IMG/VR virus record: IMGVR_UViG_3300025093_001645 | Coordinates: 1-60,865 of that record | DNA length: 60,865 nucleotides | Direction: 5' to 3' (one strand) | Source of the DNA: a virus | Part shown: piece after piece, positions 1 through 60,865 of the stretch | Layout: every line of letters starts with the position of its first letter | How positions within the stretch are numbered: position 1 is the stretch's first letter | Program-made: the position numbers and the translations under genes | Notes under the pieces: model-generated | The model's input: only the letters and a program-made list of their open reading frames with translations | What the model was told of the DNA's origin: nothing | The model's database searches: none

Positions 1-732
1 AAGTGGGAGCGGCCTCAAGTCGACCCGGATGATCCGTTTAAAGGCGCTACAAAGGACGTACAGGTTTATAACGAAGAAGCAGATGACCTAGAAAGCATGC
101 GTCGCGATCTAGAGAATGCAGCTAGCGATGCCAAAGGTAAGAAGAAAGGTAGCGCGTTAGGTGCTGCAGCAAAAGGCGCCTTTAAGGCTGGTGGTATTTA
201 CCAAGCAATGCAAGCCTTGCAAGGATTGGCCGCAATGGGATCTGCAGCAATGGAGAAAGCTATGTCTAAGCTAGATCCAGAAATGGTTGCAGCTATAGCC
301 GATGCCGCGCAAAGCGTTGGTAGCGCAATTGGCTTAGAGGAAGGCTATGGTGAGGAAGAGCATACACCAATGATGCCGCCTAAGGCAATTAAAAAGAAAG
401 GCATTGACGTACCCCTTACCAAGCTAGCTGATGGCGCTGATGCAGCGAGAGCTGCCGTAGAAGCAATGTATTCCCCTAGTTCACGTGAATATGAGCGCGC
501 AATGATGGTTATTGATATGGCTGAAGCACAAGGCGCGCTGAACGAAGACGAACTTGAGGAAGCTACTTTAGAAGAAGGTAGATGTCCTCCTGGCCATTAC
601 TGGAAGAGTTTTGGTGGCCAAGGCGGTACGTGTGTAAAAGACCCGGATTACAAAGGGCCTAAGAGCGCATATTCTCAAGGAGGTACCGTATCTCCTCCAA
701 GAGGATCATACACGCCTAAATACGAAGAATAA
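1..732 (+). CDS. Gly/Ala-rich protein, 5' end missing
   Basis: The frame is open from the first base of the window, so the true start lies upstream; 243 residues are visible and the first internal Met is at base 97. The visible part is rich in Ala, Gly and Lys, with a helical Ala-rich stretch, an acidic segment and a C-terminal piece containing CPPGHYWKSFGG. A short stretch ending in LEEG precedes that piece and resembles the L-x-E-G junctions in tagged proteins elsewhere in this window. I do not recognise a family. A strong terminator follows 28 bases after the stop. The base composition is visibly more GC-rich than in the genes after about 1200. A virion-associated role is possible, but this rests only on that resemblance. 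Confidence 0.75.
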   Translation, partial: KWERPQVDPDDPFKGATKDVQVYNEEADDLESMRRDLENAASDAKGKKKGSALGAAAKGAFKAGGIYQAMQALQGLAAMGSAAMEKAMSKLDPEMVAAIADAAQSVGSAIGLEEGYGEEEHTPMMPPKAIKKKGIDVPLTKLADGADAARAAVEAMYSPSSREYERAMMVIDMAEAQGALNEDELEEATLEEGRCPPGHYWKSFGGQGGTCVKDPDYKGPKSAYSQGGTVSPPRGSYTPKYEE

Positions 733-759
733 CATATGATTGAATCCCTTAGAAATTTC

Positions 760-795
760 AAGACCGCCGTATATCGCTGCGGTCTTTTTCTTTTG
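760..795 (+). terminator. Rho-independent terminator
   Basis: An 8-bp stem AAGACCGC (760-767) pairs with GCGGTCTT (779-786) across an 11-base loop and runs into a T-rich tract. It ends the transcription unit of the Gly/Ala-rich gene. Confidence 0.85.
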
Positions 796-849
796 TTCCT
801 AATCTTTGCTGCCGGGCAAATGTAGCTTTTAAGATCTATTTACTCTACA

Positions 850-1200
850 ATGGATGTTAAAGACAAATACCTGTATGAAGCAGAATTAATCCGCGTTGTA
901 GACGGCGATACGGTGGATGCTTGGATCGATTTAGGGTTCAACATCACTGTGCGCCGTAGAATCCGTTTATGGGGCATAAACGCCCCTGAAACAAGGACAA
1001 GAGACCTTGAGGAGAAACGCGAAGGCAAATTGGCCATGGCGCGCCTAGAGGAAATGCTTGCTTTAAACCGCGGGTCATTTATGGTGCGCTCGATTGGTGT
1101 TGATAAGTACGGACGATGCTTAGGTGAGCTTTATATACAGGAAGTTAATTTAAATAAACAACTCTTGGCCGAAGGCTTGGTGGAAGTATATAAAGATTAA
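850..1200 (+). CDS. staphylococcal nuclease-like (SNase) protein
   Basis: This 116-residue protein matches the Ca-dependent thermonuclease fold, which cuts DNA and RNA to 3'-phosphate products. The family signatures are visible: VVDGDT (residues 16-21), RLWGINAPET (39-48) and DKYGR (85-89). R39, E47 and R89 correspond to the catalytic Arg, Glu and Arg of staphylococcal nuclease, and D20 to one Ca ligand. The second Ca ligand (Asp40 in the enzyme) is Asn44 here, a change also seen in bacterial homologues. There is no signal peptide, so it should act in the cell or be packaged. The ATG has no clear Shine-Dalgarno sequence. It stands alone between two terminators. Host DNA breakdown is the obvious inferred role. 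Confidence 0.9.
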   Translation: MDVKDKYLYEAELIRVVDGDTVDAWIDLGFNITVRRRIRLWGINAPETRTRDLEEKREGKLAMARLEEMLALNRGSFMVRSIGVDKYGRCLGELYIQEVNLNKQLLAEGLVEVYKD

Positions 1201-1207
1201 TTTTTTC

Positions 1208-1236
1208 TTAACATTGCGCATTAAGTTTGCTATATT
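1208..1236 (+). promoter_or_regulatory. sigma70-like promoter of the candidate small RNA
   Basis: TTAACA (1208-1213, 5/6 to consensus) and TATATT (1231-1236) are separated by exactly 17 bases. The predicted start near 1243 falls at the first base of a perfect hairpin. No protein-coding frame follows before the terminator at 1292. Confidence 0.65.
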
Positions 1237-1242
1237 ATATAA

Positions 1243-1316
1243 AGTTTGTTACCAACAAACTCAAAGGTTGACCATAGACCTTGCCCTCCTTGCCCCCTTT
1301 TGAAGGGGGCTTTTTT
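1243..1316 (+). ncRNA. candidate ~74-nt small RNA with CCUCCUU segment
   Basis: Three hairpins follow each other. AGTTTGTT/AACAAACT (1243-1250 with 1254-1261, loop ACC) is perfect. AAGGTT/GACCTT (1264-1269 with 1277-1282) contains one wobble pair. The terminator stem is GCCCCCTT/AAGGGGGC (1292-1299 with 1303-1310). A 17-bp-spaced promoter lies directly upstream and there is no start codon with a usable frame. The bases between hairpins 2 and 3 include CCCTCCTT (1284-1291), which equals the anti-Shine-Dalgarno core of 16S rRNA and should be single-stranded. No known RNA family is recognised. Transcription is inferred from the promoter and terminator only. Confidence 0.55.
1292..1316 (+). terminator. 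strong Rho-independent terminator
   Basis: An 8-bp GC-rich stem (GCCCCCTT/AAGGGGGC) with a 3-base loop is followed by TTTTTT. It ends the candidate small RNA. Confidence 0.9.
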
Positions 1317-1407
1317 ATTTATTTACGTATGCCTCGAAAAAAGTAACAGCAGCGCTTAGGAATAGTAGGATTTCAAACACTAGCCTGCGTACCTTTTTCC
1401 TGTTCAT
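1315..1407 (-). CDS. 30-residue putative membrane peptide
   Basis: An ATG-started minus-strand frame encodes a basic N-terminus (MNRKKVRR) followed by a hydrophobic helix of about 17 residues and a short polar end. The pattern is that of a small single-pass inner-membrane peptide. No good Shine-Dalgarno sequence is visible, which keeps confidence low. It is the only coding candidate in the 1201-1513 gap and resembles in size two better-supported minus-strand peptides at 2318 and 2532. Confidence 0.35.
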   Translation of the reverse strand: MNRKKVRRLVFEILLFLSAAVTFFEAYVNK

Positions 1408-1513
1408 ATTGATAACTAGGAAAAATTTAGGAAAAAAATTTGATCGGGTTGAGCCCCGAAACTAATTATAATGATGCGGCTTTTTGGGTCGGAGAAAAAA
1501 ATCGGAGAGGAAT

Positions 1514-1675
1514 ATGAATATTACAATTAGTAAACTTAAGCAATTAATTAAAGAAGAACTAAGCCTGATTAACGAAGGCAAACTCACTCAAGCTGAAAAA
1601 ACTCTTCTGGACACACCGGATAGTAAGTTGAGTGCTGATGAAAAAGAAAAAAAGAACTCTATCCAACACAAGTGA
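1514..1675 (+). CDS. 53-residue protein with I-T-x-x-x-L tag
   Basis: Start chosen at ATG 1514 behind GGAGAGG, not at upstream codons in the same frame. The first 24 residues (MNITISKLKQLIKEELSLIN plus EGK) form an amphipathic helix ending in I-N-E-G. This closely matches the N-termini at 1951-2223 and 8624-8905. The rest is short, polar and unrecognised. The stop TGA (1673-1675) is followed directly by an in-frame ATG, so this gene and the next lie in one frame interrupted by one stop. It may be an independent small protein or the front half of a 146-residue protein. A hairpin TCGGG/CCCGA (1444-1458) and a TATAAT (1467-1472) lie upstream. Confidence 0.65.
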   Translation: MNITISKLKQLIKEELSLINEGKLTQAEKTLLDTPDSKLSADEKEKKNSIQHK

Positions 1676-1954
1676 ATGAAGGAAGGACGTCTGAGTTCAG
1701 ACCTTTTAGAAAGATACGGAATCTCCGAAGAAAACGCTGTTGGCAAGGTTCTCTGGCATTCACTTAATGAGAATGGTGATATTGGTGTCTATGATATGAA
1801 GTTTGGTGATACTATTGTTCGTGGTCTTTTAGCCGAGAACATTGAAGATGCTCTTGTTGAAGGGCATGGTGATAAACTGCCCGGAAAAAGAGATGAAGAC
1901 ACACGCCACGGTGTTCAAAATGAACACGACGCAAGTCGAGGATTAAAAAAATGA
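1676..1954 (+). CDS. 92-residue hypothetical protein, in frame behind a TGA
   Basis: The frame continues directly from the previous gene after its TGA stop. The ATG has no Shine-Dalgarno sequence, so translation would need reinitiation or stop readthrough. The product has a compact central region (about residues 18-60) with alternating hydrophobic and acidic residues and a charged, His/Asp-rich tail. I recognise no family. Its stop overlaps the next start as ATGA. It is either the body of a tagged protein split by a nonsense codon or a separate coupled gene. Confidence 0.6.
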   Translation: MKEGRLSSDLLERYGISEENAVGKVLWHSLNENGDIGVYDMKFGDTIVRGLLAENIEDALVEGHGDKLPGKRDEDTRHGVQNEHDASRGLKK

Positions 1955-2223
1955 AGATTACAAGAGAATTAATTGAAGAAATGGTAAGAGAAGCCCTTAA
2001 TGAAGTTGCTGAGCCGGCACAAGCTCAGGGTGATCAAAAAAAAGTATCGGACGATATTACTAAAATCTTAACGCAACAAGATATGAAAGCGATCAACACA
2101 AACCAAGAATTTATTAGAGCAATTGAGAAAATCATTGGGCATGCCGATAGTATTCCGCGCGGAAGACAAATTCTAATTAATCTTCTTAAGGGCCTTCCAA
2201 AGACAATAAAAAATTTAAAATAA
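1951..2223 (+). CDS. 90-residue protein with I-T-x-x-x-L tag
   Basis: ATGA overlap with the preceding gene fixes the start. The N-terminus MKITRELIEEMVREALNEVA is the amphipathic tag with an L-N-E junction also seen at 1514 and 8905. The remaining ~65 residues are mostly helical (for example DMKAINTNQEFIRAIEKIIG) and unrecognised. A hairpin with a T-run follows the stop. By analogy with T4 internal proteins I infer a small head-packaged protein. Confidence 0.75.
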   Translation: MKITRELIEEMVREALNEVAEPAQAQGDQKKVSDDITKILTQQDMKAINTNQEFIRAIEKIIGHADSIPRGRQILINLLKGLPKTIKNLK

Positions 2224-2262
2224 CATTATTTCATATTCCATTGGCCACTAGCTACTCTTAAG

Positions 2263-2319
2263 AAAATGTCCCAAAAGTAGAATGCTAATATTAGTGTTAC
2301 TATTGGTGACATTTTTTTT
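2263..2319 (+). terminator. probable terminator after the 1514-2223 unit
   Basis: AAAATGTC (2263-2270) pairs with GACATTTT (2308-2315), continued inward by CAA/TTG and AGTA/TACT with small bulges, and is followed by more T residues. Confidence 0.5.
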
Positions 2320-2416
2320 ATAAATAAGGTCCGATATTGTTCATCCAATCAAACTCGTATAGCAATTCTTCGCTAGCAGTTACAACTAATGTAGTTAAAA
2401 ACAATAAGTATTTCAT
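2318..2416 (-). CDS. 32-residue exported or membrane peptide
   Basis: A strong AGGAGGG Shine-Dalgarno sequence sits 4 bases before the ATG. The peptide begins MKYLLFLTTLVVTAS, a typical signal or anchor sequence, followed by an acidic, Trp-containing end. It is too short for ordinary gene finders. With the peptide at 2532 and the promoter at 2698 it forms a small minus-strand unit. Function unknown; small membrane peptides of this kind in phages can act on the host envelope, but nothing here shows it. Confidence 0.6.
   Translation of the reverse strand: MKYLLFLTTLVVTASEELLYEFDWMNNIGPYL
2319..2326 (+). promoter_or_regulatory. isolated TATAAATA late-promoter match
   Basis: Exact match to the T4 late promoter, but no plus-strand gene starts within 600 bases downstream and it overlaps the stop of a minus-strand peptide. 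It may be chance in AT-rich DNA. Confidence 0.2.
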
Positions 2417-2531
2417 TATACCCTCCTATAAGAAGTATAAGAACATCTTGGCAAAAATCAATGTCTTTTTTTGGGCAATAAAAACCTATACCCTTCGAAA
2501 AGAGTCAAGTTTTTTATTTTGATTTTCGAAA

Positions 2532-2627
2532 TTAGTTATAAAATTTCCAATCATTATTTGAATAGACAGTCCAGGCGTAGCCAAGATACCCTCCAAATAC
2601 TGTACCCAAGAAAAAAGACATAAACAT
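2532..2627 (-). CDS. 31-residue glycine-rich membrane peptide
   Basis: The ATG follows an excellent GAGGAGG Shine-Dalgarno sequence. The peptide starts MFMSFFLGTVFGGYLGYAW, one transmembrane helix with a G-x-x-x-G-G-x-x-x-G-like packing face that would favour helix-helix association, then a polar tail. It lies between the promoter at 2698-2726 and the peptide at 2318-2416. Family unknown. Confidence 0.6.
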   Translation of the reverse strand: MFMSFFLGTVFGGYLGYAWTVYSNNDWKFYN

Positions 2628-2665
2628 ACCTCCTCTGCCAAAGACAGAAGCTTAAAGGTAGTAAT

Positions 2666-2685
2666 TAACGCGCGCTAATGCGTTA
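2666..2685. repeat. small inverted repeat, possible operator or leader hairpin
   Basis: TAACGC (2666-2671) and GCGTTA (2680-2685) flank an 8-base GC-rich spacer. It sits between the minus-strand promoter (2698-2726) and the peptide start at 2627, in the expected 5' leader. Confidence 0.35.
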
Positions 2686-2697
2686 CCCTACATTATA

Positions 2698-2726
2698 ATT
2701 ATAAGACAGCAGCACAAAAAAGTAAA
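2698..2726 (-). promoter_or_regulatory. sigma70-like promoter for the minus-strand peptides
   Basis: On the minus strand TTTACT (4/6) and TATAAT (6/6) are separated by 17 bases, pointing toward the peptide genes at 2532-2627 and 2318-2416. Confidence 0.5.
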
Positions 2727-2727
2727 A

Positions 2728-2925
2728 TTATATTTTTTTTATGTTATTGTGCGTCCAAGTTTCGTATTTGCTTGTATTATAGCAGAAAATCTTGTATACA
2801 TAATCATCTAATTCTATATCAAAGCCAAGACATTCTACAATAATGCCTCTTAGTCTAGGTTTTCTAATATAAGAAAAGTTTTCTACTAGATCTCCAAGTT
2901 TATATTCTTTAAACTTTGCTGCCAT
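2728..2925 (-). CDS. small SH3/KOW-like protein, copy 1 of 3
   Basis: A 65-residue protein with the pattern K-x-G-D-L-V-(x)n-G-I-I-V-(x)n-Y-x-(I/V)-(x)n-W near its end. The same arrangement occurs in the two minus-strand genes at 3247-3441 and 3428-3625, so the three look like diverged paralogues. The lysine/Gly-Asp-Leu-Val opening and alternating beta pattern fit a small SH3-like barrel, and many phage genomes carry comparable unassigned short proteins. No Shine-Dalgarno sequence is evident. It is divergent from the gene starting at 2954. Partner and role unknown. Confidence 0.6.
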   Translation of the reverse strand: MAAKFKEYKLGDLVENFSYIRKPRLRGIIVECLGFDIELDDYVYKIFCYNTSKYETWTHNNIKKI

Positions 2926-2953
2926 ATCAGTAAATAGACTAGTTATAGCTGTT

Positions 2954-3250
2954 ATGAGAATAAGACTTGAAGAAGATGGTATAGATAAATATAAAGTTTA
3001 TTTACCTGATCAAAACAGAGAATTTCCAATTGGAATGGTATGGAAAGATCCTTTTTATAAGGGCGCCTGGAAAGTAAAAGCTTATTTTCCTATGTATGGT
3101 CGCGACAAGCAAGTTACAGATAAAACTTATGACGATTTTATGAAGGCTGCTAGAGAATTAGCCAATACTTTTGATAATAACGTTGTTTTTGCTAACAAAG
3201 ATCTATTTGATGACGATTATAGCTTTTCGTGGGATGACGGATCCGATTAA
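2954..3250 (+). CDS. 98-residue hypothetical protein
   Basis: A well-formed soluble protein with mixed beta and helix and an acidic, aromatic C-terminus (FDDDYSFSWDDGSD). No Shine-Dalgarno sequence precedes the ATG. It interrupts a set of minus-strand small genes and overlaps the end of the next one by four bases. I do not recognise the family. Confidence 0.6.
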   Translation: MRIRLEEDGIDKYKVYLPDQNREFPIGMVWKDPFYKGAWKVKAYFPMYGRDKQVTDKTYDDFMKAARELANTFDNNVVFANKDLFDDDYSFSWDDGSD

Positions 3251-3441
3251 TTTGAATTAATTAATTCTAACTTGTCTGATGGCATTATCACCGAGACCGC
3301 CCATCTTGTCGCTAGCTCATCATTCAGCCACTTTATTTTATATTTATCTAGTCCTAGACTAGCTATAATTAAACCATGTGGTATATCATTGGGACTAGAC
3401 AAAGAAAAGCCTTTTAATTTTACTAAATCACCGATCTTCAT
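3247..3441 (-). CDS. small SH3/KOW-like protein, copy 2 of 3
   Basis: Start set at ATG 3441 (MKIGDLVKLKG), which has AGGAG six bases upstream; an upstream TTG in the same frame is unlikely. The 64-residue product repeats the K-x-G-D-L-V opening, G-L-I-I-A-S-L-G centre and Y-K-I-K-W motif of its neighbours. Its start overlaps the end of the upstream paralogue at 3428-3625 by 14 bases, so the two are translationally coupled. Confidence 0.7.
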   Translation of the reverse strand: MKIGDLVKLKGFSLSSPNDIPHGLIIASLGLDKYKIKWLNDELATRWAVSVIMPSDKLELINSN

Positions 3442-3625
3442 CAAATACTCCTAATTTTCTTTGCTTCCAATGGTGATTTCCGTCTTTGGTTGCAATTACT
3501 GCCATATCTACTGGCTTCTTATGTATGCCGTTTTTAAAAATAATGTACAGTCGAATGACTATACCTAATATTTTTGTTGGAAATCTTTTGTTAAATACAA
3601 GATCACCAACTTTTATACTATGCAT
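3428..3625 (-). CDS. small SH3/KOW-like protein, copy 3 of 3
   Basis: Start taken at ATG 3625 (MHSIKVGDLVFNKRF). The 65-residue product carries the G-D-L-V opening and a G-I-V-I-R-L centre, then a basic segment with NHHWKQRK. It has no Shine-Dalgarno sequence. Just upstream on the minus strand a TTGACA is followed by overlapping TATAAT-like hexamers, but their spacing (8 or 17) would start transcription inside or before the codon, so the promoter assignment is uncertain. Confidence 0.6.
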   Translation of the reverse strand: MHSIKVGDLVFNKRFPTKILGIVIRLYIIFKNGIHKKPVDMAVIATKDGNHHWKQRKLGVFDEDR

Positions 3626-3690
3626 ATAATATATTATAATACATTTTGTCAAGAAGTAAAGCTTAAACTAGTTATTTTTGAGGGAGCGCA

Positions 3691-4038
3691 ATGAATATTG
3701 GACCTATAAACACTTCTATGCCCACTACTTCTGGTGTTGAGAGTGCATCTATAGGCGAAACTAATGCAACCGGTGATGCTAGTGGCGGAGGCAACCACGC
3801 TGCAGCAAACATACCTGCTTCAAAAGAAGAAGCAAGAGACTTTGGGGGTGCACCGGAACCTTTAAAACAAATGTCGACCTCTGATTTTTTAAGCTTACGT
3901 GAGACTTTCGGCACAGAAAGCGTCATGGATAAATTGGCTAAAATCTTTGAAACAATTTTGGCACTTCGCATACTGGAAGAAACAATTGAAAACGTTAATA
4001 AATCATATGAGGAACAACCAGAAGATAAGGAAATTTAA
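3691..4038 (+). CDS. 115-residue hypothetical protein with disordered N-terminus
   Basis: ATG preceded by GAGGGA. The first ~60 residues are rich in Gly, Ala, Ser and Thr and look unstructured. The second half is helical with a coiled-coil-like segment (residues ~70-110, e.g. MDKLAKIFETILALRILEET). It heads a short plus-strand operon running to 4720. No family recognised; a scaffold or adaptor role would be a guess. Confidence 0.7.
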   Translation: MNIGPINTSMPTTSGVESASIGETNATGDASGGGNHAAANIPASKEEARDFGGAPEPLKQMSTSDFLSLRETFGTESVMDKLAKIFETILALRILEETIENVNKSYEEQPEDKEI

Positions 4039-4040
4039 CT

Positions 4041-4202
4041 GTGTCACCATACTTTCAACCAAAATACTATTCAAAAGAGGAAGTCGAAGAGCTTTTAAGG
4101 CTAGCAAGTGGTGACAAGTTTAATATTTTTTATGATAAGAACGAGATTGTGGTAAATTTGTGTAGAACTTTAATAAAAGAGATGGAAAAAAATGAACATT
4201 AA
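4041..4202 (+). CDS. 53-residue hypothetical protein, GTG start
   Basis: A GTG three bases after the previous stop opens a clean 53-residue frame beginning S-P-Y-F-Q-P-K-Y-Y-S-K-E-E-V. It ends eleven bases inside the next gene, a coupling typical of this genome. AAGG lies about 10 bases upstream. The SKEEVEELLRLASGDKF segment looks like a short helix-turn-helix-sized unit but is not assignable. It fills a gap that would otherwise be non-coding. Confidence 0.55.
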   Translation: MSPYFQPKYYSKEEVEELLRLASGDKFNIFYDKNEIVVNLCRTLIKEMEKNEH

Positions 4203-4446
4203 TGATAAAGATGAATTACTCGCTATGATTCAAGACCTTCAAGAAGAATTAATTGAAATAATAGCTGAAAATAAAGAACTAGTTGTTAAAAATGAAGCTT
4301 TACAGGATGAAGTTGACTCTTTATGGGCTATGATGGATGAAATAACAAAATCAGATATTCAGAATTTCTCTCATATTCTAGATGAAATCAAAGCAGACGT
4401 TATAACTCGTGCTTTAATGGTGTCAAAAAAGAAAGTTGATTGTTAA
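4192..4446 (+). CDS. 84-residue coiled-coil protein
   Basis: Almost entirely helical, with heptad-like Leu/Ile spacing through residues 7-55 (ELLAMIQDLQEELIEIIAEN and on). This suggests an oligomerising coiled coil. It starts inside the preceding gene and ends 16 bases before the next. No family recognised. Confidence 0.7.
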   Translation: MNINDKDELLAMIQDLQEELIEIIAENKELVVKNEALQDEVDSLWAMMDEITKSDIQNFSHILDEIKADVITRALMVSKKKVDC

Positions 4447-4462
4447 AAAGAGGGTTAAATGA

Positions 4463-4720
4463 ATGAAAAAATTAAAATTTTGTGTTTTTTGTAGTGCTTT
4501 GAGTATTTTTTTGTTGGCTAGTGCTGATGTTTCAGGTAAAACCCCGGCAAAAAGTAAGTTCTATGATTTCAATGATCAAATAATTGATGGAGAAATCAAA
4601 AAACCAACAACTTTATATACAAATGCTCGTCAAAAAGTCAAGTTTGATCGTTTATTGAAACTAAAAAAGAGCTTTTTGCCTCGTTTGTTTAAGACAGCAA
4701 AAGAAAAAGTGTTTAAATAA
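4463..4720 (+). CDS. small exported protein, possibly host-derived family
   Basis: An 85-residue protein with an N-terminal signal sequence (MKKLKFCVFCSALSIFLLAS) and a basic mature part. The mature pattern F-x-D-x-I-I-D-G-E-I-K-K-P, then L-Y, then K-x-K-F-D-R-L-L-K-L-K-K-S-F, resembles short periplasmic proteins I associate with Myxococcota and related genomes; I could not verify this. Behind GAGGG. It ends six bases from the convergent Nudix gene. If the match holds, it is a host-acquired gene. Confidence 0.6.
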   Translation: MKKLKFCVFCSALSIFLLASADVSGKTPAKSKFYDFNDQIIDGEIKKPTTLYTNARQKVKFDRLLKLKKSFLPRLFKTAKEKVFK

Positions 4721-4725
4721 CTATC

Positions 4726-5139
4726 TTATGATCTATGCATTTGAGCATAAGCTTCTTTAATAGCGTTCATAAAATGCTGTGATATTTTAAAACCCTTTCT
4801 ATTAATCTCATCAATGGTTAGAAAAAAATAGTCAGAGTGCTCATCACTTAAGACGACTTCTCCTTTCGGAATTTCTCCAAAATAATAAGAAGTATTTCCA
4901 AATTCGTAAAGTTTTTTATAGTTTGTAATAATTAATCCTGTTTCTTCTTTCACTTCACGTTGTAATCCAACGACAGGATCCTCTCTGTAATGGATATGGC
5001 CACCAGGAAGATCTAATGTTCCTTGAAATTGAGGATGTTCACTAAGCAAAACTAAGATTTTTTCTCCGTTAAATAGAATGATTTTTGCAACCTTGTTGCT
5101 ATCCTTCTGTTCGTTGACGAAATTGTGCCATTTTTTCAT
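4726..5139 (-). CDS. Nudix hydrolase with tag-like N-terminus
   Basis: The Nudix box G-x5-E-x7-R-E-V-x-E-E-T-G-L is complete (GGHIHYREDPVVGLQREVKE followed by ETGL). Nudix enzymes cleave nucleoside diphosphates linked to X, such as ADP-ribose, NAD(H), capped RNA or mutagenic NTPs; the substrate cannot be read from sequence. ATG 5139 is preferred to an upstream TTG, giving 137 residues. The resulting N-terminus MKKWHNFVNEQ aligns with the F-x-N-W-R-K-Y-L-N-E tags of its operon partners, so this enzyme may also be head-packaged. It is the last gene of the minus-strand operon. Confidence 0.9.
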   Translation of the reverse strand: MKKWHNFVNEQKDSNKVAKIILFNGEKILVLLSEHPQFQGTLDLPGGHIHYREDPVVGLQREVKEETGLIITNYKKLYEFGNTSYYFGEIPKGEVVLSDEHSDYFFLTIDEINRKGFKISQHFMNAIKEAYAQMHRS

Positions 5140-5147
5140 AAAATAAT

Positions 5148-5366
5148 TCAACTTTTATTAAGATCTTTTAAATCATTGACTACTGTATCACAAGACGAGC
5201 ATGCTAATACCTGAACTGGTACAACTGCTTCTTGTCCAGTTGGAGAAAGAAGCGCGCTAACCTTTTTTATTCTAAGTAGCGGCTTAAAAAATAGATTTTC
5301 ACACGTTGGACACTGCATATCCTCTGCGTCATTAAGATTAAGATTGATTTGAGCTTGATTATTCAT
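5148..5366 (-). CDS. 72-residue zinc-ribbon protein
   Basis: Two CxxC knuckles, CPTC (19-22) and CSSC (56-59), enclose a conserved-looking core KPLLRIKKVSALLSPTGQE. This is a small zinc ribbon of the type found repeatedly in T4-like marine phages, without known function. Its start overlaps the end of the HAD gene by eight bases and it precedes the Nudix gene. Confidence 0.8.
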   Translation of the reverse strand: MNNQAQINLNLNDAEDMQCPTCENLFFKPLLRIKKVSALLSPTGQEAVVPVQVLACSSCDTVVNDLKDLNKS

Positions 5367-5946
5367 TGTTACCTCGTTTTAAATTTTCAAGTTTTTGTAT
5401 TGTATCATATATTGATGTATGAAGTATAGCAATTCCGCCATTTTCTTCCCATTTTTCAGTATATGTAGAGAAATCATCAATTAAAACACAAGGTTTTCCA
5501 TTATTTTGAGCCCAAATCTCTTTTTTTCCGTCCAAAGGAAGAAAAATATGCTCACTTTTTGGTTTTGGAAGCAAATATTGATTAATCCAGTCGATTTTGC
5601 CTTCCGCTGAGGCCTCATCCCAGGGGTGAGAAAGGACTTTTACCTCTCCAAGGCTGGCCAGGTATCTCCAGAACGCAAAAACGCCTGGAAGGGCCCTTAA
5701 ATTAGCCCAAAATGAGCGATTATCACCTAATAATTGTCTAATCCACTCCAAAGCGGCTTGAATTTCAGGATTTTCGTGGTCTTTTGACCATCTCCAGCGC
5801 ATTTCAATGATTTTTTCAAGGTTTTTGCGTAAATTTGGGTCTTTTGCCTCCAAAAAGACGCCATTTTCAAACAAATCAACCAAAACACCGTCCATATCGC
5901 AGTAAATTTCGTATGGAAACGCTTGTTTTTGCTCATTTTTAGCCAT
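5359..5946 (-). CDS. HAD-superfamily 5'-nucleotidase-like phosphatase
   Basis: Motif I DMDGVLVD (residues 17-24) gives the nucleophile Asp17 and acid/base Asp19. A Ser in LSHPW serves as motif II, and LIDD near residue 156 is motif IV. Length (195) and layout match the 5'(3')-deoxyribonucleotidase branch of the HAD superfamily, which removes phosphate from (d)NMPs. It begins one base after the ART-like gene ends. A role in nucleotide pools is plausible; the substrate is unproven. Confidence 0.85.
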   Translation of the reverse strand: MAKNEQKQAFPYEIYCDMDGVLVDLFENGVFLEAKDPNLRKNLEKIIEMRWRWSKDHENPEIQAALEWIRQLLGDNRSFWANLRALPGVFAFWRYLASLGEVKVLSHPWDEASAEGKIDWINQYLLPKPKSEHIFLPLDGKKEIWAQNNGKPCVLIDDFSTYTEKWEENGGIAILHTSIYDTIQKLENLKRGNNE

Positions 5947-5947
5947 T

Positions 5948-6520
5948 TTATACCAGTTTTTTCTCTTGTTTTTCCATAAAAATGTGGAAATCTTCAGTGT
6001 ATATTATAACAGCATTATTGGATTCGTCAAGCAAAAAATGTTCATCTTTGAATTCTGAGAGTGGAATTTGTATAACTGCGGGCTCTCCACCGTGTTTTTC
6101 AACGATTTTCATCGCATTTTCTTCGGCAAAACCGTAATTTCCCCATTTGCTTGGAGATTTTATACCATTTTTGGCTATTTCCTCTTGAAAAACAGTTGAG
6201 GTTCCATAATAAAGAGATTCTTCAACTAGATTTAATTGAATTGGCTCTTCTACACGTTTCAAGAATGTTTCTAATTCCTCACCTGGCTTTGATTCACGAC
6301 TTGGCCAAAGATCTGAATTCTCTGTACCATCTGGATATGTTGCTGTATATCTGCGTCCATCAGGAGTATCAGTATAATCAATTATAGGCTGTCCTCTACC
6401 CCAACGATGTTGTGAGCTTTGAGCAGAATTAAAACTAGCATCAGAAATTGCTTGTTCAATTTCTTTCTTTGATAGATTTTCCTTTAAATACTGTCGCCAA
6501 TTTTCAAATATAAGTTTCAT
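5948..6520 (-). CDS. tagged protein, possible ADP-ribosyltransferase fold
   Basis: The N-terminus MKLIFENWRQYLKEN is the F-x-N-W-R tag with an L-K-E junction. After a low-complexity linker, residues ~100-175 contain LYYGTS, then a G-I-x-x-P turn, then GNYGFAEENA and a hydrophobic beta strand. This order resembles H/Y-G-T-S ... Y-x-F-A-E arrangements in ADP-ribosyltransferase-like domains. If right, it is a functional analogue of T4 Alt, an internal head ART injected with DNA. The catalytic Glu cannot be assigned confidently. ATGA overlap with the upstream gene fixes the start. Confidence 0.6.
   Translation of the reverse strand: MKLIFENWRQYLKENLSKKEIEQAISDASFNSAQSSQHRWGRGQPIIDYTDTPDGRRYTATYPDGTENSDLWPSRESKPGEELETFLKRVEEPIQLNLVEESLYYGTSTVFQEEIAKNGIKSPSKWGNYGFAEENAMKIVEKHGGEPAVIQIPLSEFKDEHFLLDESNNAVIIYTEDFHIFMEKQEKKLV
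6483..6520 (-). repeat. tag-encoding direct repeat, copy 1
   Basis: The first 38 bases of the ART-like gene. The core CCAATTTTCAAATATAAG is shared with copies at 6929-6966 and (with two changes) 7467-7502; a shorter fragment is at 8918-8935. Nucleotide identity, not only peptide similarity, is conserved. Confidence 0.8.
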
Positions 6521-6966
6521 TCTAATCCCATCCTTGCTTTATAGGCTTCAACATATTTTTTAAATTTTTCGAAGATGGCGCCGCCTATACTTTCATAATC
6601 TTTATAGATTTCTTCAGGCTTATTTTTGCCACTGGCATAATCATAAGCATATGCCATTATTTCAGATGGTACACTATAGTATTTTTCTTTTTTTTCCCAC
6701 GGAATATCTTCCCATTCAATATCATCAGGAAGAGAGTGTTCAATCGAGTTATCAAAAAGCTCTGGCATTTCTTTAGCTTGAAGCGCGTGAATAGCTTCGT
6801 GTGGTAGTGCATCATCAGGAAGTGCCTCTATCCATTCTTCAGGTGGTGCTAGTTCAGAAGCTATTAGATCTCTTGCTTTCTGTAAATCTGTCGGAGGCAT
6901 TATAATCTTTAAAGAATCAGCTTCTTCATTTAAATACTTCCGCCAATTTTCAAATATAAGTTTCAT
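6517..6966 (-). CDS. tagged HExxH zinc metallopeptidase
   Basis: The F-x-N-W-R tag MKLIFENWRKYLNEE (L-N-E junction) opens a 149-residue protein. H56-E-A-I-H60 is the zinc-binding motif, and E102 in SEIMAYAYDY is a fitting third ligand, as in gluzincin-type peptidases with E-x-x-A-Y. Both neighbours overlap as ATGA. No signal peptide apart from the tag is present. Target unknown. The tag suggests packaging in the head and delivery into the host at infection. Confidence 0.75.
   Translation of the reverse strand: MKLIFENWRKYLNEEADSLKIIMPPTDLQKARDLIASELAPPEEWIEALPDDALPHEAIHALQAKEMPELFDNSIEHSLPDDIEWEDIPWEKKEKYYSVPSEIMAYAYDYASGKNKPEEIYKDYESIGGAIFEKFKKYVEAYKARMGLE
6929..6966 (-). repeat. tag-encoding direct repeat, copy 2
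   Basis: 5' end of the HExxH gene. It matches copy 1 almost base for base over 38 positions and stops being similar once the body of the protein begins. Confidence 0.8.
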
Positions 6967-7502
6967 CTTGTAGCCCTCTTGCGATTTCCCTCTTTCTCAA
7001 CATTTATTTTTGGATCAGCTTCTAGCCACTTCCAAATCTTTTGGCCCGCGGGTGATTGTTGGGTGTCGCTGTATACAACGCCATATTTATCTATGAGCCA
7101 CTTATAAAAGTCTGTTGTCCTGAAATTACCACCTGCCTTGCGTACATTTCCTGTTATAATGCCATCTTTATGAGGTTGGGTGGCGATAAAGAAAATTGGG
7201 GTTTCACCATCAAGAAGAAAATAAAAGGTATCTCTTCCGGCTGGATCATTGAATAATACCACTTGGTGTCCGAATTTGGGGTGGGCGCCCGCATCTTTTC
7301 TGTTGATTTTTTCAAAACGTGGCCAGCCCGTTGTAGGGTCTTTTTCGTGCTCTTTTTCATTTGGCGCCACGTATTCTTCTCCACCATCCCAAAAATAATT
7401 AATAGTATTTTGTCGCCCTTCTTGCGTTTTAGTTCCAGGAATAGCAGCAATTGCTTCAACTTCTTCTAAGTACTTCCGCCAATTTTCAAATAGGAGTTTC
7501 AT
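6963..7502 (-). CDS. tagged protein, GNAT-like
   Basis: The tag MKLLFENWRKYLEEVE opens a 179-residue protein. The body has a beta-rich centre (TFYFLLDGETPIFFIA) followed by D-F-Y-K-W-L and a C-terminal motif Y-S-D-T-Q-Q-S-P-A-G-Q-K-I-W-K-W-L. The S-D-x-x-x-S-x-x-G-x-x-x-W-x-x-L pattern recalls the cofactor-binding end of GNAT N-acetyltransferases, but the match is partial. It is transcribed directly after the FtsZ-like gene and overlaps the metallopeptidase gene as ATGA. Confidence 0.6.
   Translation of the reverse strand: MKLLFENWRKYLEEVEAIAAIPGTKTQEGRQNTINYFWDGGEEYVAPNEKEHEKDPTTGWPRFEKINRKDAGAHPKFGHQVVLFNDPAGRDTFYFLLDGETPIFFIATQPHKDGIITGNVRKAGGNFRTTDFYKWLIDKYGVVYSDTQQSPAGQKIWKWLEADPKINVEKEGNRKRATR
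7467..7502 (-). repeat. tag-encoding direct repeat, copy 3
   Basis: 5' end of the GNAT-like gene. It shares TACTTCCGCCAATTTTCAAA with copy 2 and then differs at a few positions. Confidence 0.75.
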
Positions 7503-7513
7503 TATTTTAGTTC

Positions 7514-8560
7514 CTATTGTGTTAAGCCGCCTAGTAACATTATGGCTATTAATCCAGGAGCATTATCAACTACATAAACTCCAGAAAATAAAGTTTCTGT
7601 TCTGCCGCCGACATATGATGTTGCTGCATCTAGATGCTGACTAATATTTGGATTTTCCGCCATCTCTGGAGGCATAACCAACAATAGGGCTCCAATTTTA
7701 GATTTCTCTTTTGTACTTGGGCATGGTGATCTCTTAATACAATTTTGAAGTATCGTAGCACCAAGAGAAGGACTTTCTACATCTTTAATCATTGTAGTAC
7801 CAATAAGCATTCTGCCTTCTGCTTCTAAACATCTTTCCAAATCTTTTGAATCAAAAGATTGAATTGAAGATTTTTCAGAAGCTAGTTTAAATGTTTGTTT
7901 GATTAACTTAGCTATAGCTGCATTTGCTGTTGGTAATAAATTTGTTAATCCAACCTTTCCTCTTAATATTTTAGTTTGTCTTTCATTATCTAATATAATA
8001 TGTGGAAATTCTGCAATATCGTTAGCCAAAATAGTTGCATTCTTAGAAATAGTACCATTAAGAAGTTCCTGTGAACTTGGCCAAGTCATAATATAAAATA
8101 CTTTACCTTCTCCCTGGACTGATCTTAAATAACGATTGAATACATCATCTAGAGCAGTGCAGGAACTACCAGTTCCTCCGCCGCCGCCAGCTAAAACAAA
8201 AATCCAATCAACTTTGCCTAATTTTGTTCTAAGGGCATCTTCAACAACAGCGCTATTATGTTTAAATACGCTCTTTCCAAAATCAACATTTTTAGCTACA
8301 CCATCTGCATCTGGAATAACTACGAGGTGTTTAGGATCAACATCTTTTGGCTGATCTTTGTCGGTAGTATTAATTAAAAGTGTTTTATTAAAACCTAGAT
8401 CTAAAAAAGCTTTGGCTAATTTGCCACCTCCGCCACCGACGCCAATAAATGCACAATTTAAAGCACATTCGACTGTATTTTCTGGAAGTTGATCAGCATC
8501 TGCAACTTCCTCTACTTCTCCATAATGATCTACAAAATCAAAATCATCAAATTCACTCAT
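7514..8560 (-). CDS. FtsZ/tubulin-superfamily GTPase
   Basis: 348 residues. The nucleotide-binding loop IGVGGGGGK (39-47), the tubulin signature GGGGGTGSS (125-133) and the synergy (T7) loop D237-x-x-D240 are present. The segment after D240 aligns position by position with FtsZ up to the conserved MLIG/MMG. The catalytic Asp pair that hydrolyses GTP in the neighbouring subunit is therefore intact and filament formation is likely. The acidic ~35-residue N-terminus is extra, and there is no long C-terminal tail for FtsA/ZipA. Phage tubulins centre DNA or segregate it (PhuZ, TubZ). AAAGGAGC Shine-Dalgarno and a near-consensus promoter lie upstream. Confidence 0.9.
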   Translation of the reverse strand: MSEFDDFDFVDHYGEVEEVADADQLPENTVECALNCAFIGVGGGGGKLAKAFLDLGFNKTLLINTTDKDQPKDVDPKHLVVIPDADGVAKNVDFGKSVFKHNSAVVEDALRTKLGKVDWIFVLAGGGGGTGSSCTALDDVFNRYLRSVQGEGKVFYIMTWPSSQELLNGTISKNATILANDIAEFPHIILDNERQTKILRGKVGLTNLLPTANAAIAKLIKQTFKLASEKSSIQSFDSKDLERCLEAEGRMLIGTTMIKDVESPSLGATILQNCIKRSPCPSTKEKSKIGALLLVMPPEMAENPNISQHLDAATSYVGGRTETLFSGVYVVDNAPGLIAIMLLGGLTQ

Positions 8561-8584
8561 TTTCTAGCTCCTTTAAATATAATA

Positions 8585-8613
8585 ATTATAAGTACACATC
8601 AACTATGCGTCAA
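8585..8613 (-). promoter_or_regulatory. sigma70-like promoter of the FtsZ-like gene
   Basis: On the minus strand TTGACG (8613-8608) and TATAAT (8590-8585) are separated by 17 bases, 11 of 12 consensus positions. The predicted start is near 8578, just before the AAAGGAGC Shine-Dalgarno sequence. It would give early expression of the FtsZ-like gene and the tagged genes behind it, independent of upstream transcription. Confidence 0.7.
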
Positions 8614-8623
8614 CTAAATCTGG

Positions 8624-8905
8624 TCACTGTTCTTGCATAGGATTAGATTTTTCTTCCATGGCCTTATCATATGCTTGGCTATACGCTAAATGAGTTATGC
8701 TTTCATCTTTTGGATTGCCCTTTAAAGCATCTTCTCTGCCTTTTCTTTTCATTTCATTTGAAATTTTTAGTTGTTGGGCCTTCCGCGAGGCCGTTGCCAT
8801 ACCTTTTTCAGTATACCGATAGCCTGGTCCACGGTATCTACCCTCTAGGAGGCTGTGGATCTCTTCTTTAATAATTTGTGTTAATTGTTCTTTTGTAATT
8901 TTCAT
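8624..8905 (-). CDS. 93-residue protein with I-T-x-x-x-L tag
   Basis: Start at ATG 8905, fixed by the ATGA overlap with the 759-residue gene; an in-frame upstream codon would add six residues. The N-terminus MKITKEQLTQIIKEEIHSLL followed by EGR is the second type of tag, with an L-L-E-G junction. The mature part is basic (SRKAQQLKISNEMKRKGRED) and could bind DNA. By analogy with T4 internal proteins I infer head packaging. Family unknown. Confidence 0.75.
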   Translation of the reverse strand: MKITKEQLTQIIKEEIHSLLEGRYRGPGYRYTEKGMATASRKAQQLKISNEMKRKGREDALKGNPKDESITHLAYSQAYDKAMEEKSNPMQEQ

Positions 8906-11181
8906 TTTATGAATGCTCTCCAATTTTCAAATAAGTCTGATAACTCATCTGTTGTTTTTTCTCTAGAAATCGTATCTTTAACTGCTTTTCTCGCTGCCGG
9001 TATAATTTCTTTTTGTAACTGATTATTAACTAGTGCTTCAACATATTGTCTAATCTTTTCAAAAAATTCTTCTTTATCAATAATATTTAGGAATTTTTCA
9101 ATTTGAGCAATTTCTTCTGGTGTTTCGTTGCCTTTTAAAACAATATCAAGCCAATAAGTAAATTTATCTCTAATATCCCATTCGCTTGCGCCGCTTGTTT
9201 GTTTTGGTGGAATAGATGCTTGTCTTGCTGCGCCCATCGCACCAAAATCAATCTTAAACTCTGGTACACGTACACCTTTTTGCTCATTTAAAGGCAATTT
9301 TAATTGATCTGCCGCCGCTTTTAAAGCTCTTTCAAATACAACGTTTAATCTTTTAATTAAATCTTGTTTAATTTTATCTATTGATTTTGTGCTTCGCAGC
9401 TGGTTAATCATAAAGTCCCAAATAAAGGATCGGGGATCTTCAGAAGTTTTTGGTCTTGGTAATTCTTTAGAAAGATATCTGCTTTTGCTTGTTAATTCTT
9501 CTGGTAGTTGAAGTCTCACAACAATTCTAGAGGAAACAGCGACGTTGCCATCTTCAAAATCAGCATCAAAGTTATTATACTCTCTTTCGTTAAAACGTTT
9601 AACCAAAGCTTTCAATCTTTCATTAGCAATCATTCCAGAGTCTTTCATATCTTGAATTACTGCTCTGTATGCTGCACCATATGCTTCATCAGCTTCTCTA
9701 ACGTCTACTAAAAAGGCCTTAAATCTTGTTAAAGGATCATCATCATAATATTCATTTTGATTCATAGTGACGTTAATTTGTAAATCTTCGCCAGCATATG
9801 TTTCAATATTCCAGATACCCTCATCGTTTAAAGCTTTTGAAAGAAAATTCTCTAGATCGTCAGTATCAACATTATCTTCTACAACATCCTCGTGATTAAA
9901 ATCAAAACCGGCACTAGCACTTATATAATCATTCCCTTCACCGTCAAAATCGCGCTCAACATAAACATTATAATGTTGCAATCCTGCTTCTTCAATTTCT
10001 CTATCATAATCTTCATCAGAAACACCAGTTGGATTTTGTTTAAAGTGTTCGTGAGCTTCACCAATAATAGTATACCATTCTTCTGATACTAAATCATCTA
10101 AGCTTTCAATTAGTTCATCTAAATCTTCGCCTTCCAAGTCCGCAGCTCTTAAGTATTTTTCAAGCTCTTTTAGTTTTTCGTCAGAGGGCATCAAATCATC
10201 ATCAGCATATGCCATTTGATAATTTTCTAATTGATTTCCTAAATTTAATAAAATAGTTTCAAGCTCTTGTCTATTTTCATCACCGCGCTTACCTTTATTA
10301 TAATATTTTTTTAAAGCTTTAGGGTTTTCTTGAGAATTCCAAAAACCCTTCATTATGATGTTATCACGAATAGCTTTTCTTACGTCTTCTTCATCTTGTG
10401 TTTCATTTGGACTGTGCCAAATAAGGCTAGGTTCTACGTCATCAGAATAGCCTTTATCCGAATCGTATTGTAGAGCAATTTTTTTAAACTCATCATCTAT
10501 AGGCAAATGGCGCAACTCTAAAATATAAAATGCCATACCCTCTCGTTTATATTGATCAAAATAATTTTTACTTGTTGTGGCGGCAATACACCACTGGGCG
10601 CCCATACCTAAAATACAAGAACCGGCTTCGGAGTCAGGTCTTTTCAAAGTATAGTCCGGATCATCAATAAGAGTTGTAATGGTTTTCTTGGCTTCTGCTT
10701 CCATTCCTTTAAGTTTTTCTCTTTCCTCAAATTGTTTTTGTGCCTGATAAGTGTCATAACTCCAATCTGTGTATTCATCATACTTGTTAATGTTTTTATC
10801 AATAAGGTTTCTTTCTGCTAATTTATGATATGTTGGAAGCATTCTTGCTAGTTCTCTAGTAGTACGTCCAACTGACGCTTTTACAGAATCTACATAATCT
10901 TCAATAACCATATCTCCGCGAAGTTGATTTTTAACATAATCTATGGAGCGAAATACTTCTTTATTGATTTGTCCAGCCAGCCAGTTAGCATATTTTTGTT
11001 TACCAGAAGGATCTGCGTCAAGAAGCCTTTCCATCTGCGCTGACGCAAACTCTTTAAAAATCTCATTATCAATACCTTTAGTGGCACGAGATAAAGCAAC
11101 ATCTTTTCTTCCTTCAATAAGAAGAGCTTCTTCATCTTCGGTTAAAAAGTTGCGATAATCTTCAAATATTTTATTAAACAT
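8902..11181 (-). CDS. 759-residue protein with tags at both ends and a WCIA module
   Basis: The N-terminus MFNKIFEDYRNFLTEDEEAL resembles the F-x-N-W-R tag (L-T-E), then LLIEGRK gives a second L/I-x-E-G site. The C-terminus ends LFENWRAFIK, the tag again. Residues ~185-260 hold GSCILGMGAQWCIAATT, a Y-F-D-Q-Y and a FYILELRHL strand; this G-x-Q-W-C-x-A/F-Y-I module recurs in marine phage proteins but is functionally unknown to me. The remainder is acidic and helical with an acidic beta-rich centre. Likely a large head-packaged protein. Its start lies 33 bases after the lipoprotein gene. Confidence 0.75.
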   Translation of the reverse strand: MFNKIFEDYRNFLTEDEEALLIEGRKDVALSRATKGIDNEIFKEFASAQMERLLDADPSGKQKYANWLAGQINKEVFRSIDYVKNQLRGDMVIEDYVDSVKASVGRTTRELARMLPTYHKLAERNLIDKNINKYDEYTDWSYDTYQAQKQFEEREKLKGMEAEAKKTITTLIDDPDYTLKRPDSEAGSCILGMGAQWCIAATTSKNYFDQYKREGMAFYILELRHLPIDDEFKKIALQYDSDKGYSDDVEPSLIWHSPNETQDEEDVRKAIRDNIIMKGFWNSQENPKALKKYYNKGKRGDENRQELETILLNLGNQLENYQMAYADDDLMPSDEKLKELEKYLRAADLEGEDLDELIESLDDLVSEEWYTIIGEAHEHFKQNPTGVSDEDYDREIEEAGLQHYNVYVERDFDGEGNDYISASAGFDFNHEDVVEDNVDTDDLENFLSKALNDEGIWNIETYAGEDLQINVTMNQNEYYDDDPLTRFKAFLVDVREADEAYGAAYRAVIQDMKDSGMIANERLKALVKRFNEREYNNFDADFEDGNVAVSSRIVVRLQLPEELTSKSRYLSKELPRPKTSEDPRSFIWDFMINQLRSTKSIDKIKQDLIKRLNVVFERALKAAADQLKLPLNEQKGVRVPEFKIDFGAMGAARQASIPPKQTSGASEWDIRDKFTYWLDIVLKGNETPEEIAQIEKFLNIIDKEEFFEKIRQYVEALVNNQLQKEIIPAARKAVKDTISREKTTDELSDLFENWRAFIK
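8918..8935 (-). repeat. tag-encoding repeat fragment at a gene 3' end
   Basis: CTCCAATTTTCAAATAAG encodes the L-F-E-N-W-R near the C-terminus of the 759-residue protein, so the same sequence module is used at a C-terminus. Confidence 0.65.
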
Positions 11182-11214
11182 AGAGTAATTCCGGTAACCT
11201 ACTATAAGTAGTTA

Positions 11215-11826
11215 TTATAATTCAAAGGCGCGCAACATTTGTCTTGCCTCTATGATCATATTGGTGTGGCGCCTTGTCCAACCTCTATGTTTATGACCTT
11301 CATGATCTGAATCTGCACTTCCGTTCTTTGCTAAAAGCGCTAGATGTACTAGTTCGTGCATTAAAGCACTTTCAGAAATTTTGTGACCATATCCTTGCCA
11401 AACCCAAATCATATGTTTGCCTTCAACTAATCCTATTATATTTCTATTGGCTTCAAATTTTTTACCATTTAAATCATATCCTTTGATACCCACTCTTTTT
11501 TCAGTACCCCAGCGCACCATAACTTTTTCTAACATTCCTCTAACAGCCATATTATCATCTTCAAAGTATTCTAGCCACTGGTGGTAAAAAATGAAAAAAG
11601 ATAATGCTACTTGATGCACAGGGTAAGTTTGACAATTTGGTACAACTTGACTAGCTTGATTAAAATAAGGAATTATAATCATTTGAGGGAAAGGCTTGCT
11701 TGGATCACATAAAGCTTTTCTATGAATTCTTTTGTATTCGTTATTGAGAAAAATTGTAGAGTTTTGGCTAGTACAAGTAATAGAAAATAAAGTAAAAACT
11801 AAAAAAATTATTACTTTCTTTATCAT
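11215..11826 (-). CDS. HExxH metallopeptidase, putative lipoprotein
   Basis: Residues 1-17 form a signal sequence ending at Cys18 (F-S-I-T-C), an approximate lipobox. H157-E-L-V-H161 is a zinc motif in SALMHELVHLALLA, followed by a His-rich stretch with DHEGHKHRGWTRRH that may supply the third ligand. The segment around residues 60-150 has conserved-looking aromatic residues. Location would be the periplasm or outer membrane of the infected cell. It overlaps the MopE/VWA gene as ATGA, so the two are made together. Substrate unknown. Confidence 0.75.
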   Translation of the reverse strand: MIKKVIIFLVFTLFSITCTSQNSTIFLNNEYKRIHRKALCDPSKPFPQMIIIPYFNQASQVVPNCQTYPVHQVALSFFIFYHQWLEYFEDDNMAVRGMLEKVMVRWGTEKRVGIKGYDLNGKKFEANRNIIGLVEGKHMIWVWQGYGHKISESALMHELVHLALLAKNGSADSDHEGHKHRGWTRRHTNMIIEARQMLRAFEL

Positions 11827-13757
11827 TCACTGCTTCCACCTTTACAAATTTCATCAATAATTTCCATTAGATTAGCGTACATTTCGGTAGGATTATTGGT
11901 GAGATAAAACCACTTCCCATTTCCAGTCGCAGCGAGATCCTTCCAATGATTTGAGCCGCCTACTCTAGAGAATGTATATAATCTAAGCTGTGGGGTGCCA
12001 GAAATAGCCGTTTTAACGTCTTCTACAGTCAAGTTAGGCACAAGGTAGCTTTGAGGGTGTTCGTCCGAAAAAACGATGATTATTCGGTCTGCCCCGGGGC
12101 GCCAAGATATGTCAAAATTTTCTTTGGGTGGAGAAGATTCTACTACGCTTGGACCAATTCCAGGAACTTGACCAACCCAATCTAAATCCTCAAGCAAATA
12201 TTTAAGACTAGAAGAGATATTGTGCACAGCAATATAGATAGCATCCAAAAGCATCTCAAATGCTGTAGTGTTTCCGTTCCATCCAATTGTGCTTCCCATA
12301 TTACTAAGAGCAGTTAGAAAATCAGTAAATCCAGTTAGATCCTGGAATAATTCTAATCTTTCACTATTGGTGTCATAGGCGACTGGTCCTCTAATAAATG
12401 CCCAGTTGATAACTTCCTCATCACTGAAACTTTGTGCAAACTGATTTAAAGCAATCATAACAGCATCCATTTCATCGCCCATTGATCCAGACCAGTCAAC
12501 AATAAAAAGAACATCTGTTTCTTTCATTTCCTCGCCCCAGTCTGCTATGCCATCACAATCATCATCTAGACCATTGCAGATCTCTTCTTGGGGTACAACT
12601 TCGCCTTCACAATAATACGGAATAAAGTTTTCTTCATCGTCGTGACTGCCCCATGTGCCTTCAACACAGACCATTTCGCCAGGAACACATATTCCAACCA
12701 TTAAAGTACCTTCTGGTCCCGAATAACAAGGGCTGTATAAATCTTCATCAATCAACTCGTTACAATTATCGTCAAAATTATTGCATTCTTCTTCAGCCAA
12801 TGGCATTCCTATTAGAGGATCACAGATCTCATTTGGATCTGTTGGAGGTATCCAATAACACATTGCAAAACAATCAGACATTGTTAGTTGAGTACAGTCC
12901 GGATCTACACATTCGCAAGTTTTAAATCCTTGGCCGCATAGTAAAGGACTTTCCTGGCAAGGAAATAGTGTACCTACGTCTTGGATTGTACAAACACAAT
13001 CTAGATCTTCATCAATGGCGCCATCACAGTCGTTGTCTAAGCCGTCGCAGATCTCTTCATTTACAGGAGGTGCGTTACAGGATATCCAGTTTCCATCAAA
13101 ACACATTTCATACCCTACTCCGCAAGCAGTACTACAGGGCTGAATTAAATCCTCGTCGGTAGTTCCATCGCAATCATTATCAAAGCCATCACAGACTTCA
13201 GGAGGAATTATGCCACACTCGTTACATTCGTTGCGCTGACCTTCATCAATGATTCCATCACAATCATCATCTTCGTAATTACAAGACTCTTCATTGCAAT
13301 CAGTTACGCAGTCAGTGTATTCTATTTTTCCTTTATTACAAACTTTATCTTGGGTACCAGGATATCCATCTTCTGTTACACATTCTAAAGTTTTAATTAA
13401 GTATTGTGTAGGGTCACATTCCATAAACTCTATACATTCTGTCTCTGAATATACAGTTGGAGGGTCCTCACAGATATTAATACAAATTTCTTTTTGCCAA
13501 ACCGAATCTAGTGGAGGACAAAAATACATATTGCAGTCAATGCATTCAGGATCAACTTCCTCTTCTGGTGTCCAAGGCACTACGTCTGGATATTCATAAT
13601 CATTAACGTCAATAGGGCCAGAAAGGTCCATAATACCTGACGACATTCCGTCAACAGCATCAGAGCAGTATGATAAAAATACTGCCGAAATCAAAATGAG
13701 TAGAAGAGTTTTTATTCTTGTTTTAGAATCAACTTTTTTAAGTTTTTTTAAACTCAT
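11823..13757 (-). CDS. MopE-repeat and von Willebrand A lipoprotein
   Basis: 644 residues. A basic start and hydrophobic segment end at Cys31 (L-S-Y-C; Tyr before Cys is atypical for a lipobox). The cysteine-rich middle holds about five acidic repeats of the type C-D-G-x-D-N-D-C-D-G-x-x-D-E (e.g. EVCDGFDNDCDGTTDEDL), the MopE metal-binding repeat common in Myxococcota and relatives. From about residue 415 a VWA domain follows, with intact MIDAS sequence DWSGS for Mg-dependent adhesion. I infer a surface-displayed adhesion or shielding lipoprotein acquired from a host. A TATAAATA lies 80 bases upstream, so late expression is likely. Confidence 0.85.
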   Translation of the reverse strand: MSLKKLKKVDSKTRIKTLLLILISAVFLSYCSDAVDGMSSGIMDLSGPIDVNDYEYPDVVPWTPEEEVDPECIDCNMYFCPPLDSVWQKEICINICEDPPTVYSETECIEFMECDPTQYLIKTLECVTEDGYPGTQDKVCNKGKIEYTDCVTDCNEESCNYEDDDCDGIIDEGQRNECNECGIIPPEVCDGFDNDCDGTTDEDLIQPCSTACGVGYEMCFDGNWISCNAPPVNEEICDGLDNDCDGAIDEDLDCVCTIQDVGTLFPCQESPLLCGQGFKTCECVDPDCTQLTMSDCFAMCYWIPPTDPNEICDPLIGMPLAEEECNNFDDNCNELIDEDLYSPCYSGPEGTLMVGICVPGEMVCVEGTWGSHDDEENFIPYYCEGEVVPQEEICNGLDDDCDGIADWGEEMKETDVLFIVDWSGSMGDEMDAVMIALNQFAQSFSDEEVINWAFIRGPVAYDTNSERLELFQDLTGFTDFLTALSNMGSTIGWNGNTTAFEMLLDAIYIAVHNISSSLKYLLEDLDWVGQVPGIGPSVVESSPPKENFDISWRPGADRIIIVFSDEHPQSYLVPNLTVEDVKTAISGTPQLRLYTFSRVGGSNHWKDLAATGNGKWFYLTNNPTEMYANLMEIIDEICKGGSSE

Positions 13758-13836
13758 TTCGTGGCCCTCTAAACGTAACTAGTTAAAAACTATGGTTATA
13801 ATATTATATACTTTAATGTTCTCTTCAAAACAAGAC

Positions 13837-13844
13837 TATTTATA
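13837..13844 (-). promoter_or_regulatory. T4-type late promoter TATAAATA
   Basis: Exact TATAAATA on the minus strand, 80 bases upstream of the MopE/VWA start and oriented toward the minus-strand operon. The same window encodes a gp55-like sigma factor, which in T4 reads this octamer. Confidence 0.6.
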
Positions 13845-13867
13845 ATATTATGGAGAAGATTGGCAAA

Positions 13868-14104
13868 ATGTCTTTATCTAAAATGTGTTACATAGTATTG
13901 GCTTTATCAATAGTTTTTTTTCTAAGCTCAGTATGTACCTTTGCAGTTTTGGCAATGACTAAAAAAGATACTGTTCAAGTCCAGAAAGAAGAGAATACCG
14001 GACCATATATGCAACAGCAAAAGAAAATCATCAAACGCCTAAAACGAATTGAGCAAAAAGTAAAGACAAAGAAGGATAAAAAAATAAATGTCAGACCAGA
14101 ATAA
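13868..14104 (+). CDS. 78-residue single-pass membrane protein
   Basis: Start at ATG 13868, which has GGAGAAG nine bases upstream; ATG 13850 lacks a ribosome site. An N-terminal transmembrane helix (residues ~6-29) is followed by a basic, Gln/Lys-rich, coiled-coil-like segment. It overlaps the next gene by 17 bases. The pair of membrane-anchored coiled coils could be lysis or superinfection-exclusion components; nothing decides this. Confidence 0.65.
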   Translation: MSLSKMCYIVLALSIVFFLSSVCTFAVLAMTKKDTVQVQKEENTGPYMQQQKKIIKRLKRIEQKVKTKKDKKINVRPE

Positions 14105-14330
14105 TTTAAACATAAGTGCTCTGAGAGAATACATTATGCTAATCGTGGCAATTATCACTGCAATTGCTGGTATTATTTTTTGGGTTCAAAATGTTGACAA
14201 AGACAAAATTGAAAGACTGGAAAATGATATCGAACTAATACAAGCTGATATCAACAAGATTAAAGATAATAACACGGAAATTTTGAGAGTAATTGGTCGT
14301 CTAGAAGGTAAGTTGGATAATCTAAAATGA
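14088..14330 (+). CDS. 80-residue membrane-anchored coiled-coil protein
   Basis: One transmembrane helix (residues ~15-33, YIMLIVAIITAIAGIIFWVQ) is followed by a continuous coiled coil (IERLENDIELIQADINKIKD and on). This is the topology of spanin- or XhlA-like accessory proteins, but without a diagnostic motif. ATGA overlap with the downstream nucleotidyltransferase. Confidence 0.7.
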   Translation: MSDQNNLNISALREYIMLIVAIITAIAGIIFWVQNVDKDKIERLENDIELIQADINKIKDNNTEILRVIGRLEGKLDNLK

Positions 14331-15310
14331 ATAAACTTTGGGAAGAATTTAAAAGAGAAGCAGAATTAGATTTGCAGTCGTTGGTGCCGAAAGATTCTCT
14401 TAATAGGAACTTTTGGAATAGAAAAATGCTTCTAAGAGAACCAATAAGACAAAAGCTGTTACAAATTGCACAGGACTTCTTTGAATCTTTGAACTTACCA
14501 GAAGAAGTAGAGTTAAAAGATGTTACAATCACTGGGTCAATTGCCAGTTATAACTGGTCTAAATACTCTGATATTGATCTCCACTTAATTTTAGATTTTT
14601 CTCAAGTTGATGAGAATGAAGATCTCGTAAAAGAATACTTTGGAGGAAAGATTTTCTCCTGGAATAACAAACACAATATTCGTATGAACGATCATGAAGT
14701 TGAAATCTATGTTCAAAATGAAAGTGAGCCGCATATGGCTGCCGGTGTATACTCAGTTTTAAACAACGATTGGGTCGAGGCGCCCATTAAAGCAGAATAT
14801 GATATTGATTTAGAAACAACAAAGAAAAAAGCCGATCAGTTAATTGATCAAATTGAAAGAGTTTACGATATTTTTGAGTCTAGAGAATATCCGAAGGCTA
14901 TGACCGCTGGAAAAAGACTTAAGGAAAAAATTAAAGAAATGCGAAGGGCCGGCTTGGCAGATGAGGGAGTATACTCACCAGAAAATATGGCTTTTAAGCT
15001 GCTAAGAAGAAGTGGTCATATAGAATTATTACATAAAATTATAGCCAGATCATATGATAGAATTATGTCATTACACAAAGACATTAGAGGTTCTTTAAAA
15101 ATTATGATTAATAATCTAGAGGATGAAGTCAACGAAAGTTACGATTCCGTAGTAGAAGAAGCAAAATTTCAGCGCCGTGTAAAGCAAAGACATTACCTTA
15201 AAAAGAAATGGCTTATCGGACAAGGGAAACAAAAAAATACAACACCTTATAAAATAAAACCTAATTATAAAAGATCCAAATCTGCTCCCGCGGGGTTTGG
15301 AGGAAGTTAA
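14327..15310 (+). CDS. Pol-beta superfamily nucleotidyltransferase
   Basis: The motif G70-S71 followed by D82-x-D84 (TGSIASYNWSKYSDIDLHLI) is the defining G-S-x(9-12)-D-x-D of the Pol-beta nucleotidyltransferase fold; the Glu in HEVEIYV is the likely third metal ligand. Such enzymes transfer NMPs or AMP to RNA, proteins or small molecules. The second half is helical and basic, ending in a Lys/Arg-rich tail suited to nucleic-acid binding. The opening MNKLWEEFKREAELD loosely resembles the tags. First enzyme of the NTase, peptidase, ligase/NMNAT operon. Confidence 0.8.
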   Translation: MNKLWEEFKREAELDLQSLVPKDSLNRNFWNRKMLLREPIRQKLLQIAQDFFESLNLPEEVELKDVTITGSIASYNWSKYSDIDLHLILDFSQVDENEDLVKEYFGGKIFSWNNKHNIRMNDHEVEIYVQNESEPHMAAGVYSVLNNDWVEAPIKAEYDIDLETTKKKADQLIDQIERVYDIFESREYPKAMTAGKRLKEKIKEMRRAGLADEGVYSPENMAFKLLRRSGHIELLHKIIARSYDRIMSLHKDIRGSLKIMINNLEDEVNESYDSVVEEAKFQRRVKQRHYLKKKWLIGQGKQKNTTPYKIKPNYKRSKSAPAGFGGS

Positions 15311-15314
15311 ATTA

Positions 15315-18300
15315 ATGAACGAAAAAAAGAATATCAACGAAGCAGATATAGCGGCTGTTGCACGAATAAGAAAATTAATTGATCAACAATCAGATATTGA
15401 AGATAAAATAGAATTATTTGCTGCCGAAGCTCAAAACTTAAATGACCCTCAAGAGCTTTTTACTAATTTTGACAAAATTATCAAAGATTTGAAAAGAAGA
15501 TTGGCGCGCCTAAATGCAATATTTCCTACTTTAAATCCAGTATTAGATATTGTTGGTAGAACTAATCGTCTAGGTATTGATGATGCTGGCGATATCGATG
15601 ACGCGGAATCTGAAATCGATAGATTAACCATAGACGAAGAAGCTTCCTCAGAAGCAGACAGGCGACGACAAGAGCGCGCACGGAGACGAGTTAGAGGTAG
15701 GACAAGAAGTATTTTAAAAACTATTAGTTTTGAAGATTACATCAAAAATATGGGGAAGGTTGATTATGCGGAACTAGCACGTGAAGTTGAAAAAAGTTTA
15801 TTAGAAGGATTTACTGGACTAGCTAGAAGAAGAATTGACCCAGTAGTTTTTTTCGAGCGAAATCCTTCTGTTGTGAGTGATGTGAGAGGTATTTATCAAA
15901 TTTTATCTTTAGCTAACGCAATTGGAATAGCAGTAGAAGATTTCAGAGTAAAATTAAGAAGTGCTTATGCAGATGAAGGGGACGCAGATGCCTTCATTAA
16001 TAGAATATTAACAACTGATAATCAATTGCTTACTGACTTTCGAAAAGAATTTGCAGAAATCGATTTTCCGGAATTAGTTAAAAAGCAAAAAAGAAATTTT
16101 AATGATAGATTTTTAGTAAAATTACAAGGTTTATCCGATGTTGCCGCCGGCGGTAAACAAGCAGCCGATCGGCAGAGAAGAGGAGAATTAGAGGCTATAG
16201 CACAGGCCTCCCGCAAAAAGAAGCTTAGAGAAGCACTCCTAAAAGAGGATGAGGATCTTGAAGCTGCTATGAGAGAGTTGCAATCTAATCCCGCAACTGC
16301 TACAGAGCAAGAAATATCACAAATGATGCGAGGAGAAATTCCTCGTGCAGCAACAACAAGTGAGTTATCAGATTTAAGAGGTATCATTAATAGTTTGATA
16401 ACTTCATATGGCTCTTTAAAAAATTGGAGAGAAGAACAAAGTAATAATTTTAAAAATCGGTTTATAGATCTAGCTAAAAGCGATGTACAAAGAGCAACCT
16501 CACAATTAGAACAAGTATTAAATATTCTTCTAGAGCAGATGACAGATATACTAGATGATACTTTACAAAATTGGAGTGATAAATTAATTAAATTTAGAAG
16601 TGATAAAGTTATTCCTGCAATAATCAAAGCTCGTAATGAAAATGATGAAGCTATGTTAAATAAAACAAAAGCTTATAATAGAGAGTTAAGTAAAGTATTA
16701 ATAGATCTTAGTGATATTCGTAAGAAGTTTATTAGTAAACATAAAAAGATTATATCAGAAAAACCTGAACTTTACAAGATCTTTTTGCAAACTGCAGAAT
16801 CTAAGCTCGATATAACAGTTAAACAAAGGGTTAACGAATTTTTAGAAAATTTTGCAAAAATTAAATCCGGTGAAGAGCCGACAGATCCGACGCCTAGTGA
16901 AACAGAATCTAGTGATTCTCTTAAAGATATGCCGGCCGATAAAATTTATGTCGCTTTAAATCAGTTAGCGAATAAAGGTATATCAGCTGATATCTTAATC
17001 AATCAATTTGAAGACGCTATAGCTAAAATGTATGAAGATGCGGGCCCATTAAAAGATAAATTCAAAGAAGAAGATGAACCGATCATACTAAAAATTAAAA
17101 ATGAACTGGCTAAGATTCTGGATGGTGACTTTAGTAACTTGATCAATGAAAACAAAATATTACTACATCCTGTTACCTATAATTTAATATTGCGCACATA
17201 TAATAATTTAATTCAAGAAGCATTAATGGGGAGCATGCCAGAAAGATATATTAATGCAATATACCAATGGCTATTACTTAAAGATAAGTATACACCAGAG
17301 AAGCTCAACAAATTTGTTTCTTATATTGAAAACTCAGAAAAAGCAGAAGCTAAAAAAATATTAATAGCAATGATTAAACAAATTAAAGAATTAAGAAAAA
17401 TCGATCAACAACCTACAAAATCAGAGTTTAAACTTTCTGATCAATGGCAAGAAGTACCAGAAGATGCAATAATGCCACCTGGTGTAGAATATAGAATGGA
17501 TTTAGCAGGTGAAAAAACATATGCAAGATTAATAAAAGAAAATTGCAATATACAAAATAATTCTAATGTTGATGTTAGTCAACTAGAAAATATGATATCA
17601 CATTTTTATCCTTATGTCAAAGAAAAATTAAAATTTGATAAAGACGCTACTGTGCGTCTAATAACTGACCCTGAAAATGCTAAAAATGCATGGGGCAAGA
17701 CTGCACAATATAATCCTAATACAATGGAAATTACAATTTTTGTAGATGGTAGACACCCTAAAGATATGCTCAGATCAATCTCTCACGAGCTAGTTCATCA
17801 CGCACAAAATTGTAGAGGCGAGTTTGATAAAACACAGGCATTAGAGCAAGGATATGCTCAAAAAGATCCACATATGAGACGAATGGAAGGAGAAGCCTAT
17901 TTACTAGGAAATGGTTTTTTAGTAAGAGACTTTGAAGATTACATAAAATCTCAGAGAAACCAAAATTTAACGGAGAATAAAAAAATGAAAGGTTTAACAA
18001 ATGAACAGCTTCAAGCTGTTTTAGAAAATACTATTAAAAGAGTGATGGAAGAGAGTATTGTCGAAGAAGAAGTTGTTGAGGAAACAGAAGAAACTTTAGA
18101 AGAAGAAGTCGTTGAAGAGTCACAAGAAGATTATGAGCGTTATACGCAACAAGACAGTGACTTTGCTACTGGTAATCCAGAACAACGAAGACAAAAGGCT
18201 GCTGCTGCTAAAGCAAAAAAAGAAAAAGTCGTTGCAGAAAAGAAAAAAGGAAAGAATATGGTTGATTGTGATGGTAAGATGGTACCAGACTACGCCTGTG

Positions 18301-18392
18301 ATGGAAAAGGCAAAGATGATCTTAGGGAAACTTTTACTTCCAAAAAAGATCAGTTGCTTTTTGAAAGACTTACCAACAAATGGGCTAAATAA
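15315..18392 (+). CDS. 1025-residue HExxH protein with internal and terminal tags
   Basis: Start at ATG 15315 behind GGAGGAAG. Residues 1-~790 are mostly helical and charged, without known domain. Around residue 822 SHELVHHAQN supplies a zinc motif, and E in MEGEAYLLGN ~38 residues later the third ligand (E-x-x-A-Y type, as in the 149-residue peptidase). After it comes MKGLTNEQLQAVLENTIKRV, an internal copy of the I-T-x-x-x-L tag, then an acidic linker, a Lys/Ala-rich segment and a CDGKMVPDYACDGKGKDD element. The C-terminus LLFERLTNKWAK resembles the other tag type. I infer a head-packaged, perhaps processed, multi-domain protein. Confidence 0.75.
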   Translation: MNEKKNINEADIAAVARIRKLIDQQSDIEDKIELFAAEAQNLNDPQELFTNFDKIIKDLKRRLARLNAIFPTLNPVLDIVGRTNRLGIDDAGDIDDAESEIDRLTIDEEASSEADRRRQERARRRVRGRTRSILKTISFEDYIKNMGKVDYAELAREVEKSLLEGFTGLARRRIDPVVFFERNPSVVSDVRGIYQILSLANAIGIAVEDFRVKLRSAYADEGDADAFINRILTTDNQLLTDFRKEFAEIDFPELVKKQKRNFNDRFLVKLQGLSDVAAGGKQAADRQRRGELEAIAQASRKKKLREALLKEDEDLEAAMRELQSNPATATEQEISQMMRGEIPRAATTSELSDLRGIINSLITSYGSLKNWREEQSNNFKNRFIDLAKSDVQRATSQLEQVLNILLEQMTDILDDTLQNWSDKLIKFRSDKVIPAIIKARNENDEAMLNKTKAYNRELSKVLIDLSDIRKKFISKHKKIISEKPELYKIFLQTAESKLDITVKQRVNEFLENFAKIKSGEEPTDPTPSETESSDSLKDMPADKIYVALNQLANKGISADILINQFEDAIAKMYEDAGPLKDKFKEEDEPIILKIKNELAKILDGDFSNLINENKILLHPVTYNLILRTYNNLIQEALMGSMPERYINAIYQWLLLKDKYTPEKLNKFVSYIENSEKAEAKKILIAMIKQIKELRKIDQQPTKSEFKLSDQWQEVPEDAIMPPGVEYRMDLAGEKTYARLIKENCNIQNNSNVDVSQLENMISHFYPYVKEKLKFDKDATVRLITDPENAKNAWGKTAQYNPNTMEITIFVDGRHPKDMLRSISHELVHHAQNCRGEFDKTQALEQGYAQKDPHMRRMEGEAYLLGNGFLVRDFEDYIKSQRNQNLTENKKMKGLTNEQLQAVLENTIKRVMEESIVEEEVVEETEETLEEEVVEESQEDYERYTQQDSDFATGNPEQRRQKAAAAKAKKEKVVAEKKKGKNMVDCDGKMVPDYACDGKGKDDLRETFTSKKDQLLFERLTNKWAK

Positions 18393-18404
18393 GAGGTTAT
18401 AATT

Positions 18405-21400
18405 ATGGGTGGCGTTGCTGGACATATGTCTCATCTTTATGATAATCCAAATCTAAAATTTTCTACGATGATGGATATCTTTAAAGCTGCAGCTAATGGT
18501 GAACTTGAAGGAACAGAAAAAACTGACGGACAAAATTTGTTTGTTGGTTATAATGTTGCTGAAGGTAAAGCTAAGGCTGCTCGTAATAAAACAAATGTTA
18601 GACAAGGCGGCTTAGATGCTGCTGGTTTAGCACAAAAATTTGCTGGTCGTGGAACTGTTGAGCAAGCATTTAATGAAGCTTTTGAAACTTTTGAATTAGC
18701 AGCTCAATCATTACCAAGAAAAACTCAAAGACAAATATTTGGTGATGGTGTTAATAATATTATTTTTTACAATGCTGAAATTCAGGACCCAAGAAATGCA
18801 AACGTCATTAACTATGATAATAAACTTCTTAATATTCATAGAGTTGGTCATTTTGCCGTTGATTTAAGAACTGGTGAGATTTTAGATATTGATGTTGGTC
18901 CCTCGGCAGTTAAATTAGAAAATTCTTTAGATCAAATGCAAACAGCAATTGCAAACCAAGAATTTAAAGTTCAAATAAATGCAATGAGGCGTCTTGATGC
19001 TTTAACAGATGATAGACATTTAAATTATGCGCTAGATCGTTTAAATCGTATTTTAGATGACACTGGAATATCAGATAATCAAACAGTTGGAGAGTACGTT
19101 GTAGCTCGTATATTACCAGCTGTTAGAGATAAAATTAATTTACCAGAAGAAAAAGAAAATATGCTTGTCAAAAAAATATTAGGATTAAAAGGTATTAAAA
19201 TTCTTAATATTAAAAAAGATCTTGATATAGCGCAAAAAGAAATAATAGATATGTTAGTTTCGAACTCTAAATCAATTCTTCAAAATGCAATTCAGCCTCT
19301 AGAAGATATTGTTCATGATTTTTCTGTTGAAATGATCCGAGATCTTAAAAGTGCATTTATTTTAGATCAAGATCCCGAAGTTCAAAGATTAAGAAAAGAA
19401 ACAGATCAAGCAATTAAAGGTATTGAAGCTTCAGGAAACGAAGAAGCAATGGAAATTCTCCGTAAACAAATGCAAAAATTAAAAACCATTGAAAACGTTT
19501 CTACTGCAGCCGAAGGATTTGTTTTTGATTATGATGGATATACCTATAAATTTACAGGTAACTTTGCTCCAATGAACCAGCTTCTTGGATTGTTTAAGTA
19601 TGGACGCGGCAAAATTCCAGCAATGCAAATGTTGTCAGAAGCCGAGGGCGATGCGATTGAAAATGTTGTTGCTATCTATCCTGGTAGATTTCAGCCAATG
19701 GGAAGGCACCACGCAGAAGCTTTTAGGTGGCTTCAAAGTCAATTTGGTGAAGAGAACGTTTACATTGCAACCTCAAATAAAGTTGCTCCTCCAAAATCTC
19801 CATTAAATTTTGAAGAGAAAAAACAGGCAATGCTAGCTCAAGGAGTTCCAGAAAGCCAGATTGTACAAGTTAAGAATCCATACAAAGCAGAAGAAATTCT
19901 AGGCAGTTATAATCCAGAGACGACAGCTGTCGTTTTTATGGTTGGTCAAAAGGATATGAAAGAGGATCCTAGATTTAGAGTTGGAGAAAAGAAAAGTGGT
20001 GGACCCACTTATTTCCAAGAGTTTGAATCAAATATAAAAAATCTTAGACCTTTTGGCGAGCACGGATATTTGGTTGTTGCTCCTCACGTATCATTGGATA
20101 TCGCTGGATATGGTGAAATGTGCGGCACAACCTGTAGAGCAGCTCTTGCCGATGGTGATCGTCAATTGTTTGCAAATGTTATGGGCTTCTTCGATGAAGA
20201 TTTATTTAATCTCTTTAAACAAAAGTTTGAATCTGGTAAACTTAACGAGGAGGTAGAGAGAATGCCTCTCGGTATCTTTCTTCGGTTAATTGAAGAAGTA
20301 ATGCTTGATGAGAAAAAAACTAAAAAGCAAAAAAAACAAGCTAAAATATCTAAAAAAATTAAATTTCTAAAAGATAAAGAAGGCTTAACACAGAAACAAG
20401 CTGTTGGAAAAGCACTTGGAATGCTGGGCGAAGAAGAAGGCGAATTAGAAGAAGATTATACTAAAGATTTGGCAATATCAGATTCTGCTGGCCCAGGAAC
20501 AACATTTAAAGATGCATTCGAAGAGGCTAAAGAAGAAACAGAAGAGTTAGAAGAGATCTCTGCCGCAGGAGGCGCCTCACCTTCGGTTCAAGGACCTTCT
20601 GGGCCGGCCCATAGAAAAAGAGAAAATGAGACACTAATTAGAGAAGGGATGGAACTGATGAACAGACACGAAATATATGAAGAAATTCGCTTGCGTAAGA
20701 TTATTCGCGAGGGAATCAAGAAAATCAATCAAAAGATTGAAAATGAAAAAAAGCAAAAAGTTTTAGAAGAACAGCGTTTAAGAAAGATTATTCGTCGCTT
20801 AATAATTAATGAGGGAACAACAACTGGAGACACAGATCCTGCCCCTCATAGATCAACCGGGATTAATTTTCTTGAGAAACTTCTAAAAAATATTGTTCCA
20901 ACTCTAGAAGATGATTATAAGACACTTACTTCCGATGAAGATCAAAGAGAGTCTTTTAGAAATCATATTTTAAGAGCCATTGAGGATACAATTGAGCCCC
21001 TTAAAGTTACTTCCCAAGCTGGAATGACAGTTGCTCTAGCGGAAGAAGAATTAGAAGAACAAGATCTAGCCGTAAGAGTAGAAGATGATCCAGATTTTAT
21101 TGATATTCGCTCTGATAAAGAAATTGCAGATGAAGAGGCTGAACTATTAGACGAACCAAAAAGTCTTGAAGATGAAAAGGAAGAATTTGCAATTGAAGGA
21201 GAAAATGAAGTTGGAAGAAATGCGGCTTTTGACACATTTAAAAAGATCTCAAAACAAATTGTTTCCAAATATGATGAATTAAGCGGATCTCCAGAAGACC
21301 AAGATTTGTTTTATGATTATCTCTTGACAAATACTAAATTGTATTTTGACAAATTTGAAAATGATATGACACCGGTTGAAGAGCCGGCTAGTCCAGATTA

Positions 21401-21491
21401 TGATCCCACACAGATGGATAGGGAAGCAGAGAGTGCAGAAGTTGCGCCCGAGACAGTTAATCAAGAAAAAGAACTTGGTCTAGAACTCTAG
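18405..21491 (+). CDS. ligase-like and NMNAT-like fusion protein
   Basis: 1028 residues. Residues 1-~415 carry a covalent nucleotidyltransferase (DNA/RNA ligase) core: motif I K39-T-D-G42, a motif III-like YNAEIQD, motif IV EGFVF (~368) and motif V YKFTG (~379). Residues ~420-610 match nucleotidylyltransferases of the NMNAT type, with YPGRFQPMGRHHAEAF; the usual H-x-G-H is G-R-H-H here. YIATSN and VGQKDMKEDPRF follow in family order. The last 400 residues are acidic, with repeated R-L-R-K-I-I-R helices and an L-I-I-N-E-G junction like the tags. Ligation plus NAD-type chemistry is the literal reading; the true substrates are unknown. Confidence 0.8.
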   Translation: MGGVAGHMSHLYDNPNLKFSTMMDIFKAAANGELEGTEKTDGQNLFVGYNVAEGKAKAARNKTNVRQGGLDAAGLAQKFAGRGTVEQAFNEAFETFELAAQSLPRKTQRQIFGDGVNNIIFYNAEIQDPRNANVINYDNKLLNIHRVGHFAVDLRTGEILDIDVGPSAVKLENSLDQMQTAIANQEFKVQINAMRRLDALTDDRHLNYALDRLNRILDDTGISDNQTVGEYVVARILPAVRDKINLPEEKENMLVKKILGLKGIKILNIKKDLDIAQKEIIDMLVSNSKSILQNAIQPLEDIVHDFSVEMIRDLKSAFILDQDPEVQRLRKETDQAIKGIEASGNEEAMEILRKQMQKLKTIENVSTAAEGFVFDYDGYTYKFTGNFAPMNQLLGLFKYGRGKIPAMQMLSEAEGDAIENVVAIYPGRFQPMGRHHAEAFRWLQSQFGEENVYIATSNKVAPPKSPLNFEEKKQAMLAQGVPESQIVQVKNPYKAEEILGSYNPETTAVVFMVGQKDMKEDPRFRVGEKKSGGPTYFQEFESNIKNLRPFGEHGYLVVAPHVSLDIAGYGEMCGTTCRAALADGDRQLFANVMGFFDEDLFNLFKQKFESGKLNEEVERMPLGIFLRLIEEVMLDEKKTKKQKKQAKISKKIKFLKDKEGLTQKQAVGKALGMLGEEEGELEEDYTKDLAISDSAGPGTTFKDAFEEAKEETEELEEISAAGGASPSVQGPSGPAHRKRENETLIREGMELMNRHEIYEEIRLRKIIREGIKKINQKIENEKKQKVLEEQRLRKIIRRLIINEGTTTGDTDPAPHRSTGINFLEKLLKNIVPTLEDDYKTLTSDEDQRESFRNHILRAIEDTIEPLKVTSQAGMTVALAEEELEEQDLAVRVEDDPDFIDIRSDKEIADEEAELLDEPKSLEDEKEEFAIEGENEVGRNAAFDTFKKISKQIVSKYDELSGSPEDQDLFYDYLLTNTKLYFDKFENDMTPVEEPASPDYDPTQMDREAESAEVAPETVNQEKELGLEL

Positions 21492-21529
21492 ACTATTTAA
21501 TATAAACCCCTTCTAGGAGAAAAATTAAA

Positions 21530-22318
21530 ATGAATAATATGAAGTTAATTATGGAGCGCTTTGATCGCTACGAAAAAGAAGTTTTGTTTGAGCAAAAGAT
21601 CAACGAGATCCAAGAAACAAATGAATTTAAGTTATTTGCTGAAGGGAAATTAGACAAAGAAGAGTTTAAATCTTTTCTTATCGAGGCATATGGCGAAGAA
21701 TTGGCCGAAGGTTTTTTGACGGACCTAGGCGGGAAGCTTAGAAAGCTTGGACTTAGCGCTGCAACAATTGCTACATTACTTGCTGGCGCGCCAGCAGATG
21801 TAAAGGCAGCCCCCTCAAGCCCCACAACACAAGTGGTAGCATCTGACGATCAAAGAATGCAAGACGTAGCTCAGTTTGTCTCAAACGCCCAAGACATCCG
21901 AGCGCTAGAATTATCACAATCAGGCGCCGGCGCAACAAAAGAAGATAAAAAAGCTCTAGAAGCTGCCGAAACAAAAATGAAAGATTTTCTTGTGGATCAA
22001 GGCGTCGGTGATAAAGGTCAGCAAAAATTAATGCAATTGTCAAAAAGTGGAGAAATAAGACTTGCAAAAGAATTATTTAAACAAATCTTAGAAAGAAAAG
22101 TAACCCCACCAGAAAGAAAAGGCGGAGAAGAGCAATCTAGAGCAAACTATAGAAACCAGATACTTGCTACTGCCGGCGGAGATAGTGGATTTGATGCTGA
22201 ATTAATTGACTTAGCTTTAGAGCAAAATCAAATTACTGATGATCAAGCAGAAAGCCTAAGACCTTTGGCAGGCAAAGCTAACCAAGGTGATGCAGTAGGA
22301 AATATTTTAAATCGTTAA
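21530..22318 (+). CDS. 262-residue tag-related protein with hydrophobic segment
   Basis: ATG behind AGGAGAAA. The N-terminus MNNMKLIMERFDRYEKEVLF loosely resembles the MKLIFENWR tag. Residues ~65-95 contain FLTDLGGKLRKLGLSAATIA followed by a Leu/Ala stretch, a possible membrane or amphipathic segment. The rest is helical and charged. It closes the tagged-protein operon. Family not recognised. Confidence 0.65.
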   Translation: MNNMKLIMERFDRYEKEVLFEQKINEIQETNEFKLFAEGKLDKEEFKSFLIEAYGEELAEGFLTDLGGKLRKLGLSAATIATLLAGAPADVKAAPSSPTTQVVASDDQRMQDVAQFVSNAQDIRALELSQSGAGATKEDKKALEAAETKMKDFLVDQGVGDKGQQKLMQLSKSGEIRLAKELFKQILERKVTPPERKGGEEQSRANYRNQILATAGGDSGFDAELIDLALEQNQITDDQAESLRPLAGKANQGDAVGNILNR

Positions 22319-22323
22319 TTTAA

Positions 22324-22683
22324 ATGTGGAAATTTAAAAGAAAAAAATATTCCAAACCCGGACAAGACTATTATTCTATCTCAAGCAAACTAAAGTCTGA
22401 AGCTAAAATTACAACTGACTTTGAAATTATGCTTTCTTCTTTGACCCTTGAAGAGATTATTGCGCTTCGTTTAGAATTAGCAGCAAATGCTGTAAACGGT
22501 AAACTCTATGGTCTAAACCTCTGGAAAGAACTGCCAACAATCGTAAAAGATGCTGTTTTGAAATATGCTCATAGCGCATGCAGAACAAAAAATGAAGCTG
22601 CAGCAATGTTGGGAATCAATAAAAATGAGTTGAGAAAACTTTTAAAACAGTTTGAAACAGAAAATTGGTTTATTAAAGATTAA
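22324..22683 (+). CDS. 119-residue protein with Fis-type helix-turn-helix end
   Basis: Basic N-terminus, then a helical middle. The C-terminus T-K-N-E-A-A-A-M-L-G-I-N-K-N-E-L-R-K-L-L has the spacing of a helix-turn-helix of Fis/NtrC type (A-A-x-x-L-G-I-x-x-x-x-L). I recognise comparable short proteins from T4-like marine phages without assigned function. DNA binding is a reasonable inference. Confidence 0.7.
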   Translation: MWKFKRKKYSKPGQDYYSISSKLKSEAKITTDFEIMLSSLTLEEIIALRLELAANAVNGKLYGLNLWKELPTIVKDAVLKYAHSACRTKNEAAAMLGINKNELRKLLKQFETENWFIKD

Positions 22684-22694
22684 CATTGTATAAT
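22665..22694 (+). promoter_or_regulatory. possible sigma70-like promoter of the small-gene run
   Basis: TTGGTT (22665-22670) and TATAAT (22689-22694) are 18 bases apart, upstream of the small genes starting at 22734. The -35 is weak. Confidence 0.4.
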
Positions 22695-22733
22695 TTGTGT
22701 GTTATATTGGCTTTGTATTAAAGGAGGTCAATT

Positions 22734-22913
22734 ATGACTAATGCAGAACTTAATAAAACCGTTACAGCACAAAGAGAAACTATTGCTCACTTAACAAATA
22801 GAGTAAGCCAGCTTGTTGATGAGTTGGCTATCTTAAGAAGAGAAGTAGGTAATTTTAAGACTCAAGTGGCCAACGATATGAATCGCGTTGTAAAGACATT
22901 GCAGAGCAAGTAA
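22734..22913 (+). CDS. 59-residue coiled-coil protein
   Basis: ATG behind AAAGGAGGT, the strongest ribosome site seen in the window. The product (MTNAELNKTVTAQRETIAHL and on) is a continuous helix with heptad Leu/Val spacing. Too short for many gene callers but well supported by its ribosome site and position at the head of a run of seven small genes. Function unknown. Confidence 0.75.
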   Translation: MTNAELNKTVTAQRETIAHLTNRVSQLVDELAILRREVGNFKTQVANDMNRVVKTLQSK

Positions 22914-22922
22914 GGTTTGGAT

Positions 22923-23237
22923 ATGTCTGAAGAATTAGAAGCGACAGAAGTAAAGCCAGCAAAATTAAACAAGCCGTGGAAAAAAGATTCATACCATCAA
23001 ACGTTTGAGTCGGCGGATGCAATTCGCAATAAACTACTGCGCATCTGGAAAGATGATGATAACCACAAAGGAATGCAAGTAAAAGTACATTATTTACCGT
23101 CTAGAGATCAATTCGTGGTTAAGACAAGATTGCATCCTGATTTTGAACCGGTCAAGGAAAAGAAAAATGTCAAACGTAGCAAAAAAAATAAAAGAAATAA
23201 TGGCGACGGAAAATTTGACACTCAAAGAAGTGATTAA
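22923..23237 (+). CDS. 104-residue basic hypothetical protein
   Basis: ATG 22923 has AAGG seven bases upstream; an in-frame TTG two codons earlier is unlikely. A compact centre (SYHQTFESADAIRNKLLRIW to VVKTRLHPDF) is followed by a Lys/Arg-rich tail. The tail overlaps the next gene by 71 bases in another frame. No family recognised. Confidence 0.65.
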   Translation: MSEELEATEVKPAKLNKPWKKDSYHQTFESADAIRNKLLRIWKDDDNHKGMQVKVHYLPSRDQFVVKTRLHPDFEPVKEKKNVKRSKKNKRNNGDGKFDTQRSD

Positions 23238-23337
23238 AAAATATCCTCATTTAGCAGAAATGCACTTAGAAGAATACGTCATTGATGAAAAGATCTCTGA
23301 GATAAAAGAGAAAGATAAAAAATTATTGTTGGATTAA
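23167..23337 (+). CDS. 56-residue hypothetical protein
   Basis: Start at ATG 23167 inside the preceding gene, behind AAGGAAAAG. Helical, charged (SNVAKKIKEIMATENLTLKE). The segment LTLKEVIKKYPHLAEM resembles a small helix-turn-helix-like unit. The next ATG follows its stop after one base. Confidence 0.6.
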   Translation: MSNVAKKIKEIMATENLTLKEVIKKYPHLAEMHLEEYVIDEKISEIKEKDKKLLLD

Positions 23338-23338
23338 G

Positions 23339-23524
23339 ATGAAAGACAAGTTATATTATTTTATTTTTTTTGATCAATTAACTCAAAGATCTGAAACTTT
23401 AGAGGTTAGAGCCAAAACGTTTGCGGAATCTTTGCCGGCAGCACACGTATATAAAACTGAACTAAACAAAAGGCATCCCAAGAGTAATTGGGACGTGATT
23501 AAAGTCAATAGTAAGTTGGCATAA
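23339..23524 (+). CDS. 61-residue hypothetical protein
   Basis: A beta-rich start (MKDKLYYFIFFDQLTQRSE) and a basic helical second half suggest a small globular fold. Its stop codon abuts the next ATG, consistent with coupled translation in the small-gene operon. No family recognised. Confidence 0.65.
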   Translation: MKDKLYYFIFFDQLTQRSETLEVRAKTFAESLPAAHVYKTELNKRHPKSNWDVIKVNSKLA

Positions 23525-23806
23525 ATGGGAAAAAAGAAAAGTAAACATATTCCTCTGTTAAAAAAAATAACACAGGAAGAATCAACAGATTGTTTTATTG
23601 ATTATAATGTAGAGTTTGACTTTTGCCATTATGACAGTGATGTACAGACTGTATATGTGCGTGAACATATGGCTTCTCCAAATTCAGTAGAATTTTATAT
23701 GTTAGAAAAGCTACAAAAACGAATTCAAGAGATCAATCCCAGATATAGAGTGGGAATCATTTATACAGAGAAGACAAAAGAGGCGGAAGAATTTAATGAA
23801 TTGTGA
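23525..23806 (+). CDS. 93-residue hypothetical protein
   Basis: Basic start, then an acidic Cys/His/Tyr-rich centre (DCFIDYNVEFDFCHYDSDVQ) and a C-terminal beta strand and helix. Overlaps the next gene by 11 bases. No family recognised. Confidence 0.65.
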   Translation: MGKKKSKHIPLLKKITQEESTDCFIDYNVEFDFCHYDSDVQTVYVREHMASPNSVEFYMLEKLQKRIQEINPRYRVGIIYTEKTKEAEEFNEL

Positions 23807-24014
23807 TAATCATTTTTATAGAGCAGCGATTAAAAGTTTTGAGGCACAAAGAGAAGAGGCGATCGCCACATTAGAATTATATTTTCAACACAGTGTAGGT
23901 ATTGCTGATCATTCTCAAATCTTAGATGAGATCAAAAAGTGGACCTCAAAATTAGCAGAAGCACAAGAAAACATAAAAGTTTTAAAAGAATATTTCTACA
24001 CTGATAATCAATAG
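23796..24014 (+). CDS. 72-residue helical hypothetical protein
   Basis: Two predicted helices around an HSVGIADHSQ turn. The pattern resembles short conserved proteins of T4-like marine phages with no known role. Coupled to the preceding gene by overlap. Confidence 0.65.
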   Translation: MNCDNHFYRAAIKSFEAQREEAIATLELYFQHSVGIADHSQILDEIKKWTSKLAEAQENIKVLKEYFYTDNQ

Positions 24015-24026
24015 GCTAATTATTAT

Positions 24027-24302
24027 ATGGGATTAGGCTTTACATCTAAAGAAGAAGAAGTCGAAGAAGAATATGTTCCATTATATCGTACCATTATAGA
24101 ATGTCCGTTATGCGGTGATAAAGAATTATATAAGTTATATAAAGGTACATGTACTTGCAAGAACATAGAAATTGACGTTGTAGAATCAATATCTAAAGTT
24201 CGACATATAGTAAAATCAACATGGACGCACTTTAAAGCAGTACGTTATAAGACAGAAAAACCATTAATCTATGAAGTTCTAATTGCTGACGAAGTTCCAT
24301 AG
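24027..24302 (+). CDS. 91-residue zinc-binding hypothetical protein
   Basis: CPLC (residues 26-29) and CTC further on (Cys42 and Cys44) suggest a small zinc site, although the second half is irregular. A beta-rich C-terminal domain follows (ESISKVRHIVKSTWTHFKAV). Its last 24 bases overlap the convergent serine-protease gene. Confidence 0.65.
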   Translation: MGLGFTSKEEEVEEEYVPLYRTIIECPLCGDKELYKLYKGTCTCKNIEIDVVESISKVRHIVKSTWTHFKAVRYKTEKPLIYEVLIADEVP

Positions 24303-25013
24303 TTCTTCAAACGTTGAAGATACTGTAACATGATGAAAGTAAGCATAAACAGAGTGAGTAACGCCTATTATTTCACCTTTTCTATTCACTAGAGGGGATC
24401 CGGAGGATCCTCCCATTGCCGGCACACTGTAATATGCTCTATTGTCTGTGATGCCTAGAAAACGTCCTTCAAACGTCGGTACCATACCATCCCTAGCCAA
24501 CCCTCCCGGAGAGGCCACAGTGTATGTTTTTTCGCCATATACTGGCTTTTTATTGGACATCTTAAGGTAAGGCGCATCGATCTCCTCAACAGACATGATG
24601 CAGATATCATTTTGATGGTCAATTTTTATTGGTATGGCACCATATGAATTCCAACTATTGGCTTCAACTGTAGCAGCGAAATCATATAGTAGTTTCTGCT
24701 GGGTTATGTGTGCTACTGCGTTCATTCTTTCGCTTTCACATATGTGAGCAACAGTTAGGATGTGTTTTTTGCCTTTATACTTAATAACTGATCCCGAGCC
24801 CCAAGCTCCGCCTATCTTTTCTTTGGTGCACTCCTTTTCCTTTCCTTTATCAACGCAAGTTAGACTCCATACGGAAACTTCAATTTTCACAAAAGACCTC
24901 TTGGTTGTCTCCAAGAGCTTTTCCACTGGATCCATTGTTTGAATATTTGAGGTTGCGCAACTAGTTATGTTTGCAAGAAAAAATAATAGTATAAGAATTT
25001 TTAAGTATTTCAT
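24279..25013 (-). CDS. trypsin-like serine protease lipoprotein
   Basis: Signal peptide with lipobox I-T-S-C (Cys19). The catalytic triad is visible: His in TVAHIC, Asp in QNDICIM and Ser in GGSSGSPL, in chymotrypsin/DegP order. There is no PDZ domain, so at 244 residues it is a bare protease domain. It would be anchored in the periplasm or outer membrane. It lies alone on the minus strand between plus-strand units; TTGTTT and TTTATA with 17-base spacing lie just upstream as a weak promoter. A role in altering the host envelope during infection is inferred. Confidence 0.85.
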   Translation of the reverse strand: MKYLKILILLFFLANITSCATSNIQTMDPVEKLLETTKRSFVKIEVSVWSLTCVDKGKEKECTKEKIGGAWGSGSVIKYKGKKHILTVAHICESERMNAVAHITQQKLLYDFAATVEANSWNSYGAIPIKIDHQNDICIMSVEEIDAPYLKMSNKKPVYGEKTYTVASPGGLARDGMVPTFEGRFLGITDNRAYYSVPAMGGSSGSPLVNRKGEIIGVTHSVYAYFHHVTVSSTFEELWNFVSN

Positions 25014-25018
25014 AGTAC

Positions 25019-25026
25019 TATAAATA
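25019..25026 (+). promoter_or_regulatory. T4-type late promoter TATAAATA
   Basis: Exact octamer ending 20 bases before the phoH ATG. Transcription would start just ahead of the AAAAGGAAAAC ribosome site. Confidence 0.65.
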
Positions 25027-25046
25027 CTTGTGACAAAAGGAAAACA

Positions 25047-26357
25047 ATGAAAAAAACTTACGTGCTTGATACGAATGTATTCTTAACTGATGCTAAGTCT
25101 ATATTTTCATTCAACAATAACGATATCGTAATTCCATTAAAAGTTTTAGAAGAGATTGATAAACACAAAAAACGACAAGATGGAGTTGGATTAAACGCTA
25201 GAGCATCAATTCGCATATTAGATGAACTAAGAGAGAAAGGAAACCTACACAAAGGAATCCGCCTAGGCAAAGGAAAAGGCATTTTGTCAGTCAAAATGTA
25301 TGATCCTGAAATGATGCCTCTTGGTCTAGACGAAACCAACGCAGATAATCAAATTGTTACAACTGCGCTAACTGAAAAAAGAGATAATCCTAAAAGAAAG
25401 GTTATCGTTATCTCGCGAGATATCAATATGCGCATTAAATGCGACGCACTAATGATACCTTCAGAGGATTATATAGAGGATCAGGTAGTATCTAATGTCC
25501 AAGAGCTTTACGAGGGCTTTAAGAGCCATTTAGTTGACGATCAGATCGTAGATAGATTCTATGCTGGGGAGAATATCACGGATGAGGATATTGAGGGCAC
25601 CTTCAGTCCCAATCAATACATAATGCTGATATCAAACTCAAATCCAAAACATACTGCTTTGGCAAAATTTATTAACACCAATACTCCACTCAAAAAGATA
25701 AACGAGTACAAAAACAAAGGTATATGGGGCTTGAGAGCAAGAAATAAAGAACAAGCATTTGCTCTTGATATGCTAATGAACACAGATATCCCTGTGATTT
25801 CAATGATTGGCGCCGCAGGCTGTGGTAAAACACTTCTGGCTATAGCTGCTGGATTAGATCAGGTTTTAGAGCAGAATATATACAAGAAGCTTGTGGTATC
25901 GCGCCCTGTACAGCCGCTAGGCAAGGATATTGGTTTCTTGCCGGGAACCCTTGAGGAGAAAATGCATCCTTGGTTAATGCCGGTACAAGACAACCTAGAG
26001 TTCTTGATGGGAGATCGCAAAGATACAATGGCTCTAATGATGGAACAAGGCACAATTGAGATTGAGGCTCTCACTTATATTCGTGGTCGCTCTATTTCCA
26101 ATGCTTTTGTCATCATTGATGAAGCTCAGAATCTTACTGTTCACGAGCTTAAAACAATTGTCACAAGAATTGGCGAGAACTCAAAGATTATTCTCACTGG
26201 CGACATTGAACAGATTGATAACACCTATATTGATGCTACTTCAAATGGTCTTTCATACGCTATTGAGAAGTTTAAAGAACACGAAATAGCAGGGCACATT
26301 ACCCTACAGAAGGGTGAGAGATCAAGAGTGGCTACACTGGCATCAAAAATACTTTAA
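25047..26357 (+). CDS. phoH: PIN-PhoH (PhoH2-type) RNase/ATPase
   Basis: 436 residues. A PIN nuclease domain (1-~150) has the acidic residues of the active site: D7 in LDTNV, E in VLEEIDKHK, D in ADNQIV and D in ISRDINM. A PhoH ATPase domain follows, with Walker A GAAGCGKTLL (~254) and Walker B FVIIDEAQNL. This is the full-length bacterial PhoH2 layout, known as an RNA helicase/RNase; most phage PhoH proteins have only the ATPase half. A late promoter directly upstream suggests late expression. It may process or degrade mRNA. Confidence 0.92.
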   Translation: MKKTYVLDTNVFLTDAKSIFSFNNNDIVIPLKVLEEIDKHKKRQDGVGLNARASIRILDELREKGNLHKGIRLGKGKGILSVKMYDPEMMPLGLDETNADNQIVTTALTEKRDNPKRKVIVISRDINMRIKCDALMIPSEDYIEDQVVSNVQELYEGFKSHLVDDQIVDRFYAGENITDEDIEGTFSPNQYIMLISNSNPKHTALAKFINTNTPLKKINEYKNKGIWGLRARNKEQAFALDMLMNTDIPVISMIGAAGCGKTLLAIAAGLDQVLEQNIYKKLVVSRPVQPLGKDIGFLPGTLEEKMHPWLMPVQDNLEFLMGDRKDTMALMMEQGTIEIEALTYIRGRSISNAFVIIDEAQNLTVHELKTIVTRIGENSKIILTGDIEQIDNTYIDATSNGLSYAIEKFKEHEIAGHITLQKGERSRVATLASKIL

Positions 26358-26412
26358 CAAAAGTATTTGCTTTTGCTAGAGTTGGTATCTATCCATACTA
26401 AAAGGAAATAAA

Positions 26413-26667
26413 ATGAATATACAAGAAGAAAATAACCCTCTTTTGATGGAAGTTCCAATGCCAGATACAGAGTTAAAAAGATGGCTAGTTGAGTACGTTG
26501 GAAATTCATTGGGCCCAAAAGATGGTAATGTGACAGTTGAAATGATTGTCAACGTGATGGCTGAGGAATTTCCTGAATTTTTATTAGTTGTCGCTGAAGA
26601 GAACTTCTTTAGAGGCTATGAACAGGCATTAACTGATTTAAACATAGAAGATGAACAAGATACTTGA
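26413..26667 (+). CDS. 84-residue hypothetical protein
   Basis: Behind AAAGGAA. Acidic, helical (EVPMPDTELKRWLVEYVGNS and EFPEFLLVVAEENFFRGYEQ). I recognise similar short proteins from T4-like marine phages with no assigned role. It overlaps the metallopeptidase gene by 17 bases. Confidence 0.7.
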   Translation: MNIQEENNPLLMEVPMPDTELKRWLVEYVGNSLGPKDGNVTVEMIVNVMAEEFPEFLLVVAEENFFRGYEQALTDLNIEDEQDT

Positions 26668-27310
26668 TAAGATAAAGAAACATCAGAAAAAAGAATATAT
26701 CTTATTTGGATCAATACCGCTTTTTTTAAAAGATAAATTAACAAATGAGATTGATATTGATGAATTAATAGTTTCAATACACAATACATTACCAAAACCG
26801 CCGGCTGATTTAATTAAATCGATTATTGTCTTGGATAGTCCTATATTTGCCAAGAAACAAGTTAATGCGTTTTATCACAACGATAGCCTGTATCTTACCA
26901 ATGAGCAAGATAATCTTATGGATATGTTGGATGATATAGTTCACGAATATGCGCATGCTTTAGAAAAAAAATATGCTAAAGAAATATATGGCGATCGTAA
27001 CATTATGGACGAATTTCTATCTAAGCGTGACCAATTAGAAAAAATTCTTAGATACGAAGGATTTGAAACACAAAAATATGATTTCGATAATATTAGTTAC
27101 AATAAAAAGCTTGACAATTTTTTATTAAATGTGGTAGGATATGAAAAGTTTAATAATTTAACTAAGTATGGACTTTTTATTAATCCATATGCTGCAACGT
27201 CTTTAAGAGAATATTTTGCAACTGGCTTTGAAGAATATGCCCTTGGAGATGATCAGGAATTAGTTACTATAAGTCCTAAATTATTTAATAAGATAAGAAG
27301 CCTATTTTAA
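26651..27310 (+). CDS. HExxH metallopeptidase, lethal-factor-like pattern
   Basis: 219 residues. H98-E-Y-A-H102 in DIVHEYAHALEKKYA binds zinc, and E187 in LREYFATGFEEYALG is the likely third ligand. The E-Y/F-F-A-x-x-F-x-x-Y element is typical of peptidases related to anthrax lethal factor and phage MuF-linked toxins. No signal peptide or tag is present, so it should act in the cytoplasm of the infected cell. Substrate unknown. It sits between a conserved small gene and a recombination-type nuclease. Confidence 0.75.
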   Translation: MNKILDKIKKHQKKEYILFGSIPLFLKDKLTNEIDIDELIVSIHNTLPKPPADLIKSIIVLDSPIFAKKQVNAFYHNDSLYLTNEQDNLMDMLDDIVHEYAHALEKKYAKEIYGDRNIMDEFLSKRDQLEKILRYEGFETQKYDFDNISYNKKLDNFLLNVVGYEKFNNLTKYGLFINPYAATSLREYFATGFEEYALGDDQELVTISPKLFNKIRSLF

Positions 27311-27314
27311 TATT

Positions 27315-28091
27315 ATGAAAAAAACACACGTTTCGTTTTCCGAGGTAAAAACTTGGGATGAGTGCACCTGGAAGCACAAACTAGATTACATTGACAAGAT
27401 TAAAGTCTTTAAAGGCAATGAATATACTGCCTTTGGAAAAGCAATCCATACGGTTGGAGAGATATTAGTTTTTGATGATAAGCAGGACGCACAAAGTTTA
27501 TTTGAAAATAATTTCTTGAATGAACTTAAGATTTTAAAGGAAGAAGATAAAGCAGTCACCTTCGATGCAAAATTAGTTAATGATATGCGCGCCCAAGGCC
27601 TCCAATTGGCCCCACAGCTTCTTCCGGGTTTAGAAGAATATTTTGAAAAATATGAAGTTTGTGCTACCGAAGAAGAACTAATGGTGCCGATCGATGGAGT
27701 AGATTATAATTTTAAAGGCTTTATTGACCTTGTACTAAAAAAAGATGAGTATTACCATATAATTGACTGGAAATCCTGTTCTTGGGGATGGAATTCAAAA
27801 AAGAAAACCGATCGAATGCTGTCATATCAATTAACTTTATATAAGCACTTTTATGCCAAGAAGCATAATATTGATCCTTCAAAGATAAAGACTCATTTCG
27901 CTTTATTGAAAAGAACTGCTAAAAATAATCAAGTTGAAATATTTGAAGTAAAGGCCGGCCCAAAAAAAATCGACAACGCTCTTAAATTAATTAAAAAGAT
28001 GTTATATAATGTTGAAAGACAAAATTTTATTAAAAATAAATTGTCTTGCACGTACTGTCCATATGATGGTACCAAACATTGTATAAAATAA
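27315..28091 (+). CDS. PD-(D/E)XK nuclease, RecB/Cas4-like
   Basis: 258 residues. G-K-A-I-H in the N-terminal part, then FKGFIDLVL and HIIDWKSCSWGW supply the catalytic D and D-x-K, with MLSYQLTLYKHFY as the QxxxY helix. Cysteines at the start (WDECTW) and end (CTYCPYDGTKHC) match the Fe-S cluster arrangement of Cas4/AddB-type exonucleases. The enzyme is likely a single-strand-preferring exonuclease in phage DNA processing or recombination. Followed after 8 bases by the glycan cassette. Confidence 0.88.
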   Translation: MKKTHVSFSEVKTWDECTWKHKLDYIDKIKVFKGNEYTAFGKAIHTVGEILVFDDKQDAQSLFENNFLNELKILKEEDKAVTFDAKLVNDMRAQGLQLAPQLLPGLEEYFEKYEVCATEEELMVPIDGVDYNFKGFIDLVLKKDEYYHIIDWKSCSWGWNSKKKTDRMLSYQLTLYKHFYAKKHNIDPSKIKTHFALLKRTAKNNQVEIFEVKAGPKKIDNALKLIKKMLYNVERQNFIKNKLSCTYCPYDGTKHCIK

Positions 28092-28099
28092 GGCGTAAT

Positions 28100-29368
28100 A
28101 TGGAAGCTTCTGTAGAGAAAATTAAAGTTTTAGTTTTGAGCGATCATCCATTGTCACCATCTGGAGTTGGCACACAAACTAAATATATGATCGAAGCCTG
28201 TCTTAAAACAGGAAGATATAAGTTTGCTTGTTTTGGTGGAGCGATTAAACATCAAGATTACAGGCCAATGAAGACAGATCAATGGGGAGATGATATGATT
28301 ATTTACCCTGTTGATGGATATGGAAATCACGATATGGTTCGTGGTATGCTGGCAACATTCAAGCCTGATATTGTCTGGTTTATGACAGATCCTAGATTTT
28401 TTGGTTGGCTGTGGGAAATTGAAAATGAAATTCGAGCAGTAGCCCCAATGATTTATTATCACGTTTGGGATAACTATCCTTATCCAAAGTTTAATAAAGT
28501 TTGGTATAAATCTTGTGATCAGATTGTTGCAATATCAAAAGTAACTCACGATATTGTCAAAACGGTAGCCCCTGAGGTTGATTCTTGTTATCTTCCGCAT
28601 GCTGTTAATCAAGATATCTTTAAACCACAAGATAAAGCAGAATGTAAAGAATACATAGCTAAACTCTTACCTTCAATGAAAGATAAATTCTTATTTTTCT
28701 GGAATAATAGAAATGCTAGAAGAAAACAAAGCGGATCTTTATTATTTTGGTTCGCAGAATTTGCTGAAAAAGTTGGAAAAGAAAATGTGGGTCTCATTAT
28801 GCATACAAACCCAAGAGATCCTCACGGTCAGGATTTGAATGCTATTATTACAGAGCTAGGCCTTATGGATGGCACAGTTATGTTTTCGACAACAGCAGTT
28901 GAACCACAAATACTAGCAAAACTATATAACGCTGCAGATTGTACTATTAATATTTCTGATGCCGAGGGTTTTGGTCTGGCTACTTTAGAATCATTAGCTT
29001 GTGGAACTCCTATTATTGCTAATATGACCGGTGGCTTGCAAGAACAAGTAACTGATGGTGAAAACTTTTTTGGAATTGGCCTTACACCATCATCTAAAGC
29101 AATAATTGGTTCCCAAGATGTACCTTATATTTATGAGGATAGACTCGATAACAAGCAAGTTGTTGAGGCTTTGCTAAAGATCTATGAAATGTCTCCCGAA
29201 GAGCGCCAAGAACTTGGTCGCCTAGGCTTAGAACACGTTAATAAAAATTATAATTTTGAAGATTATGAAAAAGGTTGGGTCGATATTATGGATAAAGCTT
29301 ATGAAAAATATGGCTCATATAGCAACAGAAAAGGATATCAAAGTTGGTCCTTAAAAGAGGTGGTATAA
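28100..29368 (+). CDS. GT4-type (GT-B) glycosyltransferase
   Basis: Start at ATG 28100 (MEASVEKIKVLVLSDHPLSP) behind AAGG rather than at a codon inside the previous gene; 422 residues. The N-terminal domain has the S-G-V-G-T-Q loop and the C-terminal domain the E-x7-E signature in DAEGFGLATLESLACGTPII, for retaining transfer from a nucleotide sugar. No membrane segment. First of four glycosyltransferases in the cassette. Acceptor unknown: host glycan, virion protein or DNA are all possible. Confidence 0.88.
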   Translation: MEASVEKIKVLVLSDHPLSPSGVGTQTKYMIEACLKTGRYKFACFGGAIKHQDYRPMKTDQWGDDMIIYPVDGYGNHDMVRGMLATFKPDIVWFMTDPRFFGWLWEIENEIRAVAPMIYYHVWDNYPYPKFNKVWYKSCDQIVAISKVTHDIVKTVAPEVDSCYLPHAVNQDIFKPQDKAECKEYIAKLLPSMKDKFLFFWNNRNARRKQSGSLLFWFAEFAEKVGKENVGLIMHTNPRDPHGQDLNAIITELGLMDGTVMFSTTAVEPQILAKLYNAADCTINISDAEGFGLATLESLACGTPIIANMTGGLQEQVTDGENFFGIGLTPSSKAIIGSQDVPYIYEDRLDNKQVVEALLKIYEMSPEERQELGRLGLEHVNKNYNFEDYEKGWVDIMDKAYEKYGSYSNRKGYQSWSLKEVV

Positions 29369-30649
29369 ATGAGAAAAGTAATTGTTAGAGGACCTGCTTT
29401 AACTAGAAGTGGGTATGGCGAGCACGTAAGGTTTATTATGAGATCTCTTAGAGAAGAACAAGATTTAGATCTCTATCTTATTCCTACATCTTGGGGAACT
29501 ACTGGCTGGGCCCTCGCAGAAGAAAAAGATGAAGAACGTATCTGGCTTGATAGTGTGATAGAAAAAACGCAAGCAGCCTTGCAGAACAAGCAGACATTCG
29601 ATGTAAGTGTACAAGTTTCAATTCCTAATGAATGGGAAAAGTTATGCCCAGTAAATATTGGAGTTACGGCCGGCATTGAAACAACTAAAGTTGCTCCTGG
29701 CTGGCTAGAGAAAGGTAACTTGATGGATAGAATTGTTGTACCATCTCAGCATTCAAAAGAAGTTTATCAAAAAACAGTAGTTGACGCGCAAATAACGAAT
29801 ACAGGAGAGATGATTAAATATATATGTGAAACTCCTATTGATGTCGTGGGATATCCTGTAAAACAATATGATAGTTGTGTTCTAGAGCTAGATTTAAAGA
29901 CAGATTTCAATTTCTTAAATGTTGCGCAATGGGGCCCAAGAAAAAATATAGAAAACTGTATTCGATGGTTTATTGAGGAATTCTATGATGAAGAAAATGT
30001 TGGTTTAATTCTTAAAACTAATTTATCAAAAAATTCTTTCTTAGATCGAACAGCAGTAGAAAATAAAATTAAATATATATTGCAAGAAAAGAATTATAAA
30101 GATAAAAAATGTAAAATTTATCTTCTCCATGGTGACTTTTCTGACCAAGAGATGCACGAACTTTATCGTAATCCAAAAATAAAAGCTTTATTGTCAACCT
30201 CTCATGGTGAAGGTTATGGCTTGCCAATGTTTGAGGCAGCGTATGAAGGATTGCCTATTATTGCTCCGGAGTGGAGTGGTTACTTAGATTTTCTTTGTAT
30301 GCCCGTAAAAAATAAAAAGGGCAAAGAAAGAATTAAGCCTATGTTTGCGTGTGTTAATTACACACTACAGAATATACAAAAGCAAGCTGTTTGGCAAGGA
30401 GTATTGGAAGCAGACTCTAAGTGGGCATATGCCGAAGAAGGATCATTCAAGAAACAAATTAGAGAAGTTTTTAAAGATCACGGTAGATTCAAGAAACAAG
30501 CTAGACAACTACAAGATTGGGTCACGGAAGAGTTCAACGAGAAAAAGCAAAATGTTTCATTAGTTGAATCAATTCGAAAAGCACTGCCAGAAGAAGTAGA
30601 TATCTATAAAGATGCGATGCAGATGGCTGCAGTCGAGAGTCTAATTTAA
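29369..30649 (+). CDS. GT4-type (GT-B) glycosyltransferase, second copy
   Basis: 426 residues, directly after the previous stop. S-G-Y-G-E-H near residue 14 parallels the donor loop of the first enzyme, and SHGEGYGLPMFEAAYEGLPI carries the E-x7-E motif. The central WGPRKNIENCIRWFIEEF segment is typical of GT4 enzymes that build oligosaccharides. The two GT4 genes probably add successive sugars. Confidence 0.85.
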   Translation: MRKVIVRGPALTRSGYGEHVRFIMRSLREEQDLDLYLIPTSWGTTGWALAEEKDEERIWLDSVIEKTQAALQNKQTFDVSVQVSIPNEWEKLCPVNIGVTAGIETTKVAPGWLEKGNLMDRIVVPSQHSKEVYQKTVVDAQITNTGEMIKYICETPIDVVGYPVKQYDSCVLELDLKTDFNFLNVAQWGPRKNIENCIRWFIEEFYDEENVGLILKTNLSKNSFLDRTAVENKIKYILQEKNYKDKKCKIYLLHGDFSDQEMHELYRNPKIKALLSTSHGEGYGLPMFEAAYEGLPIIAPEWSGYLDFLCMPVKNKKGKERIKPMFACVNYTLQNIQKQAVWQGVLEADSKWAYAEEGSFKKQIREVFKDHGRFKKQARQLQDWVTEEFNEKKQNVSLVESIRKALPEEVDIYKDAMQMAAVESLI

Positions 30650-30653
30650 AGTT

Positions 30654-31310
30654 ATGAATCTAGGAATAGTACAGATTACAAATCAAAATCCTATACGAAG
30701 GAAATTATTGCTAAGCAAAATTATTCCTAAGTGCATAGAGATCTGTAATGGAAATTATACTTTAGTTGCGCCTAACAATGAAGAATTAAAAAATTTAGTT
30801 GAAGATTTGGGCGGCGTATTCTCAAACTATACTGCTTGGGAAAAAGATATGTCAAGAAAATGGCGCCAAGGCTTGCAGACAAGAAAAGAAGAATGGATAG
30901 CTTTTTTGGCTGATGACATATTGCCCGATGATGACTGGTATACTAATATGTCTAAATATCTAAAAGATAAACAGCCCGGCCAGTACGGCTTTCGATTAAC
31001 AGATGCAGAGGGAAAGCGTCATGAATTTGGCGAAGACTGGATGCAGTTTCCTAGTAGAAAAACTGGTGCTACCCATAGGGGATTAAATTATGATACTACT
31101 ACTGGTGAAATTGAAGATTCTTTGACTGCGTATGTAGCTAATTGCGTTGTTCATCAAGATGTTTTAAAGATGGTGGAACCATTTGGCATATATGGGAGCG
31201 CTCCCGATGTCGTATGGAGCTTATCCATAAGACAGTGTGGTTTTCCTATTAGTTTCAATCCTTTAGCACGAGCTTATCATCTTGGGGATAGACAGGATAA
31301 TAGAAAATGA
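30654..31310 (+). CDS. GT-A fold glycosyltransferase
   Basis: 218 residues with an N-terminal Rossmann-like beginning and the metal-binding acidic cluster FLADDILPDDDWY (~84-96), in the place of the D-x-D of GT2-like enzymes. The C-terminal part ends in a His (RAYHLGDRQ) often seen as the second metal ligand. Overlaps the acetyltransferase start as ATGA. Confidence 0.75.
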   Translation: MNLGIVQITNQNPIRRKLLLSKIIPKCIEICNGNYTLVAPNNEELKNLVEDLGGVFSNYTAWEKDMSRKWRQGLQTRKEEWIAFLADDILPDDDWYTNMSKYLKDKQPGQYGFRLTDAEGKRHEFGEDWMQFPSRKTGATHRGLNYDTTTGEIEDSLTAYVANCVVHQDVLKMVEPFGIYGSAPDVVWSLSIRQCGFPISFNPLARAYHLGDRQDNRK

Positions 31311-31705
31311 TTCATTCGACTGCGAATATATATGATTCTGCCCAAATAGGCGAAGGTACTAAAGTAGGTGCTTTTGCAGAAATTGGACATAAAGTAATAA
31401 TTGGCAAAAATTGTTCCATAGGCTTTGGTGTTTTTATTCCGGAAAATGTAATAGTCCAAGATAACGTCTTTATTGGTCCTGGAACAGTTTTTACAAACGA
31501 TAAATATGCACCATCAAAAGGCAAGTGGAAAGAAGAGCCCCCAACAATTGTTGAATCTAATGTATCTATTGGCGCCAATGCAACAATTCTGCCAAATTTA
31601 ATTATTGGTCAAAGCTCTAAGATAGGCGCCGGCAGCGTAGTTACAAAAAATGTAGAATCTAATAGCATAATGGCTGGCAACCCAGCGAGGAACATAAAAA
31701 AATGA
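31307..31705 (+). CDS. left-handed beta-helix N-acetyltransferase, WbpD-like
   Basis: 132 residues made of hexapeptide repeats ([I/V/L]-G-x-x-x-x), for example AQIGEGTKVGAFAEIG and VSIGANATILPNLIIG. GPGTVFTNDKYAP matches the loop that holds the active site in WbpD/WlbB UDP-sugar 3-N-acetyltransferases. It would acetylate the 3-amino group of UDP-GlcNAc(3NH2)A. It is shorter than the ~190 residues usual for WbpD. Neighbour genes supply the rest of the pathway. Confidence 0.8.
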   Translation: MIHSTANIYDSAQIGEGTKVGAFAEIGHKVIIGKNCSIGFGVFIPENVIVQDNVFIGPGTVFTNDKYAPSKGKWKEEPPTIVESNVSIGANATILPNLIIGQSSKIGAGSVVTKNVESNSIMAGNPARNIKK

Positions 31706-32520
31706 TAGAATTAACAGTTGGTCTTCCAATGTACAGAAGTAGAGAAATAGCATGGCTAGCCTTAGAAAGCTTATGTCGACAAAAAGATATTGATTTTAAA
31801 TGGGAGTTATTGATAATCGAAGAAGAAGAAGAATGTTTCGGTCAAGAAAAAGTAAAAGAGTATGTTTCAAGATTAAAAGAAAATGGCTGCACGAGATTGG
31901 AATATATTTCTTTAAAACAATGGATACCATTATCACTTAAATGGAAGCAGCTAGCTAATATGTCCAGTGACTCTTCAAAATGTTTTTTGTTACAGGCAGC
32001 TGATTGTTATGCACAACCATATCGTTTAAAAGAAACAAATGATATCTTTAAGAAAGATAAAAATATTGACTGGGTTCAATCTAAAAATGGCTTCTTTTAT
32101 GATATTACAAATAAAAAAAGTGCAATATTTGATCATAATTTATGTCGGATTTCCCACATACCCGACCATAGTCTTCATCCATGTTCCCTGAACATGGCTA
32201 TAAAAACTAATTTAATCAAAAGGCTTTCTCCACAACATGTCAGACGCAGCGTAGATAGTTTTTTGTTTAAAAATTTGACTAGTCAAAAAGGTTCCTCTTT
32301 AAAAGTTGAATGGAATCATTCTGATAATTGGAGGCTAGGATTTGACACAGACGGCTTAAATAACATTTCTCGCGATCGAAGTCGGCTAATATGCGGAATT
32401 AAACCTCCTTTTGTAGCGCTTCCCAAGGGAGAACAATTAGAGAAATATATTCCTTCTGATATATTATCTATGTTATATGATTGTTATTCTGCTGCAAGAA
32501 AAAATAAGTTAATACCGTAA
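31702..32520 (+). CDS. GT-A (GT2-like) glycosyltransferase
   Basis: 272 residues. ELTVGLPMYRSREIAWLALE is the usual GT2 opening; QAADCYAQPYR stands where the D-x-D should be, slightly degenerate. A second-half HPCSLNMAIK and a DxDG-type loop (FDTDGLNN) follow. It overlaps the acetyltransferase as ATGA and is followed by a 27-residue frame coupled to the epimerase. Confidence 0.7.
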   Translation: MIELTVGLPMYRSREIAWLALESLCRQKDIDFKWELLIIEEEEECFGQEKVKEYVSRLKENGCTRLEYISLKQWIPLSLKWKQLANMSSDSSKCFLLQAADCYAQPYRLKETNDIFKKDKNIDWVQSKNGFFYDITNKKSAIFDHNLCRISHIPDHSLHPCSLNMAIKTNLIKRLSPQHVRRSVDSFLFKNLTSQKGSSLKVEWNHSDNWRLGFDTDGLNNISRDRSRLICGIKPPFVALPKGEQLEKYIPSDILSMLYDCYSAARKNKLIP

Positions 32521-32548
32521 CTCTACTATATTGACAATAAAATAATAT

Positions 32549-32632
32549 ATGAAGATCGATCAAAATTCTATTTTTTCGAATGGAAGACAAACGTGCACCG
32601 TTGAATTTCGAGGAGATGTTGAAACAAAATGA
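32549..32632 (+). CDS. 27-residue frame coupled to the epimerase
   Basis: ATG 32549 opens MKIDQNSIFSNGRQTCTVEF and six more residues, ending as ATGA with the epimerase start. It is either a translated leader peptide or the 3' remnant of a deleted gene. The ribosome site is poor. It lies in the only sizeable gap of the glycan cassette. Confidence 0.3.
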   Translation: MKIDQNSIFSNGRQTCTVEFRGDVETK

Positions 32633-33630
32633 AAATAATATCTATTATAGGTACCCGGCCTCAATATATCAAGGTTAAACCATTTTATGATTTTTGTTTA
32701 CAGATGAGTGTCAATCACAAGATCGTAGATACTTTACAGCATTATTCTGATAACGTTTCAAAAAATCTAATAGAGGATTTAAATTTAAAAATAGACTATT
32801 CTATTGATGCTGACAAAGAAAATGAAATATCTTTTATGGCGACCTCACTCTTAAAATTGCAAGATATCCTAAACAAAGAAAGACCAGATGTTGTTTTAAC
32901 TTATGGAGATACAAATTCTTCTTTATGCGCTTCGTTAGTATCTTACAAATTAAAAATACCAGTGGTTCATATAGAAGCAGGACTAAGATGTGGCGATCAT
33001 AAGGTTCCGGAAGAAGTTAATAGAATATTCGCAGATACTGTGGCTGATTTAAAATTTTGTTCTTCTACGGGCGCATTAAAAAATTTAAAAGATGGAATAT
33101 ATTGTGGAGATCTAGAATATGAGCTTCTTAACAGCTTGGATCCGGAGATAACGTCTGGTAATTTTGGCATTATGACACTCCATAGACAATCAAATATCGA
33201 TATTGAACGTTTAAAAAGTGTAATGAATTTTTGTTCAAGAATTCCATATAAAATAAAATTTTTTGTACATCATAGAACAAAGCCGTTTTTAAAAAAAATA
33301 TGTATTCCGGAAAATATTGAAATTTATGATTCTTGCGTCTATACCAAAATGGTAGAAAACTTATCTAATTCTAAATTTTTTATAACTGATTCTGGTGGTA
33401 TACAAAAAACTACTCCGTTTTTTGGAAAAAAAGCTTTAATATTGAGAAATAAAATAGAATGGATAGAAACAGAGCAGGAAGGCTTTGTTAAAAGATCAAG
33501 CCTAGAAGATGAAGATATAAAATGGCTTTTATCCCCCGCGCCAAAACGAAAAAAAAGATTCTATTTAGATTTACATTTAGATCCTTCTAGTGTAATATAT
33601 AAATCTATAAAAACAAAGATTTATGTATGA
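32629..33630 (+). CDS. UDP-GlcNAc 2-epimerase family, WbpI-like
   Basis: 333 residues, GT-B fold. Family motifs are present: IIGTRPQYIK, HIEAGLRCGD, PEEVNRIFAD, MTLHRQSNID, TDSGGIQKTTPFFGKK and R-x-K-I-E-W-I-E. In the Wbp pathway WbpI converts UDP-GlcNAc(3NAc)A to UDP-ManNAc(3NAc)A; WecB uses UDP-GlcNAc itself. The neighbours favour the WbpI assignment. Somewhat shorter than the usual 350-375 residues. Confidence 0.88.
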   Translation: MKIISIIGTRPQYIKVKPFYDFCLQMSVNHKIVDTLQHYSDNVSKNLIEDLNLKIDYSIDADKENEISFMATSLLKLQDILNKERPDVVLTYGDTNSSLCASLVSYKLKIPVVHIEAGLRCGDHKVPEEVNRIFADTVADLKFCSSTGALKNLKDGIYCGDLEYELLNSLDPEITSGNFGIMTLHRQSNIDIERLKSVMNFCSRIPYKIKFFVHHRTKPFLKKICIPENIEIYDSCVYTKMVENLSNSKFFITDSGGIQKTTPFFGKKALILRNKIEWIETEQEGFVKRSSLEDEDIKWLLSPAPKRKKRFYLDLHLDPSSVIYKSIKTKIYV

Positions 33631-34712
33631 TACCCTTATTTGATCTAAATCGAATTTTAAATAAATCAGTGGATGAATTAAAAAGTGCATTTGATCGATG
33701 CCTGCGAGAAGCTAAATTTATCAACGGACCAGATGTAAAAAAATTTGAAGATGAATTATCAAATTATTTAAATATCTCAAATGTAATCGGAGTTTCAAGT
33801 GGCACTGATGCACTATTAGCTTCATTTTTATCCCTTGGTTTAGAAAGAGGTGATGAAATCCTAGTCACATCATTCACTTTCGCAGCTTCGGCTACATCAA
33901 TCATACGCGCTGGTTTAAGGCCTATTTTCGTTGATTTAAGTGCTGATTCATTCCATCCCTCCATTGAGGATTATAAAGCCGCTAAAACGGCAAAAACTAG
34001 GGGTATATTAGCTGTACATTTATTTGGAGAGCCAAATAATTTATCCGACTTACAAGAGTATTGCAATCAAGAAGGTATATATCTAATTGAAGATTGCGCA
34101 CAGTCTTTAGGAAGTGAGTGGAAAAATAAAAAAGTTGGCACATACGGCGATATTTCAACGTTTAGTTTCTTTCCTGCTAAAAACTTAGGTTGTTTTGGCG
34201 ACGGAGGAGCTGTTGCTACTTCGCGGGATAATCTGGCAGAAAAAGTCAAAATGGTCAGAAGTCACGGTTCAAAGCAAAAATACGAACACGAAATATTGGG
34301 CGGCAATTTTAGATTAGATACGTTACAAGCAGCAATATTGTCGGTTTTGCTTCCTGAGCTGGATGCTTGGATAGACAAAAGAAGAGATAATGCAATGTAT
34401 TACACTAAACATTTTAAAGATTTAGAGGCATTAAAATTACCTCACGCTGTTCACGGCCATTCTTGGAATCAGTACACATTAAGGACAGACAAAAGAGATG
34501 AATTAAAAAAATGGCTCGATACGCACCAGATCGGAAATGCCATATATTATCCGAAAGCTTTACACAAACAGAAAGTTTTTGATTGCGATATATCTTTACC
34601 TGAAGCAGAAAAAAGATGCAATGAAGTGCTTTCTTTACCAATTTATCCTGGACTTTCAGAAGAAGAACGTGATATAATTGTTGAAACAGTAATAAATTTC
34701 TTTACGAGGTAA
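33627..34712 (+). CDS. DegT/DnrJ-type PLP aminotransferase, WbpE-like
   Basis: 361 residues. SGTDALLASFLSLGL and EDCAQSLGS mark the family, and the PLP lysine lies in SFFPAKNLGCFGDGGAV, as in WbpE-type sugar 3-aminotransferases. It would transfer an amino group from glutamate to the 3-keto UDP-sugar made by the WbpB-like enzyme. Overlaps the epimerase as ATGA; GAGG at its end serves the next gene. Confidence 0.9.
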   Translation: MIPLFDLNRILNKSVDELKSAFDRCLREAKFINGPDVKKFEDELSNYLNISNVIGVSSGTDALLASFLSLGLERGDEILVTSFTFAASATSIIRAGLRPIFVDLSADSFHPSIEDYKAAKTAKTRGILAVHLFGEPNNLSDLQEYCNQEGIYLIEDCAQSLGSEWKNKKVGTYGDISTFSFFPAKNLGCFGDGGAVATSRDNLAEKVKMVRSHGSKQKYEHEILGGNFRLDTLQAAILSVLLPELDAWIDKRRDNAMYYTKHFKDLEALKLPHAVHGHSWNQYTLRTDKRDELKKWLDTHQIGNAIYYPKALHKQKVFDCDISLPEAEKRCNEVLSLPIYPGLSEEERDIIVETVINFFTR

Positions 34713-34714
34713 TA

Positions 34715-35647
34715 ATGAAAAAATTTGGTTTAATAGGAGCAGCAGGTTATATTGCTCCACGTCATATGAAAGCAATAAAAGAGACTGGCAACACATTAGA
34801 AGCTGCCTTAGATCCTAATGATTCAGTAGGTATAATCGACTCATATTTTCCTAAAGCGTCTTTCTTTACGGAGATTGAGAGGTTTGATAGACATGTAGAT
34901 AAGCTAAGAAGAAAAGGAAAAGCATTAGATTATATTAGTATATGTTCTCCGAATTATTTACACGATGCACATGTTCGCTTAGCTTTAAGAAATGAAGTAA
35001 ATGTAATTTGTGAAAAACCAATGGTTTTAAATCCTGAAAATCTAGATTACTTACAATTACTAGAGGATGAAAGTGGCAAGAAGATTAATAATATTTTGCA
35101 ATTGCGACTTCACGATTCAATTAGAGAGCTGAAACAGACAGTTGACAAGAGCAAAGTATATGATGTTGATTTAACTTATCTTACTTCAAGAGGCTTGTGG
35201 TATCATTATTCTTGGAAAGGAGACAAAAATAAATCCGGCGGATTACCAACCAATATAGGTATACACTTTTTTGATATGCTTACATGGATCTTTGGCGATG
35301 TAATTAAAAATGAAGTACACGTTGCTAAAAATGATATATGGTCTGGGATACTTCGTTTAGAGAATGCCAATGTTAGATGGCTTTTGAGTTGCAACTCAAA
35401 GTATCTTCCTATCGAAGTAAAAAAGCAAGGAAAAACAACTTATCGGTCTCTAAGCATCGATGAGAAAGAATTTGAATTTAGTACTGGATTTACCGAGTTG
35501 CATACAAAAAGTTATGAAGAGATTTTAAAAGGAAATGGATTTAATATTGATGATGTAAAAACATCTATTAAATTAGTTCATAATATGAAGTATAATATTC
35601 CAACTGGAGTAGTAAAAGACTCGCATCCAATTTTAAAAAAACTGTAA
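34715..35647 (+). CDS. Gfo/Idh/MocA oxidoreductase, WbpB-like
   Basis: 310 residues, close to the ~316 of WbpB. GLIGAAGYIAPRHMKAIKET is the NAD-binding start and strongly recalls WbpB; SICSPNYLHDAH and VICEKPMVLNPENL (catalytic E-K-P) follow. WbpB oxidises C3 of UDP-GlcNAcA, using 2-oxoglutarate to regenerate NAD, and passes it to WbpE. Confidence 0.9.
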   Translation: MKKFGLIGAAGYIAPRHMKAIKETGNTLEAALDPNDSVGIIDSYFPKASFFTEIERFDRHVDKLRRKGKALDYISICSPNYLHDAHVRLALRNEVNVICEKPMVLNPENLDYLQLLEDESGKKINNILQLRLHDSIRELKQTVDKSKVYDVDLTYLTSRGLWYHYSWKGDKNKSGGLPTNIGIHFFDMLTWIFGDVIKNEVHVAKNDIWSGILRLENANVRWLLSCNSKYLPIEVKKQGKTTYRSLSIDEKEFEFSTGFTELHTKSYEEILKGNGFNIDDVKTSIKLVHNMKYNIPTGVVKDSHPILKKL

Positions 35648-35658
35648 AAGGATAGAAT

Positions 35659-36453
35659 ATGAAAACAATTGCAATCATCGGGCGTGGATATGTAGGAAAC
35701 GCTATGTTTGGGTTTTTCGAGAATCATTATAATATGATGACGTATGATCTAAATCCGGAAGTTTGTACTCATTCCATAGAAGAAATAAATGAAAAAGCAG
35801 ATTGTGCAGTGGTTTGTCTTCCAACTGAGATGTTGCCTGACGGATCTTGTGATATTTCTTTAGTAGAGAATGCCGTTTCAAAATTAGAGACAGATTTGAT
35901 AATTATTAAATCTACTGTCGCAGTTGGCACTACCAAAGCATTGGCGATGAAGTATAATAAAAAAATAGTTTTCTCACCAGAGTTCGCCGGCGAATCAAAA
36001 TATTGGAGTCCATATAAGTTTGATACTGATGTTAAAGAGATGCCGCATTATATTTTTGGCGGCAATGGCTCTGATTGTTCTCAAGTATTAGATCTTTATA
36101 TGAAAGTAGGTGGCCCAACTAAAAGATATTTGGTCACAGACCACAATACAGCGGAGATGGTAAAATATGTAGCTAATACTTTTTATGCCACTAAGGTAAC
36201 TTTTTGCAATGAAATGTATGATATATGTAAAGCCCTGGGGACTGATTGGAACAGGGTTAGGGAGTTGTGGCTTAATGACCCTCGCGTTAATCGTATGCAC
36301 ACCGCTGTTTTTGCTAATAATCGTGGCTATGGAGGAAAGTGTTTTCCTAAAGATGTCAATGCGATGATAAAAATTGCTGAAAAAGCAGATGTAAAATCTG
36401 TAGTTTTGAATGCAGTAAATGAAGCAAATGATAATTTTAGAAACAAAAAATAA
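35659..36453 (+). CDS. UDP-sugar 6-dehydrogenase, WbpA-like, short form
   Basis: 264 residues versus ~430 in the family. The Rossmann start IAIIGRGYVGNAMFGFFENH, a T/S-T-V-x-x-G-T-T loop, FSPEFAGE, VKYVANTFYATKVTFCNE and the catalytic Cys in GYGGKCFPKDV are all present. The C-terminal UDP-binding domain is absent. In the pathway it oxidises UDP-GlcNAc to UDP-GlcNAcA; Glc or ManNAc specificity cannot be excluded. AAAGGA lies upstream. Short phage versions of this kind are known to me, so it need not be a broken gene. Confidence 0.85.
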   Translation: MKTIAIIGRGYVGNAMFGFFENHYNMMTYDLNPEVCTHSIEEINEKADCAVVCLPTEMLPDGSCDISLVENAVSKLETDLIIIKSTVAVGTTKALAMKYNKKIVFSPEFAGESKYWSPYKFDTDVKEMPHYIFGGNGSDCSQVLDLYMKVGGPTKRYLVTDHNTAEMVKYVANTFYATKVTFCNEMYDICKALGTDWNRVRELWLNDPRVNRMHTAVFANNRGYGGKCFPKDVNAMIKIAEKADVKSVVLNAVNEANDNFRNKK

Positions 36454-36520
36454 TTGTGTAACAGATACAGTAAACAGTACTGCGCAGGAATGTGCAGAAT
36501 TATTAAAAAATATATTTTAA
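36428..36520 (+). pseudogene. 30-residue frame, probable 3' gene remnant
   Basis: An ATG within the end of the dehydrogenase opens ILETKNNCVTDTVNSTAQEC followed by AELLKNIF. The I-x-T-x-x-N-S-x-x-E-C-A-x-x-L pattern resembles the C-terminus of APS-kinase-like P-loop kinases. No start region, P-loop or body is present. It may be what remains of a gene replaced when the cassette was inserted. Confidence 0.35.
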
Positions 36521-36532
36521 AGGAGATTAATA

Positions 36533-36733
36533 ATGTTTAAACTTTCAGATGAAGCCCTTGGCGCAGTTATGATGGCGCTACAAAAGTCTTTAATGGAGCA
36601 GAGTGATATTGTACCAGTGCTAAAAGGATTCAATTTTAAAGCAAATGAAAATCAAGAATTGTTTGTTATGAATCCTCCTGTTGTTAAAATGAATCACGAT
36701 GATTATGAAACTTTGACTGATACTGATGCCTAA
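36533..36733 (+). CDS. 66-residue conserved phage protein
   Basis: ATG behind AAAGGAG. The pattern (LSDEALGAVMMALQKSLMEQ, then V-L-K-G-F-N-F) is one I associate with T4-like marine phages, near gp55-type genes. Function unknown. Overlaps the zinc-ribbon gene by eight bases. Confidence 0.75.
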   Translation: MFKLSDEALGAVMMALQKSLMEQSDIVPVLKGFNFKANENQELFVMNPPVVKMNHDDYETLTDTDA

Positions 36734-36989
36734 ATACTATTATTCGTGTGAAAAATGTGATCACGTCTTTCGAGCATACCATGGTATAAAAGAAAATTTG
36801 CTTGACTGTCCTGAATGCAAACAAGCAAATTGCTTAAAAAAACAAATTAATAAAGTTTTTATAAAAAGTGAAGATCCGAAAGTCGTTGATCATAAAGTTG
36901 GAGAAATCACAAGACAAGCTATAGAAGAAAATAGAGAAATCTTAAGAACCAACAAAAAAGAAGCCAAGAGTGTAATTTATGAAAATTAA
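36726..36989 (+). CDS. FmdB-like zinc-ribbon protein
   Basis: 87 residues. Y-Y-Y-S-C-E-K-C and L-D-C-P-E-C are the two knuckles of an FmdB-type zinc ribbon, followed by a helical charged tail. Such proteins are thought to be regulatory, without defined targets. Overlaps the following membrane protein by 11 bases. Confidence 0.75.
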   Translation: MPKYYYSCEKCDHVFRAYHGIKENLLDCPECKQANCLKKQINKVFIKSEDPKVVDHKVGEITRQAIEENREILRTNKKEAKSVIYEN

Positions 36990-37380
36990 TAATTTTATTA
37001 TAAGTCTATCTTTAATCCTGAATTCATGCTTGTTGGTATATTTGTTTGGCTTTTTGCACTTTTTCTTATTTATTTCTTTGCTTTTGAATATTTTTTCTGT
37101 CTATTATGTGTTTTTTTTGGTTAATGAGAAGAGAACTATACAAGAAGACTTTACTGATTTAATATCTAAAAACGAAGATTTTGCTGAACATTTAGTACAG
37201 ATATATGAGCTTGAAATGTTTTATGGAGATGAGACCCTAGAAGGACTTATGAAACACTCAAAGAGGCTTATCGACAACTATTACGATTACTACGAGAAAT
37301 ATTTTTCTTCTGATGATGAAGAAATGATGATAGAACAAGAAGATGAATTAAATGACCTCGAAACAAGAAACGAAAACTAA
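36979..37380 (+). CDS. 133-residue membrane protein, conserved in T4-like phages
   Basis: Two hydrophobic segments (residues ~5-27 and ~30-50) anchor an acidic cytoplasmic helix region with FAEHLVQIYELEMFYGDETL and GLMKHSKRLIDNYYDYYEKY. The soluble part recalls a conserved protein that precedes gp55 in marine T4-like phages. Function unknown. It ends 29 bases inside the sigma factor gene. Confidence 0.75.
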   Translation: MKINNFIISLSLILNSCLLVYLFGFLHFFLFISLLLNIFSVYYVFFLVNEKRTIQEDFTDLISKNEDFAEHLVQIYELEMFYGDETLEGLMKHSKRLIDNYYDYYEKYFSSDDEEMMIEQEDELNDLETRNEN

Positions 37381-38089
37381 TCCTCCAAAGTTTAAAAAAA
37401 CTAGGAGAAAAAGAACTAAAAATTTATATTTTACCAAAGTTCATGAGGATGCAATCATAGCATATGCCCTCAGTGACTCAAAGGCAGAAAGAGCAAAACT
37501 TTACGGTGAATTTATAGGACCAGCATTTAGCGAAATGGTGGATAAAATTGTTTATACTTACAAATTTACAAATTTGCCCAATATTGATTACCTAAAAGAT
37601 GATTGTAAAATCTGGCTCACTACTATCTTGGACAAATATGATCCGAATAGAAAGTCAAAAGCTTTCTCTTATTTTAGTGTTATTACGAAAAATTGGTTTA
37701 TTCACAAAGTTAAACAAAATTCAAAAAAGCTAAAAAGAGAAAGGAATATTGATGATTGTGTGCACGTAGCTACAGACAAATATGAAAACTTAGTAATTGA
37801 AAATAGCTACATAGAAGATAGAACAAGACAAGAGTTTATGCAACATCTTCAAAATGAGATTTGTAAGTGGGAAAATCTTGATTTAAAAGAAAATGAAAGA
37901 AAAGTCCTAGAAGCGATAAAAATATTATTTGACTCAGCCCCGGATATTCAAATTTTTAATAAAAAAGCTATTTATCTATACATTAGGGAAATCACTGGCT
38001 TAAACACTAAACAAGTTGTCAACAACCTTAATAAGATAAGACAAAAATATAGGGCTTTTAAAAATAAATGGGAAAAAGACGAAATTTAG
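37352..38089 (+). CDS. gp55-like late transcription sigma factor
   Basis: 245 residues. The central region KAFSYFSVITKNWFIHKVKQ with basic follow-on is the sigma region 2-like part that contacts the late promoter in T4 gp55-type factors. W-L-T-T-I-L-D-K-Y-D-P-N-R precedes it, as in marine homologues. The N-terminus is basic. With the sliding clamp and gp33, T4 gp55 directs RNA polymerase to TATAAATA; matching octamers occur at 13837-13844 and 25019-25026. Confidence 0.85.
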   Translation: MTSKQETKTNPPKFKKTRRKRTKNLYFTKVHEDAIIAYALSDSKAERAKLYGEFIGPAFSEMVDKIVYTYKFTNLPNIDYLKDDCKIWLTTILDKYDPNRKSKAFSYFSVITKNWFIHKVKQNSKKLKRERNIDDCVHVATDKYENLVIENSYIEDRTRQEFMQHLQNEICKWENLDLKENERKVLEAIKILFDSAPDIQIFNKKAIYLYIREITGLNTKQVVNNLNKIRQKYRAFKNKWEKDEI

Positions 38090-38370
38090 ATAACAATATT
38101 GACGCGCTAATAGAAGAAGGTCTCCAAAACATAAGACAAGATCGAGCAATGGCCTCAACGTTGTTGATTGACGTGATGAATCATATACAAAATGATAAGC
38201 ACGAACATAAAGAGATTGGACAAGTAGCTGCTAAATATCTTGAAACCCTACAAAGATCAAACGAACAATTAGTAAAAATAAGCACCTTGGTCCACAAGAA
38301 GACCTCCAATAAAGAAGGTTTATCTGATGCGGATAAAGAATCCCTATATGATCTGATAGGAGTAGAATAA
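38068..38370 (+). CDS. 100-residue helical protein following the sigma factor
   Basis: Entirely helical, starting N-I-D-A-L-I-E-E-G-L-Q-N-I, with AAKYLETLQRSNEQLVKIST in the middle. It could be a small terminase subunit or a late-transcription co-factor such as gp33; neither is shown. It overlaps the sigma gene by 22 bases and precedes the baseplate block by three. Confidence 0.7.
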   Translation: MGKRRNLDNNIDALIEEGLQNIRQDRAMASTLLIDVMNHIQNDKHEHKEIGQVAAKYLETLQRSNEQLVKISTLVHKKTSNKEGLSDADKESLYDLIGVE

Positions 38371-38373
38371 TCA

Positions 38374-41247
38374 ATGGCCGATATTCTTACCGAATTGGGA
38401 TACTCGTATGGTACTTTAAATCCTTTATGGAAGAAGAAATCACAGCCAATCTATACTACAAACTCTGATCCGCTTGAAATCTTAAGAAAAGAACTTAGAG
38501 ATCGTTTTAAAAACGATAGTACCAAGGGAGTTACGCGCTTTAAAGCAATCGTTCTTCGCGTTGAGAATCCTATCGGTGAAGATAAAGAAGCGGCAATGTC
38601 TTGGGCAGATCAATTAGCACAACTATTTGGATCTGAAGAAGAAATACGCTTAGTAGCGATTAAAGCAATGATTCCTGAGATACATGGCTCTATCTTGCCA
38701 ACTCCAAAAAGTTTAGGTACTGAAGACGGAGTAGGCGCAGATCATTCAGCCATCAATAAGTTTCCAACGTTCACAGCACAAAATACTGGTGTTAATGAAC
38801 CAAAGCCTGGAGAAGTTGTTTGGGTTACTTTCGAGGATATTGAAAATCTAGATCAAGGAGTTTTACTTGGAGGTCTCAAAGAAGGGCAAATCAATAATAT
38901 AGAGGAGCAAATATCAACACAGACTGCACGCTCAAGTTTTGATGCTTGTGGAAATGCGATATTTGGCGCCTCGTCTGCTAAAGGTTTATCTCTCAGCAAG
39001 ATTAATGTCGACATTGTTGGGAATTTTCCCGATTTACAGAACATTCGAACACCTGTTAATTTAGAAAAAGAAAGAGGTACGTTGCCTGTAGGTAAAGGCT
39101 TGTTTACCAACCTAACACCGTCTAGAGGAAAGAGATACCCTGTTAAGATAGCAGTTGAAGCCGGCCTAGATTGGGTTGCTGTTTTGGGCCTGTGGCAACG
39201 ATGGCCAAGCGTCAATGCCAAGGGAAAGAAAGATACAGTAGCGGATAAAGAAAAATTGAGACAATTTGTCAAAGATTTTCATAATGCGGGCATCAGAGTC
39301 TATCTTTGGGCTTATCCTAATCTTAGAAAACTTGATGAAATGATATCTTTTATCTTTCCTTTGGCATATGAAACTGGATGTCTAGGGGTCATCTATGATC
39401 CGGAAGCTGATATGATGGGAAAAGACAGCAAAGAGACTATTGCGCGTCTAACAAAGAATTGGATGGACAAAAGTATGCAACAAGCCAGAAAATATGGTTT
39501 GTGTTGTGGTGTTTCGAGCTATGAAATGCCAATATGGTTTAAAAAATTGGCCTTATCATCTATGAATGGTGCAGACTTTGTAATCCCCCAGTCTTATCGG
39601 GCAAAGGCTAAATACAAACCAAGAGGTATGATTATAGGTCTGCAAGCATATAAAGATGCAGGCTTTAAAAATATATTAGCTATGGGAAGTACGTATGGAG
39701 GTGGATATGAAACAATGTATCCTCAATATGCTAAGTCTCCTAAGCCACCGGAAGAGATTATCAGAAGAACCGGCTGGCTATTAGGTGATGAAGCACAAAA
39801 GCGTGTTGACTACAAGAAAGCATTAGGTTTTTGGAGCTGGGAAACCTCTCGTGTTCGTTACGCCGTATGGCCTCATGGTCGATTTGTAACACTAAAAAAT
39901 ATAGCAAATGAGCTTGAGAGATTTAAGAAAAATCCTGGATCAACCAATCCTCCTTTAAGCACAGCCGAAAAAGAAATTTCGGATGCATCAGCAGCAGAAA
40001 AAAAAGCAATTGACGAGAAAGTTACAGAAAATGTAAAAACATCAGAGTGGAGTACTTTTGTTCAAACTGCAGCCGACGTAACTGCAGATAGTATCAAACA
40101 ATCTGATGAGGCTTCTGAAGCAAAAAATGTCAAACAAACTCCTAAGTTGTCAACAATGCAGCAGAAAAAATTAGATGCTTATAGACAAATATACGAGATG
40201 AAAAGAAAAGAAGTCGAGGATTTGGAACTTCAAATAGAAGGATTAACAAGTACTGCTGTAAAGGGAACACCAGCGCATGCAGAAGCAGAAAAAGTAAAAA
40301 AATTGCTTAATATCAAAAAGCAAGAATTAAAATATGCTGAAACTCCATTGCGGAAATACGAAAAAAAATTAGGAATTCTAGCTAAAGCAGCCTCACCCTC
40401 GCCGCTACCCCCAGCAGTTGTATCTCCTAACTTATCAAATTCCGCCACACCCGGTTGTGATAAAAGTTCGGGTAGAAATCAAGGCGGCTTTCAGCCATCA
40501 TCAATTGGCTTTGAACATATAAAAGAATATAAATTTGATAATACTATTGTAGAGTTGTTGCCTGCGACACCATATGAGGAAAATCGTGTAAGAAATGGTG
40601 CTTTTATTCAAAAATTTTTAAAACCTGAATTGCTGGTAAAATATCGCGGCCGCCAAGTTCATACGCTAGTAGCTAAAAGAATTGAATTAATGAATCAAGC
40701 TTGGGTAAAGGAAACCGGAAGGCCAAAAATACATCTGGCTTCTGGGATTAGAGAACCCGGCGAATTAAGATATAAGTGGCTTCGAGGTAGAAGAGGAAAA
40801 AATTATCCATCAGTCAAAAAAGCACTAGAAAGAGATCCAAACATTTCGATTAAAGCATTATTCGATTTATATTTAATTGACGAATATGGGAGTGTTAGGG
40901 CTGGACGTACTTATAGAGCTTTTAATAGTCCGCACGAAACAGGATGTGCGTTTGATATATATTATAAAGATTCAACTGGCACTATTGTACAGCCGGTTTC
41001 AAAAACAAATAGTGCACAAAGAAAAACAAAGTTACATATTTGGATGATGAAAAATGCACATAAGTTTGGGATTACTCCTTATAAAGGAGAAGCCTGGCAC
41101 TGGGAAGTTCAACTAACCAGAAAAGCATGGTATACTGGGGAAGATTTCGTAACAGATGGTAATTATGCTGTAAAAGTAGTTGAAAAAAGTACTAAAACTA
41201 ATCGCTTAACTAATGACAAAATATGGTCGGGAAGTCCTTTTGAATAA
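38374..41247 (+). CDS. baseplate hub with TIM-barrel and M15 peptidase domains
   Basis: 957 residues. An N-terminal OB-fold-like region (~1-180) with KPGEVVWVTFEDIE resembles gp5/VgrG. Residues ~245-505 look like a TIM-barrel hydrolase (WVAVLGLWQRWP, VYLWAYPN, GVIYDPEAD, PQSYR, LGFWSWETSR). A helical linker follows. Residues ~762-918 are a VanY/D-Ala-D-Ala carboxypeptidase-type (M15) domain, with zinc ligands in SPHETGCAFD (~851-860) and EAWHWEV (~908). This would be the tail lysin that opens the cell wall on infection. TAATG-coupled to the next gene. Confidence 0.85.
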   Translation: MADILTELGYSYGTLNPLWKKKSQPIYTTNSDPLEILRKELRDRFKNDSTKGVTRFKAIVLRVENPIGEDKEAAMSWADQLAQLFGSEEEIRLVAIKAMIPEIHGSILPTPKSLGTEDGVGADHSAINKFPTFTAQNTGVNEPKPGEVVWVTFEDIENLDQGVLLGGLKEGQINNIEEQISTQTARSSFDACGNAIFGASSAKGLSLSKINVDIVGNFPDLQNIRTPVNLEKERGTLPVGKGLFTNLTPSRGKRYPVKIAVEAGLDWVAVLGLWQRWPSVNAKGKKDTVADKEKLRQFVKDFHNAGIRVYLWAYPNLRKLDEMISFIFPLAYETGCLGVIYDPEADMMGKDSKETIARLTKNWMDKSMQQARKYGLCCGVSSYEMPIWFKKLALSSMNGADFVIPQSYRAKAKYKPRGMIIGLQAYKDAGFKNILAMGSTYGGGYETMYPQYAKSPKPPEEIIRRTGWLLGDEAQKRVDYKKALGFWSWETSRVRYAVWPHGRFVTLKNIANELERFKKNPGSTNPPLSTAEKEISDASAAEKKAIDEKVTENVKTSEWSTFVQTAADVTADSIKQSDEASEAKNVKQTPKLSTMQQKKLDAYRQIYEMKRKEVEDLELQIEGLTSTAVKGTPAHAEAEKVKKLLNIKKQELKYAETPLRKYEKKLGILAKAASPSPLPPAVVSPNLSNSATPGCDKSSGRNQGGFQPSSIGFEHIKEYKFDNTIVELLPATPYEENRVRNGAFIQKFLKPELLVKYRGRQVHTLVAKRIELMNQAWVKETGRPKIHLASGIREPGELRYKWLRGRRGKNYPSVKKALERDPNISIKALFDLYLIDEYGSVRAGRTYRAFNSPHETGCAFDIYYKDSTGTIVQPVSKTNSAQRKTKLHIWMMKNAHKFGITPYKGEAWHWEVQLTRKAWYTGEDFVTDGNYAVKVVEKSTKTNRLTNDKIWSGSPFE

Positions 41248-42170
41248 TGGCTAAATTTGCAATACAATTAAATTTTTTATCGCTTTTTAAAAAAAAATTT
41301 CTTGAAAAAACGGCTGGCACTACTAAAGGCCGCGGAATAAATAATTCGGATCTGGTAGAACCAATTCCTTCATATATAAAAGCTGATTGTGAAATTGTCA
41401 GAGAAGGCAAAAACAATACTTTTATTATTATGGGTCGCGACCGCCCAGGCGATCGTACTAGTGGATATGGAGGCAAAGGCGATACACAAGCAGGAATGAT
41501 TGATATATGCGTCGGCCGAATGGGTGCAGATGCGAAAGATGTCAACAAAAAAGGCGAAAAGCTTTATGCAGATCCGGATCTAAGAAGAGACGCTGCCAGG
41601 ATCTATATATCTCAAAAGGCCGATATTGATAGCTATTTTAAATTGGCTGAAGGTAAATTAGGCAATTCTGTAGCTAAATCTGCAATTGCCATAAAAGCAG
41701 ATGATATTCGTATTATTTCGCGACAAGGTATAAAATTAGTAACTGCTACCGATCCAAAAAACTCACAAGGTGGACTTGTTAAATCTGCTTCCGGAATTGA
41801 TTTAATAGCCGGAAATGATGATGCAGATATGCAGCCTTTAGTAAAGGGAGATAATTTAGCAGATTTCCTAGAGCAACTTGTGCATAAGATATCTGTTTTA
41901 GATGGAACATTAATTAATTATATTAACTATCAGCTTCAATTTAACGAAGGTGTTATGAATCATTATCATCGAAGTCCTTTCGGGGCAATAGTAACCAGTC
42001 CTGATATTGACGTCTTACCGTTCGTTGGGCCAAGTGTTGCAAACAAGCAGTTTGGAAATACGGCGGCTTCTTTAGCAAGACATAAATCGAATTTAAAAAA
42101 ATTAAGTAATAATTACTTAAATAAAGGCGCCAAAAAGTATATAAACTCTAGAAATAACAACACAAATTAA
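41247..42170 (+). CDS. baseplate spike or gp5-tip-like structural protein
   Basis: 307 residues. A short beta-repeat segment (SAIAIKADDIRIISRQGIKL) matches the prism stem of gp5/VgrG spikes. After it comes NLADFLEQLVHKISVLDGTL, a helical bundle, and a C-terminal YHRSPFGAI segment. Conserved next to the lysin in T4-like marine phages. It probably forms the tip or hub below the lysin. Confidence 0.7.
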   Translation: MAKFAIQLNFLSLFKKKFLEKTAGTTKGRGINNSDLVEPIPSYIKADCEIVREGKNNTFIIMGRDRPGDRTSGYGGKGDTQAGMIDICVGRMGADAKDVNKKGEKLYADPDLRRDAARIYISQKADIDSYFKLAEGKLGNSVAKSAIAIKADDIRIISRQGIKLVTATDPKNSQGGLVKSASGIDLIAGNDDADMQPLVKGDNLADFLEQLVHKISVLDGTLINYINYQLQFNEGVMNHYHRSPFGAIVTSPDIDVLPFVGPSVANKQFGNTAASLARHKSNLKKLSNNYLNKGAKKYINSRNNNTN

Positions 42171-42178
42171 GCAAAACA

Positions 42179-45100
42179 ATGCCAGAAAAATTAATAACAT
42201 TAGATGATTTAAAATTAGTTGATGCCCCAAAAGCAGCAAACTATCTTGAGAGACTTGAAGCATTAGGAAGAACTGCGGATCTTGAGCGGCTTACTGTATT
42301 ACCAACACAGCTCGAAGGTGTCAATTTAACTCAATATGAAAATGCCTATATTACCGGCGATTTTGAAGATAAAACATTAGAAGAAACGTTATATGATTTT
42401 AATGGTAAAAATTTAATTGAAGATCCCAATGCTCCAAGTAGTATCAAAAATAATGGCTTTTTAACAATCTATTATTTAGTTAGACAAATTGTTGAATTTG
42501 GACCCCCTTTCAATGTTGAAAATGTACTAGAAAGCGTGCTTGGCAATTCTTTTAAGGGAGTATCTGAAGGAACTTTATTGCCGGCAACAATAGAAACACC
42601 CGAGGGCGAAGAAGAGAACCCAGAGTTTAAAAATAGAAAAATTGAAATTTCTATCAATAATGACAAGAGGGTAGTCAACGAGGCAGATTATGTTGCATTT
42701 ATTTCAAAATATCCACACGTGTTTGAAATAGGGCAAACTAGAATTAATATAATTGAGGCTCTCTCAAAAGAACCCTATACAACAGTCACAACATCAACTG
42801 TTGAAAACGTAATTCCATCTGGAACTGCATTACTTTTAAACCCTGGTTATGAAGATCCTCCAGATGGTACAATAATAGGCACTCACTTTGTTGATATTTC
42901 TTCGGATCCGAACAAAAATCAAAATCAAAAACTGCTCTTAAGAGAAGGGTATGTAAAGTCTTCGGTTACGAATTCAAAACTAAAAGATGGATACGATACC
43001 ATCTTTATACAAAAACAAGTTGAAAATTTTCAGCAAGTAGAAGAAAAGACTTTTAATCTTGATCAAACAGAGTTTAAAGGAGCAGCCTCCAGAGTATTGG
43101 CTCAATTATCACATCATACCAAAGTTGAAGTATTGGCGGAGGGTTTTGGAAAAAATGCAATTTTTTCTAAAGTAAGAATTTTAGATGCTCCGAACTCAAA
43201 AGATTTTGTTAATAATATTGGCCTAGTTGGATTTGTTGATTCTAGAGTTTTGAAGAGATATTCATCTTACATTAATGAGATGAGGTCTTACGTAACAATA
43301 CAGCCGGACACAGATTTTTCTTTTGATTTGGAATTACCTAAAATTGAAGTACCAGAGCCAAATGAAAGCTATATCGCTCCAGATTGGACAAATCTAGATG
43401 AATGCGAACCATATCTAGATGAAAAAGAGAACACCTATAATATTGCGCTAGAATACAAAACTGATAGCAGCGCATCTGATTATGATATAATTTTTAAAGG
43501 CGCGGCACAGCTTTTATCATATTATGGCAAAAAGTCAAATATAACTTTGCCTCCTGAGACCGCGATCACTTCTAATCAGCAGCCAGTATCGTTTGTAGGA
43601 AAGTTGCTCAAATTGAACAATGGTCTATTTGCAACCATTAAAGAAAGATGGTCATCTGATAGACAAGATAAATTAATAAAATATCTTGTAGCTATTCCGC
43701 GTACATATTTTGAACATCCATCTCTCGAAATTAATGAATTTAGAGCAGCCGTCCCAAGATTAGAAAAACTTACTGAAAAAACAGAAGGTCTTGCGGTTCA
43801 AGATGTAGGTTTCTGGTGGATTATAAAGACAAATAGATTAAAAACAACAATAAAGAGACTAAAGAAGATTATTGGCAAGGATTTTAAGCGACGCGCCACC
43901 CGAGCTGCAAAAGACGGATATGCATTAGTTCCGGAACCTAATTTCGATGAAGATGTAAAAATATTTGATCAAGTTTTGCCAAAATTACAGGATCTATTAA
44001 AGTTAAACGATGAAAAACTAGATCTAAAAAAACGAGATGTATTAGCAATTGGATTTGATCAAGAATATAGATTAAAAACTGCCATATTGCAGAGAAAAGA
44101 AGATGGCCAGATAATATCAAAATATCTAAGAAAAGGTATTAATTGTTTTGGCAAAGAAGAGCCATTTTCTAAGCCAAATATTAACGCATATCTACGCTAC
44201 TACCCGGAGATAAAAGATGCGATAAATAAAAAGAAATACCATGGCTTAGATATGGTAGTAAAGTTTACTTATCCTCCTCCTGAAATTGTTCTTAATGAAG
44301 CTTCTGATGCATCAAAGAAAAAACAATTCCCAACACAACCTAAGACGCCTAAAGAAGAAGATCTTTTGTCAACGGAAGCCAAGACTTATAAAACAAAAGC
44401 AGAGGTTCAAAAAGAAAACGAAAAGCTTATCGATCCTGTATTGAAAGAAAAAAAATATGAGGAAAGAAGAAGTGTTCAAATACCAAATAACGATTCGGTT
44501 CTAGACGATTTTGAGGCACTGCAAAGAATATCAAATTCAGAGATGATGTATGATACTGTCTTAAACAAAGTTAATTTTGAAGAATTTGTTTTTGCGGCTC
44601 AATCATGCGTTATGAAATTTATTCCACAAGCAGAAATTAATTTATTAGCTAGAAAACAAACTCTTAAGTCTTTGGGATATGTTGATCTTAAAAAACTACT
44701 CTTCAATAGTAAATTCCAAGCAGATTTAGCTGTAAAATGTCAAGTAGAAAATATAAGCCCTGAATTGGCTTCTAGAATAGAATTATTGGAATCGGAGTAT
44801 GATTTCTATGAAAATAAAGTAATATATTCTGAAATTGAGCTAGCAGGATTAGAAACTGGGATTAATGTAAATAGCGAAGATTTAGGATCTTTTGTACAAG
44901 AACAGGAATTGATTGTAGAAGATTTTAGTGAAATAGACAACCTAACAACAGAGTTTGAAGAACAACCTACAAATGCAGTGAAAAATTTAGTATCTGATTC
45001 TTCCGCTGCAAAAGACAAAAAAGATGCCCTAGATAAAGAATTAACAAATAGATTGATGGGCATCTTAAAAGAAATGGGCATTGAAGATTGTGTATTAGAA

Positions 45101-48100
45101 TTACTAGACGAGATGTCGGGCACAGAAATTTCTGCTGAGCTTGATGCGCAAGTGCTTGGTTTTGATTTAGGAGCAAAATTAAAAGCTTCAACATTTGATA
45201 AGACTTTGGAAGCAGAAGTTGATGATGTATTTAAGATTTCGGTAGCCCCACCAACTTTTGAAATGGCAGAGTTGCCAATGGATAATGATGATCCATTGTT
45301 AGAGATTGATGTTGTAGTTGAATCTGCAGCTGCGGCCCTTGTTGATACGATTACTTCACTTTTTAAATCTGTTATGACTGAATTTTTAAATACTTGTGCA
45401 GATATTGACTTGGGTGCTATATTATCCAACATAGGCAGTAAAGAAAATAATGCAAATGATAATCTAGGTGTAGACTCTACTTTTGCAGAAGATCTAACAG
45501 ATGAGCAAAGATTTGCAACGAGATCAGTGTTGATGCCTCCTACAGTGCTGGATGGATTGCAAACAAATAAGCCAGGCACACTTGATATATATCGTCTTTT
45601 AAGAGATCCTCGAACTGATATCGATATCATAAGTCATATCTTGGAGACGATGAATGAGATCCCAACAACCATATTGACAAGTGAGGCGCTAGAACTAATG
45701 GATGAACTATCATTAGCCCTAAGACCCTCAGAGGTATGCGCTATGCTATTGGGCACAGCCAAAAGTCCAATTTATAAATTAGTTTTAAAAATTGTTCGAA
45801 CTTCCGAATTGGAAAATATTAAAATAGTATTATCAAATACTGATAAAATAAAAGCTTTTTTCAAAGGCTTGGGTATGTTTATCGACCTTTCTTTTTGCAT
45901 TGAGCTTTCAAAAAATTTGTCTAATGTTGCAAATTATTGTGAAAATAAATTACAAGATGAATGGTATTGTCAACAATTAGAAAAGAAAGGCTTTTCCAAG
46001 GAAGAGTGTGAACAAATTATTTCTGGAAACACCGAAAGAGACAAGAGGCGCCTCGAAGCATTAAATGACTTGTTGAATGACGAGCTTTTATCAGAGGTCA
46101 CTCCCATATTATGTGCGGTAGGTAATACTGGAAATGAAAGTATTTTAAATACACCCCATATGGAGCAAATGGCAGACTCAGTGATTGGCCAAATGGTAGA
46201 TGGTGTCGCCGTAAAATTCGATATGGAAGTTCGTGGTGCAAAAGAATTATTTGTGGATGTCGAGCATATACCTGGAGGTGGTGACTTGCCTAGGCAGCCC
46301 CAGCTTGGAAGAGATTATTTAACTACTAATGGCCTAGGGGCTGGTTCTTATTCTAGAGCGCTCTTGCCACCTCATTTAGATAGAAAAAGCACCAGCGAGC
46401 TAGAAGAAATTATAGATAATCAAACTAAACAACCAGATGGCGCGCCAGAAGGTTTTGTGCCAGAAGAGGCATTGGAGCCGTATTTATTCCCGGCTGACGG
46501 ACCAACAGCTGTCAAATTGGCATTTGAAGGTAAGAAACCTTATCTCGTTGATTTTGGTAAACAATCAAGAAAATCGTGGCCACGAAATGATATAAACAAG
46601 AGAGTTGTAAATAAAAAACTACAAACAAGCTTGAAAATAGATAATTCAAATATTCTTTCACGAAGCCCAATTAACATAATTCCAAATATGCTAAATGGTT
46701 ATAAGCCAGAAACAGAATTTTTACTTAGCAGCAACGAACCAGCAAAACGTCATTTTACTATGATTGATAATCATAAATTAATAGAGGCAAACTATTCCAC
46801 ATATCTTCCAGTAGATATACAAGCAAAAGTATATACTTCTAAATATAGAGAAGACGCTGTGCAATTTTTGAAAGAGCAATATATTAATTTCGGCGAAGAC
46901 TCAGCTGGGTTGTTGCCGCAAGAAGCATGGGATGAAACTATTGATGGCTTCAGTATTGATGAAGATCAAATACCGAGCTTCTTGGATGTTATAGACAATT
47001 ATATTGAAAACATAAAAGATAATCTTCCTTATTCACCACCAGATTATATAGGATCAATTGGGGGAACAGGCTTTGCAGCCGAAGAACAAGATTTTGATCA
47101 AATCCTTTCTGAAGGAGCAGATTTATTCGGTGGCCTAAACGATGATGAAAAATCTAGTCTTAGTCAAGAATTACAACTATATTTACAAAAACAATATGGC
47201 CCAGATTGGAGCAAATTATATTACTATAGTTTAAATTTATTCCCTAGTCCAAAAGGGGCGCTAGAAAAAGATATATTTTATACAAATGATGTTGTTATGT
47301 TGCCTTATATAGAAGCAGCAGCCCAACTTACGGTCAATGAATTAAAGGAAAATACTCCTGAGACGTCAAAACTAGTGGAAATTAATTATCCTAAATATAT
47401 TCAATTAAAAGCAAATGATTTTATTCAACAGGTTGCCCCTAAATCAAGCGAAGAATTAAAATCGATTTATTCGAACATACCTTTGGATCAGATACACTTT
47501 AGATTATATAATCATAATAGTAATTTTACTCCGACATCACCCCCAGCCAATAGCGCAGATAATATACCTTTTGAAGTTCAATTAGTTAATGTAGATTTAA
47601 ATTTTAGACTTGGATTAAACACAGAGTGGCTTGAATATATTGAAGATTTTAGCCGAGCAGCAGAAACAAAAAATGTAAAAAATGAATCTGGATTAAATAT
47701 TGATGATATTGATACTGCAAAGCGTTTAAGTTTACAACAATATCTTTTAAGCAAAGTATTATCGACTTCTTTGCAAGATCTTTCTTTTTCTGATAAAAAC
47801 CTTCAAACAAATATTCTGTTGAGTACATTTGGGCTCGATACTGACGGCGACGGAGTTGATGATCTAGTGGTACCAATGCCAGAAGATGTCCAAGTAATTT
47901 CTCCTCTCACTGGCCGTAGAGAAAAGTTTGAAAAATCATGCTTAAAGATTTATGATTTAGTTTTTGCTTCTGCAGTTGATCGAATGTTAAAAAATATTGC
48001 CGACTCAGAGATTTTCAATATTGATATTTTTGACAAGCTAAATCTCTCTAACAATACAACGTCGCAGCAGTTTTTGGCAAAGATTTGTTTCCCACAGGAT

Positions 48101-51100
48101 GGGGCTCTCGCTGCAGCAACATTGAGTGATATATTAAATTCCAACTCCTTAAAGCAGTCTGCGAATGAAGCATATAAAGATCAATTATGTAAAACAAACT
48201 TAGACAGCCCTAACGATCCAAATGTTTTATCAAAATCGATTAAGGTAACTTCTATTTTAGCCTTTATGAGGGTTGTTATACTTGAAAATATTATACGTGG
48301 TTTGTTGATTTTTGCATCATTTGAGTTGTCGGAACTTTTGAAAAATAATATTATTTTTGCTCATATTCTAGCAAAATCAATAGAAAAAAGTGCTAATGAA
48401 TTTGTCGGTGATTACTATACCAAAATCGTAAATGTTTGTTTTGACATCTTAGTCAAGGAATTGACGAAAGGAAAAATAGTAAGCATTGATGGTAAAAAAC
48501 TTATGTTTAAGAGTTATAAAAAATCTGAAATGGCGGATGAATATAACAATATTAGTTCTGGTATTTATAACGTTAAATTTATACTGAAAACAAAAGCAGC
48601 AAGAAAATATTTGTCTGATGTAGAACAATCAGCAGTACTCTACGTCATATTAAAACAAATTGATGAGATTCTAGGACCATTGTCTGAAGCTTTGGAAACA
48701 CCTATTAAAGAAAAAATAAGCGTCAAAAATGCATTTTTAGCAACAGAAGAATATATGGATGTGCCATATCAATTGACAGATTATTCTCATTTTCTTGGTA
48801 ATAGTTTAGATACTTTCTTGCCATGGCGCTGGCTTAAGATACCGGCAGATCAAGAAGCATTAGGAAAAATTTATCTTGCACAAGCAAAATTAGGAAATAT
48901 TCCTGAAATTAACCTTGATAATTGGTTAGCGAACCTTACAACAAAAGAATTAGATATCCCAACATTGGGTCCTGTATCTGCTACAAATGTTAAAAGCAAT
49001 GATATGATGATTAGAAAAATTTTACAAAAAAACAATTCTACGTTTTATCAAACTCAGTGGTCTGACAGTGAAGAATATACAGGGAAGGCAGAAGAATCAG
49101 AAACTATACAAATTACTTATCTGCCGGGATCCACTAAATTCAAGAAAAAGGAAGATGAAGATGGAGATCTCCTCGATAGCGGTGATTTAAAATATGACAT
49201 TCGAACAAACTTAACTTCTTTGGGAGATGCTACAAAAAATGGTGGCTTTGTAATTCAAAAATATTTGAAATTAATTCCTCACAAGATGCAATTTCAAAAG
49301 GCATTAAATTTTAAAGCATGCTTTAATTTTGGATTTGATGGAGGAGCAATCTATAATAGACCCCCTTGGGAACTTCAAGCAGACACTCCATCAGTAGGAT
49401 CAGAAACTGGCTGGAAAGGCAGCATTGAAGCGCTACAAGATGATATTCCTCCTGATGGGGGCCCAATTCAAGATCCAGATGATCTTGATGAATCAAAATC
49501 AAACGCTTTTACTTCTGAATATGAGGGAGACTTGTATTGGGCTTTCAAATCTTCCCCGGAGTCAATTGACATTATAGATAATACATTAAATTATGAAAAC
49601 ATACATAAGAAAGACTACGTAAATCTTATGATAGAAGAAGAAGGATTTATAGTAAATATTAACGCTTTGGATATCGCTATTTTGAATAGTTTAGTTGGCC
49701 AAAACTTTGATTTAGACGATGAGAGCGAAAATGACTTTTTCTCTAATAGATTTACGAAACCAACTCCTGATGGATGGACAGATTCAGTGGATTATCTTTC
49801 CGAACTTGAGCTTTTAGGTAACTTACAACATAGTAAATTAGGAGATTACTTTAGAGATATTAAGATAGGCCAGCGTTTAGTGTATGTCTTTCCACATAAT
49901 ATGGACATTATCGACGATGGGCCTTATGGAGACATAACGGCTGAACAATTAGAAGTAATAGAAAAAAGTATTTCTGGTGGCTCGGCTGTATCACCAAAAA
50001 ATGAAAAATTTAAACTAAAGAATAAAAAATTTATAAAACAAGATTTTGTAGATCGTAGCTATATTTTAGACACAACAGATGAAACAAAAGACATTGCTGA
50101 TGATTCTGGAACTCTAAATGGTTCATTCGCTGGTATGCTTGGGGATAGCTTAATACAAATAGGAAACGATGAATTAACACAAAAATGCTTTAGCGAAAGA
50201 AAATATAGGACTGCGGAATTAGTTTTCGAAACAGCTACTGATGAACAAAAGAAGACACTAGCTGGTAATTCTATTGGCAATCCTGAAAAATCAAAATACA
50301 CTCTTGAAAAAGAGGCGAATATTAAGAGAATATATTCTATACCTATCGGAAAACCAGTTGAATTAACTTTGGCAGGCACAAAAGACTTAAAAATAAGAGA
50401 TATCTTAGACTGGTATGTGGACAAGCAAGACAACACTGGTCAAATTGAAAATCTATTTTTTGGCAACGACAAAAGATCTTTTATAGCACATAAGATTTAC
50501 ATAGCAAATGGGCCCAATAGTAACCTGTCAGCAGATGAATATATGACAAATAAATTATTGGGTGACTCTGAAAAGAAAGTCTCAAATTTAGTGCAAAATT
50601 ATATTTTTCCTGATAAAGTGTTAAAAACAATGGCATTGATGCACGTTATTAATTTTCCTAAGCCGGAAATGGCGGAAAATACTATTTTCAAAGCATCAAA
50701 ACAAGCAAGTGTTAATTTGATAAATGTATCAGAAGAGCCACAGAACAAATCATTCATAGAAAGTGAACTAACTGAACAAGGCGGCGCCCCAGCAAAGTTT
50801 AAAGAAGAGCTTGATAAATTAAGCGCTAGCAAATCCGATAATCCAATTGTTTCATATTTCCAGAAGCTTACTCCTAGATTTATTATGAGATATTTAGTAA
50901 GCTTGACAGATCCTGCATGGGCAAAAGCTTTTGAAATACAAAAGCAAACTGGTGCTAGTGAACTAGAATTATTCACCAAGATTATGTTTAGTGTAAAGCC
51001 AGTACCTCTGTTTCCTATAGCTCCATTTGGCATAACACCTCCAACAATCCAAGGATTGCAAAATTTAGGTGTTTTACCAGAAGAATTAGAGGAAGCTCAA

Positions 51101-51394
51101 GAAGAATATAATGAATTTATTAGATTATTTTGGCCTTTTGGCGATATTCGATATCCCATCACCGGCCTAGGTATGACTTATTTGGCTACTGGCTATGTTG
51201 AGCCGTTTAGCACGTATAATCAAATTAACAACCCAGATATAGTAGTTGGAGATAATATTCCAATTGATCAAATGGGATCTTATAGTTGTGAGCCAGGAAC
51301 AGAAGGTTTTAAAGCTGGACAAAGCCCAGATCCACAAAGTCCACAACAAGATTGGATCAATAAAGATGTTTTTGATCAAGCAGAGCAAGAATAA
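42179..51394 (+). CDS. 3071-residue virion structural protein
   Basis: One uninterrupted frame of 9.2 kb between the spike and gp25-like genes, so a baseplate or tail component. A bacterial SH3-like stretch occurs at ~300-360 (SHHTKVEVLAEGFGKNAIFS and GLVGFVDSRVL). LDTDGDGVDDL near residue 1887 resembles a thrombospondin-3-type Ca loop. A hydrophobic helix lies near residues ~2035-2075. Much of the rest is helical or beta with low complexity. There is no sign of tape-measure repeats. I could not assign it to a T4 gene. Confidence 0.8.
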   Translation: MPEKLITLDDLKLVDAPKAANYLERLEALGRTADLERLTVLPTQLEGVNLTQYENAYITGDFEDKTLEETLYDFNGKNLIEDPNAPSSIKNNGFLTIYYLVRQIVEFGPPFNVENVLESVLGNSFKGVSEGTLLPATIETPEGEEENPEFKNRKIEISINNDKRVVNEADYVAFISKYPHVFEIGQTRINIIEALSKEPYTTVTTSTVENVIPSGTALLLNPGYEDPPDGTIIGTHFVDISSDPNKNQNQKLLLREGYVKSSVTNSKLKDGYDTIFIQKQVENFQQVEEKTFNLDQTEFKGAASRVLAQLSHHTKVEVLAEGFGKNAIFSKVRILDAPNSKDFVNNIGLVGFVDSRVLKRYSSYINEMRSYVTIQPDTDFSFDLELPKIEVPEPNESYIAPDWTNLDECEPYLDEKENTYNIALEYKTDSSASDYDIIFKGAAQLLSYYGKKSNITLPPETAITSNQQPVSFVGKLLKLNNGLFATIKERWSSDRQDKLIKYLVAIPRTYFEHPSLEINEFRAAVPRLEKLTEKTEGLAVQDVGFWWIIKTNRLKTTIKRLKKIIGKDFKRRATRAAKDGYALVPEPNFDEDVKIFDQVLPKLQDLLKLNDEKLDLKKRDVLAIGFDQEYRLKTAILQRKEDGQIISKYLRKGINCFGKEEPFSKPNINAYLRYYPEIKDAINKKKYHGLDMVVKFTYPPPEIVLNEASDASKKKQFPTQPKTPKEEDLLSTEAKTYKTKAEVQKENEKLIDPVLKEKKYEERRSVQIPNNDSVLDDFEALQRISNSEMMYDTVLNKVNFEEFVFAAQSCVMKFIPQAEINLLARKQTLKSLGYVDLKKLLFNSKFQADLAVKCQVENISPELASRIELLESEYDFYENKVIYSEIELAGLETGINVNSEDLGSFVQEQELIVEDFSEIDNLTTEFEEQPTNAVKNLVSDSSAAKDKKDALDKELTNRLMGILKEMGIEDCVLELLDEMSGTEISAELDAQVLGFDLGAKLKASTFDKTLEAEVDDVFKISVAPPTFEMAELPMDNDDPLLEIDVVVESAAAALVDTITSLFKSVMTEFLNTCADIDLGAILSNIGSKENNANDNLGVDSTFAEDLTDEQRFATRSVLMPPTVLDGLQTNKPGTLDIYRLLRDPRTDIDIISHILETMNEIPTTILTSEALELMDELSLALRPSEVCAMLLGTAKSPIYKLVLKIVRTSELENIKIVLSNTDKIKAFFKGLGMFIDLSFCIELSKNLSNVANYCENKLQDEWYCQQLEKKGFSKEECEQIISGNTERDKRRLEALNDLLNDELLSEVTPILCAVGNTGNESILNTPHMEQMADSVIGQMVDGVAVKFDMEVRGAKELFVDVEHIPGGGDLPRQPQLGRDYLTTNGLGAGSYSRALLPPHLDRKSTSELEEIIDNQTKQPDGAPEGFVPEEALEPYLFPADGPTAVKLAFEGKKPYLVDFGKQSRKSWPRNDINKRVVNKKLQTSLKIDNSNILSRSPINIIPNMLNGYKPETEFLLSSNEPAKRHFTMIDNHKLIEANYSTYLPVDIQAKVYTSKYREDAVQFLKEQYINFGEDSAGLLPQEAWDETIDGFSIDEDQIPSFLDVIDNYIENIKDNLPYSPPDYIGSIGGTGFAAEEQDFDQILSEGADLFGGLNDDEKSSLSQELQLYLQKQYGPDWSKLYYYSLNLFPSPKGALEKDIFYTNDVVMLPYIEAAAQLTVNELKENTPETSKLVEINYPKYIQLKANDFIQQVAPKSSEELKSIYSNIPLDQIHFRLYNHNSNFTPTSPPANSADNIPFEVQLVNVDLNFRLGLNTEWLEYIEDFSRAAETKNVKNESGLNIDDIDTAKRLSLQQYLLSKVLSTSLQDLSFSDKNLQTNILLSTFGLDTDGDGVDDLVVPMPEDVQVISPLTGRREKFEKSCLKIYDLVFASAVDRMLKNIADSEIFNIDIFDKLNLSNNTTSQQFLAKICFPQDGALAAATLSDILNSNSLKQSANEAYKDQLCKTNLDSPNDPNVLSKSIKVTSILAFMRVVILENIIRGLLIFASFELSELLKNNIIFAHILAKSIEKSANEFVGDYYTKIVNVCFDILVKELTKGKIVSIDGKKLMFKSYKKSEMADEYNNISSGIYNVKFILKTKAARKYLSDVEQSAVLYVILKQIDEILGPLSEALETPIKEKISVKNAFLATEEYMDVPYQLTDYSHFLGNSLDTFLPWRWLKIPADQEALGKIYLAQAKLGNIPEINLDNWLANLTTKELDIPTLGPVSATNVKSNDMMIRKILQKNNSTFYQTQWSDSEEYTGKAEESETIQITYLPGSTKFKKKEDEDGDLLDSGDLKYDIRTNLTSLGDATKNGGFVIQKYLKLIPHKMQFQKALNFKACFNFGFDGGAIYNRPPWELQADTPSVGSETGWKGSIEALQDDIPPDGGPIQDPDDLDESKSNAFTSEYEGDLYWAFKSSPESIDIIDNTLNYENIHKKDYVNLMIEEEGFIVNINALDIAILNSLVGQNFDLDDESENDFFSNRFTKPTPDGWTDSVDYLSELELLGNLQHSKLGDYFRDIKIGQRLVYVFPHNMDIIDDGPYGDITAEQLEVIEKSISGGSAVSPKNEKFKLKNKKFIKQDFVDRSYILDTTDETKDIADDSGTLNGSFAGMLGDSLIQIGNDELTQKCFSERKYRTAELVFETATDEQKKTLAGNSIGNPEKSKYTLEKEANIKRIYSIPIGKPVELTLAGTKDLKIRDILDWYVDKQDNTGQIENLFFGNDKRSFIAHKIYIANGPNSNLSADEYMTNKLLGDSEKKVSNLVQNYIFPDKVLKTMALMHVINFPKPEMAENTIFKASKQASVNLINVSEEPQNKSFIESELTEQGGAPAKFKEELDKLSASKSDNPIVSYFQKLTPRFIMRYLVSLTDPAWAKAFEIQKQTGASELELFTKIMFSVKPVPLFPIAPFGITPPTIQGLQNLGVLPEELEEAQEEYNEFIRLFWPFGDIRYPITGLGMTYLATGYVEPFSTYNQINNPDIVVGDNIPIDQMGSYSCEPGTEGFKAGQSPDPQSPQQDWINKDVFDQAEQE

Positions 51395-51435
51395 AATAAA
51401 TAAATTGATATTTATTAATAACTGGAGAAACACAG

Positions 51436-51807
51436 ATGCAAGGAATAGGACCAAAATTACCATTAGCGCCAAATGATATTGACGGTGCCGGCTTCGGATT
51501 AGTTAAGACCGTTGCAGAGGAAATTCAACAAAATCTAACTCATATAATTTTAACTTCTCCCGGTGAGCGAATAATGGATATTGATTTTGGTGTCGGTTTG
51601 CGAAGGTTCTTGTTTGAACAGATGATGCCACAAACAGAAGAAAAAATTGAAGCCCGCATATACAGTCAGGTAAATCAATATATGCCTTTTGTAAAAATAG
51701 AAAAAATAGAATTTTTTAAAAATGAATTTCTAAATTTATTAAGTGTTTCACTAACATATAATGTTCCAAGCATTAGTGAGAAAGATATTTTACTATTAGA
51801 ATTATAA
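51436..51807 (+). CDS. gp25-like baseplate wedge protein
   Basis: 123 residues, the usual size of gp25/W-type proteins. The I-x-Q-N-L-T-H-I-I-L-T-S-P-G-E-R-I-M region with F-G-V-G-L is the family hallmark (lysozyme-like fold of sheath-assembly wedge proteins). In T4 gp25 joins gp6 and gp53 in the wedge core. TGGAGA precedes the start, and the gp6-like gene follows. Confidence 0.92.
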   Translation: MQGIGPKLPLAPNDIDGAGFGLVKTVAEEIQQNLTHIILTSPGERIMDIDFGVGLRRFLFEQMMPQTEEKIEARIYSQVNQYMPFVKIEKIEFFKNEFLNLLSVSLTYNVPSISEKDILLLEL

Positions 51808-51849
51808 TATGATTTAACTAATTATTATTATTGAAATTGAGGTACAAAA

Positions 51850-53655
51850 GTGGCGGTAAAAAAAACAGAACAATTAGCAATCGATTATACAGCCCGTGAT
51901 TTTTCCTCTATTCGGAATGAAATTACAACATTTGTAAAAAGATATTATCCAAATTCTTTCAAAGATTTTAATGAAGCTTCATTTGGATCTTTGATGATTG
52001 ATATGGTTGCATATGTCGGAGATATGTTATCCTTTTATTTAGATTATCAGGCAAACGAAAGTTTCTTGCAGACAGCCCTAGAGTTTGATAACGTTACCAA
52101 AATTGCCAAGCAAATGGGCTATAATTACAATGGAGTACCTACTTCTCACGGTGATGTATCTTTCTTTGCCTTGGTGCCGGCCCAAGGAACAGCTAATGGC
52201 CCAGATACTCGTTATCTTCCTTTGGTTAAAAGAGGTACTTTAGTTGGAACGCCCGGCGGCAGTATTTTTACATTGGCGGAAGATATAAATTTTCAAAATA
52301 GTGATGAGATTGTTGTTGCAACAGTAGATAATACCACTGGCTTACCACTAACATATGCCGTCAAGCAATCAGGAAAAGTAATTTCTGGCAAATTAAATAT
52401 TCAAGAGATAGAGATAGGCCAATTTCAGAAATTTCTTAAGGTTGAAGTTCCTGGTGGTCGCTCAATTGCAGAAATTGTTTCAGTTTATGATTCAAATGGA
52501 AATCAATATTTTGAAGTAGATTATCTTTCACAAGATGTGGTTTATAAAGAAATAAAGAATCCTGACATTACATCATCTGGATTAGCCCCACAAATAATAA
52601 AACCGATTTCCGTTCCACGACGTTTTGTTGTTGAAAGAGACGCAAATAGTGTATATTTACAATTTGGCCATGGAAGCGAGGCAGAAATAAAGACTGACCC
52701 AATAGCCGAGCCAAACAAGACTGTTTTAAATTTACACGGTAGAGATTTTATTTCTGAACAAACATTCGATCCATCAAACCTAATCAGTAGTGATAAATTA
52801 GGAGTTGCGCCTTCAAATACGACCTTAACTATTATATATCGACAAATAACCGGAGATCTCCTTAATGCACCAGTTGGGACTATCTCTGAAATTGTTAATG
52901 CAAAAGTTGTATTCACAGACAGACATAATTTAGACGATACATTATTGACAGCAGTTAATACAAGTCTAGAATGCGTCAATGAAGAGCCTATTGTAGGCGA
53001 TAATTTAGACGTTACAGTAGAAGAAGTCAAACAGCGCGCCTATGGATCATTTTATAGCCAAAATAGAGCTGTTACAGCGCAAGATTATAAGACAATGGTT
53101 TACTCAATGCCAGAGCAATTTGGAAGCATTTCTAGATGTGCAGTAGTCAGAGACAATAATTCATTTACAAGAAATTTAAATTTGTATGTTTTGGCTAAAG
53201 ATCGTAATGGCAAATTAACACAAGCTAATGAAACTTTGAAACAAAATTTAAAATTTTGGATTAATAGGCATAGAATGATTAATGATTCTGTTGATATTTT
53301 AGATGCTAGAATCGTTAATCTAGGAATTATTTTTGAAGTCTTGGGGGAAAATACTGTTACTAAATCTGTTGTTTTACAGAGATGCCAAAATGCATTGGCA
53401 GATTTATTCGAAATGAAGCCAGATATTGGAGAGCCCTTGAGTGTCACTAGGATTACTAAAGTTTTAAATTCTGTTGTTGGAGTTGCGGATACACTTAGTG
53501 TACAAATCATTCAAAAGGTGGGTGCAAACTATTCCGATGCATCATATGATATAGAACAAAATTATTCTGCAGATAGAAGATATTTATTGATGCCTTTTGA
53601 CGCGTCATACGAATTCAAGTACAAAAATTCAGATTTTGAGGGTACAGTTAAATAA
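51850..53655 (+). CDS. gp6-like (baseplate J family) wedge protein
   Basis: 601 residues, GTG start behind GAGGT. LAIDYTARDFSSIRNEITTF and EASFGSLMIDMVAYVGDMLS are the conserved start of T4 gp6/baseplate J proteins, and RAVTAQDYKTMVYSMPEQFG is the conserved late motif. It forms the wedge ring with gp25. TAATG overlap with the next gene. Confidence 0.92.
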   Translation: MAVKKTEQLAIDYTARDFSSIRNEITTFVKRYYPNSFKDFNEASFGSLMIDMVAYVGDMLSFYLDYQANESFLQTALEFDNVTKIAKQMGYNYNGVPTSHGDVSFFALVPAQGTANGPDTRYLPLVKRGTLVGTPGGSIFTLAEDINFQNSDEIVVATVDNTTGLPLTYAVKQSGKVISGKLNIQEIEIGQFQKFLKVEVPGGRSIAEIVSVYDSNGNQYFEVDYLSQDVVYKEIKNPDITSSGLAPQIIKPISVPRRFVVERDANSVYLQFGHGSEAEIKTDPIAEPNKTVLNLHGRDFISEQTFDPSNLISSDKLGVAPSNTTLTIIYRQITGDLLNAPVGTISEIVNAKVVFTDRHNLDDTLLTAVNTSLECVNEEPIVGDNLDVTVEEVKQRAYGSFYSQNRAVTAQDYKTMVYSMPEQFGSISRCAVVRDNNSFTRNLNLYVLAKDRNGKLTQANETLKQNLKFWINRHRMINDSVDILDARIVNLGIIFEVLGENTVTKSVVLQRCQNALADLFEMKPDIGEPLSVTRITKVLNSVVGVADTLSVQIIQKVGANYSDASYDIEQNYSADRRYLLMPFDASYEFKYKNSDFEGTVK

Positions 53656-55253
53656 TGGGTATTAAAAGATACATAGCTAATAAAGACAATACAATCACAA
53701 ATGCTTTTAATGAAAATTTGACAACAAGAGGAACAGGCTCAAATATGGGCGCCTCTGATATTTTAGAAGTATTCTCAATTTATGGCCAAACAACGAGATC
53801 CGGATCCACAACTGGAATTGCAAAAACACAAGAATTGTCAAGAGTTCTAGTACAATTTCCTGTTGATACAATTGTTACAGATAGAGCTTCTGGAGAACTT
53901 CCAGCCTCTGGAAATGTTGAGTTCTATTTAAGGCTTTTTAATGCTGAACATAGCAATACTACACCTAAAGCAGCAACATATATTGTTTCGCCAATTAGCT
54001 CCTCTTGGGAAGAGGGCTTAGGCTTAGATATGGACAACTACGCTGATAAAACTAAAAATAGTATAGGATCGAATTGGATTAAAAGAGCTGGATCGACTTC
54101 ATGGCAAAATATTGGTGGCGATTATTTAACAGCCTACAATAAGGTTAAAACACTGCCGAAAGGAACTGAAAATCTGGAAGTTGATATTACCGATATTGTA
54201 GAAAATTGGATTAAAGGTCAGTCTGGCGGAGGATATGAAAACTACGGATTGGGCGTCCGTCTCACGAGTAGCCAGGAAGCATATTTTTCAAGTTCCACAG
54301 GGATTGGTGTGGATAACTCAATACAAAATGTAAGTGGTGCGATAAGATCGTACTATACGAAAAAGTTTTTTGCAAGGTCGTCAGAGTTTTTCTTTATGAA
54401 GCCATTGGTTGAAGCAAGATGGGATTCAACGATAAAAGATGACAGAGGAAAGATAAATTATAGCAGCAGCTTGTTGACAGCAGAAGATAATCTTAATACA
54501 ATATTTTTATACAATTACGTCAATGGACAATTAAAAAATATACCTGGCGGCAATACAGTGTTTGTCCAGATCTATTCAGGATCTTCTACTGCTCCCACGG
54601 GCAATCCTTTGAATTTGGTAACAACAACGGAACACGTTAATTCTTCTAGTCCAACAGTAATTACTGGCGGCCTCTATTCAACAGGAATATATTCTGCTTC
54701 TTTCGCCCTGACGGCCGCTTCAACGCCTTTTACGACAATTTATGATGTCTGGTCCTTAGATGACTCTGGACAGCCTGGAATGCAGGTAAAAACAGGCTCT
54801 ATGGCGCCCCAAGTTTATAGTATATCAAGTCAAGCGATAGAGCAAGATTATGTATTTAATATAAGTAATTTGCGTTCTTCCTATATGAATACTGAAAAAG
54901 CACGATTTAAAGTTTTTTCTAGACTTAAAAATTGGAGCCCAACAATCTACACTGTAGCAGATGCAGATCCAGAAAATGTAATAATTGATAATATGTATTA
55001 TAGAATTACAAGAGTCATAGACAACCAGGAAGCAATATCTTTTGGAACAGGGTCTGCAGTATCTCCTGAAGCAGTAGGAAGCGCCTCTTCATATACTAGA
55101 CTTTCTTATGACGAAAACAATTCATATTTTGATATTGATATGTCATATTTAGAGCCTGGATATATGTATAGAATTGAACTTATACACTTTAATAACAATC
55201 AATTTGTTGGTGTCAATAAAAGTTTCAAGTTTAGAGTAGAAGGAGAAGTTTAG
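53655..55253 (+). CDS. baseplate/tail structural protein, DNRLRE-like
   Basis: 532 residues. The N-terminal half holds VEFYLRLFNAEHSNTTPKAA and SSSWEEGLGLDMDNYADK, and then WIKGQSGGGYENYGLGVRLT, which resembles DNRLRE-type beta-sandwich domains used to bind or build surface structures. The C-terminal half is beta-rich. It lies between the gp6-like and the LamG-containing proteins and is likely to be a wedge or fibre-attachment protein. Its stop overlaps the next GTG start. Confidence 0.75.
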   Translation: MGIKRYIANKDNTITNAFNENLTTRGTGSNMGASDILEVFSIYGQTTRSGSTTGIAKTQELSRVLVQFPVDTIVTDRASGELPASGNVEFYLRLFNAEHSNTTPKAATYIVSPISSSWEEGLGLDMDNYADKTKNSIGSNWIKRAGSTSWQNIGGDYLTAYNKVKTLPKGTENLEVDITDIVENWIKGQSGGGYENYGLGVRLTSSQEAYFSSSTGIGVDNSIQNVSGAIRSYYTKKFFARSSEFFFMKPLVEARWDSTIKDDRGKINYSSSLLTAEDNLNTIFLYNYVNGQLKNIPGGNTVFVQIYSGSSTAPTGNPLNLVTTTEHVNSSSPTVITGGLYSTGIYSASFALTAASTPFTTIYDVWSLDDSGQPGMQVKTGSMAPQVYSISSQAIEQDYVFNISNLRSSYMNTEKARFKVFSRLKNWSPTIYTVADADPENVIIDNMYYRITRVIDNQEAISFGTGSAVSPEAVGSASSYTRLSYDENNSYFDIDMSYLEPGYMYRIELIHFNNNQFVGVNKSFKFRVEGEV

Positions 55254-58200
55254 TGCCAATTTTCGATATTGATAATGGCTTGGGCGCCCCCATAGATAAA
55301 GGTACAGGCAAAACTACATATGTCGGCGGCCATGGCAATAATGCTTCCCTTATTGGAGATGGATATGTTGATGATTCCACTCATCATAAAACAATTTCTT
55401 ACAATCCCCAGAAATTATTTACTGTTGGAAGCGGCACGGTAGCCAATGTTTATAATCAAGAAGCAGAGTCTATTGATACAATTGCTCTGACAAATTTGAA
55501 AGAAAGCAGGTTTATTCCGCATGTAGATTTTGGCACTGCATCAAATTTTGTTAAGTTTGGTTCTGCAAAAAAGTATTATGAAGATTCTTATAAAAGAATT
55601 TATAATTTTTATCCATATGATGGTTCAAAGAAAGAAAAGATTGAGTGGGAAGTATCTTCTTCTTATTTAGACAATTATATTTTTGATTACGTATATCCTA
55701 GAACGAATGGATATGTTAAAATTGGAACAAATAGTAGTTATACTGGTGCACCCTCTGCTAATTTCTCCCTACTTAGCAGCAGTATTCCAGAGTATATCTA
55801 CATCAAGGGTGGCCCTAATGCAGATCCAAATGCTAATTTTAAAAATAGCATAGGATCCGGTCCTAGTTCAAATTTTCTTTCAAAAGCAAATTATTATAAT
55901 GCTAACGACAACAGACAATCAAATTTAAAGCTAGATCCATCTGTCGGCGCAACAGTAGAATTTTGGATGAAAAAAAGCGCTTGGATTAGTGAAGCTTTAG
56001 AAAGACAAGAAACATTATTCCATTTGGTAAACTTAGGAACAACTGGAGGAGTCGACAGAGGAGATTTCAGAATATTTTGTTATGGTACTGATCCTGATAA
56101 AATATTTATGACATTTACTTCCGGAACGTTTAGTCAACAATATAGCGCTAGTTCAGGACTGACAGACATCGCAGATGATAGCTGGCATCATTACGCAGTA
56201 ACATTTGTGCACAATGAAACAAATTCAACTGCAATGAAGTTATACGTAGATGGCACTTGTGTTAATACGGATGTAGTTACAAGCATACTACCAGCAGAAA
56301 TAAATGGGGCCCTAGTGGCAACAATTGGCGCCAATGTAGCTCCAAGTTATGAAAATGGTGTTGGCTCTGGTGGTGATATTGGATGGGGCAAAGTCCTATC
56401 TTCTTCATTCGATGAATTTCGTTATTGGAAAAGGGAAAGAAGTGCAAAACAAATTGGTCGCTTTTACATTGATCAAATTAATGGCGGCACAAACACCGAT
56501 ACTTCAAACACTGATCTAGGAGTATATTATAAATTTAATGAGGGCATAACCAATACAAGTGTTGATGCTACAGTATTAGATTATTCTGGAAGAATTAGTA
56601 ATGGTGCGTGGGTAGGCTATACATCAGGTGCTCGCTCCACAGGATCAGCGATGATCGAAAGTTCTGCAACAACAATTGAGTTTAGGGATCCAATTATTTA
56701 TGATTTTCATCCTGATGTGCAATCAACTTTAGCTGATCTTGCTACGAAAGGAGATTTCTACGACAACTACAATACCTCTGCTTTAATTAATAATATTCCC
56801 GGATGGATTAGAGAACAAGATAGTGAGGAAGCTAGAGGATTAGAAAACCTAATTCAAATATTGGCCACATATTTAGATACTCTTTATTTACAAATTGAAG
56901 CACTCCCAACATTAAAAAACAAAGATTACATACGAGAAAGGGAGAAACCCTATTTCTTTAATCAAAAATTGCTATCAGATGTTGGATTTAATGTGGAAGA
57001 AATCTTGACAGATAATTCTTTATTTTCTTATGCATTTAACAGAGATGAGCAGATACTATTCCAAGAAAAACTTTACGATGTAAAGAATCAGATTTACAAA
57101 AATATTTATAATAACTTAATTCATATTAATAAAACAAAGGGAACAGAAAAATCATTTAGAAATTTATTAAGATGTATTGGTATCGATGAAGAGATTGTTC
57201 GCTTAAATACATATGCCAATGGTCAAGGCCAGATACTTGAAACAAGTTATCGAAAAATAAATTCAAAAAGAAAGTATGCAGATTTTTACAATAATCTAAC
57301 TGCATCAGTATATTCTTATAGAGATGCATCTAATCCAAATTCAACAGGCTATATTTCTGCTAGCAATTCAGCAGATGGTTTTGATAACATAGCGCCATAT
57401 ACCGTAGAATGTGAAGTAATTTTTCCAAGATATCCGGATGAGACATCTTATGAAAAACTTTTTAGAAGAAATTCTCCTCCATTTTCTGAATTATCTTCTT
57501 CTATCTTTGGCAAACATGGAGTAGTTGATAGTCAGACTGATACTAGCTGGAGAACCGGAGACACATCAGGTTTTCAGACATATGCGGTTCGAACAAGCGC
57601 TCTTGATGCAAATGCAGGTGTAAGATTTGTTTTAAACGCACCTGGTGCTACCGCATCTTTAGAGAGCCCGGTTTTTGAAGATGTTTATCAAAATTCAAAA
57701 TGGAATTTTGCAGTGAGCCTTACACCAGCTGGATATCCCTTCGCAAATCTTGTATCTGGGACGGTAAGCTCAACTTCGGCATCTGTTATAACATACGAAG
57801 GGTATAACGTATTAGAAAATCAAATCTTAAATAGCTTTAAAGTATCCGGAACAATCAATAATGTTTCCGGAATGTTTAATACTTCAACGAGATTATATGC
57901 CGGCGCCCATCGTCAAGACTTTACGGGTTCTGTTTTAAAATCATCAGATATATATGTCACTAATGTTAAATATTGGATGTCTAAATTAGATAGCGAAACT
58001 GTAAAAGCACACGCGATAGATGATGAAAATTACGGCTCTTTACATCCATATCAAAATACATTCTTGTTTGAGACTGGTACTCTTTCTTCTGTAGAAGTTC
58101 CAAATATGGCATCCTTGGCTCTCAATTGGAACTTTGATACTGTTCAGACAAGTAGCGCATCTGGTCGCTTCAATGTTGTTGATTTTTCATATGGAAATTC

Positions 58201-60865
58201 TTCAACATCCTCGTATGGAGTGATTTCAAGAATTTTAAACAAACAGCATACAGCTAGAGGAGAATTTTTTAAGTCTTCTGCTTCTGATGTTGTTGAGAGA
58301 AAAAATATTTATGCTTTTAAACAAAATCTACCGGAAGTCATAAACACAGATGATCAAGTCAGGGTTGTTGATTTTGAAGGAGAAATATTTACACGAGAAT
58401 CTAGGCCTATAGAATACTTCTATGCATTTGAGAAAAGCATGTATAGAGCAGTATCAGAAGATATGATTAATCTCTTTGCTACTCTTAAAGATTTTCATAG
58501 TTTAATAGGTAGCCCTGTTAACAGATATCGTTACGAATACAAGGATATTGAGAAAATTAGACAACTTTTCTTTCAAAGAGTAAGCAATATTCCTGATTTA
58601 GATAAGTTTCTAGAATACTACAAATGGATTGATTTGAGCATAACAGGTATGCTTGATCATTTGATACCAGCAACGGCACAATTCGCACCTATGGCAAGAG
58701 ATATTATCGAAAGCCATATATTAGAAAGAAATAAATATCAAAATAAATTTCCTATTGTTGAACACAAAGATCTAACTGATTTAGAATCGCCTTTCACAGC
58801 TGACCCAGGTCAAGTTGAGCATCTTCATGGTAATCCTACTGTATCTTTTGAAAAAATAAATATGCATCAAGGCGCCGGCCAAGGCCAAAGTAGCTTTATG
58901 GCTGGTGGTAATGATAAGACTAATTATTTTACATGGCAAATTGGCTCTTTCTGGAAATCAAACCCAACAGATCCAACATCGACATCTCCAACAGAACAAA
59001 GAAAAGATCCATTGTGGTGGCGTTCGAGAGCTGATAGAACTGAATCACCTATTAGTTCAGGCGATCCAACAATTGATGCACAAAGAAATCAAATTAGAGA
59101 TATTATTTCCGGAAAGAATACACGTTTTGCGGGCCATGGCAAAATAAGAATTAAGAAAGCTTTTACACCAAATGATCTCAACAGCTTGAATTTAGATTTC
59201 ACAAGAACAGCCCTTAACAAGGATGGTACTCAAAAAACAATAACAATTAATAATACGTATGAAGAAATTGATATTGATAGAACTGAAATTAACAAAATAA
59301 ATCCCAAGACTCAATTGGTTAATTTGCAAACTGTTGTCTCGGCGACACAAAATGAAAATCATTTAGCAAAAACAATTGCTCCATTTGTTATTTATTCATC
59401 ATCTAATCGCGGTGGATATAGTGTTTCTTTAGATCCATTTTTATCCGGTGCACAGATAGAACATAACCATTTAGATGGATATGGTAATTTTAAAAATTCT
59501 CCTCTACAGGGACCATTTGCTGAAAGATGGGTTGGAGGAATGCCGCACAGACATCAGCCAATAGTGCAGACTACTGAGTATCTCAACTTTGTTGACAACC
59601 GATCCGAATTATATAATCTACAAATAGAAACAGGCTCGATTGTATTAAAAAATAGAGAAACAACGCAGGCAGAATCAAAATACTATAGAGATTCAATAGC
59701 TAAGCGCCCGGTTGTCTTGAATAACATAAAAACAAGAACAGGGTCTTATAATGCGACAACAAATACATTAGAATTAGAAACTCTTGGAAATTATACTAAT
59801 AATTATGAAGTCATACAAACAGTTGGAACTAATGCCCAAAGAACCTGGCTTAAAGAAAATTCCAATGCATTAACGCAAAATACCGCAGAGATTTTAAATC
59901 TCATAGGAAATTACGACTACAATACATATCCTGATCGAGATTCTAGTCAAAAAAGTGTAACGTTTAACGACAGATTCTCGGCAGTCAAGAGTCCTCAAGC
60001 ATCTGCACTTGGCTTTTTAGACCCGGCGTCGCATACATTTTCAGTGTATAATACTATAAATCTTAGAAACACAACTGTTCGTCTAGGTAATGGTTTACAA
60101 TACACGTCCTCTTCAGACTATGAGCACATATTATTTAGAACAATTACTGCTAGTCAGCCATTGAATTCTCTCTGGAGAGACCATATGGGAAGTTATGGAT
60201 ACAATGGAATAATAACAGACATTCCATCATACCATAAGATAAACGGTAATCGCAAGCTAAGACTACAGTCAAGTGGTGGTACAGTAATAACACAATCCGT
60301 CTATGATAATGGATTTATACAGCACGCAATTCCTCAAAGTGACCGCCAGTACAGATGGATTTATGATTCTTTAGAGTCTGGCAGTACTCCTTTTGGATAT
60401 ATTACAAATACTTCGTCAGCGACATTTCAGACGATTGGAGAAGTTTCTGCGGGGAATATATACGCAGATTTTGTAGGACTGAATACATTAATTTACGATC
60501 CCACAAACATTGATACAAATACCATAGGATCTTCTACTGGAGATTATATCAATACTTCATTAGCATCTATTCCTTCTATGGCATCTGGTGGCCTTAATGC
60601 TCTATTGCTACACAGGAATGGGCCCTATGGAGATGCAACGTGGAGACAAATTAGGCAACACGATAATCCGATAGTTAGACTTCACAGACAAAACAATATA
60701 TTCTCTGCAATCACTAGACAATCCACACAGCAGTTTAAGACAAGAATAAAAGGCTTAGCACCAAAGTATAAAAATGATCTTGAGTTTAAGAATATTCGAA
60801 TGCCAGTGATTGTTGATAGCAATAATAGTTTAAAACTATCGCTAATGCTAAATCAAACTAATCGT
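55253..60865 (+). CDS. large baseplate/tail protein with LamG domain, 3' end missing
   Basis: GTG start at 55253 shares the G of the preceding TAG (TAGTG). The frame stays open to the end of the window, 1871 codons. Residues ~225-410 form a LamG/concanavalin-like domain (VEFWMKKSAW, DDSWHHYAVTFVHNE, MKLYVDG, SSFDEFRYWKRERSAKQI). Residues ~505-640 hold helices and IYNNLIHINKTKGTEKSFRN, a motif shared with P2 gpI/T4 gp7-like wedge proteins. The remainder is beta-rich. A host-glycan binding role for the LamG domain is inferred. Confidence 0.85.
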   Translation, partial: MPIFDIDNGLGAPIDKGTGKTTYVGGHGNNASLIGDGYVDDSTHHKTISYNPQKLFTVGSGTVANVYNQEAESIDTIALTNLKESRFIPHVDFGTASNFVKFGSAKKYYEDSYKRIYNFYPYDGSKKEKIEWEVSSSYLDNYIFDYVYPRTNGYVKIGTNSSYTGAPSANFSLLSSSIPEYIYIKGGPNADPNANFKNSIGSGPSSNFLSKANYYNANDNRQSNLKLDPSVGATVEFWMKKSAWISEALERQETLFHLVNLGTTGGVDRGDFRIFCYGTDPDKIFMTFTSGTFSQQYSASSGLTDIADDSWHHYAVTFVHNETNSTAMKLYVDGTCVNTDVVTSILPAEINGALVATIGANVAPSYENGVGSGGDIGWGKVLSSSFDEFRYWKRERSAKQIGRFYIDQINGGTNTDTSNTDLGVYYKFNEGITNTSVDATVLDYSGRISNGAWVGYTSGARSTGSAMIESSATTIEFRDPIIYDFHPDVQSTLADLATKGDFYDNYNTSALINNIPGWIREQDSEEARGLENLIQILATYLDTLYLQIEALPTLKNKDYIREREKPYFFNQKLLSDVGFNVEEILTDNSLFSYAFNRDEQILFQEKLYDVKNQIYKNIYNNLIHINKTKGTEKSFRNLLRCIGIDEEIVRLNTYANGQGQILETSYRKINSKRKYADFYNNLTASVYSYRDASNPNSTGYISASNSADGFDNIAPYTVECEVIFPRYPDETSYEKLFRRNSPPFSELSSSIFGKHGVVDSQTDTSWRTGDTSGFQTYAVRTSALDANAGVRFVLNAPGATASLESPVFEDVYQNSKWNFAVSLTPAGYPFANLVSGTVSSTSASVITYEGYNVLENQILNSFKVSGTINNVSGMFNTSTRLYAGAHRQDFTGSVLKSSDIYVTNVKYWMSKLDSETVKAHAIDDENYGSLHPYQNTFLFETGTLSSVEVPNMASLALNWNFDTVQTSSASGRFNVVDFSYGNSSTSSYGVISRILNKQHTARGEFFKSSASDVVERKNIYAFKQNLPEVINTDDQVRVVDFEGEIFTRESRPIEYFYAFEKSMYRAVSEDMINLFATLKDFHSLIGSPVNRYRYEYKDIEKIRQLFFQRVSNIPDLDKFLEYYKWIDLSITGMLDHLIPATAQFAPMARDIIESHILERNKYQNKFPIVEHKDLTDLESPFTADPGQVEHLHGNPTVSFEKINMHQGAGQGQSSFMAGGNDKTNYFTWQIGSFWKSNPTDPTSTSPTEQRKDPLWWRSRADRTESPISSGDPTIDAQRNQIRDIISGKNTRFAGHGKIRIKKAFTPNDLNSLNLDFTRTALNKDGTQKTITINNTYEEIDIDRTEINKINPKTQLVNLQTVVSATQNENHLAKTIAPFVIYSSSNRGGYSVSLDPFLSGAQIEHNHLDGYGNFKNSPLQGPFAERWVGGMPHRHQPIVQTTEYLNFVDNRSELYNLQIETGSIVLKNRETTQAESKYYRDSIAKRPVVLNNIKTRTGSYNATTNTLELETLGNYTNNYEVIQTVGTNAQRTWLKENSNALTQNTAEILNLIGNYDYNTYPDRDSSQKSVTFNDRFSAVKSPQASALGFLDPASHTFSVYNTINLRNTTVRLGNGLQYTSSSDYEHILFRTITASQPLNSLWRDHMGSYGYNGIITDIPSYHKINGNRKLRLQSSGGTVITQSVYDNGFIQHAIPQSDRQYRWIYDSLESGSTPFGYITNTSSATFQTIGEVSAGNIYADFVGLNTLIYDPTNIDTNTIGSSTGDYINTSLASIPSMASGGLNALLLHRNGPYGDATWRQIRQHDNPIVRLHRQNNIFSAITRQSTQQFKTRIKGLAPKYKNDLEFKNIRMPVIVDSNNSLKLSLMLNQTNR

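Follow-up and report, generated by a model that had tools for sequence, protein, structure and literature searches.

Does the noncoding DNA that follows a nuclease gene in this phage genome encode a small RNA (sRNA), and what could the C-rich segment exposed in its predicted fold do? The window, i.e., the whole 60,865-nucleotide stretch of DNA that was analysed, is a fragment (60.9 kb) of a marine, uncultivated T4-like myovirus, with matches to baseplate wedge, PhoH and late sigma-like proteins. Among its other genes is one for a divergent tubulin/FtsZ-like GTPase (7514-8560, minus strand; a sub-threshold Pfam match), which is kept in related contigs beside structural genes. Several proteins of the window (5948-7502, minus strand, and elsewhere) have in common the N-terminal peptide MKL(I/L)FENWR(K/Q)YL, which resembles a shared capsid-targeting or processing signal, and further small conserved peptides are encoded at 2318-2416 and 2532-2621 (both minus strand). 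A staphylococcal-nuclease-like gene (850-1200) lies directly 5′ of the locus studied here. The first-pass annotation of positions 1208-1316 had described a promoter, three hairpins, an unpaired C-rich segment and a terminator. This observation was real, as all of these elements were confirmed. They are listed below together with their state in the closest relative for this region, IMGVR_UViG_3300030376_008775 (G001), whose nuclease is 88% identical.

1208..1236, plus strand: sRNA promoter, TTAACA-17-TATATT (10/12), extended -10 with TGn before it
1243..1316, plus strand: predicted sRNA of about 74 nt, from the fold, the promoter-terminator pair and the relative at G001:C1:33306-33360
1243..1261, plus strand: hairpin 1, perfect 8 bp; not conserved in G001, where the 5′ part is longer and A-rich
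1264..1282, plus strand: hairpin 2, AAGGUU(N7)GACCUU; one compensatory pair in G001 (U-A to C-G)
1283..1291, plus strand: unpaired seed GCCCUCCUU, also written GCCCTCCTT (GCCCUCCUA in G001, 8/9 bases kept)
1292..1316, plus strand: intrinsic terminator GCCCCCUU-UUG-AAGGGGGC followed by U6; the 8-bp stem (1292-1310) is identical in G001 and the loop differs

The promoter is sigma-70-like, and the exact 17-bp spacing reported for it was correct, as were its coordinates. The -35 hexamer TTAACA occupies positions 1208-1213 and the extended -10, TGC-TATATT, positions 1228-1236, with the predicted start at 1243, which is indeed the first base of the perfect hairpin. The promoter belongs to a class common to one other phage gene. 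The window contains two perfect copies of the pattern TTAACAT-N13-TGNTATANT, one at 1208 and one at 22680, and no others; a reversed control of the pattern produced 0 matches in 37 records. Promoter-like sites as such were no commoner in the window than expected by chance, and the same was true of weaker matches to the class (2-3 mismatches). The other copy is as follows.

22680..22708, plus strand: second exact copy of the sRNA promoter class, preceding a 59-aa gene; kept in G001, G003, G004 and G005

Both copies are kept in G001; the contigs of G003, G004 and G005 do not show the first. A separate noncoding block, TTTGATCGGGTTGA...AACTAATTATAATGA (1436-1475, plus strand), is highly conserved 5′ of the gene at 1514. 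It occurs once in each genome part searched, its spacing is unusual for sigma-70, and it is possibly a phage-specific promoter.

The fold of 1243-1316 has a minimum free energy (MFE) of -25.2 kcal/mol and is more stable than those of shuffled sequences (z -3.1). The three hairpins, including the two further ones that had been noted (1264-1282 and 1292-1310, the latter followed by T6), and the open C-rich segment were present in both the MFE and the centroid structures. The probability of being unpaired was 0.98-1.00 for C1284-U1291 and 0.86 for G1283, and 0.95-0.99 in the relative. The stretch CCUCCUU (0.98-1.00) is accessible, as the open motif complementary to Shine-Dalgarno (SD) sequences is in anti-SD sRNAs. 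Only two strong terminators were found in the window, counting both strands, and that of the sRNA is the strongest and GC-richest. Promoter-terminator pairs occurred at a mean of 0.2 per simulated sequence in ten Markov simulations. CCTCCTT alone was not enriched, with 5 occurrences in the window and six expected by chance. The combination of promoter, fold and terminator exceeds chance; short motifs alone do not. As had been claimed, the unit lacks a reading frame: a hidden open reading frame was discarded, as there is no SD-bearing frame inside the sRNA and the frame at 1246-1359 is broken by a stop in G001. Three other candidates were also rejected. No tRNA was found, the AAGGAGG at 677 lies within an open reading frame, and an AAGGAGG that could serve as ribosome-binding site of a minus-strand gene is followed 9 nt on by an ATG, but the frame has 4 codons and G001 has no start there.

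The counterpart in G001 sits 3′ of the same nuclease gene. It keeps the -35 block (identical), the 17-bp spacing, TGnTATA, hairpin 2, GCCCTCCT and the terminator stem. The promoter spacer, the terminator loop and the entire 5′ part including hairpin 1 have changed. Conservation of the hairpins in relatives, on which the first-pass annotation had staked its proposal, was thus seen for hairpin 2, with its compensatory pair, and for the terminator stem, but not for hairpin 1. The covariation test is powerless with no more than two known members, and shuffles give it no statistical support. Over CCTTGCCCTCCT-N-GCCCCCTTT (= CCTTGCCCTCCTNGCCCCCTTT), 21 of the 22 bases are identical between the window and G001. 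Since fourfold-degenerate sites in five nearby genes are only about 58% identical, the chance of such an identity is about 1e-4. The unit is, in this one relative, conserved beyond neutral expectation.

Further members were sought by several routes. A covariance model (R1) matched G001 at 4.4e-14, which shows specificity only because G001 is in the model. Among 50 related records it found G001 and no third member; none was found in G004, where the sRNA locus may lie past the contig end. Three scans of the collection (motif plus terminator, motif plus hairpin, and core) returned G001 plus chance matches only, the latter located within coding DNA or next to other terminators, and one scan of genome contigs returned four unrelated terminators. 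DNA similarity among 50,697 phages gave nothing above chance, and in G008 the gene order is rearranged at the locus and there is no such unit. Since neither the covariance model nor the collection scans gave a third member, the family is narrow; absence elsewhere is weakly supported because many related contigs end before the locus. With its own promoter, a short noncoding transcript region and an intrinsic terminator, the unit is very probably a stand-alone phage sRNA gene of such a narrow family.

What the open segment could bind depends on how closely it resembles the ribosomal anti-SD, to which it had been equated. The resemblance extends to seven bases: CCCUCCUU shares CCUCCUU with the 16S rRNA, but the eighth base differs (16S has ACCUCCUU). 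The anti-Shine-Dalgarno label fits in so far as this stretch is common to both RNAs, but GAGGG(C) is the preferred partner of the sRNA, and the 16S tail pairs better than the sRNA with a canonical SD (-21.0 vs. -11.5 kcal/mol). With GAGGGC and AGGAGGG sites the order is reversed, and the sRNA pairs more strongly by 5-7 kcal/mol. The seed contains an extra GC, and its preference is therefore shifted to GAGGG(C) sites.

Pairing with gene starts was scored for 61 ortholog pairs of the window and G001, and three starts pair at -12 kcal/mol or lower in both phages, by a scoring that rests on small counts, was selected with the data in view and takes no account of mRNA structure and accessibility. 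The predicted targets are the following.

11823..13769, minus strand: 644-aa MopE/VWA-type gene, start 13757, with GAGGGC before the start
2318..2427, minus strand: 32-aa peptide gene, start 2416, with SD AGGAGGG
22734..22913, plus strand: 59-aa gene, coiled-coil-like, with SD AAAGGAGGUC; kept in G001, G003, G004 and G005

The site at 13757 reads UAGGAGGGC in G001, perfectly complementary to all 9 nt of the G001 seed, the changed base among them; the more distant G004 has the 644-aa gene without GAGGGC. The encoded protein (11823-13757, minus strand) combines MopE-type metal-binding repeats with a VWA-like region and may be a surface protein acquired from a host. In G001, GAGGG is retained at the site before 2416 (AGGAGGG to AGAGGG). 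At 22722, the AAGGAGG site is fully conserved, and its gene, 22734, has the promoter class of the sRNA; it is probably co-expressed with the sRNA and probably a highly expressed early gene. In G001 the seed differs in its last base (U to A) but AAAGGAGG at 22734 is unchanged; this pairing is therefore not co-maintained over its full length. When target pairing was scored for altered seeds, the true seed core was the best of 16 flank variants and the best of 42 permutations. Together with the conserved predicted target pairs this rank is no more than suggestive of pairing, and GAGGG-type phage genes are likely better candidate targets than general SDs.

Then, we hypothesized that host RNA polymerase would read the sRNA, probably early, from the promoter class that also serves one other phage gene, and that GCCCUCC(U), held open between hairpin 2 and the terminator, would pair with ribosome-binding sites carrying GAGGG or AGGAGG and block their translation. 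A few phage genes would be affected, the best candidates being 13757 (minus strand), 2416 (minus strand) and 22734 (plus strand), and host genes with strong SDs might be blocked as well. We give even odds to action in trans through the C-rich seed, and the complete proposal (sRNA gene, shared promoter and SD blocking by the seed) could equally well prove right or wrong. The defined promoter, the seed and the short, conserved list of candidate targets make the sRNA testable, and regulatory RNAs have hardly been explored in lytic marine phages. A more elaborate version seems to us doubtful: the phage would use a GAGGG/GAGGGC dialect of ribosome sites that host ribosomes recognise weakly, and would carry an sRNA tuned to it, transcribed from the promoter class of the 59-aa partner gene, so that chosen phage genes (the MopE/VWA surface protein and the 32-aa peptide) are held back beyond ribosome competition. 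If this were true, the sRNA would block initiation more on GAGGGC than on AAGGAGGU.

The same open segment could have a different origin. GCCCUCCUU may have arisen by slippage as a second copy of the terminator arm GCCCCCUU, able to form a second, overlapping terminator hairpin or to engage in strand exchange, and the short RNA would then be a by-product of an orphan promoter and a terminator, with no pairing role. The segment does nearly repeat the 5′ arm of the terminator, the alternative hairpin that forms in the window when the normal arm is blocked costs only 3 kcal/mol, and the lack of over-representation of CCTCCTT by itself agrees with this origin. In G001, however, the difference is larger, 6.3 kcal/mol, and the open segment is hence better conserved than the alternative fold. 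In both phages the probability that the open segment is unpaired is at least about 0.95, and the seed rank test also speaks against a duplicated arm, an origin that we consider rather unlikely.

Another possibility arises from the gene that faces the sRNA.

1315..1407, minus strand: convergent 30-aa membrane-type peptide, its stop codon within the sRNA U-tract, likewise in G001

In type I systems of the bsrG/SR4 kind the two RNAs form a 3′-overlapping antisense pair. The read-through mRNA of the 30-aa gene (1407-1315) would be complementary to the whole sRNA and could therefore act as such a pair, or the mRNA could serve as a sponge of the sRNA. Either relation is conceivable because the peptide and the arrangement are conserved, with the peptide ending inside the U-tract in both phages, and no terminator-like site was found on the minus strand of 1-1440. 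Type I toxin-antitoxin antisense RNAs have extended complementarity to the mRNA of a toxic peptide; here the convergent peptide is conserved, its reading frame overlaps the sRNA by only a few bases, and it lacks an evident promoter or good SD. In addition, the sRNA is conserved unevenly, with a free 5′ part and a fixed seed, and antisense pairing alone needs no open GCCCUCC. An antisense or sponge function is, on balance, unlikely.

Global host shut-off is very unlikely. It was considered because phage genes nearly avoid AGGAGG, which precedes 0 of the 52 window genes of at least 80 aa (GGAGG precedes 1), and an abundant anti-SD RNA could therefore block strong-SD host mRNAs and spare the phage. 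However, the 16S tail pairs much more strongly with a canonical SD than the sRNA does, the sRNA would have to outnumber the mRNAs, and its shared-promoter partner 22734 itself has AAGGAGG. An attenuator or a hidden open reading frame is unlikely, and we give hardly any credence to a leader of the gene at 1514 or a mere terminator of the nuclease gene, since the attenuator-like order of hairpins and the sub-threshold Rfam matches to leaders stand against the 200 bp from 1316 to 1514, which hold a convergent gene and, conserved in its own right, a TATAAT block, the lack of a conserved leader peptide frame, and scores far below gathering for every Rfam match.

The proposed blocking of ribosome sites by an open seed can be compared with known systems. 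No Rfam 15 family was at or above its gathering cut-off for the unit. As proposed, the sRNA would work like Yfr1, the csRNAs and the alpha-r14 sRNAs, and it is a member of none of them. Yfr1 of cyanobacteria is a 54-69-nt RNA in which two stem-loops, the 3′ one a terminator, surround an open conserved C/U-rich motif (PMC2190773), of which UCCU is required for target pairing (PMC6778093). The phage sRNA is likewise small, with a 3′ terminator stem-loop and an open C/U-rich motif. However, the Yfr1 motif is ACUCCUCACAC in an open region of 16-20 nt, and Yfr1 is bacterial and near-universal in cyanobacteria (PMC2190773, PMC6778093), whereas the phage-borne RNA has GCCCUCCU, three hairpins and an open segment of 9 nt, GCCCUCCUU. 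The streptococcal csRNAs are also small and defined by promoter and terminator, and their conserved CCUCCU was proposed to pair with SDs (PMC4438229). They are chromosomal and CiaR-driven, have the motif in the first loop and about 40 open nt between the stems, and also carry anti-start-codon and [A/C]UCCUAAA[A/C] motifs (PMC4438229); in the phage sRNA the motif lies between hairpins and the promoter is sigma-70-like. The alpha-r14 or cuckoo RNAs, such as NfeR1, share with it an unpaired anti-SD motif kept open by hairpins, but they are alphaproteobacterial and have three hairpins whose unpaired parts contain three identical copies of CCUCCUCCC (PMC10746234), whereas the phage sRNA has a single CCCUCCUU between hairpins and no CCUCCUCCC in hairpin loops. 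Phage-borne sRNAs are small transcripts, some with terminator hairpins, that act on phage or host mRNAs (PMC12197685, PMC8545117). The 100-nt RNA of PhiKZ is presumed to arise by processing of a 3′ UTR (PMC8545117), while the sRNA described here has its own promoter. Within one open-access library, no description of a phage RNA with an open anti-SD motif was found. If the proposal is true, this sRNA would be a phage counterpart of the Yfr1/csRNA-type RNAs and would give a phage control over the timing of its own translation.

Follow-up and report, generated by a model that had tools for sequence, protein, structure and literature searches.

A Shared Start on Three Unrelated Genes

Why would three neighboring viral genes with unrelated bodies begin with almost the same DNA? 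The window, i.e., the whole stretch of 60,865 nucleotides analyzed here (IMG/VR record IMGVR_UViG_3300025093_001645), is part of a T4-like virus of bacteria. A repeat search of the window identified three copies of a direct repeat, at positions 6479–6520 (MKLIFENWRQYLKE), 6925–6966 (MKLIFENWRKYLNE), and 7461–7502 (MKLLFENWRKYLEE), each of which is the exact start of a minus-strand open reading frame (5948–6520, 6517–6966, and 6963–7502, respectively). Relative to the first copy of this family (D3), the second has 93% identity and the third 83%, with pairwise matches of 39/42, 37/42, and 35/42 nucleotides. The original prediction that the genes starting at 6520, 6966, and 7502 share near-identical beginnings is thus confirmed, at 83–93% over 42 nt. 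These 42-nt starts, hereafter the type-1 tag, encode the peptide MK[LI][IL]FENWR[KQ]YLxE, and no direct repeats between the bodies were found beyond the tags among the three window genes.

Is the likeness one of DNA or of peptide? Identical codons numbered 9/10, 8/10, and 6/9 in the three tag pairs of the window, compared with about 5 predicted from codon usage, and the synonymous identity over codon bias gave P = 0.012, 0.087, and 0.33. Arg is spelled CGG in two of the three tags, and CGG is a 2% codon in the same genome. The predicted preservation of synonymous positions beyond coding convergence cannot be claimed from the window alone; it emerges from the relatives described below.

All three cargo bodies lie on the minus strand. 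Body A (6963–7460, ~165 residues) has a tagged homologue (L315; 36% over 179 aa) on a 203-kb contig. Body B (6517–6924, 135 residues) contains an HEAIH motif of the HExxH type, and no homologue of it was found at the corresponding locus in two relatives, L291 and L292. Body C (5948–6478) is possibly RNA 2'-phosphotransferase/ADP-ribosyltransferase-like, as suggested by weak matches to PF01885 (E = 0.015) and phrog_5470 (E = 0.0027); the AlphaFold model of this 190-residue cargo was unusable (pLDDT 38).

Spread of the Tag and a Proposed Function

Among IMG/VR relatives, we found the type-1 tag on at least 338 genes at no fewer than 194 loci, in front of at least 143 unrelated body clusters, with up to 13 tag matches per contig. 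The 126 representative tagged proteins share the consensus MKLLFENWRKYLxE and nothing beyond it. Body cluster 3 (MKKFFENWFNRMF, 13 genes) was rejected as tagged cargo, being a fragment of the tail-tube protein gp19 caught by the pattern. It was removed from the body-cluster, tubulin-slot, (L/I)xE, codon-13 edge, homology-end, and tag-profile analyses and is still counted in the codon-spelling, expected-identity, untagged-start, and within-locus comparisons. In cultured phages, a 30-aa composite and a 45-nt consensus gave no convincing match, queries this short being insensitive; bacterial genomes contained no exact match to the pattern, and a literature search for the peptide string returned nothing relevant.

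We propose, with a probability of roughly two in three, that the repeat encodes a capsid-targeting sequence, similar to that of T4, on injected proteins and that its DNA also provides homology for cargo exchange. The first 14 residues, approximately MK[LKM][LI]FENWRK[YF][LI]xE, would guide cargo proteins with no relation to one another to the core of the prohead, a prohead protease of the T4 gp21 type would cleave after (L/I)xE, and the cleaved cargo would remain in the head and be injected together with the DNA. The ~30 nt common to all cargo gene starts would create short stretches of homology, both within a genome and between co-infecting phages, at which cargo bodies could be gained, lost, or replaced. 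Such exchange would keep the synonymous sites of the tag similar, even with unrelated bodies and unrelated upstream DNA. The capsid-targeting layout, a point absent from the original prediction, would account for the retention of a common protein tag.

One DNA Spelling, Confined to the Tag

In the relatives, codons 2–9 of the tag have a single DNA spelling, far above the codon-usage expectation. With cluster 3 still counted, Arg is CGA in 61% of cases vs. 13% expected, Leu4 is CTA in 62% vs. 13%, and the synonymous identity over codons 2–11 is 0.63–0.71 vs. 0.45–0.47. A comparison inside and outside the tag had been proposed as a check, and its outcome favors the original prediction: the excess is limited to codons 2 to 9–12, the background level is reached from codon 13, and upstream of the ATG the similarity of tagged genes is at chance (pairwise identity of 0.31 over 30 nt).

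Could nucleotide-level selection at the 5' end, for translation initiation, RNA structure, or a repressor site, have kept this DNA identity on a capsid-targeting tag, with the bodies swapped by illegitimate recombination at gene borders? The conserved DNA does sit at the start codon, the usual place of such signals, and all contigs, rather than a single genome, have this spelling in common. However, we consider this unlikely, as the bias is missing from the starts of untagged genes in the same loci, the upstream leader is not conserved, and tags resemble each other more within a locus than between loci (0.712 vs. 0.637 ± 0.015, cluster 3 included), a difference not predicted for a fixed signal. 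A general codon preference at gene starts was likewise rejected, as untagged starts have no shared spelling.

Furthermore, a second tag, unrelated in sequence to the first, shows the same behavior, which also speaks against 5'-end selection. This type-2 tag (MKITKEQLTQIIKEEI; 8861–8908, minus strand) is the start of the gene at 8624–8908, and type-2 tags were found on at least 204 genes at 91 loci. Homology with a relative spans 8859–10857 and stops directly behind the tag, beyond which the bodies differ.

Cargo Exchange behind the Tag

Do different bodies occur behind the same repeat in relatives? At L291 and L292, the flanks of the window locus are kept, the number of tagged genes differs, and the bodies are mostly others, not the same three in the same order. 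The last cargo gene of the window (body C) shares its final 92 residues with L291 at 90%, and the preceding part is replaced in L291. This gene was therefore also exchanged within its body, around residue 99, and the tags are not the sole junctions.

A further cargo position is next to an untagged FtsZ/tubulin-family gene within the array (7514–8560, minus strand; PF00091, E = 1.7e-5; PDB FtsZ profile matches, E = 1e-9). In dozens of loci of other phages, cargo genes occupy the slot directly behind this gene, and 16 complete copies of the slot contain 11 body clusters. In 12 pairs, the bodies differ even though the tubulin genes are ≥90% identical. Synonymous identity at this slot is 0.81–0.82 in the tag vs. 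0.67–0.74 in the upstream gene.

As the first breakpoint counts were dominated by the tubulin slot, we recounted without the tubulin loci. On the upstream side, and with sites partly reciprocal, homology blocks of ≥80% identity ended at 20/25 tagged starts vs. 31/134 untagged starts (Fisher P = 1e-7), and blocks of ≥90% identity at 10/12 vs. 8/32 (Fisher P = 0.001). Tagged genes are accessory genes that turn over in any case, which partly confounds this enrichment, and nearby breakpoints need not fall in the tag. The mosaics and the homology ends support the predicted role of the repeat as an exchange point for new cargo bodies; that the crossover itself lies inside the tag is what we infer from the mosaics. 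For homologous recombination, ~30 nt would be a short substrate.

Evidence for the Proposed Capsid Targeting

The tag ends in (L/I)xE at residues 12–14 in 245 of 336 genes (73%), compared with 1.1% per position elsewhere. Peptidase_S77 (the T4-type protease gp21) and the Gp23 capsid protein were found together in 13 of the 14 tag-bearing contigs tested, and all 13 gp23 precursors have LxE ahead of the mature part. In the window and its closest relative, both of which are fragments, gp21 and gp23 are absent. The cargo behind the tags is enzyme-like and effector-like. From these sequence features, we infer that the tagged proteins are packaged and cleaved. A candidate reading of the tag as a mimic of the gp23 propeptide, which contains FENQ/LENQ, was rejected, as that segment scores no higher than background with the tag profile.

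Alternatively, the tag might serve localization or interaction in general and have nothing to do with the head, for example, as a signal for a phage tubulin-like cytoskeleton. The tubulin/FtsZ-like gene in the array, directly before the cargo slot in dozens of loci, would fit this reading, which we nevertheless regard as improbable. The tubulin-like gene is present in only 5/14 tag-bearing contigs, compared with 13/14 for gp21/gp23, several tag-bearing contigs of ~190–204 kb are without it, and the (L/I)xE ending fits the protease.

Could the tagged genes be ordinary duplicates whose bodies diverged past recognition under a selected tag? The bodies of some tagged neighbors are indeed related (L013:2513 and 4474). 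However, unrelated enzyme folds occur among the body clusters behind one tag, synonymous identity stops by codon 13 with no gradual fading, and the same slot has different bodies in pairs with ≥90% identical flanks, which makes this reading very improbable. Codon bias plus chance, i.e., DNA identity as a by-product of a shared peptide in an AT-rich genome, suffices for two of the three window pairs but is refuted in the relatives by the Arg, Leu4, and overall values given above.

Comparison with Known Systems

In T4, the capsid-targeting sequence is a short leader of the internal proteins (IPI–III and Alt) that is cut by gp21 (PMC9026906), and the internal proteins are injected anti-restriction proteins (PMC12373910). 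The present tag resembles it as a short N-terminal leader, ending in (L/I)xE, on otherwise non-homologous proteins, in polymorphic loci with several leader-bearing genes and in genomes with T4-type gp21 and gp23. T4 ipII and ipIII are also identical over their first 32 nt and unrelated beyond. On the other hand, the tag has a FENW core and 14 residues, whereas the T4 leader is MKTYQEFIAE, with 10, and T4 proteins scored with the tag profile stay at background level. Moreover, the tag homology starts at the ATG, whereas ipII and ipIII share the upstream leader too; up to 13 matches occur per contig, with a DNA spelling common to hundreds of genes and contigs; and a second tag type occurs within the same genomes. 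We class the tag as CTS-like in its presumed working, not as a member of the T4 leader family.

Phage RB69 has several genes with a T4-like leader (MKTYKEF type) in one genome, but its four copies vary synonymously (ACA/ACG/ACC, CAG/CAA, GAG/GAA, and TTT/TTC), unlike the FENW tags. Internal-protein polymorphism in T-even phages was reportedly described by Repoila et al. in 1994. The promoter/stem-loop (PeSL) shuffling modules of T4 are a conserved non-coding motif upstream of exchanged genes; in contrast, the tagged genes have no conserved upstream motif, and the 40 nt before them hold a weak ribosome-binding signal alone. In SPN3US and phiKZ, head (ejection) proteins have N-terminal propeptides removed by a related, gp21-like protease, but these are mostly of 111–254 residues (two are of 20 and 24), not one common 14-residue word (PMC10052503).

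The kind of system is thus already known from the T4 internal proteins; what appears to be new is the FENW tag, together with its scale and DNA signature. More tentatively, uncultured phages of the T4-like kind may, as a large group, use two unrelated packaging tags. The DNA of these tags, homogenized per genome, would form a standing recombination site for an open-ended injected arsenal and would undergo concerted evolution, uncoupled from the genes behind it. The internal proteins of T4 are the classic example of injected anti-defense proteins, but few have been described. If a peptide and DNA word marks injected proteins, a string search could list them in uncultured phages, with at least 143 clusters so far. 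The tag also shows how a phage could hold a loading signal fixed while the cargo changes, and makes it possible to test directly whether cargo exchange is guided by the loading signal itself.

The 759-Residue Gene

The original prediction included an 18-base fragment recurring at the 3' end of the 759-residue gene (8902–11181, minus strand). The fragment is present: positions 8918–8935 read CTCCAATTTTCAAATAAG, with an exact 14-nt core (CCAATTTTCAAATA) common with the tags, and encode LFENWR in the frame of the tag, but at the C-terminus (DLFENWRAFIK, then the stop). The C-terminal LFENWRAFIK (8905–8937, minus strand) contains the same peptide word as the tag. Its membership in the DNA repeat is not supported: the closest relative reads LAERWRRFIK there, so the fragment is not conserved, and elsewhere, C-terminal FENW/FESW occurs in a few copies, with different codons. 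At its N-terminus, the gene has a divergent tag (MFNKIFEDYRNFLTE; 11137–11181, minus strand), and its homologues (body cluster 4; L013, L020, and L032) begin with a true tag, MKLLFENWRKYI and similar.

Conservation of the tag at the DNA level

In the window, a 60,865-base IMG/VR virus record, three consecutive genes on the minus strand (6963-7502, 6517-6966 and 5948-6520) begin with 42 nt that are copies of one sequence (39/42, 37/42 and 35/42 identical in pairwise comparisons). These type-1 tags encode the peptides MKLLFENWRKYLEE, MKLIFENWRKYLNE and MKLIFENWRQYLKE, and the bodies behind them are unrelated. Neighbouring genes overlap at ATGA, and the tag of each following gene thereby provides the stop codon for the gene ahead of it.

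The original prediction held that synonymous positions of the tag are kept in the DNA. Given the codon usage of the window, the codon identities of 9/10, 8/10 and 6/9 correspond to P = 0.012, 0.087 and 0.33, a weak case from the window alone; therefore, relatives were gathered with patterns that left synonymous third positions open. Once a tail-tube false positive had been discarded, the set comprised at least 338 distinct genes with a type-1 tag from at least 194 loci, with at least 143 body clusters. Among the matches listed, the codons follow one DNA word, ATGAAACTCCTATTTGAAAATTGGCGAAAGTAT: Leu4 is CTA in 62% (13% expected), Glu6 is GAA in 95% (71%), Arg9 is CGA in 61% (13%) and Lys10 is AAG in 69% (34%), while the Leu5 variant is spelled CTT, one base off TTT, in 96%. 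This spelling bias was absent from the first ten codons of untagged genes (Arg CGA, 11%). The relatives thus bear out the predicted conservation.

How far does the shared DNA extend? In pairs of genes with unrelated bodies, identity at codons 2–11 was 0.629 between loci and 0.712 within a locus, compared with an expected 0.45–0.47, and at codons 12–15 it was 0.49–0.52, close to expectation. Per codon, the excess was present at 2–9, small at 10–12 and gone from 13 on, except for a small between-locus excess at Glu14. Agreement in the 30 nt upstream of the ATG was 0.31–0.32 for same-locus and different-locus pairs alike. Therefore, the DNA shared is an island of ~30 nt starting at the ATG. Leu/Ile12 and Glu14 are kept as amino acids despite the loss of the codon excess, so conservation at the protease-like end is mainly a matter of the protein. 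Tags also follow a dialect within each locus (0.712 versus 0.637 ± 0.015 with partners taken from other loci).

Exchange of cargo bodies behind the tags

A close relative, locus L291 (contig IMGVR_UViG_3300030376_008775), matches the window at 87% nucleotide identity over 8859-10857 and 82% over 4601-6223. Between these flanks, islands of 38–51 nt at the tags are all that matches, together with a single 34-nt stretch at 8601-8634. The window carries a type-2 tag with its body, a tubulin-like gene and three type-1 tags with bodies A, B and C, whereas L291 carries a type-2 tag with another body, a lipoprotein, a type-1 tag with another body and, last, a tag followed by another N-terminal part that leads into the last 92 residues of C. 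Between 5948-6520 (minus strand) and L291:7217-7999, these residues are 90% identical, and the stretch from the tag to that point has another length and sequence. This gene probably contains a further exchange point. Locus L292 (IMGVR_UViG_3300025133_009964) has about seven tag-like genes, including those for an AAA-domain and a TMEM65-domain protein, between flanking genes matching the window.

The tubulin-like gene (7514-8560, minus strand) encodes a tubulin/FtsZ-family GTPase with a GGGGGTGSS motif, PDB profile matches to FtsZ (E = 1e-9) and CetZ as the best fold match. It occurs in 56 fetched loci and 5 of the 14 long contigs, which are from T4-like phages; tblastn of the protein against 50,697 phage records gave no match. 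A cargo slot often lies directly behind it: 16 complete slots held 11 body clusters, and in 12 slot pairs the bodies were unrelated when the tubulin genes were ≥90% identical. Synonymous identity there was higher in the tag (0.81) than in the tubulin gene (0.74).

With the tubulin loci left out, homology blocks ended at 20 of 25 tagged starts versus 31 of 134 untagged starts at ≥80% identity (P = 1e-7) and at 10/12 versus 8/32 at ≥90% (P = 0.001), with the caveats that the tagged genes are accessory and the sites in part reciprocal. Ends were counted within −30 to +75 of the gene start, a range kept wide for both classes because the tag itself extends a block by ~30 nt. At the level of sequence, these comparisons show mosaics with bodies swapped between conserved flanks, in line with the exchange point originally proposed; the crossover itself would lie inside the tag.

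A second word behaves similarly. The type-2 tag MKITKEQLTQIIKEEI (8861-8908, minus strand) belongs to a family, MKITKxQLxQIIKEEL (consensus near MKITKSQLKQIIKEEL), that counts 204 genes in 91 loci and keeps a codon spelling of its own (observed versus expected: Ser6 TCA, 62% vs 20%; Gln7 CAA, 93% vs 70%; Glu14 GAA, 93% vs 72%). In the window, the family heads unrelated small proteins at 1484-1675 (+), 1951-2223 (+) and 8624-8908 (−), and between the window and L291 the tag at 8861-8908 is the final common DNA ahead of unrelated bodies. Because two unrelated words act alike, exchange at shared starts would be favored over a single nucleotide signal.

A putative capsid-targeting sequence

Among the matches listed, 245 of 336 tagged genes have (L/I)xE at residues 12–14, against 1.1% per position in the remainder of these proteins. 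T4 gp21 cuts at this motif, and T4 internal proteins carry N-terminal propeptides of 10–19 residues as capsid-targeting sequences; in IPIII, targeting depends on residues 4 and 7 in the N-terminal part and processing on residues 8 and 10 (PMC9026906). Both gp21 (Peptidase_S77) and gp23 were found in 13 of 14 tag-bearing contigs, the exception being a 123-kb fragment, and in all 13 gp23 precursors the likely propeptide ends with LxE. In T4, ipII and ipIII share their first 32 nt and upstream leader and then differ wholly; therefore, the same situation is present in a model phage. The RB69 leaders differ at synonymous sites.

Cargo domains include protein kinases, nucleases, HNH, HD, NUDIX, GNAT, ADP-ribosyltransferase, DnaJ and ParB-like domains, as expected for injected proteins; T4 internal proteins inhibit type IV restriction (PMC12373910). 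The sequence features of the tag are directly observed, and we infer that tagged proteins are packaged, cleaved and injected. In a near-complete 204-kb genome, the tag profile found five plain and two variant N-terminal tags and one internal match, separated from background by a wide score gap. Among the matches listed, the largest array has 13 tag matches within about 14 kb of one contig (contigs of loci L013 and L016).

T4 internal-protein leaders with polymorphic loci are of this kind. Apparently new are the type-1 tag itself, its scale, the measured island of DNA, which ends before the cleavage motif is reached, and the dialect within loci. Within the sensitivity that could be achieved, 50,697 phage records gave nothing convincing for the type-1 tag; bacterial genomes gave no exact match, and nothing was found in the literature searched.

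Further tag-like sequences

The 18-base fragment at 8918-8935 from the original prediction is present, with an exact 14-nt core in common with the tags, encoding LFENWRAFIK at the C-terminus of a 759-residue protein; L291 has LAERWRRFIK at the matching place, and the fragment does not count as evidence for the repeat. FENW/FESW close to the C-terminus recurs in a few other genes (L026:9125-10240, L030:2687-3814, L030:5743-7575 and L198:623-1615, and in L102), mostly with codons other than those of the tag. Two are also N-terminally tagged, and one of the four in L026, L030 and L198 has a phage lysozyme domain. Since T4 Alt is cleaved at both ends (PMC9026906), a C-terminal tag is conceivable by analogy.

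The NUDIX gene at 4726-5151 (minus strand) begins MNYFMKKWHNFVNEQ; its start looks like a worn tag because the L292 homologue begins MNILFERWRAYLLTE. The gene at 21530-22318 (+), which begins MNNMKLIMERFDRYEKE in a tag-like layout and has no PHROG match, possibly encodes a further tagged protein. Finally, the protein encoded at 11823-13757 (minus strand), 644 residues long, carries MopE-type metal-binding repeats and possibly a VWA domain, which is unusual in a phage.
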